In this document: in pieces, positions 1-44,188 of the stretch
How positions within the stretch are numbered: position 1 is the first letter of the stretch
How the letters are laid out: each line of letters opens with the position of its first letter
Source of the DNA: Planctomycetota bacterium
Lineage (GTDB): Bacteria > Planctomycetota > Phycisphaerae > Phycisphaerales > SM1A02
Direction of reading: 5' to 3'
Assembly (NCBI GenBank): GCA_016873255.1
Contig: VGXR01000016.1
Span: 1-44,188 of the forward strand
DNA: 44,188 bases
Program-made: the position numbers and the translations under genes
The notes under the pieces: model-generated
The model's database searches: none
Seen by the model: the letters and a program-made list of their open reading frames with translations, nothing else
What the model was told of the DNA's origin: nothing

Positions 1-60
1 CCTCGGGTTCCGCCGCCTCAGGTTCCGCCGCCTCGGGTTCCGCCGCCTCAGGTTCCGCCG
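1..60 (+). repeat. 15-bp tandem repeat coding SGSAA linker
   Basis: Four near-identical 15-bp units (CCTCGGGTTCCGCCG or CCTCAGGTTCCGCCG) run from the window edge. The period is a multiple of three and the array is in frame with the LysM gene, so it encodes Ser-Gly-Ser-Ala-Ala pentapeptides: a low-complexity linker before the LysM domain. More copies may lie outside the window. Confidence 0.85.
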
Positions 61-281
61 GGTCCGGGACCGCTGCGACCACGGAGACCATGAAGTCCTC
101 GGGCGGCAACACCTACACGGTGCAGCGTGGCGACACCCTGTACGGGATCGCCCGCAAGGTGTACGGCGCATCCTCGGATGCCGACATCCGGCGCATCGTC
201 GAGGCCAACGGTGGCCAGCTCAAGAGCAAGGACACCCCCCTCAAGCCGGGCATGAAGCTTGCCGTGCCGGCCAAGCGCTGA
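1..281 (+). CDS. LysM-domain protein, C-terminal part
   Basis: Only the 3' end is present; the frame is open from base 3, so the true start lies upstream. The visible protein is a Ser/Gly/Ala repeat linker (SGSAA units) followed by one C-terminal LysM domain of about 50 residues: YTVQRGDTLYGIARKVYG, an Ile-Val-Glu-Ala-Asn helix, and the closing LKPGMKLAVP. LysM binds the glycan backbone of peptidoglycan, so the whole protein is probably a cell-envelope protein; what lies N-terminal cannot be seen. It ends in AKR-TGA. The next gene is 178 bp away on the same strand. Confidence 0.85.
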   Translation, partial: SGSAASGSAASGSAASGSAGSGTAATTETMKSSGGNTYTVQRGDTLYGIARKVYGASSDADIRRIVEANGGQLKSKDTPLKPGMKLAVPAKR

Positions 282-386
282 CACGCGTTATCGGTCGCCA
301 AAGACTTCTTCGCAGCAATCGCGAAGGGTTTCTTGATTCCTCGCACCGCTTTCCCGCGAATGCCGTACAGAATCTGTTCACCTGCG

Positions 387-411
387 GGCACGGCGCCGTT
401 CGGGCCGTGCC
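387..411 (+). terminator. hairpin between LysM gene and metalloprotease
   Basis: An 8-bp perfect stem (GGCACGGC / GCCGTGCC) encloses a 9-nt loop. No T-run follows, so this could be a weak or factor-assisted terminator of the LysM gene, or a leader structure of the downstream protease gene. Confidence 0.35.
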
Positions 412-459
412 GGTGGTGCCTGTGATCCGTCGCACCCCACCTTTCGAGACCACATCCCC

Positions 460-1968
460 ATGATCCAGACCAGCATCCGGCCGCTTGCCTCCGTCGCGCT
501 GCTCGCCTCTGCGTCCGGGCTGCTCGCTGTGTTCGGTCCCGGCGGGCAGACGGCCGCCCTGCAGGCCGCACGCACATCGGCGGGTTCCGCCGACCGCATC
601 CAGTTCGGGCTTGAGCCCACCTGCATGTCGGAGATCCCCGGCGTTCCGGTGTCGGTGTGCTTCGTGCCGAATGCGTCGCCGGCGGAGGTGGAGCAGGTGA
701 TCAAGTCGATGCGTGCCACCTGGGCCGCCGACCTGGCCGCGCGCGATGCCGAGGCCGAGGGCGGCGCCGCCTACGAACTGGGCACGCGCTGGAACATCAA
801 CGGCAGCTCGGCGCAGGGCGCCCCCGTGACGCTCCGCTGGTCCATGCCCGCCGACGGCCTGTCCATCCCCGACGGCTTGTCCGGCGGCGCGGCAAGCCCC
901 AACAACCTCAACGCCACATTCACCACCAAGTTCGGCAGCGTCGAGGCGGGCAAGAACCTGGTCCGCCAGGTGTTCGCGCGCTGGAGCGAGCTGTCGGGCG
1001 TGACCTACACCGAGGTCACCGACGACAACGCCGTGTGGGGCTCGTCCGGCGGCACCACGCGCGGGGACATCCGCATCGTCGGCCGCACCTTCGGGTCCTC
1101 CGGCGTGCTGGCCTACAACTACTTTCCCAACAACGGCGACATGGTCATCGTGACCAGCAACAGCGGGTTCTGGTCCACCACCAACAACAACCGCTACTTC
1201 CGCAACATCATTGCCCACGAGCACGGCCACGGCCTCGGCTTCGAACATGTCTGCCCGATCAACCAGACCAAGCTGATGGAGCCGACCATCTCGACCGCCT
1301 TCGATGGGCCGCAGAACGACGACATCCGCTGCGTGCAGCGTGCCTACGGCGACAACTACGAGCCCAACGACACCATGGCCGCGGGCAACACCACGGTGAT
1401 CACGGGCGCAGGCATCGTGTCGAAGTCGGACTGCTCGATCGACGACAACCTCGACATCGACTTCTACCGCTTCAGCGCCACGGCAAACTCCACGATCTCC
1501 GTCACCGTCGCCCCGGTCGGGCCCACCACCTACCTATCGGGCCCGCAGAACACCAACGGCAGCTGCTCGGCGGGCACTTCCGTGAGCCCGCGCCTGGTGC
1601 ACGACCTCAACGTGCAGGTCGTCCGCGGCTCCACCGGGGCAACCGTGGTGGCCACCGCGGCCGCTACGGCGGCCGGGGGTGCCGAGACCCTCACCAGCAT
1701 CCTGCTGCCGGCGGCGGACACCTACGCGGTGCGCGTGTACCCGTCCTCTGCGTCCGACGACGTGCAGGTCTATTCCATCACCGTCACCCTCAACCTGGCG
1801 CCCGTGCGCCCGACCGACGTGAACGGGGACGGAATCGTCGACGGTGCCGACCTTGGCATCCTCCTTGGGACGTGGGGGCCCGTGGCCTGCGGGTCCATCT
1901 ACGACTTCACCGGCGACTGCCGGGTGGACGGTGCGGACCTCGGCATCCTGCTCGGCGACTGGGGTTGA
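460..1968 (+). CDS. secreted matrixin-like zinc metalloprotease with dockerin-like tail
   Basis: The 502-residue protein opens with an Ala/Leu-rich signal-like segment (residues 1-35). The catalytic motif HEHGHGLGFEH (253-263) is the metzincin HExxHxxGxxH pattern, giving zinc ligands His253, His257 and His263 and catalytic Glu254; KLMEP (Met273) fits the downstream Met-turn. The preceding region (about 125-250) has matrixin-like strands. A beta-rich domain (about 295-450), perhaps a PPC-type domain, follows, then a tandem Ca-loop tail at 453-502 (DVNGDGIVDGADLGILLGTW and a second copy). The same tail ends the gene at 12842-14395. Secretion and proteolysis are inferred from these motifs; the substrate is unknown. 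No convincing ribosome-binding site precedes the ATG. Confidence 0.85.
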   Translation: MIQTSIRPLASVALLASASGLLAVFGPGGQTAALQAARTSAGSADRIQFGLEPTCMSEIPGVPVSVCFVPNASPAEVEQVIKSMRATWAADLAARDAEAEGGAAYELGTRWNINGSSAQGAPVTLRWSMPADGLSIPDGLSGGAASPNNLNATFTTKFGSVEAGKNLVRQVFARWSELSGVTYTEVTDDNAVWGSSGGTTRGDIRIVGRTFGSSGVLAYNYFPNNGDMVIVTSNSGFWSTTNNNRYFRNIIAHEHGHGLGFEHVCPINQTKLMEPTISTAFDGPQNDDIRCVQRAYGDNYEPNDTMAAGNTTVITGAGIVSKSDCSIDDNLDIDFYRFSATANSTISVTVAPVGPTTYLSGPQNTNGSCSAGTSVSPRLVHDLNVQVVRGSTGATVVATAAATAAGGAETLTSILLPAADTYAVRVYPSSASDDVQVYSITVTLNLAPVRPTDVNGDGIVDGADLGILLGTWGPVACGSIYDFTGDCRVDGADLGILLGDWG

Positions 1969-2019
1969 GTTCCAGGGTGCCTCCCGCACGAATCCGTCGC
2001 GGAGAGCCAGCGAATCCAC

Positions 2020-2049
2020 GCGGCCGGCGTCCCTCGGGGCGCCGGCCGC
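2020..2049 (+). terminator. strong hairpin after metalloprotease
   Basis: A perfect 10-bp stem (GCGGCCGGCG / CGCCGGCCGC) with a TCCCTCGGGG loop, which can pair further inside, lies 52 bp past the protease stop and 10 bp before the next start codon. There is no T-tract. It is either a terminator or a structure shaping translation of the deacetylase gene. Confidence 0.5.
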
Positions 2050-2058
2050 CTCGCTTCC

Positions 2059-2961
2059 ATGCGCGTCCACTTCCATGACGACTACGTGGTGCCGCTGCCG
2101 GAAGGGCACGCCTTCCCGATGCGGAAGTTCCGGATCCTCCGGGACATCCTCCTGCGCGAGGGCCTGGTGCACGCCGAGGACGTCGTGGCCCCGCCCGAGG
2201 CGCCCTGGGAACTCCTGTCGCTCGCGCATTCGGCCGACTACCTGGCCAGCCTCCGTGACGGCACGCTCTCGCCGGAGGCGGTTCGTCGGCTCGGGCTGCC
2301 GTGGAGCCCGGCCCTGGTCGTGCGCAGCCGGCGCGCCACCATGGGCACCCTGATGGCGGCCCAGGCCGCGCTCGAGCAGGGCATCGCCGCAAACCTCGCC
2401 GGCGGCACGCACCACGCCCGGCACGGGCACGGTGAGGGGTACTGCGTGATCAACGACGTGGTCGTCGCCCTCCGGGCCCTCGCGCGCACCGGGCGTGCCT
2501 CGCGCGCGCTGGTGATCGACCTCGATGTCCACCACGGCAACGGCAACGCCGAGCTGCTGGCCGCCGACCCGGGCGCGTTCACGTTCTCGATGCACGGCGC
2601 ACGCAACTACCCGCTGCAGCGCCCGCCCTCGAGCCTCGACATCGAGCTGCCCGACGGCACGGGCGACGACCAATACCTCGCCGCGCTCGACGCCCACCTC
2701 GGGACCTGCTTCGACCGCGCGCGCCCGCAGGTGGCCTTCTACCTTGCGGGCGTCGACGTGGTCGCCGGCGACCGGTTCGGGCGCCTCGCGCTGAGCCGCG
2801 ACGGCCTTGCCGCGCGCGACCGCCGCGTGCTCGAGGCGGCGTCGCGACGGGGCGTTCCGCTCGTCCTCGTGCTCGCGGGCGGCTACGCCCGCAGCGCAGA
2901 GGACACGGCGGACCTCCACGCGCAGGTGCACCGCCAGGCCCACGCGCTCGGCCTCGGCTGA
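2059..2961 (+). CDS. histone deacetylase family (AcuC-like) amidohydrolase
   Basis: This is a 300-residue zinc deacetylase of the arginase/deacetylase fold. GGTHHA (115-120) holds the catalytic His pair 118/119, and DLDVHHGNGN (154-163) carries zinc ligands Asp and His. The Asp in AGVDVVAGDRFGRL matches the third zinc ligand. The N-terminus (FHDDYVVPLPEGHAFPMRK) matches the bacterial short class seen in AcuC-like proteins. In the family the reaction is hydrolysis of an acetyl group from lysine or a polyamine; the substrate here cannot be told. It is cytoplasmic, with no signal peptide. It lies 90 bp after the protease gene with a stable hairpin between them and no obvious Shine-Dalgarno, and it converges on smc with a 19-bp gap. 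Confidence 0.9.
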   Translation: MRVHFHDDYVVPLPEGHAFPMRKFRILRDILLREGLVHAEDVVAPPEAPWELLSLAHSADYLASLRDGTLSPEAVRRLGLPWSPALVVRSRRATMGTLMAAQAALEQGIAANLAGGTHHARHGHGEGYCVINDVVVALRALARTGRASRALVIDLDVHHGNGNAELLAADPGAFTFSMHGARNYPLQRPPSSLDIELPDGTGDDQYLAALDAHLGTCFDRARPQVAFYLAGVDVVAGDRFGRLALSRDGLAARDRRVLEAASRRGVPLVLVLAGGYARSAEDTADLHAQVHRQAHALGLG

Positions 2962-2980
2962 CGAGGTGCCGGATCGCGGG

Positions 2981-5900
2981 TCAGTTGCTCTCCCACGCCC
3001 CGGCAAGCGCATCCGACGGCCGGACGCGCGAGGACCGATCGCCGCCGTCGCCGGCCTCCGCCGCGATGGCGCCGTCCTTGCCGACCTGCTCGAACCGCAC
3101 GTTGACGCGCCGCGACACGCCGCGCTGCGGCATGGTCACGCCGTACAGCTGGTCGCACGCCTGCATGGTGCGCTTGTGGTGCGTGATGACGATGAAGTGG
3201 CTGCGATCGAGGAACTCGTGCAGCACCCCGCAGAAGCGTTCGACGTTGGCCTCGTCGAGCGCCGCATCGACCTCGTCGAGGAGGCAGAACGGGCTCGGCT
3301 TGCTCTGGAAGATGCTGAGGAGCAGGGCCACCGCGGTCATGGTCTTCTCGCCGCCGGAGAGCTGGCTGATGAGGCGCGGCTCCTTTCCGGGCGGCTTGGC
3401 GCGGATCTCCACGCCGGACTCGAGGATGTCGACCTCGCCCGTCTCCTCGTCGGGCACCAGGAACAGGTCTGCGCTGCCGCCTCCGAAGAGCCGGCGGAAC
3501 ATGCCGCCGTTGCCGGCGAAGTTCTCGCGGACCGTGTTGAACACCTGCTCGAAGCGGACGCGCGTGACCGCGTCGAGCTGCACGATCAGCTCGCCGAGCT
3601 GCCGGGTGGCGGCGTCGATGTCGGCCACCTGCCGCACCAGCTCCTCGTTCCGCTGCTCGAGCTGGCCCTCCTCGTCGATGGCGTCGAGGTTGACGTTGCC
3701 GAGCGCGCGGATCTCGTCCTTGATCGAGGCCAGTTCCCTCTCGGCCGCACCGCGGTCCGTGGCCTCCCATCCCGGCAGGGCCCGCGCCGCCAGGTAAGGC
3801 TCGTAGCCCGCGCCGAGGTCAAGCTCCAGTTCCGCGAGCGTCGATTCCTCGAGCGCCTCGCGCTTGATCTCCACCTCGCGTCGGCCGAGTTCCACGCTGT
3901 TCCAGTTGCGTTCCAGGATCTGTGCCTGCCCGCGGGCGATGCGCAGCGCCTCGCCGCTCTCGTCCACCGATCGCTGCGCGGCCTCGACCGCCCGCGCCGC
4001 GTCCTCGAGCGTGCCGGCGAGGCCCTCGAGCTCGGCCTTGGCGTGCTGCATGGCCGTGGCGGCCTCGGCGATCGTCGATTCGTAGCGCTCGAGCTGCTGC
4101 CGGCGCCGGTCGGCCTGCTCGGCCGCGCCGGCGCGCTGCCGCTGCCGCTCGTCTCGCGCAAGCTCCGCCGAGCGCCGCTCGCGCCGCAGCGCCTCCAGCG
4201 CCGCCGTGCGCTCGGAGCTTGCGATCCGGGCGTTGGCGAGCGCCTCGGAGGCGGCCTCCGCCTTGGCCTGCGCCTTCACGGCCGCGGCCTCGGCCACGGC
4301 TCGCTGTCCCTGCAGGGCCTCCAGCACCGCGCGACCGCGCCCGAGCCGTGCATCCACCTCGTCGCGCTCGCCCGAGAGGGACGCGGCACGCCGGTCGAGC
4401 TCCTCGGTCTCCGCGGCAAGCGTGGACTGCTCGTGCTCCACCCGCTGGATCAGCTGGTCGCATCGGTCGCGCTGGTACTGGGCGTCGACCGCGTCGCGCC
4501 GCACGGCGGCAAGGCGGTCCTCCAGCTCGCGGTGGCGCTGGCGTGCCTCGTCGCTGCGGGCGAGCAGGGCGGCCGACTCCCCTTCGAGGAGCTCCATCTC
4601 CACCCCGAGCGCGCTGAGCCGCTGCACCAGCTGGGCCAGTTCCGCGCGCCGCGCGAGCAGGCCTTCGCCGGATCCCGTGCCGGTGGGCGTGCCCACGGTC
4701 AGGCGCCCGAAGGCATCGACCAGGGCGCCATCGCGCGTCACGATGCGCGCACCCGCATGGGTCGCCCCGGCCGCCGCGACCGCGACGTCGAGGCTGTCGG
4801 CAACCCACGTGTCCGCGAGCAGTCGCTCGACGATCGGGCCGGCCGCATCGCGCACCCGCACCATGGGGGCGATGGGCGAGATTCCGGCCGCCGACGGGCG
4901 GTGGGACGCGACCGCGCCGCGGATGTCGGCGGGTGCCATCGTCACGCGGCCGCGGACGCCGGCGCACGCCGCCGCCACCTCGAGCACGCGGTTGCCGCCG
5001 TCCACGACCAGCAGCTCCAGGTCACGCCCGAGGGCCGCCTCCGCCGCCGCCGCATCGGCCATGTCCGTCTCGATCCAGTCGCCGAGGATGCCGAGCACCG
5101 CCGGGAACCGGGAGCGATCGCCGACCACCTCCCGCACGGCCTCGTCGACGCCCTCTCGCGCGCGCTGCATCTCCCCGAGGAGGCGGCTGCGGCTCTCCGC
5201 CGCCGTGCGCTCGTCGCGCAGCTCCGTCAGGCGCCGAGCGAGCGCCGCATGCCGGTCACCCAGGCTCGCGGCATCGGCGATGTGCACGTGCACCTCGCCC
5301 TCGAGGCGCATCGCCTCGTCGAGCGCCACCGAGCGGCGCACCACGTGGTGGTTGCGCGCCGCCCGCTGCGCATCGAGCTCCACCCGGAACGGCTCGCGCC
5401 GGCGCTCGATGCGCGCGCGCTGCTCGCCGATCCCGCGCTCGCGTTCCTCGATGGACGCGGCATGCGCGGCGATGCGCGCGATGTCGCGGTCCGCGGCGAC
5501 GGCCTGGTCGCGCACGCGGTCGGTGGTGCCGCGTGCCTGCTGCGCCGCCTCCGCGGTGCGGGCGCGCGCGTCGGAGGCGAGCATCACGGCCCGCTCGGCC
5601 TCGTTGGCGGCCTCGGCCGCCGCGGCCACCCGGTCGGCAGCGTCCTCGATGGAGGCACCCAGCTCCGCGATCCGTGCATCCAGCGCGGAGAGGTGCGATG
5701 CGTCCGACGCCGCCTGCTCGCGCACCTCCGAGAGTCCGCGCTCGGCCATCTCGGTGCGCTGCTGCGCCTGGCGCTCGGTGCCGATGGCCTCGATCCGCCG
5801 CTGCTCCAGCGCGCGCTGGCGATCGTGAGATGCCTGCCGCTCCGCGGTTGCCTGGTTGTGGCGCTCCTCGAGGAGCACCATCGCCGCCGCCAGCTCGCGC

Positions 5901-6799
5901 CGGTCGGCGTCCAGCGCCGCCAGCTGGCTGGTCAGGCCGGAAAGCTGCTCGCGATGCTCGTGGAACTGGTCGAACGCAACGGCCTCGCGCAGCGTCCGCC
6001 GCCGCGCGTCCAGCCCCTGGAACCTGCGCGCCTTCTCCGCCTGTCCCTTGACGATCCGGAGCCGGCGCTCCGTGGATGCCAGCTGCTCGCGCACCAGCAC
6101 CAGGTTCTTCTCGGCGTTCTCCAGCTTGCGCTGCGCCTCCACCTTGCGGCTGCGGAACTTGGCGACGCCCGCCGCCTCCTCCAGGATGCCGCGCCGCTCC
6201 ATCGGTGCCGCGCGCAGCATGGCATCGACCTTGCCCTGCTCGATGATCGAGTAGGCGTCGTTGCCGATGCCGGTGTCGAGGAACAGCTCCTTGATGTCGC
6301 GCAGCCGGACCTTGCGGCCGTTGATCAGGTACTCGCTGCGGCCGTCGGCGTACAGCCGGCGCGTGACCTCAACCTCGTCGGTGTCGACGGGCAGCCCGCG
6401 GTGACGGACCGCATGCCGGTTGACGGCCGCGGACGCATCCGCGCCCTCCTCGTCGATGTGGTCGGCGGGCGCATCCACCTCGGCCTCGAGCACCGCGGGG
6501 GCAGGGGCCAGCCGTGCCTGCTCCTCGGCCGAGCGCACCGGGTTCTCGAACGCAAGGGTGACGCTGGCCATCCCCAATGGCTTGCGCGAGGCGCTCCCCG
6601 CGAAGATCACGTCCATCATGGCGCCGCCGCGGAGGCTCTTGGCGCTGCGCTCGCCGAGCACCCACTTGATGGCATCGACGACGTTGGACTTGCCGCAGCC
6701 GTTCGGTCCGACGATGCCGATGATCGGCGAGTCGAACCGGAACTCGGTGGTGTCGGCGAAGCTCTTGAATCCGCTCAGAACGAGGCGGGACAGACGCAC
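2981..6799 (-). CDS. smc: chromosome segregation ATPase SMC
   Basis: A full-length, 1272-residue SMC protein. The N-terminal head carries Walker A GPNGCGKS (31-38). Two long Ala/Glu/Arg-rich coiled-coil arms flank a hinge around residues 550-700 ([15 protein letters not shown] onward). The C-terminal head has the signature LSGGEK (about 1147) and Walker [12 protein letters not shown] (about 1172-1182). SMC dimers, with ScpA/ScpB (not in this window), compact and organise the chromosome. The start is GTG at 6799 with a strong AGGAGG five to six bases upstream. Between FENP and the strand [20 protein letters not shown] there is an acidic/Ala-rich insert of roughly 40 residues that I do not expect in standard SMC heads. 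The C-terminus also extends past the head. Confidence 0.97.
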
Positions 6800-6888
6800 G
6801 GGGACCTCCTGTCGGTCGCTGCACGGGCCCTTCCTGGGACCGCGGCTCGGGAATGCACTTCGGAGGGGCCCCGAGCAGGACCCGTCCG

Positions 6889-8787
6889 TCAGCGTGGGAC
6901 AGTATCCCTCCGCGGCTTTGCGGCATCAAGTCCCGACCCCACGGACGCCCCCTCAAGCCCGCTGGTCCGGGACGTCCCCACCTCCGAGAGGCTCTTCGGG
7001 GCCTCCTCCTCGTTGGGGGTGTCGCCTTCGGGCCGGAACTCCGGGCGGAGGCCCTTCTCGTGGCGGTCGTCGCGGAGCACCTCCGCGAGGATCCGGTCCT
7101 GCTCGGCGCGGAAGTCGCTGTCGATGTACTTCATGCGCCAGAGCTCGTGGAGCGCGCTGATGGACTCGCTGTACGAGAAGTTCAGGCCCGTCTCGGGCCG
7201 GTCCGGGGTGGGGCGGCGGGCGAAGTACCCGATCAGCGACCCGAGGTCCGGCTTCACGCGGTCGACCGTGGCAGGCAGGTCGGCCCGCTCCCGGTAGAAG
7301 ACCTCGAGGAACTTGTCGCCCTCGTCGGCCTTGACGATCAGGCGGCCGTCCCAGGTGTAGAGCGTCATCGGCACCTTGACCGAGAGTCCCTCCCCGAAGA
7401 CCACCACGCGCGGCTGCCCGCTCTGCGCCACGTAGATCATCCGGTGCTTGCTGGGGACGATGTTGAGGACGAACTTCCGCCCCATCTCCATCGCGATGAT
7501 GTGCGGGTCCCGCCGCTTGTCGAGGGCCTCGAAGGCCGACAGGCGGATCTCCACGTCGGGGTCGTCGAGCAGCTCGCGCAGGCCCAGCTCGATCTCGGCG
7601 TTGGTGCCGATGCGGCCGAGCAGATTGATGGCCTCGGTGCGGATCGTGAGCGAGTCGCTCTTGCGCGCCAGCTCCAGGAGCGGCGGCACGGCCAGCTGGT
7701 CGTCCAGCTTGCTGCCGGCATTCAGCGCCGCGAACCGCGGCTGCTCCTCGGGGTACTCGTAGAGGTCCTGGATCATCGGCAGGGCGCGCTTGCCGAGCGC
7801 CTGCCAGCGCCACGCCGCCGCGCCCGCCGCGCCGGGGTTGGCAAGCAGCGACCGGCGGATGGCCATGGCCGTCTGCTCCGGGTTCTCGACGTTGAGCGGC
7901 GTGTGCCGGATCAGTTCCGCGAACTCCCCGGTCCGCTTGCGGAACGAGGGCGGCACGGTCAGGTCGATGGTCTCGGCGCTGCGGCCGTGCGCGGTCTCCT
8001 CCTTCTGGCGCGACTCGCGCGGGAAGAGCGTGTTGATGGTGTTCTGGATGGTCTCCGCGCGCGAGTGGCTGGGCGTCATCAGCCGCAGCTTCAGCGGCAT
8101 GTCCTTGTTGACGTGCCCGCCGTCGAGCACGCGGCCGCTGGTGCGGTTGATCGAGTCCCGCTGCGTCGCGTTGGGCTCGACGAACGGGTTGATGACCACG
8201 GGCCCCGCACCCTCTGCCAGCGGGAAGGGCTGGCGGCTCCCGGTGAAGAGCGGGCCGGGACGGAGGTCGGCGATCAGGAGGCGCCCGCCCTCGAGGCTGG
8301 TCGTGGACGTGCCGGGGGCCGTGGTCACGCGGACGTCGAACTTCGACCCCTTGGGCGCACCCGGCGGGATCACGCCCTCGACGATCACCACCGCGGAGTC
8401 GCCCGAGTTGAGGAGGTCCTGGGGGCTGAGCTTCGGTGCCCCGGGCTGGCCGCTTCCGAAGCCCCGCTTGGCCAGCTCCTGCGTCAGGAACGCGCGGACG
8501 TCGGAGGGCATCTGGCGGCTTCCCGTCTCGCGAAGCCCCACCACGATGCCGTAGCCGCGGACGACCACCGGGTCGAACCCCACGAGCCCGGTCTCCGATG
8601 CCACCGTCCCGCGCATGATCGGGTCGATGTCGAGGGAGTCCACCTTCACGGCGCTGCGGTCGACCGAGCCCTTCTCGAGGTTCGGCGCCGCGCGCTCGAC
8701 CATCATGTCCGAGCACGCGGCCAGCAGCATGGCCGTGGCCATGCCGGCGAGCGTGCGGAGGCAGGAGGTTGGGCCGAGGGAGTTCAT
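6889..8787 (-). CDS. FlgI-like (P-ring family) lipoprotein with HEAT-like repeats
   Basis: A 632-residue protein with a lipoprotein signal: hydrophobic stretch then LLAAC, with the lipidated Cys at 25 and Ser at +2. Residues about 50-290 resemble flagellar P-ring protein Flg[17 protein letters not shown] near the start, a [21 protein letters not shown] strand block, then SLEGGRLL and a GRVLDGG segment. From about 330 to 470 there are helical HEAT-like repeats (for example [16 protein letters not shown]). The rest (to 632) is unassigned. Classical FlgI is about 370 residues, secreted but not lipidated, and lacks HEAT repeats. No other flagellar gene is visible, so a P-ring role is uncertain; an outer-membrane ring or scaffold is possible. 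The start lies only 14 nt after tRNA-Val, suggesting co-transcription with it. Confidence 0.7.
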
Positions 8788-8801
8788 CGAAGCCGGGTCA
8801 G

Positions 8802-8874
8802 TGGGCGCTACAGGATTCGAACCTGTGACCCCTGCTGTGTAAAAGCAGCGCTCTCGCCGCTGAGCTAAGCGCCC
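8802..8874 (-). tRNA. tRNA-Val (anticodon TAC)
   Basis: A 73-nt cloverleaf reads on the minus strand: acceptor GGGCGCT/AGCGCCC, D-stem GCTC/GAGC, anticodon stem CTGCT/AGCAG with loop TTTACAC (anticodon TAC), and T-arm ACAGG-TTCGAAT-CCTGT. The discriminator is A; CCA is not encoded. It lies between the FlgI-like gene (14 nt downstream) and divergent hrpA. Confidence 0.97.
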
Positions 8875-8884
8875 AAGTTCCCCA

Positions 8885-8890
8885 AGGATA
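8885..8890 (-). promoter_or_regulatory. -10 element of tRNA-Val promoter
   Basis: TATCCT on the minus strand ends 10 nt before the mature tRNA 5' end, a normal spacing for a start just upstream of the tRNA. No clear -35. It sits back-to-back with the hrpA -10 in a 37-bp divergent gap. Confidence 0.5.
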
Positions 8891-8896
8891 CAGACC

Positions 8897-8902
8897 TACA
8901 AT
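8897..8902 (+). promoter_or_regulatory. -10 element of hrpA promoter
   Basis: TACAAT lies 9 nt before the hrpA GTG start, so the transcript would begin at or a few bases before the start codon. No Shine-Dalgarno is present in between. No clear -35. Confidence 0.45.
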
Positions 8903-8911
8903 CCGCATGCC

Positions 8912-11900
8912 GTGACCGACCGGATCCGTCGCCTCGAGGAGCTCGTCGCGGCCTGCCCGGTGCAGGAGCGACCCCAGTTCCTCCGCCGGATCGCAGGCCT
9001 GCGGCCCCGCAAGGGCCGTCCCGCGCCCACCGAGGCCGCCGTCGCGGGCCTCGAGCGCGACATCGTCCGCTCCGCGGACCGCCGCACCGCGCGTGCTGCC
9101 CGCGTCCCGCCCGTGGCGCTCGTGGACGACCTCCCGGTGGTCCAGGCCCGGGCGCAGATCCTCGAGGCGCTCGCCGCGCACCAGGTGGTGGTGGTGAGCG
9201 GCGACACCGGGTCCGGCAAGACAACGCAGCTGCCCAAGATCTGCCTCGCGGCAGGCCGGGGCGTCGATGGCGTGATCACCGTCACCCAGCCCCGGCGCAT
9301 CGCCGCGCGCAGCGTCGCCGCGCGCATCGCCGAGGAACTCGGCACCCCGCTCGGCGACGCCGTCGGGTTCAAGGTGCGCTTCGACGACCGAGCCGGCGAC
9401 CGCGCGCTCGTCCGGCTCGTCACCGACGGCGTGCTCCTCGCCGAGATCGAGCGTGACCCGCTCTTCCTCCGCTCGGACACCATCATCGTGGACGAGGCGC
9501 ACGAGCGCAGCCTCAACATCGACTTCCTGCTCGGCTACCTGCGACGCATCCTGCCGCGCCGTCCGGACCTGAAGGTCATCGTGTCATCGGCCACCATCGA
9601 CACCGAGCGCTTCGCCGCCCACTTCGGCGGGGCCCCGGTGGTGTCGGTCGGCGGCCGCGTGCACCCGATCGAGACCCGCTGGCGCCCGCCGCCGGCGGAG
9701 GCCGCCGACCAGACCCCTGCGGAGCGTGCGCTCGGGGGCATCGAGGAGTGCGTCGCCTCCGGCGAGGGCGACATCCTCGTGTTCCTCGGCGGCGAGCGCG
9801 ACATCCACGACGCCGCCGACATGCTGGCGCGCGCACCGTGGGCCCGGGGCATCGAGGTGCTCCCGCTCTACGCGCGGCTCCCCGCAGGCGAGCAGGACCG
9901 CGTCTTTCGCACCTCCTCCCGCCGCCGCGTGGTGCTTGCCACGAACGTCGCGGAGACGAGCCTCACCGTCCCAGGCATCCGGTTCGTGGTGGACACGGGC
10001 ATCGCGCGCGTGTCGCGCTGGTCCGGCCGCTCGCGCGTGCTCCGCCTGCCCGTCGAGCCCATCTCCCAGGCCGCGGCCGACCAGCGCCGAGGCCGCTGCG
10101 GGCGGGTGGGGCCCGGCACCTGCATCCGGCTCTGGGGCGAGGACGACCACGCAGCGCGCGAGGCCTTCACGCCGCCCGAGCTCCTGCGCACGAACCTTGC
10201 CAGCGTCGTCCTGCAGATGAAGGCCCTCGGGCTCGGGGACATCGAGGCGTTCCCGTTCATCGACCACCCGACGCCGAGGCTCGTCGCCGAGGGGCACGAG
10301 ACCCTCTTCGAGCTCGGTGCCATCGACCGCGCCGGACGCCTGACGCCCCTCGGCGCGCGCATGGCCGCGCTCCCGGTGGACCCCCGCCTTGCGCGCGTCC
10401 TCCTTGCGGCCGTGGAGGAGGGCGTGCCGGCGGAGGGTCTGGTCCTCGCTTCGGCGCTCTCCATCCAGGACCCGCGCGAGCGTCCGGCCGGGCAGGGTGC
10501 CGCCGCCGACTTCGCGCAGCTTCCGCTTCGGGACCCCGAGAGCGACTTCCTCTCGTACCTGCGGCTCTGGAGGCGATGGCGCTCGGAGTCGGCCGCGCTC
10601 GGGAGCTCGGCGCTCCGCCGCTGGTGCCGCGACCACTTCCTCTCGCACCAGCGCCTGCGCGAGTGGACCGAGCTCCACGGCCAGCTCCGCGCGATGGTCG
10701 CCGAGCGGCTCCGGCTGCAGGTGCCGCCGCTCGGCGAGGAGAGCGATGCGCTCCGGGTGCACCGCGCCGTGCTGGCGGGCTTCGTCACCCAGGTCGGCCT
10801 GCGCACCGAGGACGGTGACTATCGCACCCCCGGCGGGGCGCGATTTGCGATCTTCCCCGGCTCGGCGCTCGCACGGCGCACGCCCAACTGGGTGGTCTGC
10901 GCGGAGATCGTGGAGACCTCCCGGCGCTTCGGCCGCACGGCGGCACGCATCCAGGGCGGCTGGGTGGAGCGGATCGCGCCCCACCTGGTGGAGCGGCTCC
11001 GGAGCGAGCCGCACTGGGTGCGGGCCACGGGCCAGGTGGCGGCGTGGGAGCGCGTCCAGCTCGGCGAGCTTGCGGTGGTGCCGCGCCGGCGCGTGCCGTG
11101 GGGCCCGCTCGAACCCGCCGACGCGCGCAACATCTTCATCCAGTCGGCGCTCGTGGACGGCGACTGCGAACTCGATGCACCCTTCGTGCGCCACAACCGC
11201 GACCTCCGTGCGCACATCGAGGACCTCGAGGCCAGGCGCCGCGGGCGTGGGCTGCTCGTCGACGGCGAGGCTCGATTCGCGTTCTTCGACGCCCGCGTGC
11301 CCGCGGATGTCCACAGCCTTCCGTCGTTCGAGCGCTGGCGCCGCCGTGCCGAGGGCCGCGATCCCCGCGTCCTCTTCATGGAGGAGGGCGACCTGCTCGC
11401 GGCACAGCCGGACCCCGATCTCGCCGCGCGGTTCCCCGACCGCATCGACGACGGCGTCCGGGCCGAGCTGCGCTACGAACTTTCGCCCGGTTCCGCGCGC
11501 GACGGGGTGCACGCGCGGGTCTCGCTCGTGGACCTGGAGGCTGCCGATGCCGAACGGCTGGAGTGGCTCGTGCCCGGGCTCGTCGCGGAGAAGGCCGAGG
11601 CGCTGATCCGGACGCTGCCCAAGCACCTGCGCGTGCGGCTCTTCCCGCTCCGCGAAGTTGCGCAGGCCGCGGCCGCGGAGCTGCGCTTCGGCGAGGGATC
11701 CCTGGTCGAGTCGCTTGCCGCGCACCTCTCGCCGGTCGCCGGCGCGGCCATCAGCCACGCCGACTTCGACCTGTCGCAGCTTCCCGCCCACCTGCGCATG
11801 CACGTGGAGGTGGTCGACGACGCCGGCAGGGTGGTGGCATCGGGCGATGACCTCCGCCAGCTCCGCCGCGACGTCGGCCCCCTCGCGGCCCGCCGGCGCG

Positions 11901-12814
11901 AGGAGCTCATCGCGCGTGCGTTCGGCTCGGGATGGAGCCGCACCGGCCTCCGCGACTTCGGGGTGGACCACCTGCCGGAATCGGTGTCCGCGGACTGCGC
12001 GGGTCGACGCGCCGTGGCATGGCCGGCCCTCATCGACCAGGCCGCCCACGTGGACCTCGTGCTCCTTGCCGATCCCGCGGCTGCCGCGCGCGCCACCAAG
12101 GCCGGCCTGCGCCGGCTCTTCGCCATCGCCGCGCGCGATGCCATCGAGCATCACCTCGAGTACGCGCCCGGCTTCGGCGAGCTCTGCGTCGCATGGGCGG
12201 CATCGGCCGCCCGGGACCGGCGCAGCCTCGTCGATGCGCTGGTCACGGCCGTTGCGGGTCGGGCGTTCGTCGAGGGCCAGCCGGTGGTGCGCACGCCCGC
12301 GGCGTTCGAGGCACGGATCGATGCAGGCGGTGCATCGCTCGCCGCGCACTCGCTCGACGCGGTGCGCACGGCGATGGCCCTTCACCGGCGATCGCTCGAG
12401 GTGCTGGAGGCGCTCGACGGGCCCGTGCCCGCGTCGTGGCGAGCCTCCGTCGACGACATCCGCCGCGAGCGCGAGCGCCTCGCGCACCCGCGCTTGCTCG
12501 CCGCCGCGGATGCCCGCGAGGCCGCCAACCTCGTGCGCTTCATGGCTGCGCTCGCGCTGCGCGCAGGCAAGCTCCGCACGGCCGGTCCCGAACGCGATGC
12601 CGCCTCGATGGCCATCGTCGACCGCTGGGAGCGGGAGGTTGCCTCGACGGAGGCGGCGCTCGCCGCCGAGGGCCGCGACGCGGGAGAGCTCGCGGGGTTC
12701 CGCGAGCTGCTCGAGGAGTTCCGGGTCAGCCTGTTCGCGCAGGAGCTGCGCACGCCCGTGCCCGTGAGCGACGAGCGCCTGGCGCGCGCGTGGCGCTCGC
12801 ACCGGCGCGGCTGA
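8912..12814 (+). CDS. hrpA: ATP-dependent RNA helicase HrpA (DEAH box)
   Basis: The 1300-residue length is typical of bacterial HrpA. Motifs in order: Walker A GDTGSGKTT (97-105), motif Ia TQPRRIAA (125-132), DEAH (194-197), SAT (226-228), then the second RecA domain with NVAETSLTVPGI and the motif VI region QRRGRCGRVGPGTCIRLW. These are followed by the helicase-associated winged-helix/ratchet and OB-fold domains (about 430-800) and the long HrpA-specific C-terminal domain. HrpA unwinds RNA using ATP and in studied bacteria helps resolve stalled ribosomes or process mRNA. The start is GTG at 8912, since no in-frame ATG fits; a -10 box 9 nt upstream suggests a leaderless or near-leaderless mRNA. 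It is divergent from tRNA-Val. Confidence 0.95.
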   Translation: MTDRIRRLEELVAACPVQERPQFLRRIAGLRPRKGRPAPTEAAVAGLERDIVRSADRRTARAARVPPVALVDDLPVVQARAQILEALAAHQVVVVSGDTGSGKTTQLPKICLAAGRGVDGVITVTQPRRIAARSVAARIAEELGTPLGDAVGFKVRFDDRAGDRALVRLVTDGVLLAEIERDPLFLRSDTIIVDEAHERSLNIDFLLGYLRRILPRRPDLKVIVSSATIDTERFAAHFGGAPVVSVGGRVHPIETRWRPPPAEAADQTPAERALGGIEECVASGEGDILVFLGGERDIHDAADMLARAPWARGIEVLPLYARLPAGEQDRVFRTSSRRRVVLATNVAETSLTVPGIRFVVDTGIARVSRWSGRSRVLRLPVEPISQAAADQRRGRCGRVGPGTCIRLWGEDDHAAREAFTPPELLRTNLASVVLQMKALGLGDIEAFPFIDHPTPRLVAEGHETLFELGAIDRAGRLTPLGARMAALPVDPRLARVLLAAVEEGVPAEGLVLASALSIQDPRERPAGQGAAADFAQLPLRDPESDFLSYLRLWRRWRSESAALGSSALRRWCRDHFLSHQRLREWTELHGQLRAMVAERLRLQVPPLGEESDALRVHRAVLAGFVTQVGLRTEDGDYRTPGGARFAIFPGSALARRTPNWVVCAEIVETSRRFGRTAARIQGGWVERIAPHLVERLRSEPHWVRATGQVAAWERVQLGELAVVPRRRVPWGPLEPADARNIFIQSALVDGDCELDAPFVRHNRDLRAHIEDLEARRRGRGLLVDGEARFAFFDARVPADVHSLPSFERWRRRAEGRDPRVLFMEEGDLLAAQPDPDLAARFPDRIDDGVRAELRYELSPGSARDGVHARVSLVDLEAADAERLEWLVPGLVAEKAEALIRTLPKHLRVRLFPLREVAQAAAAELRFGEGSLVESLAAHLSPVAGAAISHADFDLSQLPAHLRMHVEVVDDAGRVVASGDDLRQLRRDVGPLAARRREELIARAFGSGWSRTGLRDFGVDHLPESVSADCAGRRAVAWPALIDQAAHVDLVLLADPAAAARATKAGLRRLFAIAARDAIEHHLEYAPGFGELCVAWAASAARDRRSLVDALVTAVAGRAFVEGQPVVRTPAAFEARIDAGGASLAAHSLDAVRTAMALHRRSLEVLEALDGPVPASWRASVDDIRRERERLAHPRLLAAADAREAANLVRFMAALALRAGKLRTAGPERDAASMAIVDRWEREVASTEAALAAEGRDAGELAGFRELLEEFRVSLFAQELRTPVPVSDERLARAWRSHRRG

Positions 12815-12841
12815 GCGCGCCGCGCCGCACGTGACATGTCG

Positions 12842-14395
12842 TCAGGGCGTCCAGCAGCCCAGGAGAAGGCCCAGGTCGAAGCCGTTGACCGTGCCGTCGT
12901 CGTTCAGGTCGTAGGCCGGGTCGCTGCTGCCCCAGGCACCCAGCACCAGCCCGAGGTCGAAGCCGTCGGTCCGGCCGTCGCCGTTCACGTCGCCGCAGGC
13001 GGCAGGGGTGCCGAGCGTGCCGTCCACGTTGATTCGCTGTGCCGCGATGTTGACGTCCGCGCCCGAGGATCCCGCCTCGAAGAAGCACAGCCCCCACGTC
13101 AACGGCGCGTTGCCCATGGTGACGCACTCGATGCGCCCCCGGCTGCCGGGCGCGGTGACCTGCAGGTTCTGGTTCCACACCGGGTTGCCGTCCGGCGAGA
13201 CCTGCTGCGCGAGGAGGGTGCCCTGGTTGAACGACGTCGACCGCGTCCATCCGAAGACGGGCGCTCCGCCGACCACGGCCGCGGTGGCGCCGGTGATCGA
13301 ATACACGGTCTCGTCGGCCTGGATCACGGCGCCGCCCGGGCCCCACAGCATGGTGCCGCTCTCGTTGAACGCCTGGGCGTTGAATCCGTAGAGGCTCGAA
13401 TTGGGCACCTGCGACGGCCAGCTCACGTAGACCCGCCGCGTCGCGGGGTCATAGGCCATCGCGGGCGACGTGGCCTGGTGGAACGTGTCGGTCGTGGTGG
13501 CCATGCCATCGGCGCCGAAGCGCAGGGCGCCAGACGGCGAGACCCACTGCACGCGGGCCATCAGCGGGCCCGTCGTGTACCACGCGAAGATCGCGCCGCC
13601 CTCGCCGTCCGGGAGGAAGCGGGGGAAGTTGCCGAACTGGAGCGATCCCGCGGTGAAGACGCGCACGTTGGCGGCCGCCCAGAGGGCGGTGCCGTTGCCG
13701 GCGTACTTCTGCGCCTGGAGCGTCTTCGCCCCGGTGAAGGTCGTGTATCGCACCGCCGAGGCGATCACGCTGTCGCCGTCACCCGGCTGCAGGTCCGCGA
13801 GGATGGTGGTGGCCGTGCCGTCGACGAGGGTCGAGGCCGAGGGCCACGAAGGCGAGCCGTTGGCATTGAGCCGCAGCACCTTGGCACGGTTCCCCTCGGT
13901 CCAGCCCGCGACCGCGGCACCATCGCCCGCGCGGCCCGCCTTCGGGCTGTTGACAGCGGTCGTCGTGGAGAGGAGCACGCCGTTGGCGCCCCACAGCACC
14001 GCTCCCGCGGGCGAGATGGCCTGCGCCACGATGCCGAGCGCGGGCGAAGAGCGCCGCGTCACCACCACCGCGTTGCCGGCGGCATCCACCGTGAGTCCGT
14101 AGTCCTCGGTGCTGCTGAAGCTGGCGTCGATCGCGCGCACGGGCCCACCCGCCCACAGCGCGTTGCCGTCGGCGTCGAAGCGCTGCACGAATGCGTCGTA
14201 GCCCGTGGAGCTGTCGTACCAGCTCATGTAGAACGTGCCGTCCGCCAGCCGGGCAAACTTGGGCTGCACCTGGTCTCCGGTGGTTCCGGCCAGCACCTTG
14301 GGCGTCGCCGGGTCGGACGGGAACTGGGCGAGCGCGCCTGCGCAGCTGAACAGTGCGACTGCAACGGCTGCGGCGCGTCCGAACGGGTGGATCAT
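12842..14395 (-). CDS. secreted repeat protein with dockerin-like C-terminal tail
   Basis: A 517-residue protein of unknown function. The ATG at 14395 is chosen because it begins a clear signal peptide (MIHPFGRAAAVAVALFSCAG, cleavage after ALA-Q near 23) and has a -10-like CATACT 7 nt upstream; the frame extends 67 codons further 5' but that stretch has no coding character. The mature part repeats a motif of the kind 'D-A-x-G-N-x-L/V-W-x-x-x-G', seen in bacterial beta-propeller-like secreted proteins (for example FDADGNALWAGG, SPAGAVLWGANG). The last 45 residues are two Ca-loop helices (DVNGDGRTDGFDLGLVLGAW and DLNDDGTVNGFDLGLLLGCW), shared with the protease at 460-1968. An extracellular or surface location is inferred. 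It converges on hrpA. Confidence 0.75.
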   Translation of the reverse strand: MIHPFGRAAAVAVALFSCAGALAQFPSDPATPKVLAGTTGDQVQPKFARLADGTFYMSWYDSSTGYDAFVQRFDADGNALWAGGPVRAIDASFSSTEDYGLTVDAAGNAVVVTRRSSPALGIVAQAISPAGAVLWGANGVLLSTTTAVNSPKAGRAGDGAAVAGWTEGNRAKVLRLNANGSPSWPSASTLVDGTATTILADLQPGDGDSVIASAVRYTTFTGAKTLQAQKYAGNGTALWAAANVRVFTAGSLQFGNFPRFLPDGEGGAIFAWYTTGPLMARVQWVSPSGALRFGADGMATTTDTFHQATSPAMAYDPATRRVYVSWPSQVPNSSLYGFNAQAFNESGTMLWGPGGAVIQADETVYSITGATAAVVGGAPVFGWTRSTSFNQGTLLAQQVSPDGNPVWNQNLQVTAPGSRGRIECVTMGNAPLTWGLCFFEAGSSGADVNIAAQRINVDGTLGTPAACGDVNGDGRTDGFDLGLVLGAWGSSDPAYDLNDDGTVNGFDLGLLLGCWTP

Positions 14396-14402
14396 GGGCT
14401 GA

Positions 14403-14408
14403 AGTATG
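14403..14408 (-). promoter_or_regulatory. -10-like element, dockerin-tailed gene
   Basis: CATACT on the minus strand ends exactly 7 nt before the ATG at 14395. The spacing predicts a leaderless transcript and supports that start over upstream in-frame ATGs. Confidence 0.4.
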
Positions 14409-14652
14409 CAGCCAAGTGCAGCCGAGGTCGCAGAAACCGCGGGATTGGGAGCCGCTTCCCCGAATCTTGGCTTGTTCCGCGGACCAGCGTCATTTTGGAA
14501 GGGTCGCCGGATTCGCGCGGGATTGCGTTTGCGCGTTGCCGCTTCAGGCGGCACCATGAACGCACAGCGACGGGCCATGTGGATGCCGGCTCTCACGTGG
14601 GGTGGTGCCAGCGTCCCGGCCCGTCCTGATTTTTGGGGCGTCCCGTCGTTGA

Positions 14653-16401
14653 TCAGAGCTGCCGGCGCCGCTCGTCGCGCTCCTCGTCCCGGACGGCCCG
14701 GGCCACGCCCCGGCGCGTGCGCCAGATGTCCCAGATGAGGCCCACCGAGAGGAACCCGGCCAGGAGGAACCCAACCAGGCCGACGGTCCCGACCATGGTG
14801 GTGGTCTCGCCGTGCGCCGCGTGCAGCAGCACCGCGCTCGCCACCAGCAGCGCGCTGATGAGGAGCGCGTACGCCACCGTGGTCGCCGTGTGCTCCACGG
14901 ACATCCGGAAGCGCTCGACGCCCTCGAAGTGGAAGTTGACCTTCGCCTCGCCGAGGCGGAACTTCCGGAGGATGCCGGTGATCTGCTTCGGGAGCGCGTC
15001 GATCAGCTCCGCGTACGAGAACAGCGTGTTCGTCAGCCGCTTGGTGAGCGCCTTCGGCGAGTAGCGGTCATTGACCAGCTTGAAGATGAACGGCTTGGCG
15101 GCCTCGATGATCTCGTAGTCGGGGTCGAGGTCCCGCGCGACGCCCTCGATGGTGCCCATCGCCTTGATGAGGAGCACCATGTCCGCGGGGCAGCGGACCT
15201 TGTAGTCGCGGAGGATCTGGTAGAACTTGTCGAGCACCGCCGCAACGTCGATCTCCGCGATCGGCTTGCCGACGAACTGGTCCACCACCTCCTGGACGTC
15301 GTCGAGCAGGGCGCGCTCGTCGATCGAGTCGGGTTCCACGTTGCCCATGCGCATGGCCGCGCGCATGACCATGCGCGAGTCGCCGGTGGCAACGCCGAAG
15401 ACCAGTTCCGCGATCCGCTGGCGCGCGTCGGCGCCGATGCGCCCCACCATGCCGCAGTCGATGAAGGTGACCCGGCCGTCGTCATGGACGAAGATGTTGC
15501 CCGGGTGCGGGTCCGCGTGGAAGAAGCCCAGCTCGAGCGTCTGCCTGAACACCGCGCGCGCGCCGTTTGCGATGATGGACTTGCGGATCTCCGGAGCCAG
15601 CGAGCTGTACGGCGTGCGGGCCAGGAGCTTGCCCTGCACGCGCTCGATGGTGAGCACGCCCGGCGTGGTCGCCTCCCAGTAGACACGCGGGAACCCGATG
15701 CCCGGATCCTCGGCGAACGACCTCCGCATCCGGTCGGTCGAACGCGCCTCGATGGTGAGGTTGGTCTCGCGGCGCAGTTCCGCGCGGAACTCCTCGACGA
15801 TCTCGGTGGGGCTGAAGCCGCTCTTCGCAAGCCGCTCCTCGGTGAGCCGGGCGATGAAGCCGAGGGCCTCCATGTCGGCCTCGATCTGGTCGGCGGCATC
15901 GGGCCGGAGCATCTTGATCACCACCTCGCTGCCGTCCTTCCAGACGGCCGAGTGGACCTGCGCCATGCTTGCCGCCGCCAGCGGCTCGGGGTCGATCCAG
16001 CGGAACAGCTCGTCGGTGCGCCCCTTCAGCTGCTCGTCGAGCGCGGCGCGCACTCGGTCGAACGGGATCTTCGGGCAGTCGGCCTGCAGCTGCGCGAACT
16101 CGTCGGCCAGCGCGTCCGGGATCAGGTCGCGCCGCGTGGACAGGATCTGCCCGATCTTGATGAAGGTGGGCCCCAGCTCCTCCATCGCCTTTCGCAGGCG
16201 CACCTCCACGGGCGCGCTGGAGAGGTCGATGGTGCCGTCGCTGCTGTAGAGCCAGTCGGAATTGGCCTTGCGGAGGGCGGCAAACCCGCTCTTGGCCACG
16301 AAACTCGCGAACCCGTAGCGGGCAAGGACCCCGATGACCTCGCGGTAGCGCTGGGCGTTCTTGAGGCGCCGGGCGATCGGGATCTCCATCGCGTTCTGCA
16401 T
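14653..16401 (-). CDS. ubiB: ABC1/UbiB-family atypical kinase, membrane-anchored
   Basis: A 582-residue member of the ABC1/AarF/UbiB family. It shows the family KxGQ motif in LGPTFIKIGQILSTRRDLIP (residues about 76-95), the Ala-rich nucleotide loop AAASMAQVHSA, the VVIKMLRPDA Lys strand, and the catalytic-loop region FFHADPHPGNIFV followed by VTFIDCGMVG, in place of HRD and DFG. Two hydrophobic C-terminal segments (YALLISALLVASAVLLHAA and MVGTVGLVGFLLAGFLSVGL) anchor it in the inner membrane. In other bacteria UbiB supports ubiquinone synthesis as an ATPase; a planctomycete may use menaquinone, so its lipid substrate here is uncertain. It follows the DUF3553 gene by 36 bp but has its own -10 in that gap. 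Confidence 0.9.
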   Translation of the reverse strand: MQNAMEIPIARRLKNAQRYREVIGVLARYGFASFVAKSGFAALRKANSDWLYSSDGTIDLSSAPVEVRLRKAMEELGPTFIKIGQILSTRRDLIPDALADEFAQLQADCPKIPFDRVRAALDEQLKGRTDELFRWIDPEPLAAASMAQVHSAVWKDGSEVVIKMLRPDAADQIEADMEALGFIARLTEERLAKSGFSPTEIVEEFRAELRRETNLTIEARSTDRMRRSFAEDPGIGFPRVYWEATTPGVLTIERVQGKLLARTPYSSLAPEIRKSIIANGARAVFRQTLELGFFHADPHPGNIFVHDDGRVTFIDCGMVGRIGADARQRIAELVFGVATGDSRMVMRAAMRMGNVEPDSIDERALLDDVQEVVDQFVGKPIAEIDVAAVLDKFYQILRDYKVRCPADMVLLIKAMGTIEGVARDLDPDYEIIEAAKPFIFKLVNDRYSPKALTKRLTNTLFSYAELIDALPKQITGILRKFRLGEAKVNFHFEGVERFRMSVEHTATTVAYALLISALLVASAVLLHAAHGETTTMVGTVGLVGFLLAGFLSVGLIWDIWRTRRGVARAVRDEERDERRRQL

Positions 16402-16408
16402 GGCGTGG

Positions 16409-16414
16409 ATCCTA
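16409..16414 (-). promoter_or_regulatory. -10 element of ubiB
   Basis: TAGGAT on the minus strand ends 7 nt before the ATG (spacer CCACGCC), with no Shine-Dalgarno between. This predicts leaderless transcription of the ABC1 kinase gene. Confidence 0.5.
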
Positions 16415-16437
16415 TTCGGCCCGGGGCAGGGCGTGCT

Positions 16438-17052
16438 TCAGCGGTACTGGCTGATTCGCTTGATCGCCGCCAGCCCGGCCGGCGGCGCTCCGCGGCTTGC
16501 GTCCTCGAGCGAGCCCGGCTCGCGGCGCGCCTCCTGGATCAGCTTGCCGAGCTGCGCATCGAGCGCGAAGCGCCAGCGCTGGAAGAACGACTCCAGCTCG
16601 TGCCTGCTGAAGCGGCTCATCGGGTCGTTGAGCCCGCTCTGCGCGATCGCCCACTCGATGAGCTTGGCGCCGCCGTCGAAGCGGTACAGGCCGAGCGCGT
16701 TCTGCAGGCGCCTCCGCAGCGGGATGAAGGGATCGGTGGCCGCATCGGGCAGCGCCACCATCAGGTCCTCCGGCCTCCGCTTGGAGATCGAGCCCAGCCA
16801 GCCGGTGTCGGCGCGCGCGTGCTCGTCGGCGAGCGTCGGGGTGGCCGCCAGCGGCGCGGACTCCATGTGCTCCAGCTCCGCCATGCTCGCAAGCACGGTC
16901 TTCTCGCCCGCGGTCGGGAACTTGATCCAGATGCGCCGGTCCGGCCGGCCGTCGCGCGTGATCACCTCGATCTTGGAGATCGTCCCGACGCCCCATTCGG
17001 GGCGCTTGGCGTGGCGAACCTTCTCGCCGATCTTGAATGACGTGGTCTGCAT
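16438..17052 (-). CDS. DUF3553-domain protein
   Basis: A 204-residue cytoplasmic protein. The ATG at 17052 is preferred over in-frame ATGs further upstream because the conserved domain begins at once: FKIGEKVRHAKRPEWGVGTI followed by a basic strand and IWIKFPTAGEKTV (residues 4-55), the small beta-barrel DUF3553 pattern, also seen as an accessory module near UvrD/Rep helicases. The remainder (about 60-204) is a charged helical region (for example DPMSRFSRHELESFFQRWRF) that I cannot assign. A nucleic-acid or polymerase-associated role is possible but unproven. It is divergent from ymdB across 131 bp and upstream of the ABC1 kinase gene in the same direction. Confidence 0.7.
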   Translation of the reverse strand: MQTTSFKIGEKVRHAKRPEWGVGTISKIEVITRDGRPDRRIWIKFPTAGEKTVLASMAELEHMESAPLAATPTLADEHARADTGWLGSISKRRPEDLMVALPDAATDPFIPLRRRLQNALGLYRFDGGAKLIEWAIAQSGLNDPMSRFSRHELESFFQRWRFALDAQLGKLIQEARREPGSLEDASRGAPPAGLAAIKRISQYR

Positions 17053-17170
17053 GCACGTTCGCCGGATCGGGACGGAGGCAACCCTTGCCGCCGGGCGCTC
17101 CTCGACCGCGGGCGAGTGCGCCATGCGCCTCGCCGCAACCGGAGCCCGCAAGCCTCGATTCGGGAACGCG

Positions 17171-17176
17171 TAGAGT
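17171..17176 (+). promoter_or_regulatory. -10 element of ymdB
   Basis: TAGAGT ends 7 nt before the ymdB ATG (spacer GTAGCGG); there is no Shine-Dalgarno. Predicts a leaderless mRNA. Confidence 0.45.
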
Positions 17177-17183
17177 GTAGCGG

Positions 17184-17976
17184 ATGAGTCGGACGGTCAA
17201 CCTCGTGTTCCTCGGGGACATCAACGGCGCTCCCGGAAAGGCAGCGCTCGAGCGACACCTCCCGCAGGTCCGCGAGCGCTGGGCCCCGGACGTGATCATC
17301 GCCAACGCCGAGAACGCCCGCAACGGATCGGGCCTGACGCCCGAGCTCTACCGCACCTTCCGGTCGTGGGGCATCGACGCCATCACCCTCGGCGACCACG
17401 TGTTCCGCGACCCGAAGGTCGTCCCGTTGCTCGAGAACCCCGACGAGCCCATCGCGCGGCCGGCCAACCTGCCCTCGCGCGCCCCCGGCAAGCGCTGGCT
17501 GCGCATCCCCGCGGCCGGGCGGCGCACGCGCGACATCTACGTGTGCACGGTGCTCGGCCGGATCTTCTTCCCGCTCCCGGCGAACGATCCCTTCGAGGCC
17601 GTCGACAGCGTGCTCGGCTCCATCCCCGAGCGCCGGCCGATCCTCGTCGTCGAGGCGCACATGGAGGCCACCAGCGAGAAGGCCGCGCTCGGCGCCTGGT
17701 GCGATGGCCGCGCCGCCCTCGTGGTCGGCACACATACGCACGTCCCCACCGCCGACGCCCGCATCCTGCGCAAGGGCACGGGCTTCATCACCGACGTCGG
17801 CATGTGCGGGCCCTACGACTCGGTCATCGGCCGCGACACGGATGCAGTGGTGCGCCACATGACCACCGCGCTCCCCGTGCACTACGAGATGGGCCAGAAC
17901 GACGCCCGCACCTGCGGCGTGTTCGTCGAGATCAGCGAGGACACCGGCCTCGCGAACCGCATCGAGCGGATCGAGC

Positions 17977-17990
<14 letters not shown>
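17184..17990 (+). CDS. ymdB: YmdB-type metallophosphoesterase
   Basis: A 268-residue dinuclear metallophosphoesterase of the TIGR00282/YmdB family (usual length about 260-265). Metal-ligand motifs in order: FLGDINGAPGK (residues 9-19), NAENARNGSGLTP (36-48), LGDHVFRD (in place of the usual GNHxWD), VVEAHMEATSEK (variant of the family HAExTSEK) and VGTHTHVPTAD, ending with GTGFITDVGMCGPYDSVIG. Characterised members hydrolyse 2',3'-cyclic nucleotides and affect development and RNA turnover. The first strands of motifs 3 and 4 are slightly divergent but ligands look retained. It is cytoplasmic. Its 3' end overlaps the convergent hydantoinase gene by 14 bp. Confidence 0.88.
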
Positions 17991-21317
<3,327 letters not shown>

Positions 21318-21321
<4 letters not shown>

Positions 21322-21725
21322 GCCGCGCTCAGCACCTTGGCCAGCCGGTCGATGTCGTTGTCATCCACCCAGATCAGGATGCCGGACTTCCCGTCGGCGC
21401 GGTAGGCATTCACGAACTGGATGTTGATGCCGTCGCGCGCGATCATGTCGAGCGCACCCACCAGGTCGCCGCCGCGGTAGCGGCCGGTGATCTGGAAGCA
21501 GGGCTCCTCCCACATGCCAAGCCCGTTCTTCGACGCAAAGTCGCGGAACTGCTCGGGGTCCTCGGGCACGATGTGGAAGCCGTCGGCGGACTTGCCCTCG
21601 GTGGGACCGAAGCACGAGATGAACTCCACGTTCGCCGCGCGCAGCTGCGCGGCCAGGCGCGCAAGCTCGCCCGCGCGGTGCGGGAGCCGGACGATGAACT
21701 CGGTGAGCTGTTGCCAGTGGGCCAT
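21318..21725 (-). CDS. ACT-domain protein
   Basis: A 135-residue protein with two ACT-like halves. The first (about 7-60) is FIVRLPHRAGELARLAAQLR, then VEFISCFGPTEGK. The second runs from about residue 78 (ITGRYRGGDLVGALDMIARD, GINIQFVNAY, then ILIWVDDNDIDRLAKVL). ACT domains bind amino acids and regulate partner enzymes. It is the first gene of a two-gene unit with the fused hydantoinase/oxoprolinase (4-nt GTGA overlap), so it may sense an amino acid related to the substrate; that is inference. A TATCAT box lies 10 nt before the ATG with AGGA in the gap. Confidence 0.75.
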
Positions 21726-21735
21726 GGGGATCCTG

Positions 21736-21741
21736 ATGATA
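21736..21741 (-). promoter_or_regulatory. -10 element, ACT/hydantoinase operon
   Basis: TATCAT on the minus strand ends 10 nt before the ATG of the ACT gene, giving at most a few nt of leader. The divergent waaA promoter is about 50 bp away. Confidence 0.4.
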
Positions 21742-21792
21742 ACCCGACCCCGTTGCCCGCCTGCGCCCGGGTTTCGGCCGCTTCGCGCGCCG

Positions 21793-21798
21793 TATCCT
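21793..21798 (+). promoter_or_regulatory. -10 element of waaA operon
   Basis: TATCCT ends 7 nt before the waaA ATG (spacer TGATGCG). Predicts a leaderless transcript for the waaA-thiL-tsaE operon. No clear -35. Confidence 0.5.
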
Positions 21799-21805
21799 TG
21801 ATGCG

Positions 21806-23062
21806 ATGCGCCGTCTCCGAGACGCTGCCTACCTTGCCGCGGTCACCGCCGCCGCGCCCGTGCTGGCGTGGCGGATGCACCGCACCGGCAAGCTGCGGAC
21901 CGACTGGGGCGGCCGGTTCGGGAAGGGCGATGCGCTGCCCGCGGCGCGCGCGCCGCGGCTCCTGGTGCACGCCGTGTCCGTGGGCGAGGTGAATGCCGTC
22001 CGCCAGCTCGTGGCCCGGGTGGCGCAGGATCCGCTCGGTGCCGAGGTGGTGGTCGCCGCCACCACCGACACGGGCTTTGCCCGAGCCAGGGAGGCATACG
22101 AGCCACGCCACCGCGTGGTGCGCTACCCCTTCGACGCCAGCTGGATGGTCGAGCGGTTCCTCGACCGGGTCCGGCCGGACGTGGTGGCGCTCTGCGAGCT
22201 CGAGGTCTGGCCGAACTTCGTCGACGCCTGCGTGCGTCGCGGCATCCCCGTGGCGGTGGTGAACGGCCGCCTCTCCGAGCGCAGCTTCCGCCGCTATGCG
22301 CTGGCGCGCGCGGTGGTCGCGCCGACCTTCGCCAGGCTGCACGTTGCGCTCGTCCAGGAGCAGGAGTACGCGGCGCGCTTCGCCGCGCTCGGGGTCCCGC
22401 AGGGCAAGGTCTTCGTGACCGGCACCATGAAGTGGGACACCGCGCAGGTGGCCGACCGGGTCGACGGCGCGGACCGGCTTGCCGCGGAACTCGGCATCGA
22501 CCGCACGCGGCCCGTCGTGGTGGCGGGATCGACCGCGCCCGAGGAACACGCTCTCCTCCGCGATGCCGTGCCTCCGGGCGTGCAGCTCGTGTGCGCGCCG
22601 CGCAAGCCCGAGTGGTTCGACGCGGCGGCTGCGGAGCTTGCAGGGTGCGCGCGCCGGTCGGAAGGGCGCCCGGGGAGCGCCACCGGCAGGTTCCTCCTCG
22701 ACACCATCGGGGAACTCCGCAAGGCCTACGCGCTTGCCGACGTGGTCGTGGTGGGCCGCTCGTTCGGCGCGCTGCACGGCTCCGACCCGATGGAACCCGC
22801 GGCGCTCGGGAAGCCCGTCGTCTGCGGCCCGCGCATGGGCGACTTCCGCGAGTCCGCGTCGGCGCTCTTGAGTGCAGGCGCCCTCGAGCAGGTGCAGCCT
22901 GCGGCGCTCCGGGGAACGATCGCCCGGCTCCTCGGCGACGCGGCCGAGCGCGCGCGCCGCGGTGCCGCCGCGCAGGCGTGCGTGCGCAGCAGGCAGGGCG
23001 CCACCGAGCGCACGGCCGAGGCGCTGCTCTCGGTGCTTGCGGGGGTGCCGCGCCGTGCGTGA
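21806..23062 (+). CDS. waaA: Kdo (3-deoxy-D-manno-octulosonate) transferase WaaA
   Basis: A 418-residue GT-B glycosyltransferase of the WaaA/KdtA family (usual length about 425). It begins with a hydrophobic anchor (AAYLAAVTAAAPVLAW), then RTDWGGRFGKG, the acceptor motif LVHAVSVGEVNAVRQLV (residues about 53-69, with the conserved Ser-x-Gly-Glu), ALCELEVWPNFVDAC, and VVNGRLSERSFRRY. The C-terminal CMP-Kdo domain has VTGTMKWDT, VVVAGSTAPEEHALL and VVGRSFGALHGSDPMEPAALGKPV. It transfers Kdo from CMP-Kdo to lipid A precursor at the inner membrane, so the organism probably makes LPS. It is first of a three-gene overlapping operon with thiL and tsaE-yacG. Confidence 0.93.
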   Translation: MRRLRDAAYLAAVTAAAPVLAWRMHRTGKLRTDWGGRFGKGDALPAARAPRLLVHAVSVGEVNAVRQLVARVAQDPLGAEVVVAATTDTGFARAREAYEPRHRVVRYPFDASWMVERFLDRVRPDVVALCELEVWPNFVDACVRRGIPVAVVNGRLSERSFRRYALARAVVAPTFARLHVALVQEQEYAARFAALGVPQGKVFVTGTMKWDTAQVADRVDGADRLAAELGIDRTRPVVVAGSTAPEEHALLRDAVPPGVQLVCAPRKPEWFDAAAAELAGCARRSEGRPGSATGRFLLDTIGELRKAYALADVVVVGRSFGALHGSDPMEPAALGKPVVCGPRMGDFRESASALLSAGALEQVQPAALRGTIARLLGDAAERARRGAAAQACVRSRQGATERTAEALLSVLAGVPRRA

Positions 23063-23987
23063 GTCGAGCGTGATCGCCGGCATCGTCGCGCGCAACGCGG
23101 AGCTCGCCGCGATGGGCGGCGTGCGCGTGCTGGTGCCGCCCGGCGACGACATGGCGCTCGTGGAACTCGCGGGCCGCCGCGTGCTGTGCGCCGCGGACCA
23201 GGTCATCGAGCATCGCCACTGGGATGCGGGCACGCCGCTCGAGCTCGTCGCCCGCAAGGCGCTCGCGCGCAACGTGAGCGACATCGCCGCCATGGCCGGC
23301 GTCCCCAGCTGCGCGCTCGCGACTGCGGCGTTCGCGGCCGACGCTCGCGAGGCGGATGCCGAGGCGATCGCGGAGGGATTCCGGCGGGCAGGGCGCGAGT
23401 TCCGCTGCCCGGTGGTGGGCGGCGACGTCGGCATGCACGCGGCGGCGGGCGCGCCGCTCGTGATCAGCGTGTCGGTGCTCGCGGAACCGGGCCCGAGCGG
23501 CAGGGTGGTCACCCGCGCCGGGGCGCATCCGGGGGACCTGCTGTGCGTCACCGGGCGCCTCGGGAACGCCTGGGGCGCTGCCGGCACCGGAAGGCACCTG
23601 TCGTTCGTCCCGCGCACCGCCGAGGCGCTCGAACTCGTGCGCATCCTCGGTGACCGCCTGCACGCGATGATCGACATCTCCGACGGCCTGGCCGTCGATG
23701 CCCGCCACCTCGCGCAGTCCTCCGGCTGCTCGGTCGAGGTCGACGCCGCGGCGCTGCCGTGCGCGCAGGGCGCGGCGTGGCAGTCGGCGCTCGGCGCGGG
23801 CGAGGACTACGAGCTGGCGTTCGCGTGCGAGGGCATGCCGCCCGCCGAGGCCTGCGGCACGCCCGTCACGGTGGTCGGTCGGTTCATCGACCGGCAGCCG
23901 CCGTGGGTGACGGCCATCGTCGATGGGACCCGGCTGGATGCCGGGAACCTCGGCTGGGAGCATGGACTCCCGGAGCGCGCGCCATGA
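23055..23987 (+). CDS. thiL: thiamine-monophosphate kinase ThiL
   Basis: A 310-residue enzyme (usual about 320) that phosphorylates thiamine monophosphate to thiamine pyrophosphate with ATP. Motifs: PPGDDMAL (residues about 24-31, Mg-binding), AADQVIEHRHW, ARKALARNVSDIAAMAG, CPVVGGDVG, IDISDGLAVDARHLAQSSGC, and GAGEDYELAFAC. The second motif normally reads D-x-L-V-E-G-x-H; the HRHW variant keeps the His. The GTG at 23055 overlaps the waaA stop by 8 nt; a second GTG at 23070 is a possible alternative start. Its own stop overlaps the next ATG by 4 nt, so translational coupling is likely. It belongs to the waaA operon although the pathway is unrelated. Confidence 0.92.
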   Translation: MRESSVIAGIVARNAELAAMGGVRVLVPPGDDMALVELAGRRVLCAADQVIEHRHWDAGTPLELVARKALARNVSDIAAMAGVPSCALATAAFAADAREADAEAIAEGFRRAGREFRCPVVGGDVGMHAAAGAPLVISVSVLAEPGPSGRVVTRAGAHPGDLLCVTGRLGNAWGAAGTGRHLSFVPRTAEALELVRILGDRLHAMIDISDGLAVDARHLAQSSGCSVEVDAAALPCAQGAAWQSALGAGEDYELAFACEGMPPAEACGTPVTVVGRFIDRQPPWVTAIVDGTRLDAGNLGWEHGLPERAP

Positions 23988-24613
23988 CCGTCGAGATCCG
24001 CCGTTCGTCGAGCCCCGAGGAGACCGAGCGCATCGCGTCGGCCATGGCCATGCGCATCGCGCCGGGAACGGTGATCACGCTCGATGGCGACCTCGGCGCG
24101 GGCAAGACGTGCTTCGTGCGCGGACTGGCGCGCGGGCTGGGCGCGGACCCGCACGCGGTGTCCAGCCCGACCTTCGTGATCGAGCATCGGCACGGGTGCG
24201 ATGCCGGCACGCTGGTGCACATCGACGCGTACCGGATCCGCAGCGCCGAGGACCTGGCGTCGATCGGCTGGGACGAGCTGCTTGCCGAGGGCCAGGCCGT
24301 GGTGGCGGTCGAATGGCCGTCACGGATCGAGGCGGCGCTGCCGGCCGTGCGCATCGACGTCCGGATCCGCCACGTCGGCGAGGAGGTGCGCGAGATCGAG
24401 ATCGAACGTGTCCAGCCGGGCGAGCGCGCCACCGCGTGCCGCATCTGCGGCGCAGTGCTCGGGGCCGAGGGCGACGGGCGATTCTGCTCGCCGCGGTGCC
24501 GGGCCGCCGACCTCGGGCGGTGGTTCCGGGGCGACTACGCCATCGGACGGCCGATCGAGGAGGACGACCTCGCCGACGACATCCGCCGCGCCGGTCCCGA
24601 GCGCCGCGACTGA
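23984..24613 (+). CDS. tsaE: TsaE-YacG fusion
   Basis: A 209-residue protein with two modules. Residues 1-148 are TsaE, the ATPase of the tRNA t6A37 threonylcarbamoyl system: Walker A GDLGAGKT (35-42), the switch region VSSPTFVIEHRH, HIDAYRI, and VEWPSRI. Residues 149-205 match the DNA gyrase inhibitor YacG: zinc ligands C152, C155, C168 and C172 in CRIC...RFCSPRC, followed by RAADLGRWFRGDYAIG, the YacG signature. Both halves keep their key residues. Stand-alone TsaE is about 150 residues and YacG about 65, so this looks like an in-frame fusion rather than run-on reading. The ATG overlaps the thiL stop (ATGA). The stop codon is the start of a 19-bp tandem repeat. Confidence 0.88.
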   Translation: MTVEIRRSSSPEETERIASAMAMRIAPGTVITLDGDLGAGKTCFVRGLARGLGADPHAVSSPTFVIEHRHGCDAGTLVHIDAYRIRSAEDLASIGWDELLAEGQAVVAVEWPSRIEAALPAVRIDVRIRHVGEEVREIEIERVQPGERATACRICGAVLGAEGDGRFCSPRCRAADLGRWFRGDYAIGRPIEEDDLADDIRRAGPERRD

Positions 24614-24667
24614 CCCCGAGCGCCGCGGCTGACCCCGCGCGCCGCGGCTGACCCCGAGCGCCGCGGC
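24592..24667 (+). repeat. 19-bp tandem repeat starting at the tsaE-yacG stop
   Basis: Three units of TGACCCCGAGCGCCGCGGC (24611-24629, 24630-24648 with one change, 24649-24667) follow one degenerate unit inside the end of the coding region (24592-24610). The first full unit begins with the gene's TGA stop. Because 19 is not a multiple of three, the three TGAs fall in three different frames. Confidence 0.9.
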
Positions 24668-24720
24668 TGCGGCCGGCCGGCAGCCCGGGGGACCCGTAGG
24701 CAGCCCAACCTTGAACGTCT

Positions 24721-24778
24721 TATAATGCGTGTTCTGTTAAACGAGGTGGTTTCCGAAGCCCGCCCCCGAGGCGGGTTT
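24721..24778 (+). promoter_or_regulatory. TATAAT box and hairpin, possible short RNA
   Basis: A consensus TATAAT (24721-24726) lies in a locally AT-rich stretch, unusual in this window. Thirty bases downstream is an inverted repeat, stem 24756-24764 / 24770-24778 (core CCCGCC / GGCGGG, extended by AA/TT and one G-T pair, loop CCCGA), ending in TTT. A transcript of about 45 nt would start near 24733. No -35 is recognisable. The hairpin is nearly symmetrical and could instead terminate the minus-strand aspartokinase gene. Confidence 0.35.
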
Positions 24779-24853
24779 GCGTTCAGGGGGCCTCCGGGCA
24801 TTCGCCTGAGCAGCCGTGCATTCGGGCGGCCCGGCGCCTGGCTGCCAGATCGC

Positions 24854-26125
24854 TCACCGGCGCCCGCGACCGCTCGACTGCATTGCCGCCGTCACGGCCT
24901 CGCCTGCTGCCAGCCCGAACGCGTCGTGCACCGCCTGCAGCCCCCGCTCGCCATGCTGGCGGTCGACGATGGCGCTGATCTTGATCTCGCTGGTCGTGAT
25001 GTTGTGGATCGGCACCCCGGCCTCCGCGAGCGCCCGGAACATCCGGCTGGCCACCCCGGCATGGCTCTTCATTCCCGTGCCCACGGCGCTGATCTTGGCC
25101 AGGCCCACCTCGACGTCGATCTCGCCGCGGCCGAGCCGCCCGAGCAGCTCCTGGCACACCGACTTCACGTCGGCGATGTCGCCGTGCTCCACGGTGAACG
25201 CGATGGTGGTGGCGTCGCCGAACTCGGTCTGCACGATGTCGTCCACCGAGATGTTCGCGGCGGCGATCGGCTCGAAGATCTGCGCCTGGATGCCGGCGCC
25301 GCGCGGCAGCCCCTTGAGGCTGACGCGACCGAGGTCCGGCTTGAGCGCGCATCCCACGACGACGATGTCTTCCATGATCTGCTCCTCGGGCACGATCAGC
25401 GTGCCCAAATCCGGCTTCTGGCTGTGGCGCACGTGGATCGGCACGCCGAACTTCTCCCCGAACAGCACCGCGCGCGGGTGCATCACCGCCGCACCCACCG
25501 ACGCGAGCTCCAGCATCTCCTCGTAGCTGATGTGCCGCAGCTTCGCAGCCGACGGCACGAGCCGGGGGTCGGCCGTGTAGACGCCGTCGACGTCGGTGTA
25601 GATCTCGCATGTCCCGCCGTCGGCGGCCACGTCGAGCGCCGCCGCCAGCGCGACCGCCGTGGTGTCGCTGCCGCCGCGGCCGAGCGTCGTGATGTCGCCG
25701 TTCGGCGCGACGCCCTGGAACCCGCAGACCACCGGCACGCCGCTCGCGCCGAGGATGCGCTCGAGCCGCTCGTGGTCGATCCGCGCGATGCGCGCCTTGC
25801 GGTAGGCGGCGTCGGTGTCGATCCCCGCCTGGCCGCCCGTGAGGCTCACGGCGTCGCAGCCGAGCGAATGCAGCGCCATCGACATGAGCGCCACCGAGAC
25901 CTGCTCGCCGGTCGCCATCAGCATGTCCATCTCGCGGGGGCTCGGGTTCGGCGTGACCTTGGCGGCGAGGTCGATCAGCTCGTCCGTGGTGTGGCCCATG
26001 GCGCTGACCACCACCGCAACGCGATTTCCCGCCCGGCGCGCCTCGAGCACGCGGTGGGCGCACCGCATGATCCGCTCCGGGGTCGACACGCTGGTGCCGC
26101 CGAACTTCTGGACGATGGTTGGCAT
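24854..26125 (-). CDS. lysC: aspartate kinase
   Basis: A 423-residue aspartokinase that phosphorylates aspartate, the first step to lysine, threonine, methionine and diaminopimelate. The catalytic domain starts MPTIVQKFGGTSVSTPERI and continues with VVVSAMGHTTDELI, MATGEQVSVALMSMAL, GFQGVAPNGDITTLGRGGSD and YTDVDGVYTADPR. Two ACT domains follow (about 265-420), with the inhibitor-binding-type segment GVASRMFRALAEAGVPIHNI; feedback inhibition by lysine/threonine is typical of this class. The start is set by the motif and by AAGGAG 11 nt upstream of the ATG. A -10 box (TAGACT) lies about 46 nt upstream. Downstream is 240 bp with a tandem repeat and a hairpin. Confidence 0.95.
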   Translation of the reverse strand: MPTIVQKFGGTSVSTPERIMRCAHRVLEARRAGNRVAVVVSAMGHTTDELIDLAAKVTPNPSPREMDMLMATGEQVSVALMSMALHSLGCDAVSLTGGQAGIDTDAAYRKARIARIDHERLERILGASGVPVVCGFQGVAPNGDITTLGRGGSDTTAVALAAALDVAADGGTCEIYTDVDGVYTADPRLVPSAAKLRHISYEEMLELASVGAAVMHPRAVLFGEKFGVPIHVRHSQKPDLGTLIVPEEQIMEDIVVVGCALKPDLGRVSLKGLPRGAGIQAQIFEPIAAANISVDDIVQTEFGDATTIAFTVEHGDIADVKSVCQELLGRLGRGEIDVEVGLAKISAVGTGMKSHAGVASRMFRALAEAGVPIHNITTSEIKISAIVDRQHGERGLQAVHDAFGLAAGEAVTAAMQSSGRGRR

Positions 26126-26171
26126 CCTGCCGTCGACTCCTTCGGGCGCGTTCCCTGCGCCGGACGCCCCG

Positions 26172-26177
26172 AGTCTA
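26172..26177 (-). promoter_or_regulatory. -10 element of lysC
   Basis: TAGACT on the minus strand lies about 46 nt before the ATG. Together with AAGGAG before the start codon it suggests a conventional leadered mRNA, unlike several neighbours. Confidence 0.35.
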
Positions 26178-26217
26178 ACGAAACGCGCCGCCTTCCGGAC
26201 CCTGGGTTCGGGGTCGT

Positions 26218-27870
26218 TCATGGCGTCGCCACGGCGGCGGCCCACCACGCAAGGAGCCGTTCGCGCCCGGGCCCCGCCGGGACGCCGTAGGCATCGCACA
26301 TGGCCTCGGCGAAGCGCGTGCGGTCGCGGTCGCTCCCGGACCGCTGCCAGGCCTGGAGCGCCCGTGCGCCGCGGTCCCAGGCGCTGCGAACCCCGGGCGC
26401 CGGGAGGTTGCGAAGCTGCGAGGCCGAGATGCGCACCGCCCCCGCGGACATGGCCGCGCCGGCATGCCGCCACCACGCCTCGGCCGCGGTCGGCGGCGCC
26501 AGGATGGCCGCACCCACGCGCCACAGGTCCTTCGAGGACCTCGGAACGGCCGTGATGACCGGGGTGGAACCGATCGCGGTGCCGCCGCCGTCCACCCATG
26601 CCTCGATGGCCCGCGTCTGCGTGGCGACGAGCACCTTCGGCACGCCGCGCGCGCGCACCCAGGGCCCGAGCACCGCATGCCGCTCGAGCACCCGCCGCAC
26701 CACCGTCGGCGCGCGGAAGTCGCGCGCATGGATGCGCACCTTCCGCTTCGACCACCCGAGCCGCGCCGCGTCGATCGCCCCGACGGTCACCAGCGCCGGG
26801 CGCGCCACGCTCGGTCGCGCGCCGCGTGCCTCGTGCACCAGGCCGCGAAGCCCGTAGTAGTGCTGCCTGAAGTCCGAGGTGGCGCTCATCCAGCCGTCGA
26901 GCGTGCCGTCCGTGCGTTGCGCGCCGGCGGGCGGCACCTGCCGAGCCGCGGCAAGCGCGGCACCCCAGGCGCCGCCCGCGAACAGGCTGCGTGCGGGTTC
27001 GGCGCAGTTGCCGGCGGCATCCATCGCGTGCACGGCGCCGAGCGCGCCCGCGGCAAGCGTCACCACGCAGGTCCGAACCTCGGCGCCGAAGGCGTCGTCG
27101 CGAAGGACGCGCACCGAGGCAAGCGGGAGGCGCGTCTCGCACGCCGAGCGCACCTCGGCAGAGTCGGCCGCCGACAGCACCGACAGCGGCTGCACCAGCG
27201 CCACGGTGCCGCCCGGGGCAAGCTCCGAGCCAAGGAGGAGGAACGCGCTCGCCGAGTCCGCGTACCTGCTGACCGCGCCGCCGAATCGCCGGCGCAGTGC
27301 ATCGCGCTCGGCGGCGGTGCGTGCCGTGCGCGCGGAAAGCTGCGCAAGGAACGGCGGGTTGCCCACCACGGCCGCGAACACGCGGCCCTCCCACGCTCCG
27401 GCGGCCAGCGCATCGCCGCAGCGGATCGCCGTTCGCCAGTGCGCGGCCGAGCGACCGAAGCGCAGGCGCATCCGCACGCGCGCGATCGCGACGGCCATTG
27501 GGTCGAGGTCCATGCCGTGCACGCAGCCCGCGCCGACCCGCTCGGCGGCAGCCACCAGGAAGTGCCCGGTGCCGCAGGCGGGGTCAACCACGCTGCGGCC
27601 GGCGCGGGCAGGGCGCCTCCCCTGCCCCGAGCCGCGCGTCCGTGCGCCCCCCCTGCCCCCGAGCGCCGCGTCCAGGACCGCCTGCACCACGTCCGGGGGC
27701 GTGTACCAGGTGCCCGCGGCGCTGGCCCGGCCTTCCTGCTCCGCGGCGCGGCGCGCCCCCTCGTAGCCGGCTGCCACGCCCTCGATCCATGCGATGCGCC
27801 GCGGGCGCGCCACCGCCCTGGCCGATTCCTCGACCGATTCGGTCAGCAGGTCTGCGTGGGCGGGGTCCAT
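26218..27870 (-). CDS. orphan N6-adenine-type DNA methyltransferase
   Basis: A 550-residue methyltransferase. SAM-binding motif I is VVDPACGTGHFLVAAAE (94-110); the acidic loop is DLDP (121-124); the catalytic motif IV is NPPF (171-174), the gamma-class N6-adenine signature. TWYTPPDVVQAVLDAAL (54-70) matches the helix that precedes motif I in N-6 DNA methylases. The C-terminal half (about 330-550) has VPKVLVATQTRAIEAWVDGGG and other segments that could form a target-recognition domain. A Gly/Arg-rich insert (about 71-92) sits before motif I. No restriction gene is adjacent, so it may be a regulatory orphan enzyme; the target sequence is unknown. A TAGCCT box 9 nt before the ATG suggests a near-leaderless mRNA. 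Confidence 0.82.
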   Translation of the reverse strand: MDPAHADLLTESVEESARAVARPRRIAWIEGVAAGYEGARRAAEQEGRASAAGTWYTPPDVVQAVLDAALGGRGGARTRGSGQGRRPARAGRSVVDPACGTGHFLVAAAERVGAGCVHGMDLDPMAVAIARVRMRLRFGRSAAHWRTAIRCGDALAAGAWEGRVFAAVVGNPPFLAQLSARTARTAAERDALRRRFGGAVSRYADSASAFLLLGSELAPGGTVALVQPLSVLSAADSAEVRSACETRLPLASVRVLRDDAFGAEVRTCVVTLAAGALGAVHAMDAAGNCAEPARSLFAGGAWGAALAAARQVPPAGAQRTDGTLDGWMSATSDFRQHYYGLRGLVHEARGARPSVARPALVTVGAIDAARLGWSKRKVRIHARDFRAPTVVRRVLERHAVLGPWVRARGVPKVLVATQTRAIEAWVDGGGTAIGSTPVITAVPRSSKDLWRVGAAILAPPTAAEAWWRHAGAAMSAGAVRISASQLRNLPAPGVRSAWDRGARALQAWQRSGSDRDRTRFAEAMCDAYGVPAGPGRERLLAWWAAAVATP

Positions 27871-27879
27871 CGCACCGGG

Positions 27880-27885
27880 AGGCTA
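27880..27885 (-). promoter_or_regulatory. -10-like element of methyltransferase gene
   Basis: TAGCCT on the minus strand ends 9 nt before the ATG. It lies in the 38-bp gap after typA, so the gene need not depend on typA read-through. Confidence 0.35.
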
Positions 27886-27908
27886 GCCGCCCGTGCACGC
27901 CCCGAGGG

Positions 27909-29771
<1,863 letters not shown>

Positions 29772-29783
29772 GGGGAGCCCCGC

Positions 29784-29789
29784 AGTGTA
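29784..29789 (-). promoter_or_regulatory. -10 element of typA
   Basis: TACACT on the minus strand, 12 nt before the ATG, gives a predicted leader of only about 5 nt. The same hexamer precedes rplU and memo. Confidence 0.45.
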
Positions 29790-29867
29790 GACGCAGTCCG
29801 TTCCCGGTTCGTTTGGCACCAGTTTCCCTCTCCGGGGAAACCCGGATGCCGTGCCTGGGCGCCGGAA

Positions 29868-31412
29868 TCAGATCCCGTACATCGGCCCGAGCTTCGCCTC
29901 GAGGTGCCGGATGAACGGGTCCGCGCTCAGCGGCTTGCCGGTCACCTGCACGCAGAGGTCCGCGCTCAGCCAGCGGCGGCCGTGGCGGTGGATGCCGCCG
30001 TTCAGCCAGCCCAGGAGCTGCCTGAACTCGCCCTTGGCGAAGCCCTCGTCGAGGCCGGGAATGGCCTCGCGCGCCGTCTCGAAGAACTGCGCCGCGTACA
30101 GGGTGCCCAGCGTGTAGGTCGGGAAGTACCCGATCATGCCGCCCGACCAGTGCACGTCCTGCAGGCAGCCGCGCCGGTCGTCTGGCACCGTGAGCCCGAG
30201 GTAGTCCTTGTAGAGCCGGTTCCACTCGCCCGGCAGGTCCTTCACGTCGAGGTCGCGCGAGATCATCGCGCGCTCCAGCTCGAAGCGCACCATCACGTGC
30301 ATGTTGTAGGTGGCCTCGTCGGCATCGACGCGGATGAACCCGGGCTCGACCACGTTGGCTGCCTCGTACACCTGCTCGGCGGTGAACCGGTCGGCCGCCC
30401 CGCCGAAGTGCTCCGGCATTTGCGACCGCGCCCAGCGGCAGAACGGCAGGCTGCGGCCGACCTGGTTCTCCCAGAGGCGGCTCTGGCTCTCGTGGATCGA
30501 CAGGCTGACGGCCTCGCCCATGGGCGTGCCGATCCAGGCCGGGTCGAGCCCCTGCTCGTACATGCCATGGCCGGTCTCGTGCATGGTGCTGCCCAGCCCG
30601 TCGAGCAGGCACCGCTCCGAGTAGCGGCTCGTCATGCGCACGTCGTTGCAGTGGCTTCCCCCGCAGAACGGGTGCGTGCTGCGGTCGAGGCGCCCGCGCG
30701 CGAAGTCGAAGCCGAGCGCACCGCTCACGAACCGCGCGAACCGCTCCTGGCCGTCGATGTCCATCGCGTGGTCGTTGAAGCTCCCGTCCGGCCGGCGCTT
30801 CGCGGCCGTGATCGCGTCGAGCATCGGCTGCAGCCGCGCGCGCAGCGGCACGAACACGCCCTCCACGTACCTCGCCGTGCAGCCGGGCTCGAAGCTGTCG
30901 GCCAGCGCGTCCCAGCGCTCGCCGCCCGCGCGGTCCCAGCCGAAGCAGTCGGCCTTCTCGCGGTTGAGCCGGACGATCTTCTCGAGCCACGGGCGGAACC
31001 GGGCGAAGTCGCTTGCCTTGCGCGCCTCGGCCCACTCGTGCTGCGCCACGCTCGCCGTGGAGGCAAGCTCCTCGACGAGCCGCGCCGGCAGCTTCGTCGC
31101 CTTGTCGTGGTCGCGGCGAAGTTCCCGCACGTTCACGCGGTCCGGATGCGTCTCGGGAAGGGCCTGCACCGCCTCCGCCGCCCGCGCCAGCGCATCGCCG
31201 AGCCTCGGGTCCGTCGACATGCCGTGCGCCAGGCGCGCCAGCTGCGCCAGCTGCCGCGCGCGATGCTCAAGCCCGCCGGGGGGCATCATGGTCTCCTGGT
31301 CCCAGCCGAGGATCGACGCCGTGCTGCCGAGCGTGGATGCCTCGCGCGCAAGGCCGATTGCCTCGTCGACGGCGGGATGCGAACGGGCGGGCGCTGCGGC
31401 GAGGGTCGTCAT
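29868..31412 (-). CDS. M32 family (Taq-type) metallocarboxypeptidase
   Basis: A 514-residue carboxypeptidase (family about 500). The zinc motif is HETGH (278-282); HPFC and SRY precede it; IHESQSRLWENQVGRS is the family's HES(Q)SRLWEN motif, carrying the third ligand region; GMIGYFPTYTLGTLYAAQ is also conserved. The enzyme removes C-terminal residues from peptides in the cytoplasm; no signal is present. The ATG at 31412 is chosen because TATGAT ends exactly 7 nt before it, the spacing seen at neighbouring leaderless genes; the ATG at 31424 would overlap that box, and further upstream the frame runs through GC-only tandem repeats. Confidence 0.93.
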   Translation of the reverse strand: MTTLAAAPARSHPAVDEAIGLAREASTLGSTASILGWDQETMMPPGGLEHRARQLAQLARLAHGMSTDPRLGDALARAAEAVQALPETHPDRVNVRELRRDHDKATKLPARLVEELASTASVAQHEWAEARKASDFARFRPWLEKIVRLNREKADCFGWDRAGGERWDALADSFEPGCTARYVEGVFVPLRARLQPMLDAITAAKRRPDGSFNDHAMDIDGQERFARFVSGALGFDFARGRLDRSTHPFCGGSHCNDVRMTSRYSERCLLDGLGSTMHETGHGMYEQGLDPAWIGTPMGEAVSLSIHESQSRLWENQVGRSLPFCRWARSQMPEHFGGAADRFTAEQVYEAANVVEPGFIRVDADEATYNMHVMVRFELERAMISRDLDVKDLPGEWNRLYKDYLGLTVPDDRRGCLQDVHWSGGMIGYFPTYTLGTLYAAQFFETAREAIPGLDEGFAKGEFRQLLGWLNGGIHRHGRRWLSADLCVQVTGKPLSADPFIRHLEAKLGPMYGI

Positions 31413-31419
31413 CGGCGCA

Positions 31420-31425
31420 ATCATA
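31420..31425 (-). promoter_or_regulatory. -10 element of M32 carboxypeptidase gene
   Basis: TATGAT on the minus strand, 7 nt before the ATG (spacer TGCGCCG). It directly abuts a 23-bp GC tandem-repeat array on its upstream side, which occupies the -35 region. Confidence 0.5.
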
Positions 31426-31430
31426 GGATC

Positions 31431-31541
31431 GCGCAGCGCGCGCCCCGTGAAGCGCGCGACGCGCGCCCCGGGAAACGCGCAGCGCGCACGCCGTGAGACG
31501 CGCGACGCGCGCCCCGTGGGACGCGCGTCGCGGTTGGTTGC
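31431..31541 (-). repeat. GC-only 23-bp tandem repeat array
   Basis: About four to five units with a period of 23 bp, read on the minus strand as alternating GCGCGTCGCGCG and GCGCGCTGCGCG palindromic cores separated by a CACGGGG-type spacer. It fills most of the gap between the DUF1573-ankyrin gene (upstream) and the M32 promoter. One unit edge lies within 6 bp of the M32 -10 box. Confidence 0.8.
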
Positions 31542-31573
31542 ATGGCGTGCGGACCGGGCGGCTGCGCGCCCTG

Positions 31574-31604
31574 CGCTCACTGGCCCCCGCTCACTGGCCC
31601 CTTA
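31574..31604 (-). repeat. 14-bp repeat seeded at the DUF1573-ankyrin stop
   Basis: On the minus strand the gene's end GGGGCAGTAA is followed by two exact copies of GGGGCCAGTGAGCG. The coding end and its stop resemble the unit (GGGGCAGTAA versus GGGGCCAGTGA). The TAA and two TGAs fall in three different frames. Confidence 0.8.
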
Positions 31605-33278
31605 CTGCCCCTTCGGGGCGGCGGGGGCGTTCGTCTGCGGCGGGGCCGCGGCGGTGCTCGCCGGGACCAGCGGCTCGAGGTACTTCACCACCTCGTCGCG
31701 GCGCGCGTCCACGCGGTTGCGCGCGTGGTCGATGGCGCCCCACCCGCGCTGGTCCTTCGCGGACTTGTCGCAGCCGGCGTCGATCAGCATCTTGATCTTC
31801 TCGATGTCCGCCGAGTACGCGCAGGCCATCAGGAAGGGGGTCATGCCGAGGGTGTTCTTCCCCTCGAGGTCGGGCTTCTTCTCCAGCAGGATGCGCACCG
31901 ACTCCACCTTGCCGCTGCGGATGCCGCGCATGAGCGCGCTCTCGTTGGTGAGGCGATCGACCGTCTTCGGGTCCGCGCCCTTGGCGAGCAGGATGGTCAC
32001 GGTCTCGGGGCGGCCGACGCCCGCGGCCCACATGAGCGGCGTCATGCCGTTCACGTCCTGGATGTTCGGGTCGGCCTTGGAGTCGAGCAGGATCTGCACG
32101 GTCTCCGGCGTGCCCAGGCCCGATGCCCAGAGGACCGGCGAGCCCTTCACCTGGTCGCGGGCATTGGCGTCGCCGCCCGCGGCGAGCAGCGCCTTCAGCA
32201 CGTCCGCCTTGCCGCGCTCGGCGGCGATGGTGACGGGCGTCTTGCCGGTGCGGTCCTGCGCGTTCGGGTTGGCCTTGCTGTCGAGGAGCATCTTCACGAC
32301 GTCCATGTTCCCGGTCTCGGCCGCGAAGTGGAGCGCGGTCCGCTGCGACATGCGCTCCTGCTGCTCGGTGCCGCCGCCCGCGGAGAGCGCGGCCTTCATC
32401 GCCGCGGCATCGCCGGAGCGCGCCGCAAGCACGATGGCCGGCGCGGCCTCCGACGCCTTGGTCGGCGCGGGCGGGTTGATGCCGCCCTTGATGGCGCGCT
32501 TCACGATCATCGAGAGCTGCGGGGCCTTCGGGTTGTCGGTCATGATGGTGACCTTCACCGAGCTGCCGGTGGCTTCCCACTTCTTCCAGTCGATCTGCAC
32601 GTCGTGCTCGACCTTGCTGTCGGCAGGCGTGGACACCAGCACGTCGGGCAGCGCACCCGTCACCTTGAAGGGCACGTTGTCCGCGCTCGTCAGGCGGACG
32701 GTCAGCGGCGGCGCGTCGGGCGAGGTCGGGCCGTCCACCATGTCAGTGGACATCTTGATGTACGCCTTGACGTCGCCCTTCACGGTCAGCATCTGGGGCG
32801 CGAAGCCCTCGATCTGGAACGTCACCATCTTGGTGAGCGGGATGCCGGCCTTGGCACCGGGCTTCAGCGTGATGTCGACGTTGGCCTTGCCGCCCGGCGG
32901 GATCTCGCCGGGAGGGGCGCCGGTGGTCGTGCAGCCGCAGCCGGGGACGATCTTGGTGATCTTGACGGGTGTGTCAAGGACGTTCACCACGGTGATGGTG
33001 CCGGTCTTGGCCACGTCGGCCTGCATCTCGCCGAGGTCAAGGACCGAGGGCTCGAACTTGATGGCCTGGCGGTTGTCCACGGCCACGTTCTGCGCGGGTG
33101 CCTGGATCAGGGTCGGTGCCGCGGTCGGCGCCGGCGTGTTCGGGTTGGGAATGGTGATCGGGTCCTCGTTGATCTTCTTCCGCGGGTCCTCGGCAGGCTG
33201 CTGCGCGAGCGCCGGGGCCGCAAGCGCGGAGGCGAGGAAGGCGAAGGCGATCGATCGGTTGATGCTGCGGGATGTCAT
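31602..33278 (-). CDS. secreted DUF1573-ankyrin fusion protein
   Basis: A 558-residue exported protein. A signal peptide (1-25, ending ALAAPALA-Q) is followed by a DUF1573/ASH-type immunoglobulin-like domain (about 72-165: FEPSVLDLGEMQADVAKTG, the Cys-Gly-Cys motif in VPGCGCTTTGAPP, then IPPGGKANVDITLKPG), a second beta region (about 165-275), and six or seven ankyrin repeats (about 285-535, for example TALHFAAETGNMDVVKMLLD and TPLMWAAGVGRPETVTILL). DUF1573 is frequent in secreted planctomycete proteins; coupling to ankyrin repeats suggests a periplasmic binding scaffold. The Pro/Ala tail ends in KGQ-TAA. No -10 box is obvious. It is divergent from memo; the stop seeds a short tandem repeat. 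Confidence 0.88.
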   Translation of the reverse strand: MTSRSINRSIAFAFLASALAAPALAQQPAEDPRKKINEDPITIPNPNTPAPTAAPTLIQAPAQNVAVDNRQAIKFEPSVLDLGEMQADVAKTGTITVVNVLDTPVKITKIVPGCGCTTTGAPPGEIPPGGKANVDITLKPGAKAGIPLTKMVTFQIEGFAPQMLTVKGDVKAYIKMSTDMVDGPTSPDAPPLTVRLTSADNVPFKVTGALPDVLVSTPADSKVEHDVQIDWKKWEATGSSVKVTIMTDNPKAPQLSMIVKRAIKGGINPPAPTKASEAAPAIVLAARSGDAAAMKAALSAGGGTEQQERMSQRTALHFAAETGNMDVVKMLLDSKANPNAQDRTGKTPVTIAAERGKADVLKALLAAGGDANARDQVKGSPVLWASGLGTPETVQILLDSKADPNIQDVNGMTPLMWAAGVGRPETVTILLAKGADPKTVDRLTNESALMRGIRSGKVESVRILLEKKPDLEGKNTLGMTPFLMACAYSADIEKIKMLIDAGCDKSAKDQRGWGAIDHARNRVDARRDEVVKYLEPLVPASTAAAPPQTNAPAAPKGQ

Positions 33279-33304
33279 GGTTCGAGGTCCAGAAACGGGC
33301 GAAA

Positions 33305-33344
33305 CGTACGGGCGTCAAGTACGGGGCGTCACGTGCGGGCGTCG
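33305..33344. repeat. three imperfect 13-14-bp repeats
   Basis: Three imperfect copies of a GTACGGGCGTCA-like unit lie in the 260-bp divergent gap between the DUF1573-ankyrin gene and memo, close to the former. The remainder of the gap holds only the memo -10 box. Confidence 0.5.
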
Positions 33345-33523
33345 GGAGCCCGGGTACCGGCGTCGGCCGGTCGGGTGCGAGAACGCCGTCGCAATGCTAC
33401 CCATGCTTGCCCACAACCGACGGGCAAAGGCATGTCCCGATCATCGGCGTGTTATCCGACAGACTCCAATGCGCATCGGCAGACCCGGTTCCCGCGGCCC
33501 GCAGGCCAATGCGGCACCGTCCG

Positions 33524-33529
33524 TACACT
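33524..33529 (+). promoter_or_regulatory. -10 element of memo gene
   Basis: TACACT ends 9 nt before the ATG with no Shine-Dalgarno; a leaderless or nearly leaderless mRNA is expected. No clear -35. Confidence 0.45.
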
Positions 33530-33538
33530 TCTCGTTCC

Positions 33539-34825
33539 ATGTCCAGCCGCTTCGAGTCCCTGCCCGAGCACCTCCACCGTCCCCACGTCCGCCGATTCCT
33601 GCCGGGGGTGCACCCGGCCAAGGCCAAGGACGCCGCCGGCAAGGAGCACGACGTGGTCCTCCTGGTGCTCCAGGACCCGCTGCGCCTCTCCGCGCAGCCG
33701 TTCGTGCTGCCGCTGCAGGGCTCCAACCAGCAGCAGATCCAGGCGCAGGTCAACCAGTGGATGGGCCTGCTCCTCGCCTTCAACGGCGAGTCGACGCTCG
33801 ACGAGGTCTTCGAGCGCATCGGCGTTCCGGCCGAGACGCAGGGCCAGCTGGTGCAGATGCTGCAGAAGCTCGACGAGATGGGATTCCTCTGGGGACCCAC
33901 CAGCGAGGCGCTCGAGCGCGCCAAGATGGACGCCATCCGCGGCGCGGGTGCGTTCACGCTGCCCGACGAGGCACGAAAGCCCGAGGTCGCCGAGCAGCTG
34001 CGCGCCTTCCTGGCCGAGCAGCTCTCGAAGGCCGAGGACCCGGAGTTCGGCCAGCCGGTGGTCGGCATCGTCGCCCCGCACCTCGACTACGGGCGCGCCG
34101 CGGGCAACTACGCGGCTGCCTACAAGTGCCTCGAGACAGGCGCCAAGGACCGCCCGGACCGCGTGGTGGTGCTCGGCACCAACCACTTCGGCCTCGGCGA
34201 CGGCGTGGTGATGAGCGAGTTCGGCTTCGAGAGCCCGCTCGGCACCGCCAAGCCCGATGCCAAGGTGCTCGAGCGCCTGCGCGATGCCTTCGGCGACCGC
34301 CTCTTCAAGGACCAGATCGACTTCGCGGGCGAGCACTCGGTGTCGCTGCACCTGCCGTGGATCCAGCACCTGTACGGCGACGTGCCGGTGGTGGCGGCGC
34401 TGGTGCCCGACCCGAACATGCCCATGATCAGCGACGACGGGGCCCGCGTCGGCACCAAGGAGTTCGCGGCGGCGCTGAAGTCCGTGCTCGCGCAGGCGGG
34501 CGGGCGCACGGTGTTCGTCTCGAGCGCAGACCTCAGCCACGTCGGCCCGCAGTTCGGCGACCGCAACCCCGTCGACGGAGCCCGGCGCAACGAGGTCGAG
34601 GAGCATGACCGCTCCGTCCTCGGCGAGTTCATCGAGGGCGGCGACCGCCTGCTCGCGCACATGTCCTCCAAGGGCAACGGCAACCGCTGGTGCTCCGTGG
34701 GCAACATGTTCGTGGCGGCTGCGTGCGCGCCGCACTCGGCCATCGAGATGGTGAAGTACGACCAGTCGGTGGATCCGCAGGGTGCCGGGATGGTCACCTC
34801 AGCCGCGCTCGCGATGCTGGCCTGA
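33539..34825 (+). CDS. Memo-family (AmmeMemoRadiSam B) protein, long form
   Basis: A 428-residue protein. The C-terminal about 280 residues are the Memo/AMMECR-B fold, a relative of LigB-type dioxygenases: GIVAPHLDYGRAAGNYA (metal His region), VVVLGTNHFGLGDGVV, the FAGEHSVSLHLPWIQ helix, FVSSADLSHVGPQFGDRNP, and NRWCSVGNMFVAAA with a Cys. The N-terminal about 165 residues form an extra helical domain absent from the short archaeal and human proteins (about 260-290). Memo proteins have been linked to metal binding and redox; bacterial function is unsettled. Neither the AMMECR1 nor radical-SAM partner gene lies next to it. The ATG at 33539 is chosen because of the -10 box 9 nt upstream. Confidence 0.85.
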   Translation: MSSRFESLPEHLHRPHVRRFLPGVHPAKAKDAAGKEHDVVLLVLQDPLRLSAQPFVLPLQGSNQQQIQAQVNQWMGLLLAFNGESTLDEVFERIGVPAETQGQLVQMLQKLDEMGFLWGPTSEALERAKMDAIRGAGAFTLPDEARKPEVAEQLRAFLAEQLSKAEDPEFGQPVVGIVAPHLDYGRAAGNYAAAYKCLETGAKDRPDRVVVLGTNHFGLGDGVVMSEFGFESPLGTAKPDAKVLERLRDAFGDRLFKDQIDFAGEHSVSLHLPWIQHLYGDVPVVAALVPDPNMPMISDDGARVGTKEFAAALKSVLAQAGGRTVFVSSADLSHVGPQFGDRNPVDGARRNEVEEHDRSVLGEFIEGGDRLLAHMSSKGNGNRWCSVGNMFVAAACAPHSAIEMVKYDQSVDPQGAGMVTSAALAMLA

Positions 34826-34863
34826 CGCCGGCGGTACGCCGCCCCGCAGCAGGTCCCCCGCCG

Positions 34864-34917
34864 CAGGTCCCTGCCTCAGGTCCCTGCCTCAGGTCCCTGC
34901 CTCAGGTCCCTGCCTCA
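34864..34917 (-). repeat. 13-bp tandem repeat seeded at the UDG stop
   Basis: On the minus strand four exact units of TGAGGCAGGGACC follow one another, the first beginning with the TGA stop codon of the uracil-DNA glycosylase gene; degenerate copies extend a little further. With a 13-bp period the TGAs cover all three frames. The array fills most of the gap to the convergent memo gene. Confidence 0.92.
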
Positions 34918-35823
34918 GCCGCCCTGCCCCTCGGCGCGCACGGGCGGCGTGCGACCGAGCTTCGCGAGGACGCCGCGCAAATCGCTCCACACCTCGCCCC
35001 GGACCTGCATGGTGTAGGTGTGAAGCACGTAGGCGGGGTGATAGGTCGGCATCACGGCGATCTCCGGGCACTCCGCCCCCGCGGGCGGAAGCCAGCGCTG
35101 CCAGGTGCCCCGGATCCGGGTGATGCCGGTCTCGGTCGCGCACACGAACTTCGTGGCGGGCCCGCCGAGCGTCACGATGACGCGCGGCTGCACGGCGAGG
35201 ATCTGCTCGACCAGGAACGGGCCGCAGCCGGCCACCTCGTCCGGCATGGGCGAGCGGTCCTCCGGAGGGCGGCTCTTGAGGACGTTGGCGATGTACACGT
35301 CCTCGCGGCGGAGGCCCATCGCGCGGATCATCTCCTCGAGCTTCTCGCCGGCGGGCCCAACGAACGGCCGCCCGGCGCGGTCCTCGGCCTCCCCGGGCGA
35401 CTCGCCAACGAACAGGATGTCGGCGTCGGGCGCACCCTCGCCGAAGACCAGCCTGGTGTGGCCGGTGGCAGTGGTGCAGTGCGGGCAGGTCTCGGCGTGT
35501 CGGGCCTCGATCTCGGCAAGCCGAGCCGCGCGCTCCCCCGGGGACCCCGGCGCTCGCAGGCTTGCTGCGGGGATGGGGCGGCCCTCCGGAACGGGACGAG
35601 CCGGCGCGGGCGCGGGTGCGTGGATCCGCTGGGGCGACGGTTCAGCGGACGAAGCGGGCGCCACCGAGGCGCGCGCCGGCGCGCCACGCACGACCGGCCC
35701 CGATGCGGCGTCGACGGCAGCCGCCGTCGCGGACGATCCACCCGTCGCGCGCACCGTTTCCTCGAGCCCGACCTCGCGATCGAACCGCGACAGTACCTCT
35801 GCAACCGTCAGCCGGTCGTTCAC
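34915..35823 (-). CDS. family-4-like uracil-DNA glycosylase, atypical Fe-S set
   Basis: A 302-residue uracil-DNA glycosylase. The catalytic core (about 110-295) has GESPGEAEDRAGRPFVGPAG (140-159), normally GEAPG, and the C-terminal HPAY (262-265). Family-4 enzymes hold a 4Fe-4S cluster by CxxC, then KCRPP and a Cys 16 residues on. Here C113, C116 and C200 are present but KCRPP reads KSRPP, so the third ligand is Ser184. Other Cys are at 228 and 252. Residues 1-100 are a Pro/Ala-rich extension not typical of the family, opening with a short helical motif (DRLTVAEVLSRFDREVGLEE). It starts at GTG 35823, whose GTGA overlaps the stop of the upstream gene, so the two are coupled. It removes uracil from DNA. 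Confidence 0.88.
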   Translation of the reverse strand: MNDRLTVAEVLSRFDREVGLEETVRATGGSSATAAAVDAASGPVVRGAPARASVAPASSAEPSPQRIHAPAPAPARPVPEGRPIPAASLRAPGSPGERAARLAEIEARHAETCPHCTTATGHTRLVFGEGAPDADILFVGESPGEAEDRAGRPFVGPAGEKLEEMIRAMGLRREDVYIANVLKSRPPEDRSPMPDEVAGCGPFLVEQILAVQPRVIVTLGGPATKFVCATETGITRIRGTWQRWLPPAGAECPEIAVMPTYHPAYVLHTYTMQVRGEVWSDLRGVLAKLGRTPPVRAEGQGG

Positions 35824-36425
35824 CGACGGCGACCGCGGTTGTCCGGAGTCTCCTTCGCCGCCGGCTCCGGCAGCTGCACCATCGACTGCGTGCGCAGGAC
35901 GAGGCCCGAGCCCGCGCGCAGGTGGTAGCCCTGCACGTGCAGCTCGTTGCGGAACCGCTGCAGGTCGATGAGGGAGAGGTTGGGCTTGCCGTTGGGATCG
36001 GTCCACGCGGTCATCAGCGAGTCGCTGTCGCGCCCGTGCTGGAGCATCTCCTTGTAGGTGCCCAGGTACAGGTGGTCGCTCAGCGCCTCCGACTGGATGG
36101 TGGTCAGGTAGCCGATCGTCTCGCTGATCTTCTCCTCGTGGTCGTGCTCCCCGGCGCACGGAAGCGTGCCGGCGAGGCCGCGATCCGGGAGGTTGGTCGG
36201 GTTGTCCACCACGACTTCGCAGAAGGTGGTCTGGCCGTGCTGGAAGCGCACGCAGTGGCCGCCCTTGAAGATCCAGCCCTCGAACTCGTACTCGCCGTGC
36301 CCGAGCTTGCGACGCGCCTCGATGCCGAAGAACTCGGGGTGGACGGCGCGCCGGTACAGCAGCATGGCGTAGCTGAGCGAGGGGGCGGACTTTGCGGGGA
36401 CGTTGGTTTCCAGGGGGTCGTGCAT
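35820..36425 (-). CDS. DUF2617-like protein
   Basis: A 201-residue cytoplasmic protein without recognised catalytic motifs. The sequence SYAMLLYRRAVHPEFFGIEARRKLGHGEYEFEGWIFKGGHCVRFQHG is my reason for suggesting DUF2617, from memory of related proteins and not from a search. Quote in parts: SYAMLLYRRAVHPEFFGIEA, RRKLGHGEYEFEGWIFKGGH. The ATG at 36425 is preferred since the sequence before it is low-complexity. It ends in a GTGA overlap with the uracil-DNA glycosylase gene, so a shared or coordinated function in DNA maintenance is possible. The region 36426-36570 upstream holds no gene or clear promoter I can name. Confidence 0.5.
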   Translation of the reverse strand: MHDPLETNVPAKSAPSLSYAMLLYRRAVHPEFFGIEARRKLGHGEYEFEGWIFKGGHCVRFQHGQTTFCEVVVDNPTNLPDRGLAGTLPCAGEHDHEEKISETIGYLTTIQSEALSDHLYLGTYKEMLQHGRDSDSLMTAWTDPNGKPNLSLIDLQRFRNELHVQGYHLRAGSGLVLRTQSMVQLPEPAAKETPDNRGRRR

Positions 36426-36570
36426 GGGGGGACCAGCCGTGTCCGGCTGAACGTGACATTGTCCGGGTTTCTGCATCCGACTCAACAGGAATCGCCTCGG
36501 AATCTCGCCAATGGGGCCATGGAGCACCGCGGTCCGCCAGATCTTGTGGTCGCCCGCCGCCGATCCGCGG

Positions 36571-36609
36571 AAAAAGGCGCCCGGGCCCCGCGTGCTGCGG
36601 GGCCCGGGC
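36571..36609 (-). terminator. Rho-independent terminator of RNase P RNA
   Basis: A perfect 13-bp stem (36579-36591 / 36597-36609, GCCCGGGCCCCGC side) with a 5-nt loop, followed in the minus direction by GCC and five T's. It lies about 9 bp past the RNase P RNA 3' end. Confidence 0.95.
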
Positions 36610-36617
36610 ATTCAGGT

Positions 36618-37014
36618 GGGCGGCTCGGGCGGTAAGCCGGATTCTGTCGGCGGCCGAAGCCGCGTGCAGCCATTTCTCTGGGCCACCCGTTGCCGGGGGG
36701 CTCATTGCGCGCGACCCGCCCCCAAACCCGTGGACACGGGCGCCGGCCGGGGCCGGCGGGAGCTGCTTGCGCTTGCACGCGGTGGGGTTTGCCATGCCCT
36801 TCCCGTCGCCGGGAAGGCGGTGCGCTCTTACCGCACCGTTTCACCCTTGCCACGCACGCCTTGCGGCGCCGTTCGGCGGTTTGCTCTCTGTTGCACTGTC
36901 CCGCGGACGCGCCCACGCGTCCGGGTGGCCGTTAGCCACCACCGTGTCCAGTCGTGTCCGGACTTTCCTCCGCCCGGTCCGGGGACCGGTGCGGCGGCTG
37001 CATGCCCAGGACCG
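36618..37014 (-). ncRNA. rnpB: RNase P RNA (class A)
   Basis: The catalytic RNA of RNase P, which trims tRNA 5' leaders. The universal core is readable on the minus strand: GGGCGGAGGAAAGTCCGGAC (CR-I, centred on 36958-36968) after a GGTCC/GGACC P3-type hairpin; the P15/L15 stretch GGTAAGAGCGCACC near 36820-36831, which binds the tRNA CCA end; GTGAAACGGTGC beside it; and the 3' core ACAGAATCCGGCTTA (36633-36647). Ends are approximate because the P1 helix pairing is imperfect by eye. A strong terminator follows. The gene is transcribed separately from rplU, whose terminator is just upstream. Confidence 0.95.
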
Positions 37015-37068
37015 GATGCTAGCGGCCAGCGCCGCGGCGCCCCTGCGCAAACCGCCGCGGAATGCCCC

Positions 37069-37108
37069 AAAAAGCGCCGCAGCGACCCGCGTGAAGCGGA
37101 TCGCTGCG
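37069..37108 (-). terminator. Rho-independent terminator of rplU
   Basis: A 13-bp stem (37078-37090 / 37096-37108; CGCAGCGA plus a second segment with one wobble pair) and 5-nt loop, followed by GCGC and five T's on the minus strand. It separates rplU from rnpB. Confidence 0.93.
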
Positions 37109-37131
37109 TGAATGCGTGCCGTGCCGCAGGC

Positions 37132-37455
37132 TCAGGCGGCCTTGATGGCCGTGATCTTGACGCGCAGGTACTCCTGGCGGTGACCGGCCTGGCGGCGATA
37201 GCCCTTGCGGCGCTTGTACTTGCCCGTGCGGAGCTTCTCGCCCTTGGCCTCGCCCATCACCTCGGCGGTGACGGTCGCGCCCGAGAGGTACGGCATGCCG
37301 ATCTTCGCGGCATTGCCGTCGCCCGCGCCGACTGCCAGCACCTTGTCGAAGGTCAGGGCCTTGGTGCCCTCCTCCACGACACGGCTGTCGAGATCGACGA
37401 TGTCGCCGACGTTGACCTTGATCTGGGTTCCGCTGTCCTCGAAGATCGCGTACAC
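37132..37455 (-). CDS. rplU: 50S ribosomal protein L21
   Basis: A 107-residue L21 (usual about 103): YAIFEDSGTQIKVNVGD, LDSRVVEEGTKALTFDKVL, and the basic C-terminus YKRRKGYRRQAGHRQEYLRVKI cited here only in part (KYKRRKGYRRQAGHRQEYLR). It binds 23S rRNA. The start is a GTG at 37455, because homology begins with (M/V)YAIFED and an AAGGAG lies 9 nt upstream. rplU is usually followed by rpmA (L27); here a terminator and rnpB follow instead, so L27 must be elsewhere. Confidence 0.96.
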   Translation of the reverse strand: MYAIFEDSGTQIKVNVGDIVDLDSRVVEEGTKALTFDKVLAVGAGDGNAAKIGMPYLSGATVTAEVMGEAKGEKLRTGKYKRRKGYRRQAGHRQEYLRVKITAIKAA

Positions 37456-37512
37456 GGTGATGCTCCTTGCTGCCCGGTCCGGGCGCTCCGGCGCCGTCAG
37501 GGGGAATCGGAG

Positions 37513-37518
37513 AGTGTA
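37513..37518 (-). promoter_or_regulatory. -10 element of rplU
   Basis: TACACT on the minus strand, about 58 nt before the GTG start. It lies downstream of the tRNA-Leu hairpin, so rplU has its own leadered mRNA. Confidence 0.45.
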
Positions 37519-37577
37519 GCGGAAGGCCCCGCGCCGTTCCAGCCCCCGGTCCAAGCGGATTCCGGGCCCTGAAACAC

Positions 37578-37608
37578 GCGGTCCGGGCCCGGTCCGGGCC
37601 CGGACCGC
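37578..37608 (-). terminator. hairpin after tRNA-Leu
   Basis: A perfect 13-bp stem (GCGGTCCGGGCCC / GGGCCCGGACCGC) with a GGACC loop, 5 bp past the tRNA 3' end. Only GTGTTTC follows, so the T-tract is weak. It likely terminates the guaB-tRNA-Leu transcript. Confidence 0.8.
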
Positions 37609-37613
37609 GAAGG

Positions 37614-37698
37614 TGCCGGTGACAGGAATCGAACCTGCACGGGTTTAGAGCCCGGCGGATTTTGAATCCGCTGCGTCTGCCAGTTCCGCCACACCGGC
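37614..37698 (-). tRNA. tRNA-Leu (anticodon CAA)
   Basis: An 85-nt class II tRNA on the minus strand: acceptor GCCGGTG/CACCGGC, anticodon stem GCGGA/TCCGC with loop TTCAAAA (anticodon CAA), a long variable arm CGGGCTCTAAACCCG, and T-arm GCAGG-TTCGATT-CCTGT. Discriminator A; CCA not encoded. It lies 7 bp downstream of guaB in the same direction. Confidence 0.97.
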
Positions 37699-37705
37699 GT
37701 GTGGA

Positions 37706-39187
37706 TCACTCGTCGCCGACCGCGGCCACAGTGTAGTTGGGGCTTTCCTTGGTGATCTGGATGTCGTGGGGGTGGTTCTCCACCACCGTGGCACCGCTCA
37801 CCCGCACGAACCGGGCTTCCTTGCGGAACTCCTCCAGCGAGTTGCAGCCGCAGTAGCCCATGGCCGAGCGCAGGCCGCCGACCATCTGGTAGGTGAACTC
37901 GGAGAGGGTCCCGCGGTACGGCACGCGGCCCTCGACGCCCTCCGGGACGAACTTCCGCGTGTCCTTGACGGTGCCCTGGCCGTAGCGGTCGCCGGATCCC
38001 ATGCTCATGGCGCCTGCGCTGCCCATGCCTCGGTAGGTCTTGAAGCGGCGCCCGCGGTGGATGACCAGCTCGCCCGGGCTCTCCTCGAGGCCGGCGAAGA
38101 GGCCGCCGAGCATCACGCAGTCGGCGCCCGCGGCCAGGGCCTTGGCGATGTCGCCCGACAGCCGGATGCCGCCGTCGGCGATCACGGGCACGCGGCCCGC
38201 GGAACCCTCGACCGCGTTCATGATGGCGGTCACCTGCGGCACGCCCACGCCCGTCACCACTCGCGTGGTGCAGATGGACCCGGGCCCGATGCCGACCTTC
38301 ACGGCGTCCGCGCCCGCGTCGATGAGCGCGCGCGCGCCGTCGGCGGTGCCGATGTTGCCTGCGATCACGTCGATGGGGTAGCGCCTTTTCAGCTCGCTCA
38401 CGGTGCGCATCACGTTCAGGCTGTGCCCGTGCGCCGTGTCGACCACGATCACGTCCACCTCGGCGGCCACCAGGCGCTCCGCGCGCTCGTACTGCAGCAC
38501 GCCGATGGCGGCGCCCACGCGCAGCCGGCCGCGCGAGTCGCGGCACGCCTTCGCGTGGCGCGTGAAGTTGTCGATGTCGCGCATGGTGATGAGGCCGGCG
38601 AGGCGGCCCTGCGAGTCCACGAGCAGCAGCTTCTCGACGCGCCCGCGGTTGAGGATGGCCTCGGCGGCTGCGGGCGTGGTGTCTGCGGGGGCGGTCACGA
38701 GCCCGTCCTTCGTCATCACGTCCTGCACGCGCGTCTCGGTGGGACGGTCGACGAAGCGCGTGTCGCGCCGCGTGAGGATGCCCACCACGCGCGTGCGGCG
38801 CGACCCGTCCTCGGTCACCGGGAACCCGCTCACGCCGTGCTCGCCCATCAGCTGCTGCGCGCGCTGCACGGTGTCCGCCGGTGCCAGCGTCACGGGGTCG
38901 GTGATGACGCCGTTCTCGCTGCGCTTGACCTTCTGCACCTCCAGCGCCTGGCGCTCCGGCGGCATGTTCTTGTGCACGATGCCGATGCCGCCCTCCTGCG
39001 CCAGCGCGATGGCCAGCGTGGCCTCGGTCACGGTGTCCATGGGCGCGGAGACCAGCGGGACGTTGAGGGCGATCCGGCGCGTCAGCTGGGCGCGGGTGTC
39101 CGCGCTCTCCGGGGTGATCTCGCTGTAGCGCGGGACGAGCAGGACGTCGTCGAAGGTGATGCCTTCCTGGACGATCTTGTGTTCCAT
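37706..39187 (-). CDS. guaB: IMP dehydrogenase
   Basis: A 493-residue IMPDH that oxidises IMP to XMP with NAD+, the committed step to GMP. TIM-barrel motifs: FDDVLLVP near the N-terminus, [10 protein letters not shown] (47-56), VDTAHGHS, the catalytic loop [10 protein letters not shown] with Cys306, and the flap region [20 protein letters not shown]. Two CBS domains (about 95-210) are inserted between barrel strands as usual. The ATG at 39187 has TATCCT ending 6 nt upstream and no Shine-Dalgarno, so the mRNA is likely leaderless. tRNA-Leu follows by 7 bp. It is divergent from the PilT-like gene. Confidence 0.97.
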
Positions 39188-39193
39188 TTCGGG

Positions 39194-39199
39194 AGGATA
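39194..39199 (-). promoter_or_regulatory. -10 element of guaB
   Basis: TATCCT on the minus strand ends 6 nt before the ATG (spacer CCCGAA). The same hexamer precedes waaA and tRNA-Val. Confidence 0.5.
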
Positions 39200-39246
39200 G
39201 CGGCCACCTGCGGCGGCCCGAGGGCCGATCGCGCGCAGATCCTGCT

Positions 39247-39252
39247 AGGATT
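39247..39252 (+). promoter_or_regulatory. extended -10 element of the ATPase operon
   Basis: TGCTAGGAT, an extended -10 (TGn plus TAGGAT), about 64 nt before the GTG of the PilT-like gene. No -35 is clear. Unlike guaB, this operon has a leader with a strong Shine-Dalgarno. Confidence 0.4.
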
Positions 39253-39316
39253 TCCGGTCTCCCGGACGGAGGCACTCGGTGCAACCGCCGCGGGATTCCT
39301 TGCGGAGGTCACCAGC

Positions 39317-40486
39317 GTGTCCGGACACGACGGCAAGCAGTTCCTCACCAGCCCGATCAACCTCACCGGACGCGGCACCGCGCCCGGCGAAGGCAAGAAG
39401 GCCTGGACCCTCTGGCTGAGCGCCATCATCAAGTTCGGCGGCAGCGACCTCATCGTCAAGAGCGACCTGAAGCCCCGCATCCGCCACCGCGGCGTGCTGA
39501 AGGACGTGGAGGTCGACGTCGTCACCCAGGACCTGATGTTTCAGGTGGCCAAGGACATCCTCGACGCGGGCCAGCTCGACATCTTCTGCAAGAAGGGGTC
39601 GATGGACTTCGCGTACGACTACGACGACAGGAACCGCTTCCGCGTCAACATCTTCATGGCCCGCGGCAAGCCGGCCGTCGCGGCGCGCCTCATCACCAGC
39701 AACATCAAGAAGTTCGAGGACCTGTACCTGCCGCAGTCGCTCGGCGACGTGGCCATGATGGCGCAGGGCCTCATCCTCTTCGCGGGCGTCACCGGCAGCG
39801 GCAAGTCCACCTCCATCGCCGCGATGCTGCAGTTCGTCAACGAGCGCAAGAAGGTGCACATCGTCACGATCGAGGACCCGATCGAGTACATCTTCAAGGA
39901 CGACAAGGCCACCATCAACCAGCGCGAGATCGGCATCGACTGCGTCAGCTTCAACGACGCGCTCCGCGCCCTCGTCCGCGAGAACCCCGACATCGCGCTG
40001 GTGGGCGAGATGCGCGACTACGAGACGTTCGAGGCCGCCGTGCGCGCCGCCGAGACCGGCCACCTGGTGTTCGGCACCATCCACGCCTCCAGCGCCTGGC
40101 AGACCTTCGGCCGCATCTACGACCTGTTCCCGGTGGAAGAGCGCGAGCAGATCCGCAAGCTGCTTGCCTACAACCTGCGCGCCATCGTCTACCAGAAGCT
40201 GCTGCCCACCCTGCACCAGAACATCGCGCGCATCCCGGCGCTGGAGATCCTGATCAGCACGCCGGCCGTGCAGAAGTACATCCTCGAGGGCCGCGAGGGC
40301 GAGCTGCTCGACATCATCAAGAGCCGCGACGCCGGCATGATCGACTTCACCAGCTCGCTCGTCGACCTGGTGGAGAAGGAATACATCCACCAGGGCGTGG
40401 CCCTGCAGTCCACGCCGAAGCCCGAGGAGCTGCGCATGCGCCTCAAGGGCATCTCGCAGGGCGCATCGATGGTGGGCAAGGGCTGA
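39317..40486 (+). CDS. PilT-like secretion/pilus motor ATPase
   Basis: A 389-residue ATPase of the T4P/T2SS family, nearest in length and order to PilT. An N-terminal PAS-like domain (about 25-130) is followed by Walker A GVTGSGKST (157-165), Asp box IEDPIEYIF, Walker B PDIALVGEMRD (224-233) and the His box TGHLVFGTIHASSA. All catalytic residues are retained. The family forms cytoplasmic hexamers that power pilus retraction or related envelope machines. The start is GTG at 39317 with GGAGG 8 nt upstream. A second gene begins 2 bp after the stop, so the operon is tight. No pilin, prepilin peptidase or secretin gene is in the window, so the machine it drives is unknown. Confidence 0.88.
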   Translation: MSGHDGKQFLTSPINLTGRGTAPGEGKKAWTLWLSAIIKFGGSDLIVKSDLKPRIRHRGVLKDVEVDVVTQDLMFQVAKDILDAGQLDIFCKKGSMDFAYDYDDRNRFRVNIFMARGKPAVAARLITSNIKKFEDLYLPQSLGDVAMMAQGLILFAGVTGSGKSTSIAAMLQFVNERKKVHIVTIEDPIEYIFKDDKATINQREIGIDCVSFNDALRALVRENPDIALVGEMRDYETFEAAVRAAETGHLVFGTIHASSAWQTFGRIYDLFPVEEREQIRKLLAYNLRAIVYQKLLPTLHQNIARIPALEILISTPAVQKYILEGREGELLDIIKSRDAGMIDFTSSLVDLVEKEYIHQGVALQSTPKPEELRMRLKGISQGASMVGKG

Positions 40487-40488
40487 CC

Positions 40489-42219
40489 ATGGAGACCATC
40501 CGCACCTTCCTGCCGGCGCTGCTGGCCGAGACGCCGGCGCCCGCGTTCCTGATGAGCGTGGCGAAGCCGCTGGTCTCGTTCGCCGCGTTCGTGCCGTACG
40601 CCGCCTTCGTCTCGGGCAAGCTCGAGAAGGACGCCGCCTACTACAACCTCAACCCGCAGAAGTGGTCGGGCATCTTCCTGGCGTTCGGCGCCGCCGCGTT
40701 GCTGGCCGTCCTGCTGGTGCCTACGTGGCTGGCGGGATTCCCGCTGATGCTCACGCTGATGGTGGTGCCGTGCGCGTGGTACATGAAGTTCCGGAACAAG
40801 GCGCTCGAGGGAACCAAGGCCAAGCCGCTCTCGGTCCTCTCCATCGACTTCGCCAAGATGGCGGCCGAGCGCCGCGCCAAGTCCGCGATGGCGGGCGCCA
40901 CGCTCCGGTTCCAGAAGAAGGACCGCTCCGACCACCCCGTGCCCGACCGCAAGGACCCGGGGTTCGAGACCTACGGCGCGCTGGAGGCGCTCCTCCTCGC
41001 CGGCGCCGACGCGCGTGCCTCGCGCATCGAGGTGGCGCTCTCCAAGCAGGGAGCGCAGGTGCAGCACCTGATCGACTCGGTGCGCTTCAAGCGCGACCCG
41101 ATCGCAGGCGAGCTGGCCACCCGGGTGGTGGACCTCCTCAAGAACTACGCCGGGCTCGACCCCGCGGAGCGGCGCAAGTTCCAGCGCGACGTGCTGGCCT
41201 TCGTGCGCGACGGCAACCGCCGCCTGGCCACCGTCACCAGCGTCGGGTCGATGCAGGGCGAGGCCATCCGCATCGACTTCGACCGCGAGAAGCAGCTCAC
41301 CATCGCCGCCGACAAGCTCGGCGCAGGCGAGGCGCAGCTGAAGCCGCTCGTGGACGCCCTCTTCACCGATCCGCGCGGCGTGGTGCTGGTGGGTGCGCGC
41401 CCGGGCCAGGGCCTGACCACGGCCTGCTACGCCATGCTCGGGCGCCACGACTCGCTCACCTCCAACGTGAAGACGCTCGAGCGCAAGCACGAGCGCATCG
41501 TGGAGGGAGTGGAGCACGCGGACTTCAACCCATCCCAGAGCGACTACGCCACGCAGCTGCAGACCATCGTGCGCCGCGGCCCCGACGTCGTGTTCATGTC
41601 CGAGGCGGGCGAGCCGGGCGTGGGCAAGGTGGTCTGCGGCGCCAACGCGCGCGACACGCTCTTCTACGTGGCCCTGCCCACCGACAGCGTGCCGGACATG
41701 ATGGCCGCGTGGGTGAAGGCCGTGGGCGACCCGAAGTCGGCGGCCGAGACGCTCCGCGCCGTGGTGGCGCAGCGGCTCGTCCGCAAGGTGTGCCTGACCT
41801 GCCGCGCCCAGTATGCCGCCGGCCCCGCCGAGCAGAAGATGCTCGCCATCCCCAGCGGCAAGCAGGTGCAGCTCTACAAGCAGAGCGGCAAGGTGCTGGT
41901 GAAGGACCAGCCCGTCGACTGCCCCACGTGCAAGGGCACGGGCTTCCTGGGCGTCACCGGCGCGCTCGAGGTCCTGGTGCTCGACGACGAGGCGCGGCGG
42001 CTCCTCGCCTCCGGCGACGCCAAGGCCGCCTACATGCAGGCGCGCCGCGCGCACAAGTCGCTCTCGCTGCAGGAGGCGGCCCTGATGAAGGTGCGCGCCG
42101 GCGAGACCAGCCTCGACGAGGTGCGCCGCGTGTTTGCCCCGCCCGCCGCCGCCGCGGCCCCCGCCGCCGGCGCAGCCCCGAAGGCCCCGGCACCCGCCGC
42201 CGCACCCAAGAAGTCCTGA
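40489..42219 (+). CDS. membrane-anchored degenerate GspE/PilB-like pseudo-ATPase
   Basis: A 576-residue protein. Hydrophobic segments near residues 20-42 and 61-98 anchor it in the membrane, unusual for this normally soluble family. From about 160 it follows the GspE/PilB layout: an N-terminal domain, then the P-loop position reads VGARPGQGLTTACYAML (301-317), where GxxxxGK(S/T) has become G-A-R-P-G-Q-G-L-T, so the lysine is lost (Leu309). The Walker B position is PDVVFMSEAGEP. The zinc-finger pair is retained: CLTC (435-438) and CPTC (478-481) in RLVRKVCLTC and CPTCKGTGFLG. A Pro/Ala-rich tail (about 545-576) ends it. It likely cannot hydrolyse ATP and may be a regulatory or structural partner of the intact ATPase next to it. 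Confidence 0.75.
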   Translation: METIRTFLPALLAETPAPAFLMSVAKPLVSFAAFVPYAAFVSGKLEKDAAYYNLNPQKWSGIFLAFGAAALLAVLLVPTWLAGFPLMLTLMVVPCAWYMKFRNKALEGTKAKPLSVLSIDFAKMAAERRAKSAMAGATLRFQKKDRSDHPVPDRKDPGFETYGALEALLLAGADARASRIEVALSKQGAQVQHLIDSVRFKRDPIAGELATRVVDLLKNYAGLDPAERRKFQRDVLAFVRDGNRRLATVTSVGSMQGEAIRIDFDREKQLTIAADKLGAGEAQLKPLVDALFTDPRGVVLVGARPGQGLTTACYAMLGRHDSLTSNVKTLERKHERIVEGVEHADFNPSQSDYATQLQTIVRRGPDVVFMSEAGEPGVGKVVCGANARDTLFYVALPTDSVPDMMAAWVKAVGDPKSAAETLRAVVAQRLVRKVCLTCRAQYAAGPAEQKMLAIPSGKQVQLYKQSGKVLVKDQPVDCPTCKGTGFLGVTGALEVLVLDDEARRLLASGDAKAAYMQARRAHKSLSLQEAALMKVRAGETSLDEVRRVFAPPAAAAAPAAGAAPKAPAPAAAPKKS

Positions 42220-42229
42220 GGACAGCCCC

Positions 42230-43903
42230 GTGATCATCTCGTTCATCGGCATCGCCATCGCCCTGCTGATCACCTACTGGTGGTCCAACGCCGGCGCCTT
42301 CAGCGCGTTCATCCACTTCCTGTGCGTCGTCACCGCGGGCGCCGTGGCGTTCGGCGTATGGGAGCCCGCGAGCTACGCCATGATGGGCGGCGACGCGGGC
42401 GGCTACGCGAAGGGCCTCGTTCTCCTCGGCACCTTCGTGGCCGTGCTGGTGGTGCTGCGCCTCTTCACCGACCGCTTCATCCCCATGAACCTCACGCTCC
42501 CGCGCGCGGCCGACCTGGTGCTCGGCGGCGCGTTCGGCGCGGGATCGGGCGTGCTGACGGTGGGCATCCTCACCATCGGCATCGGGTTCGTGCAGAGCAC
42601 GGTCACCATCTTCGACTACACCGGCTGGTCGCGCCGCAGCGACGTGCCCACCGCGCCGACCATCGGTTCCGACGATGCGTACATCCTGGGCGTGGCCGAG
42701 GCCACCGCGGGCTTCTACGGGTACCTGTCCTGGGGCGCCTACACGCCGTGGCTCGGCGGGGGCACCATCAACACGCACATGCCGCAGCTGGTGCGCACCT
42801 CGGGCGCCCTGTACCGAGACAGCTTCGACGAGGGCATGGGCAAGGTCGCCATCCCGCCGTCGGCGATCAGCAAGATCGAGCTCCTCGACGTGCCGCCGGT
42901 CCCGCTGACGGGCGGCGTGGGCGCAGCGCCGAAGGCCGCGTGGGCCGTGAAGTTCGACGTCTCGCAGGAGGGCTTCGACGGCGCGGGCCAGCAGTTCGTG
43001 CTGTCGGCCAGCCAGGTGCGCGTGATCGGCGACGGCAAGTCCGGGCGCGCGATGCCCGTGCACCCGCTCGCGTGGATGCAGGAGGTGAAGGGCGTCGGGA
43101 TGCGCCCGTTCTTCTTCAACTCGCCGACCAGCTACGCCACCTCGGTGGAGAGCAAGGGCGACGGGTCGTTCGTGCTGCTCTTCCCCAAGGACGACCTCAA
43201 GGGCCAGGCGCCCCGCTTCTTCGAGATCAAGGGCGTCCGGTTCCGGCTGCCCACGAGCGCGAAGTCGGCGGCCGACCTGCTCGCGGGCGGCGCGGGCTCC
43301 TCGTCGGCCAAGCAGGTGGCCGACGAAGATGCCACCAACATCAACCCGCTGATCGACTTCCCCGACCCGAAGTACTCGATCGGCAGCACCGTGATCAACA
43401 CCAATGCGGCGGGTTCGCTGGAGCTGGACAAGGACAACTTCATCATCGGCGGCGAGCAGAAGTTCCCGCGCAACACCACCGCCTCCGTGGGCAGCGACCT
43501 GCGCGTGCGCGGGTTCAAGGTGAGCGATGGCGAGCAGCTGCTGCGCCTCGATGCCACGGCGCAGTCCGACGGCGTCCGCATCTTCCCCGACCTGAACTCC
43601 TGGGTGCGCGACTCGGGCCCCACCGCGCAGGGCGCGCGCGTGGCGGTGATCGACGAGTCCGGCAGCAAGTACTACGCGGTCGGCCTGGTCGAGGACGACG
43701 GCGAGTGGGTGCTCGTCAAGAGCATGCGCGGCCGCCCGCTCACCCTCAAGGACATCCCCATCCAGGCCGTGGGCAGCGGCAGGAAGCTGTCGCTCCACTT
43801 CCGCGTGCCGACCAAGACCAAGATCGTCGGGCTGGTGCTCGCCACCTCCGCCGAGGACCGCATCGTCAACACCGCAACCATCACCTCGCCGGACGAGAAC
43901 TGA
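42230..43903 (+). CDS. CvpA-like membrane protein with large unknown domain
   Basis: A 557-residue protein. The GTG at 42230 has GAGG 8 nt upstream and begins the first membrane helix (IISFIGIAIALLITYWWSN). Four hydrophobic segments fall at about 2-18, 24-44, 61-80 and 97-121; their layout and LRLFTDRF...RAADLVLGGAFGAGSG resemble CvpA (colicin V production) proteins, whose 4-helix domain is about 160 residues. The remaining about 430 residues are soluble, Asp/Lys/Gly-rich, and probably on the outside of the membrane; I recognise no family in them. It sits 10 bp after the pseudo-ATPase gene and 2 bp before the next gene. A role as the membrane platform for the two ATPases is inferred from position only. 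Confidence 0.65.
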   Translation: MIISFIGIAIALLITYWWSNAGAFSAFIHFLCVVTAGAVAFGVWEPASYAMMGGDAGGYAKGLVLLGTFVAVLVVLRLFTDRFIPMNLTLPRAADLVLGGAFGAGSGVLTVGILTIGIGFVQSTVTIFDYTGWSRRSDVPTAPTIGSDDAYILGVAEATAGFYGYLSWGAYTPWLGGGTINTHMPQLVRTSGALYRDSFDEGMGKVAIPPSAISKIELLDVPPVPLTGGVGAAPKAAWAVKFDVSQEGFDGAGQQFVLSASQVRVIGDGKSGRAMPVHPLAWMQEVKGVGMRPFFFNSPTSYATSVESKGDGSFVLLFPKDDLKGQAPRFFEIKGVRFRLPTSAKSAADLLAGGAGSSSAKQVADEDATNINPLIDFPDPKYSIGSTVINTNAAGSLELDKDNFIIGGEQKFPRNTTASVGSDLRVRGFKVSDGEQLLRLDATAQSDGVRIFPDLNSWVRDSGPTAQGARVAVIDESGSKYYAVGLVEDDGEWVLVKSMRGRPLTLKDIPIQAVGSGRKLSLHFRVPTKTKIVGLVLATSAEDRIVNTATITSPDEN

Positions 43904-43905
43904 CC

Positions 43906-44115
43906 ATGCGCCGAACGCTCCCCCTGCTCTCGCTTGCCGCCATGGCCGTCGTCCTCGCATTCGTGCCGGAGGCGGCGGCGCAGGATGCCCCGCCTCAGCC
44001 GAACCGGTCGATGACCGGCCTCAGCCCGGTGATCGGCTACGGCATCATGGCCTTGGGCGCCGCCGCCGTCATCGGCGCCAGCCTGATGCCCGCAAAGCGC
44101 GGACACCAGGATTGA
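43906..44115 (+). CDS. small signal-peptide/membrane protein
   Basis: A 69-residue protein with an N-terminal signal segment (LPLLSLAAMAVVLAFVPEAAA, quoted from about residue 5, likely cut near AAAQ) and a second hydrophobic helix (VIGYGIMALGAAAVIGASLM) before a short basic/acidic tail (PAKRGHQD). The linker is Pro/Gln-rich. It starts 2 bp after the CvpA-like gene, so it is the last visible gene of that operon. Function unknown; by size and position it could be an assembly or pilin-like partner, but no prepilin cleavage motif is seen. The stop codon lies inside the first unit of a 15-bp tandem repeat that runs to the window edge. Confidence 0.6.
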   Translation: MRRTLPLLSLAAMAVVLAFVPEAAAQDAPPQPNRSMTGLSPVIGYGIMALGAAAVIGASLMPAKRGHQD

Positions 44116-44188
44116 CTTCAGCGGGACTGACTCCCGCAGGACTGGCTTCCGCGGGACTGGCTTCCGCAGGACTGGCTTCCGCAGGACT
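44111..44188 (+). repeat. 15-bp tandem repeat over the last stop codon
   Basis: Five units and part of a sixth of ATTGACTTCAGCGGG / ACTGACTCCCGCAGG / ACTGGCTTCCGCGGG type (15 bp) begin within the stop codon of the small membrane protein and continue to the window edge. Units one and two keep TGA; later ones have TGG. The period is a multiple of three, so all are in the gene's frame. Confidence 0.9.

Follow-up and report, generated by a model that had tools for sequence, protein, structure and literature searches.

The window, the whole 44,188-nucleotide stretch of DNA analysed here, is the entire contig C16 of a 2.78-Mb draft genome from the order Phycisphaerales (class Phycisphaerae, Planctomycetota). 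Its 3′ end carries an operon of four genes, A, B, C and D, which are all on the + strand and separated by intergenic gaps of 2, 10 and 2 bp, exactly as the original prediction had placed them. The genes and features, with the basis of each assignment, are as follows.

39317..40486, + strand: gene A, PilT-family ATPase of 389 aa with no TM segment, GTG start (TIGR01420 score, motifs, tree)
40489..42219, + strand: gene B, predicted membrane-anchored GspE/PilB-type pseudo-ATPase of 576 aa, ATG start (Pfam T2SSE score)
40537..40785, + strand: N-terminal membrane anchor of B, residues ~17–99 (hydropathy of B homologues)
41392..41421, + strand: degenerate Walker A motif of B, GARPGQGLTT, residues 302–311 (alignments)
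42230..43903, + strand: gene C, CvpA-type protein of 557 aa, GTG start (PF02674 in homologues, hydropathy, low-confidence secondary structure)
43906..44115, + strand: gene D, small membrane protein of 69 aa, ATG start (signal-like start, one TM segment, conserved tail)
44107..44188, + strand: 15-bp tandem repeat (CAGGACTGGCTTCCG, 5.5 copies) at the contig end, where the assembly breaks

The sequence beyond D was read through contig C58 (reverse strand), which overlaps the window end from position 44034 and joins it to a convergent accC followed by accB. The original prediction had considered that the operon might continue into a canonical type IV pilus or type II secretion cluster; since the next gene after D is the convergent accC, the operon ends with D and no such run-on occurs. 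An apparent second copy of D on C58 is the overlap of that contig with the window end. The gene 5′ of A lies on the opposite strand, and we take it, from its translation read by eye, to be guaB-like. In families f5 and f6 the scanned neighbours include hisA upstream and convergent accC–accB with pepP downstream; those in other families include a GH3 protein, a uvrC-like gene, an amino-acid kinase and a sulfatase, and accC turned up close by in 23 of the compared loci. A Pfam scan of a subset of the neighbouring ORFs recognised no GspF/PilC platform, pilin, peptidase or secretin at the locus. Within the subset scanned, A is neither in nor beside a type IV pilus cluster, and the neighbours are housekeeping or unrelated genes. 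The locus was also considered as a defence system and discarded, there being no meaningful PADLOC match.

Canonical pilus genes are present elsewhere in the same genome. A PilB-PilT-PilB-PilC cluster is located on contig C57, separate from A-B-C. With the members of this cluster included, the genome has, besides B, four full-length ATPases of the PilB/GspE type, together with a canonical PilT, GspF/PilC and PilM (C7). The earlier statement that no pilin, secretin or prepilin peptidase is visible therefore holds for the locus and has to be qualified for the genome, in which PilB/GspE-type ATPases, PilT, GspF/PilC and PilM occur at other sites. Across the class, GspF/PilC and PilM are each found in 149 of 150 genomes, the single exceptions being incomplete genomes, so that a dependence of A-B-C on canonical pili is possible.

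Gene A encodes an apparently intact motor ATPase. It scores 377.9 bits against TIGR01420 (cut-off 319.1), which assigns it to the PilT/PilU family, and contains the Walker A (GVTGSGKST, lysine K163), Asp box (EDPIEY), Walker B (GEMRD) and His box (HASS) motifs, in agreement with its first description as a PilT-like ATPase with all catalytic motifs. These motifs are invariant or nearly so in the family alignments, and the mean column identity of A (65%) is the highest among the three core proteins (44% and 31% for the other two). The closest PDB entry is the solved PilT 2ewv; searched against the same chains of the PDB, the C57 PilT reaches 353.6 bits and A 256.5. In a midpoint-rooted FastTree phylogeny, several inner nodes of which are weakly supported, A and the A proteins from other loci form one clade of 73 with a support of 0.977, apart from canonical PilT. 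Judged by its sequence, A belongs to a planctomycete clade distinct from the canonical PilT of its own genome.

Gene B scores 104.5 bits against Pfam T2SSE (cut-off 24.9), with the domain spanning residues 174–547, and remains below the cut-offs of the GspE/PilB equivalogs TIGR02533 (141.3 versus 630.25) and TIGR02538 (121.2 versus 675.65). No MshEN domain was matched in B by a domain search. The N-terminal part contains hydrophobic segments at residues 17–35, 59–77 and 81–99; the homologues mostly have two or three such segments, the number varying by sequence and the topology being uncertain, and the canonical PilB/GspE proteins of the same genome have none. The Walker A motif reads GARPGQGLTT where an active enzyme has GPTGSGKST. 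Its lysine is absent from all 71 class homologues, with L, R and V as the commonest substitutes, and from L104 of family f98 as well. The class homologues differ from one another at the Walker B Glu/Arg and His-box positions. The Asp-box glutamate is kept in 80 of 80 sequences, and a Cys4 motif (C435, C438, C478 and C481) is invariant or nearly so. In family f2 (L071, L072, L074 and L075), B is without most of these zinc-motif cysteines. The T2SSE match, the hydrophobic N-terminus and the missing lysine bear out the view of B as a membrane-anchored GspE/PilB-like protein without the Walker A lysine. Ka/Ks of B is 0.06–0.13 in most close pairs; the pair of the window and L034 gave higher values (0.36 for B) and was treated as less reliable. 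On sequence grounds B is a maintained pseudo-ATPase under purifying selection, and it may still bind nucleotide.

Outside the class, anchored B proteins with all motifs intact are found in families f48, f55 and f69, beside A and/or a plain CvpA protein. The anchor and the linkage are thus not specific to the dead form, and B is therefore a pseudo-ATPase of long standing whose ancestor was an anchored motor with activity. L104 (genome G351, f98) has a degenerate B outside the class that clusters with the intact forms in the B tree; the root of that tree is uncertain, and the position suggests a second, independent loss of the ATPase motifs. AlphaFold models of B and C, each built from three aligned sequences, reached pLDDT values of 37.9 and 47.9, too poor for a structure search.

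Gene C of the window scores 14.5 bits against the CvpA family PF02674, below the cut-off of 29.3. Among the C homologues of the order, 35 of 39 match PF02674 at E ≤ 0.05, and the relatives in L076, L087, L094, L098 and L102 lie above the same cut-off (30.7–35.8 bits). By these family statistics the N-terminal part of C is CvpA-like, and the original prediction of a CvpA-like protein with a large extra domain is upheld, even though the window protein itself does not reach the threshold. Hydropathy indicates four N-terminal hydrophobic segments in nearly all C homologues. The long remainder, which is probably periplasmic, contains two β-rich regions (~205–350 and 400–557) in a low-confidence model; in an internal-duplication test they were weakly alike (hhalign probability 58%, 5% identity). 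The C homologues outside the class comprise the CvpA part alone, of ~197–252 aa. The C-terminal β-rich region (profile 363–545) also occurs as a separate gene at G039:C61:16212-16796 and G048:C21:99431-99961.

Gene D combines a signal-peptide-like start, one TM segment and a conserved tail, PAKRGHQD. The small signal-peptide protein predicted as the fourth gene is indeed present here; outside the genus of the window it is not in the operon, and it is an accessory rather than part of the conserved core. The tail pattern KR[GST]HQD occurs about once per genome in 30 of 41 genomes searched, the same pattern read backwards, as a control, giving no match in the search, and outside the genus the protein bearing it is usually encoded elsewhere in the genome. 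The C protein of family f4 has a TM segment followed by KR[ST]HQD at its own C-terminus, which suggests that D belongs with C. A KR[GST]HQD tail after a TM segment was seen in most genomes of the order (loci L060–L062 and L137–L139; L111–L140). An apparent C–D gene fusion in L037 was rejected, as the ORF crosses a stretch of N.

The locus is widespread in the class. A search found C in 59 of 61 relatives and in 144 of the 150 genomes of the class; its matches beyond the class were confined to families f48, f55, f98 and f69. Full-length anchored B occurs outside the class in f48, f55 and f98; in f69 the search matched mainly the ATPase part, and L103 of that family has A, B and C in order. The order A-B-C is present in most of ~70 loci from 25 families, and its recurrence is beyond what chance would give. 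Two class genomes with no C match at first, G091 and G103, proved on closer inspection to have A and B together with a diverged C; in two others, G077 and G128, A and B lie near a contig end. G091 and G103, both of family f20, are rich in PilB/GspE-type ATPases, with about ten such matches to the B profile in each. In G167, which has type IV pilus-type genes, A-clade PilT, B and C were undetected.

A lies apart from B-C in G062, G069, G396, G276 and G416, with B and C still adjacent in the last three, and in G216 A and B are together and C is elsewhere. Four genomes from three families (G065, G102, G117 and G088) keep a degenerate B-C and have no A-clade PilT, which indicates that another protein can stand in for A or that A is not the partner in every case. 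In G062 (L195 5506-8588), the A-clade PilT adjoins an FHA-domain GspE with intact motor motifs, and B-C is located elsewhere. Of the window's four-gene order, A-B-C is the usual arrangement in the class, and D is not part of it outside the window's genus. The separation or individual absence of the genes in relatives, which had been named as evidence against a joint function, was found in part: A, B or C stands apart in some lineages, usually with two of the genes still adjacent.

We interpret the locus as an ATP-driven envelope motor in which A acts through the membrane-fixed B and is coupled to C, a reading to which we give somewhat less than an even chance. B would form a membrane-fixed ring or adaptor, on which A would dock from the cytoplasm and supply ATP hydrolysis. 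Movement would pass via the membrane parts of B and C to the β-rich periplasmic part of C, with the anchor of B replacing or adding to a PilC/GspF platform; candidate tasks in the periplasm are envelope maintenance, transport and filament handling. We infer ring formation, the action of A through B and the transfer of force to C by analogy. The closest mechanistic precedent for A-B is Vibrio cholerae PilU, which acts only through PilT, even when PilT is ATPase-dead; PilU and PilT each assemble into a homohexamer of their own, and the two probably interact (PMC6762196, PMC6821130). Consistent with a motor, the gene order A-B-C is conserved in both the order and the class and recurs in a few other planctomycete families, A is intact and B degenerate throughout the class, and two-gene adjacency survives in rearranged genomes (A-B in G216; B-C in G396, G276 and G416). 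The four B-C genomes that lack an A-clade PilT and the f48 genomes with an intact B argue against a simple obligate A+B pair. The linkage of an intact and a degenerate ATPase with a CvpA-type protein, as first described, is supported. A more far-reaching version, advanced only tentatively, is a class-wide, pilin-independent ATP-driven machine, in which an active PilT ring would power a membrane-fixed pseudo-ATPase ring on a CvpA base with a periplasmic β-rich arm, and which would have arisen from an anchored active PilB-like motor that persists in other planctomycete families.

It is possible, if doubtful, that A-B-C instead assists the canonical type IV pili or the type II secretion system encoded elsewhere, with A as a second, PilU-like retraction ATPase and B-C docking or regulating at the pilus base. 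A is a true member of the PilT/PilU family, PilU is known to act through PilT (PMC6762196, PMC6821130), every near-complete class genome also contains GspF/PilC and PilM, and the window's own genome has the PilB-PilT-PilB-PilC cluster on C57. This role fits less well with the scanned or matched neighbours, which are housekeeping or unrelated genes (hisA, accC-accB, pepP, uvrC-like and amino-acid kinase genes), and with G167, where type IV pilus-type genes persist and no A-clade PilT, B or C is detectable. We also know of no requirement for CvpA or an anchored dead ATPase in the known type IV pilus systems.

The retention of the Cys4 motif and of the Asp-box glutamate (80/80) despite lost catalysis, together with the four genomes having B-C and no A, would suit a membrane regulator that senses a nucleotide or metal and is not a motor, in which B keeps its fold and zinc motif and signals with C, and A is only loosely linked. 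We consider this unlikely: A is the most conserved of the three proteins and is in the operon in most class families, and the f2 B proteins have lost most of the cysteines. Still less probable is an origin of B as an anchored translocase laid out like VirD4/FtsK, whose ATPase role A would have taken over in the class, with C as the exit part; the intact B proteins of f48, f55 and f69 do have the same N-terminal anchor and T2SSE motor, but the resemblance to VirD4/FtsK is one of layout only. That B is a pseudogene in decay or an artefact of assembly, a reading favoured by the loss of catalytic residues and by that alone, has practically no chance of being right, as all 71 class homologues share the lysine loss with open reading frames, low Ka/Ks and retained invariant positions.

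The component families are known; the A-B-C combination, the anchored pseudo-ATPase and the class-wide retention were not found described in the open-licence papers searched, none of which treats PilT, CvpA and planctomycetes together. The main text of the Planctopirus essential-gene paper does not mention the A-B-C genes. A-B-C is probably a device of the cell envelope that is driven by energy and has so far gone undescribed, and there is a real chance that it is a separate machine. PilT/PilB-type ATPases are soluble motors of pili and secretion systems. If the motor interpretation is correct, this near-universal gene set, in which a dead ATPase is anchored in the membrane and teamed with an active one, would illustrate a way of tethering motors of this kind and putting them to new use. 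For the widespread CvpA proteins, a motor as partner would open the question of their mechanism to experiment. Cell division in planctomycetes does without FtsZ and their envelope is unusual, so that a motor at the core of the envelope would be of direct interest in this phylum. A comparison of families whose B is intact with those whose B is dead amounts to a natural experiment on when ATP hydrolysis was handed over to a single partner.

Compared with known systems, each component resembles its family with its own distinctions. C is like CvpA, which confers deoxycholate resistance in E. coli (PMC6705877), in its N-terminal four-TM part, and its distant homologues pass the family cut-off; it differs in that the class proteins usually carry the added long β-rich part and are linked to a PilT/PilB-type pair. 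B shares with PilB/GspE (PF00437) the T2SSE domain right to its end, Cys4 motif included, and its homologues in other planctomycete families keep all motifs. Unlike those enzymes, it has a TM anchor instead of MshEN, lacks the Walker A lysine, does not conserve the Walker B arginine or the His box and scores far below the equivalog cut-offs. The canonical type IV pilus motor cluster on C57 draws on the same ATPase superfamily as A and B, but it brings together an MshEN-containing PilB, PilT and PilC, and its PilT falls in another clade. A, finally, resembles the PilT/PilU proteins of type IVa pili in passing their family cut-off with every catalytic motif, and departs from them in forming its own planctomycete clade, in having no recognised pilus genes adjacent, and in being linked by gene order to an anchored dead partner and a CvpA protein.
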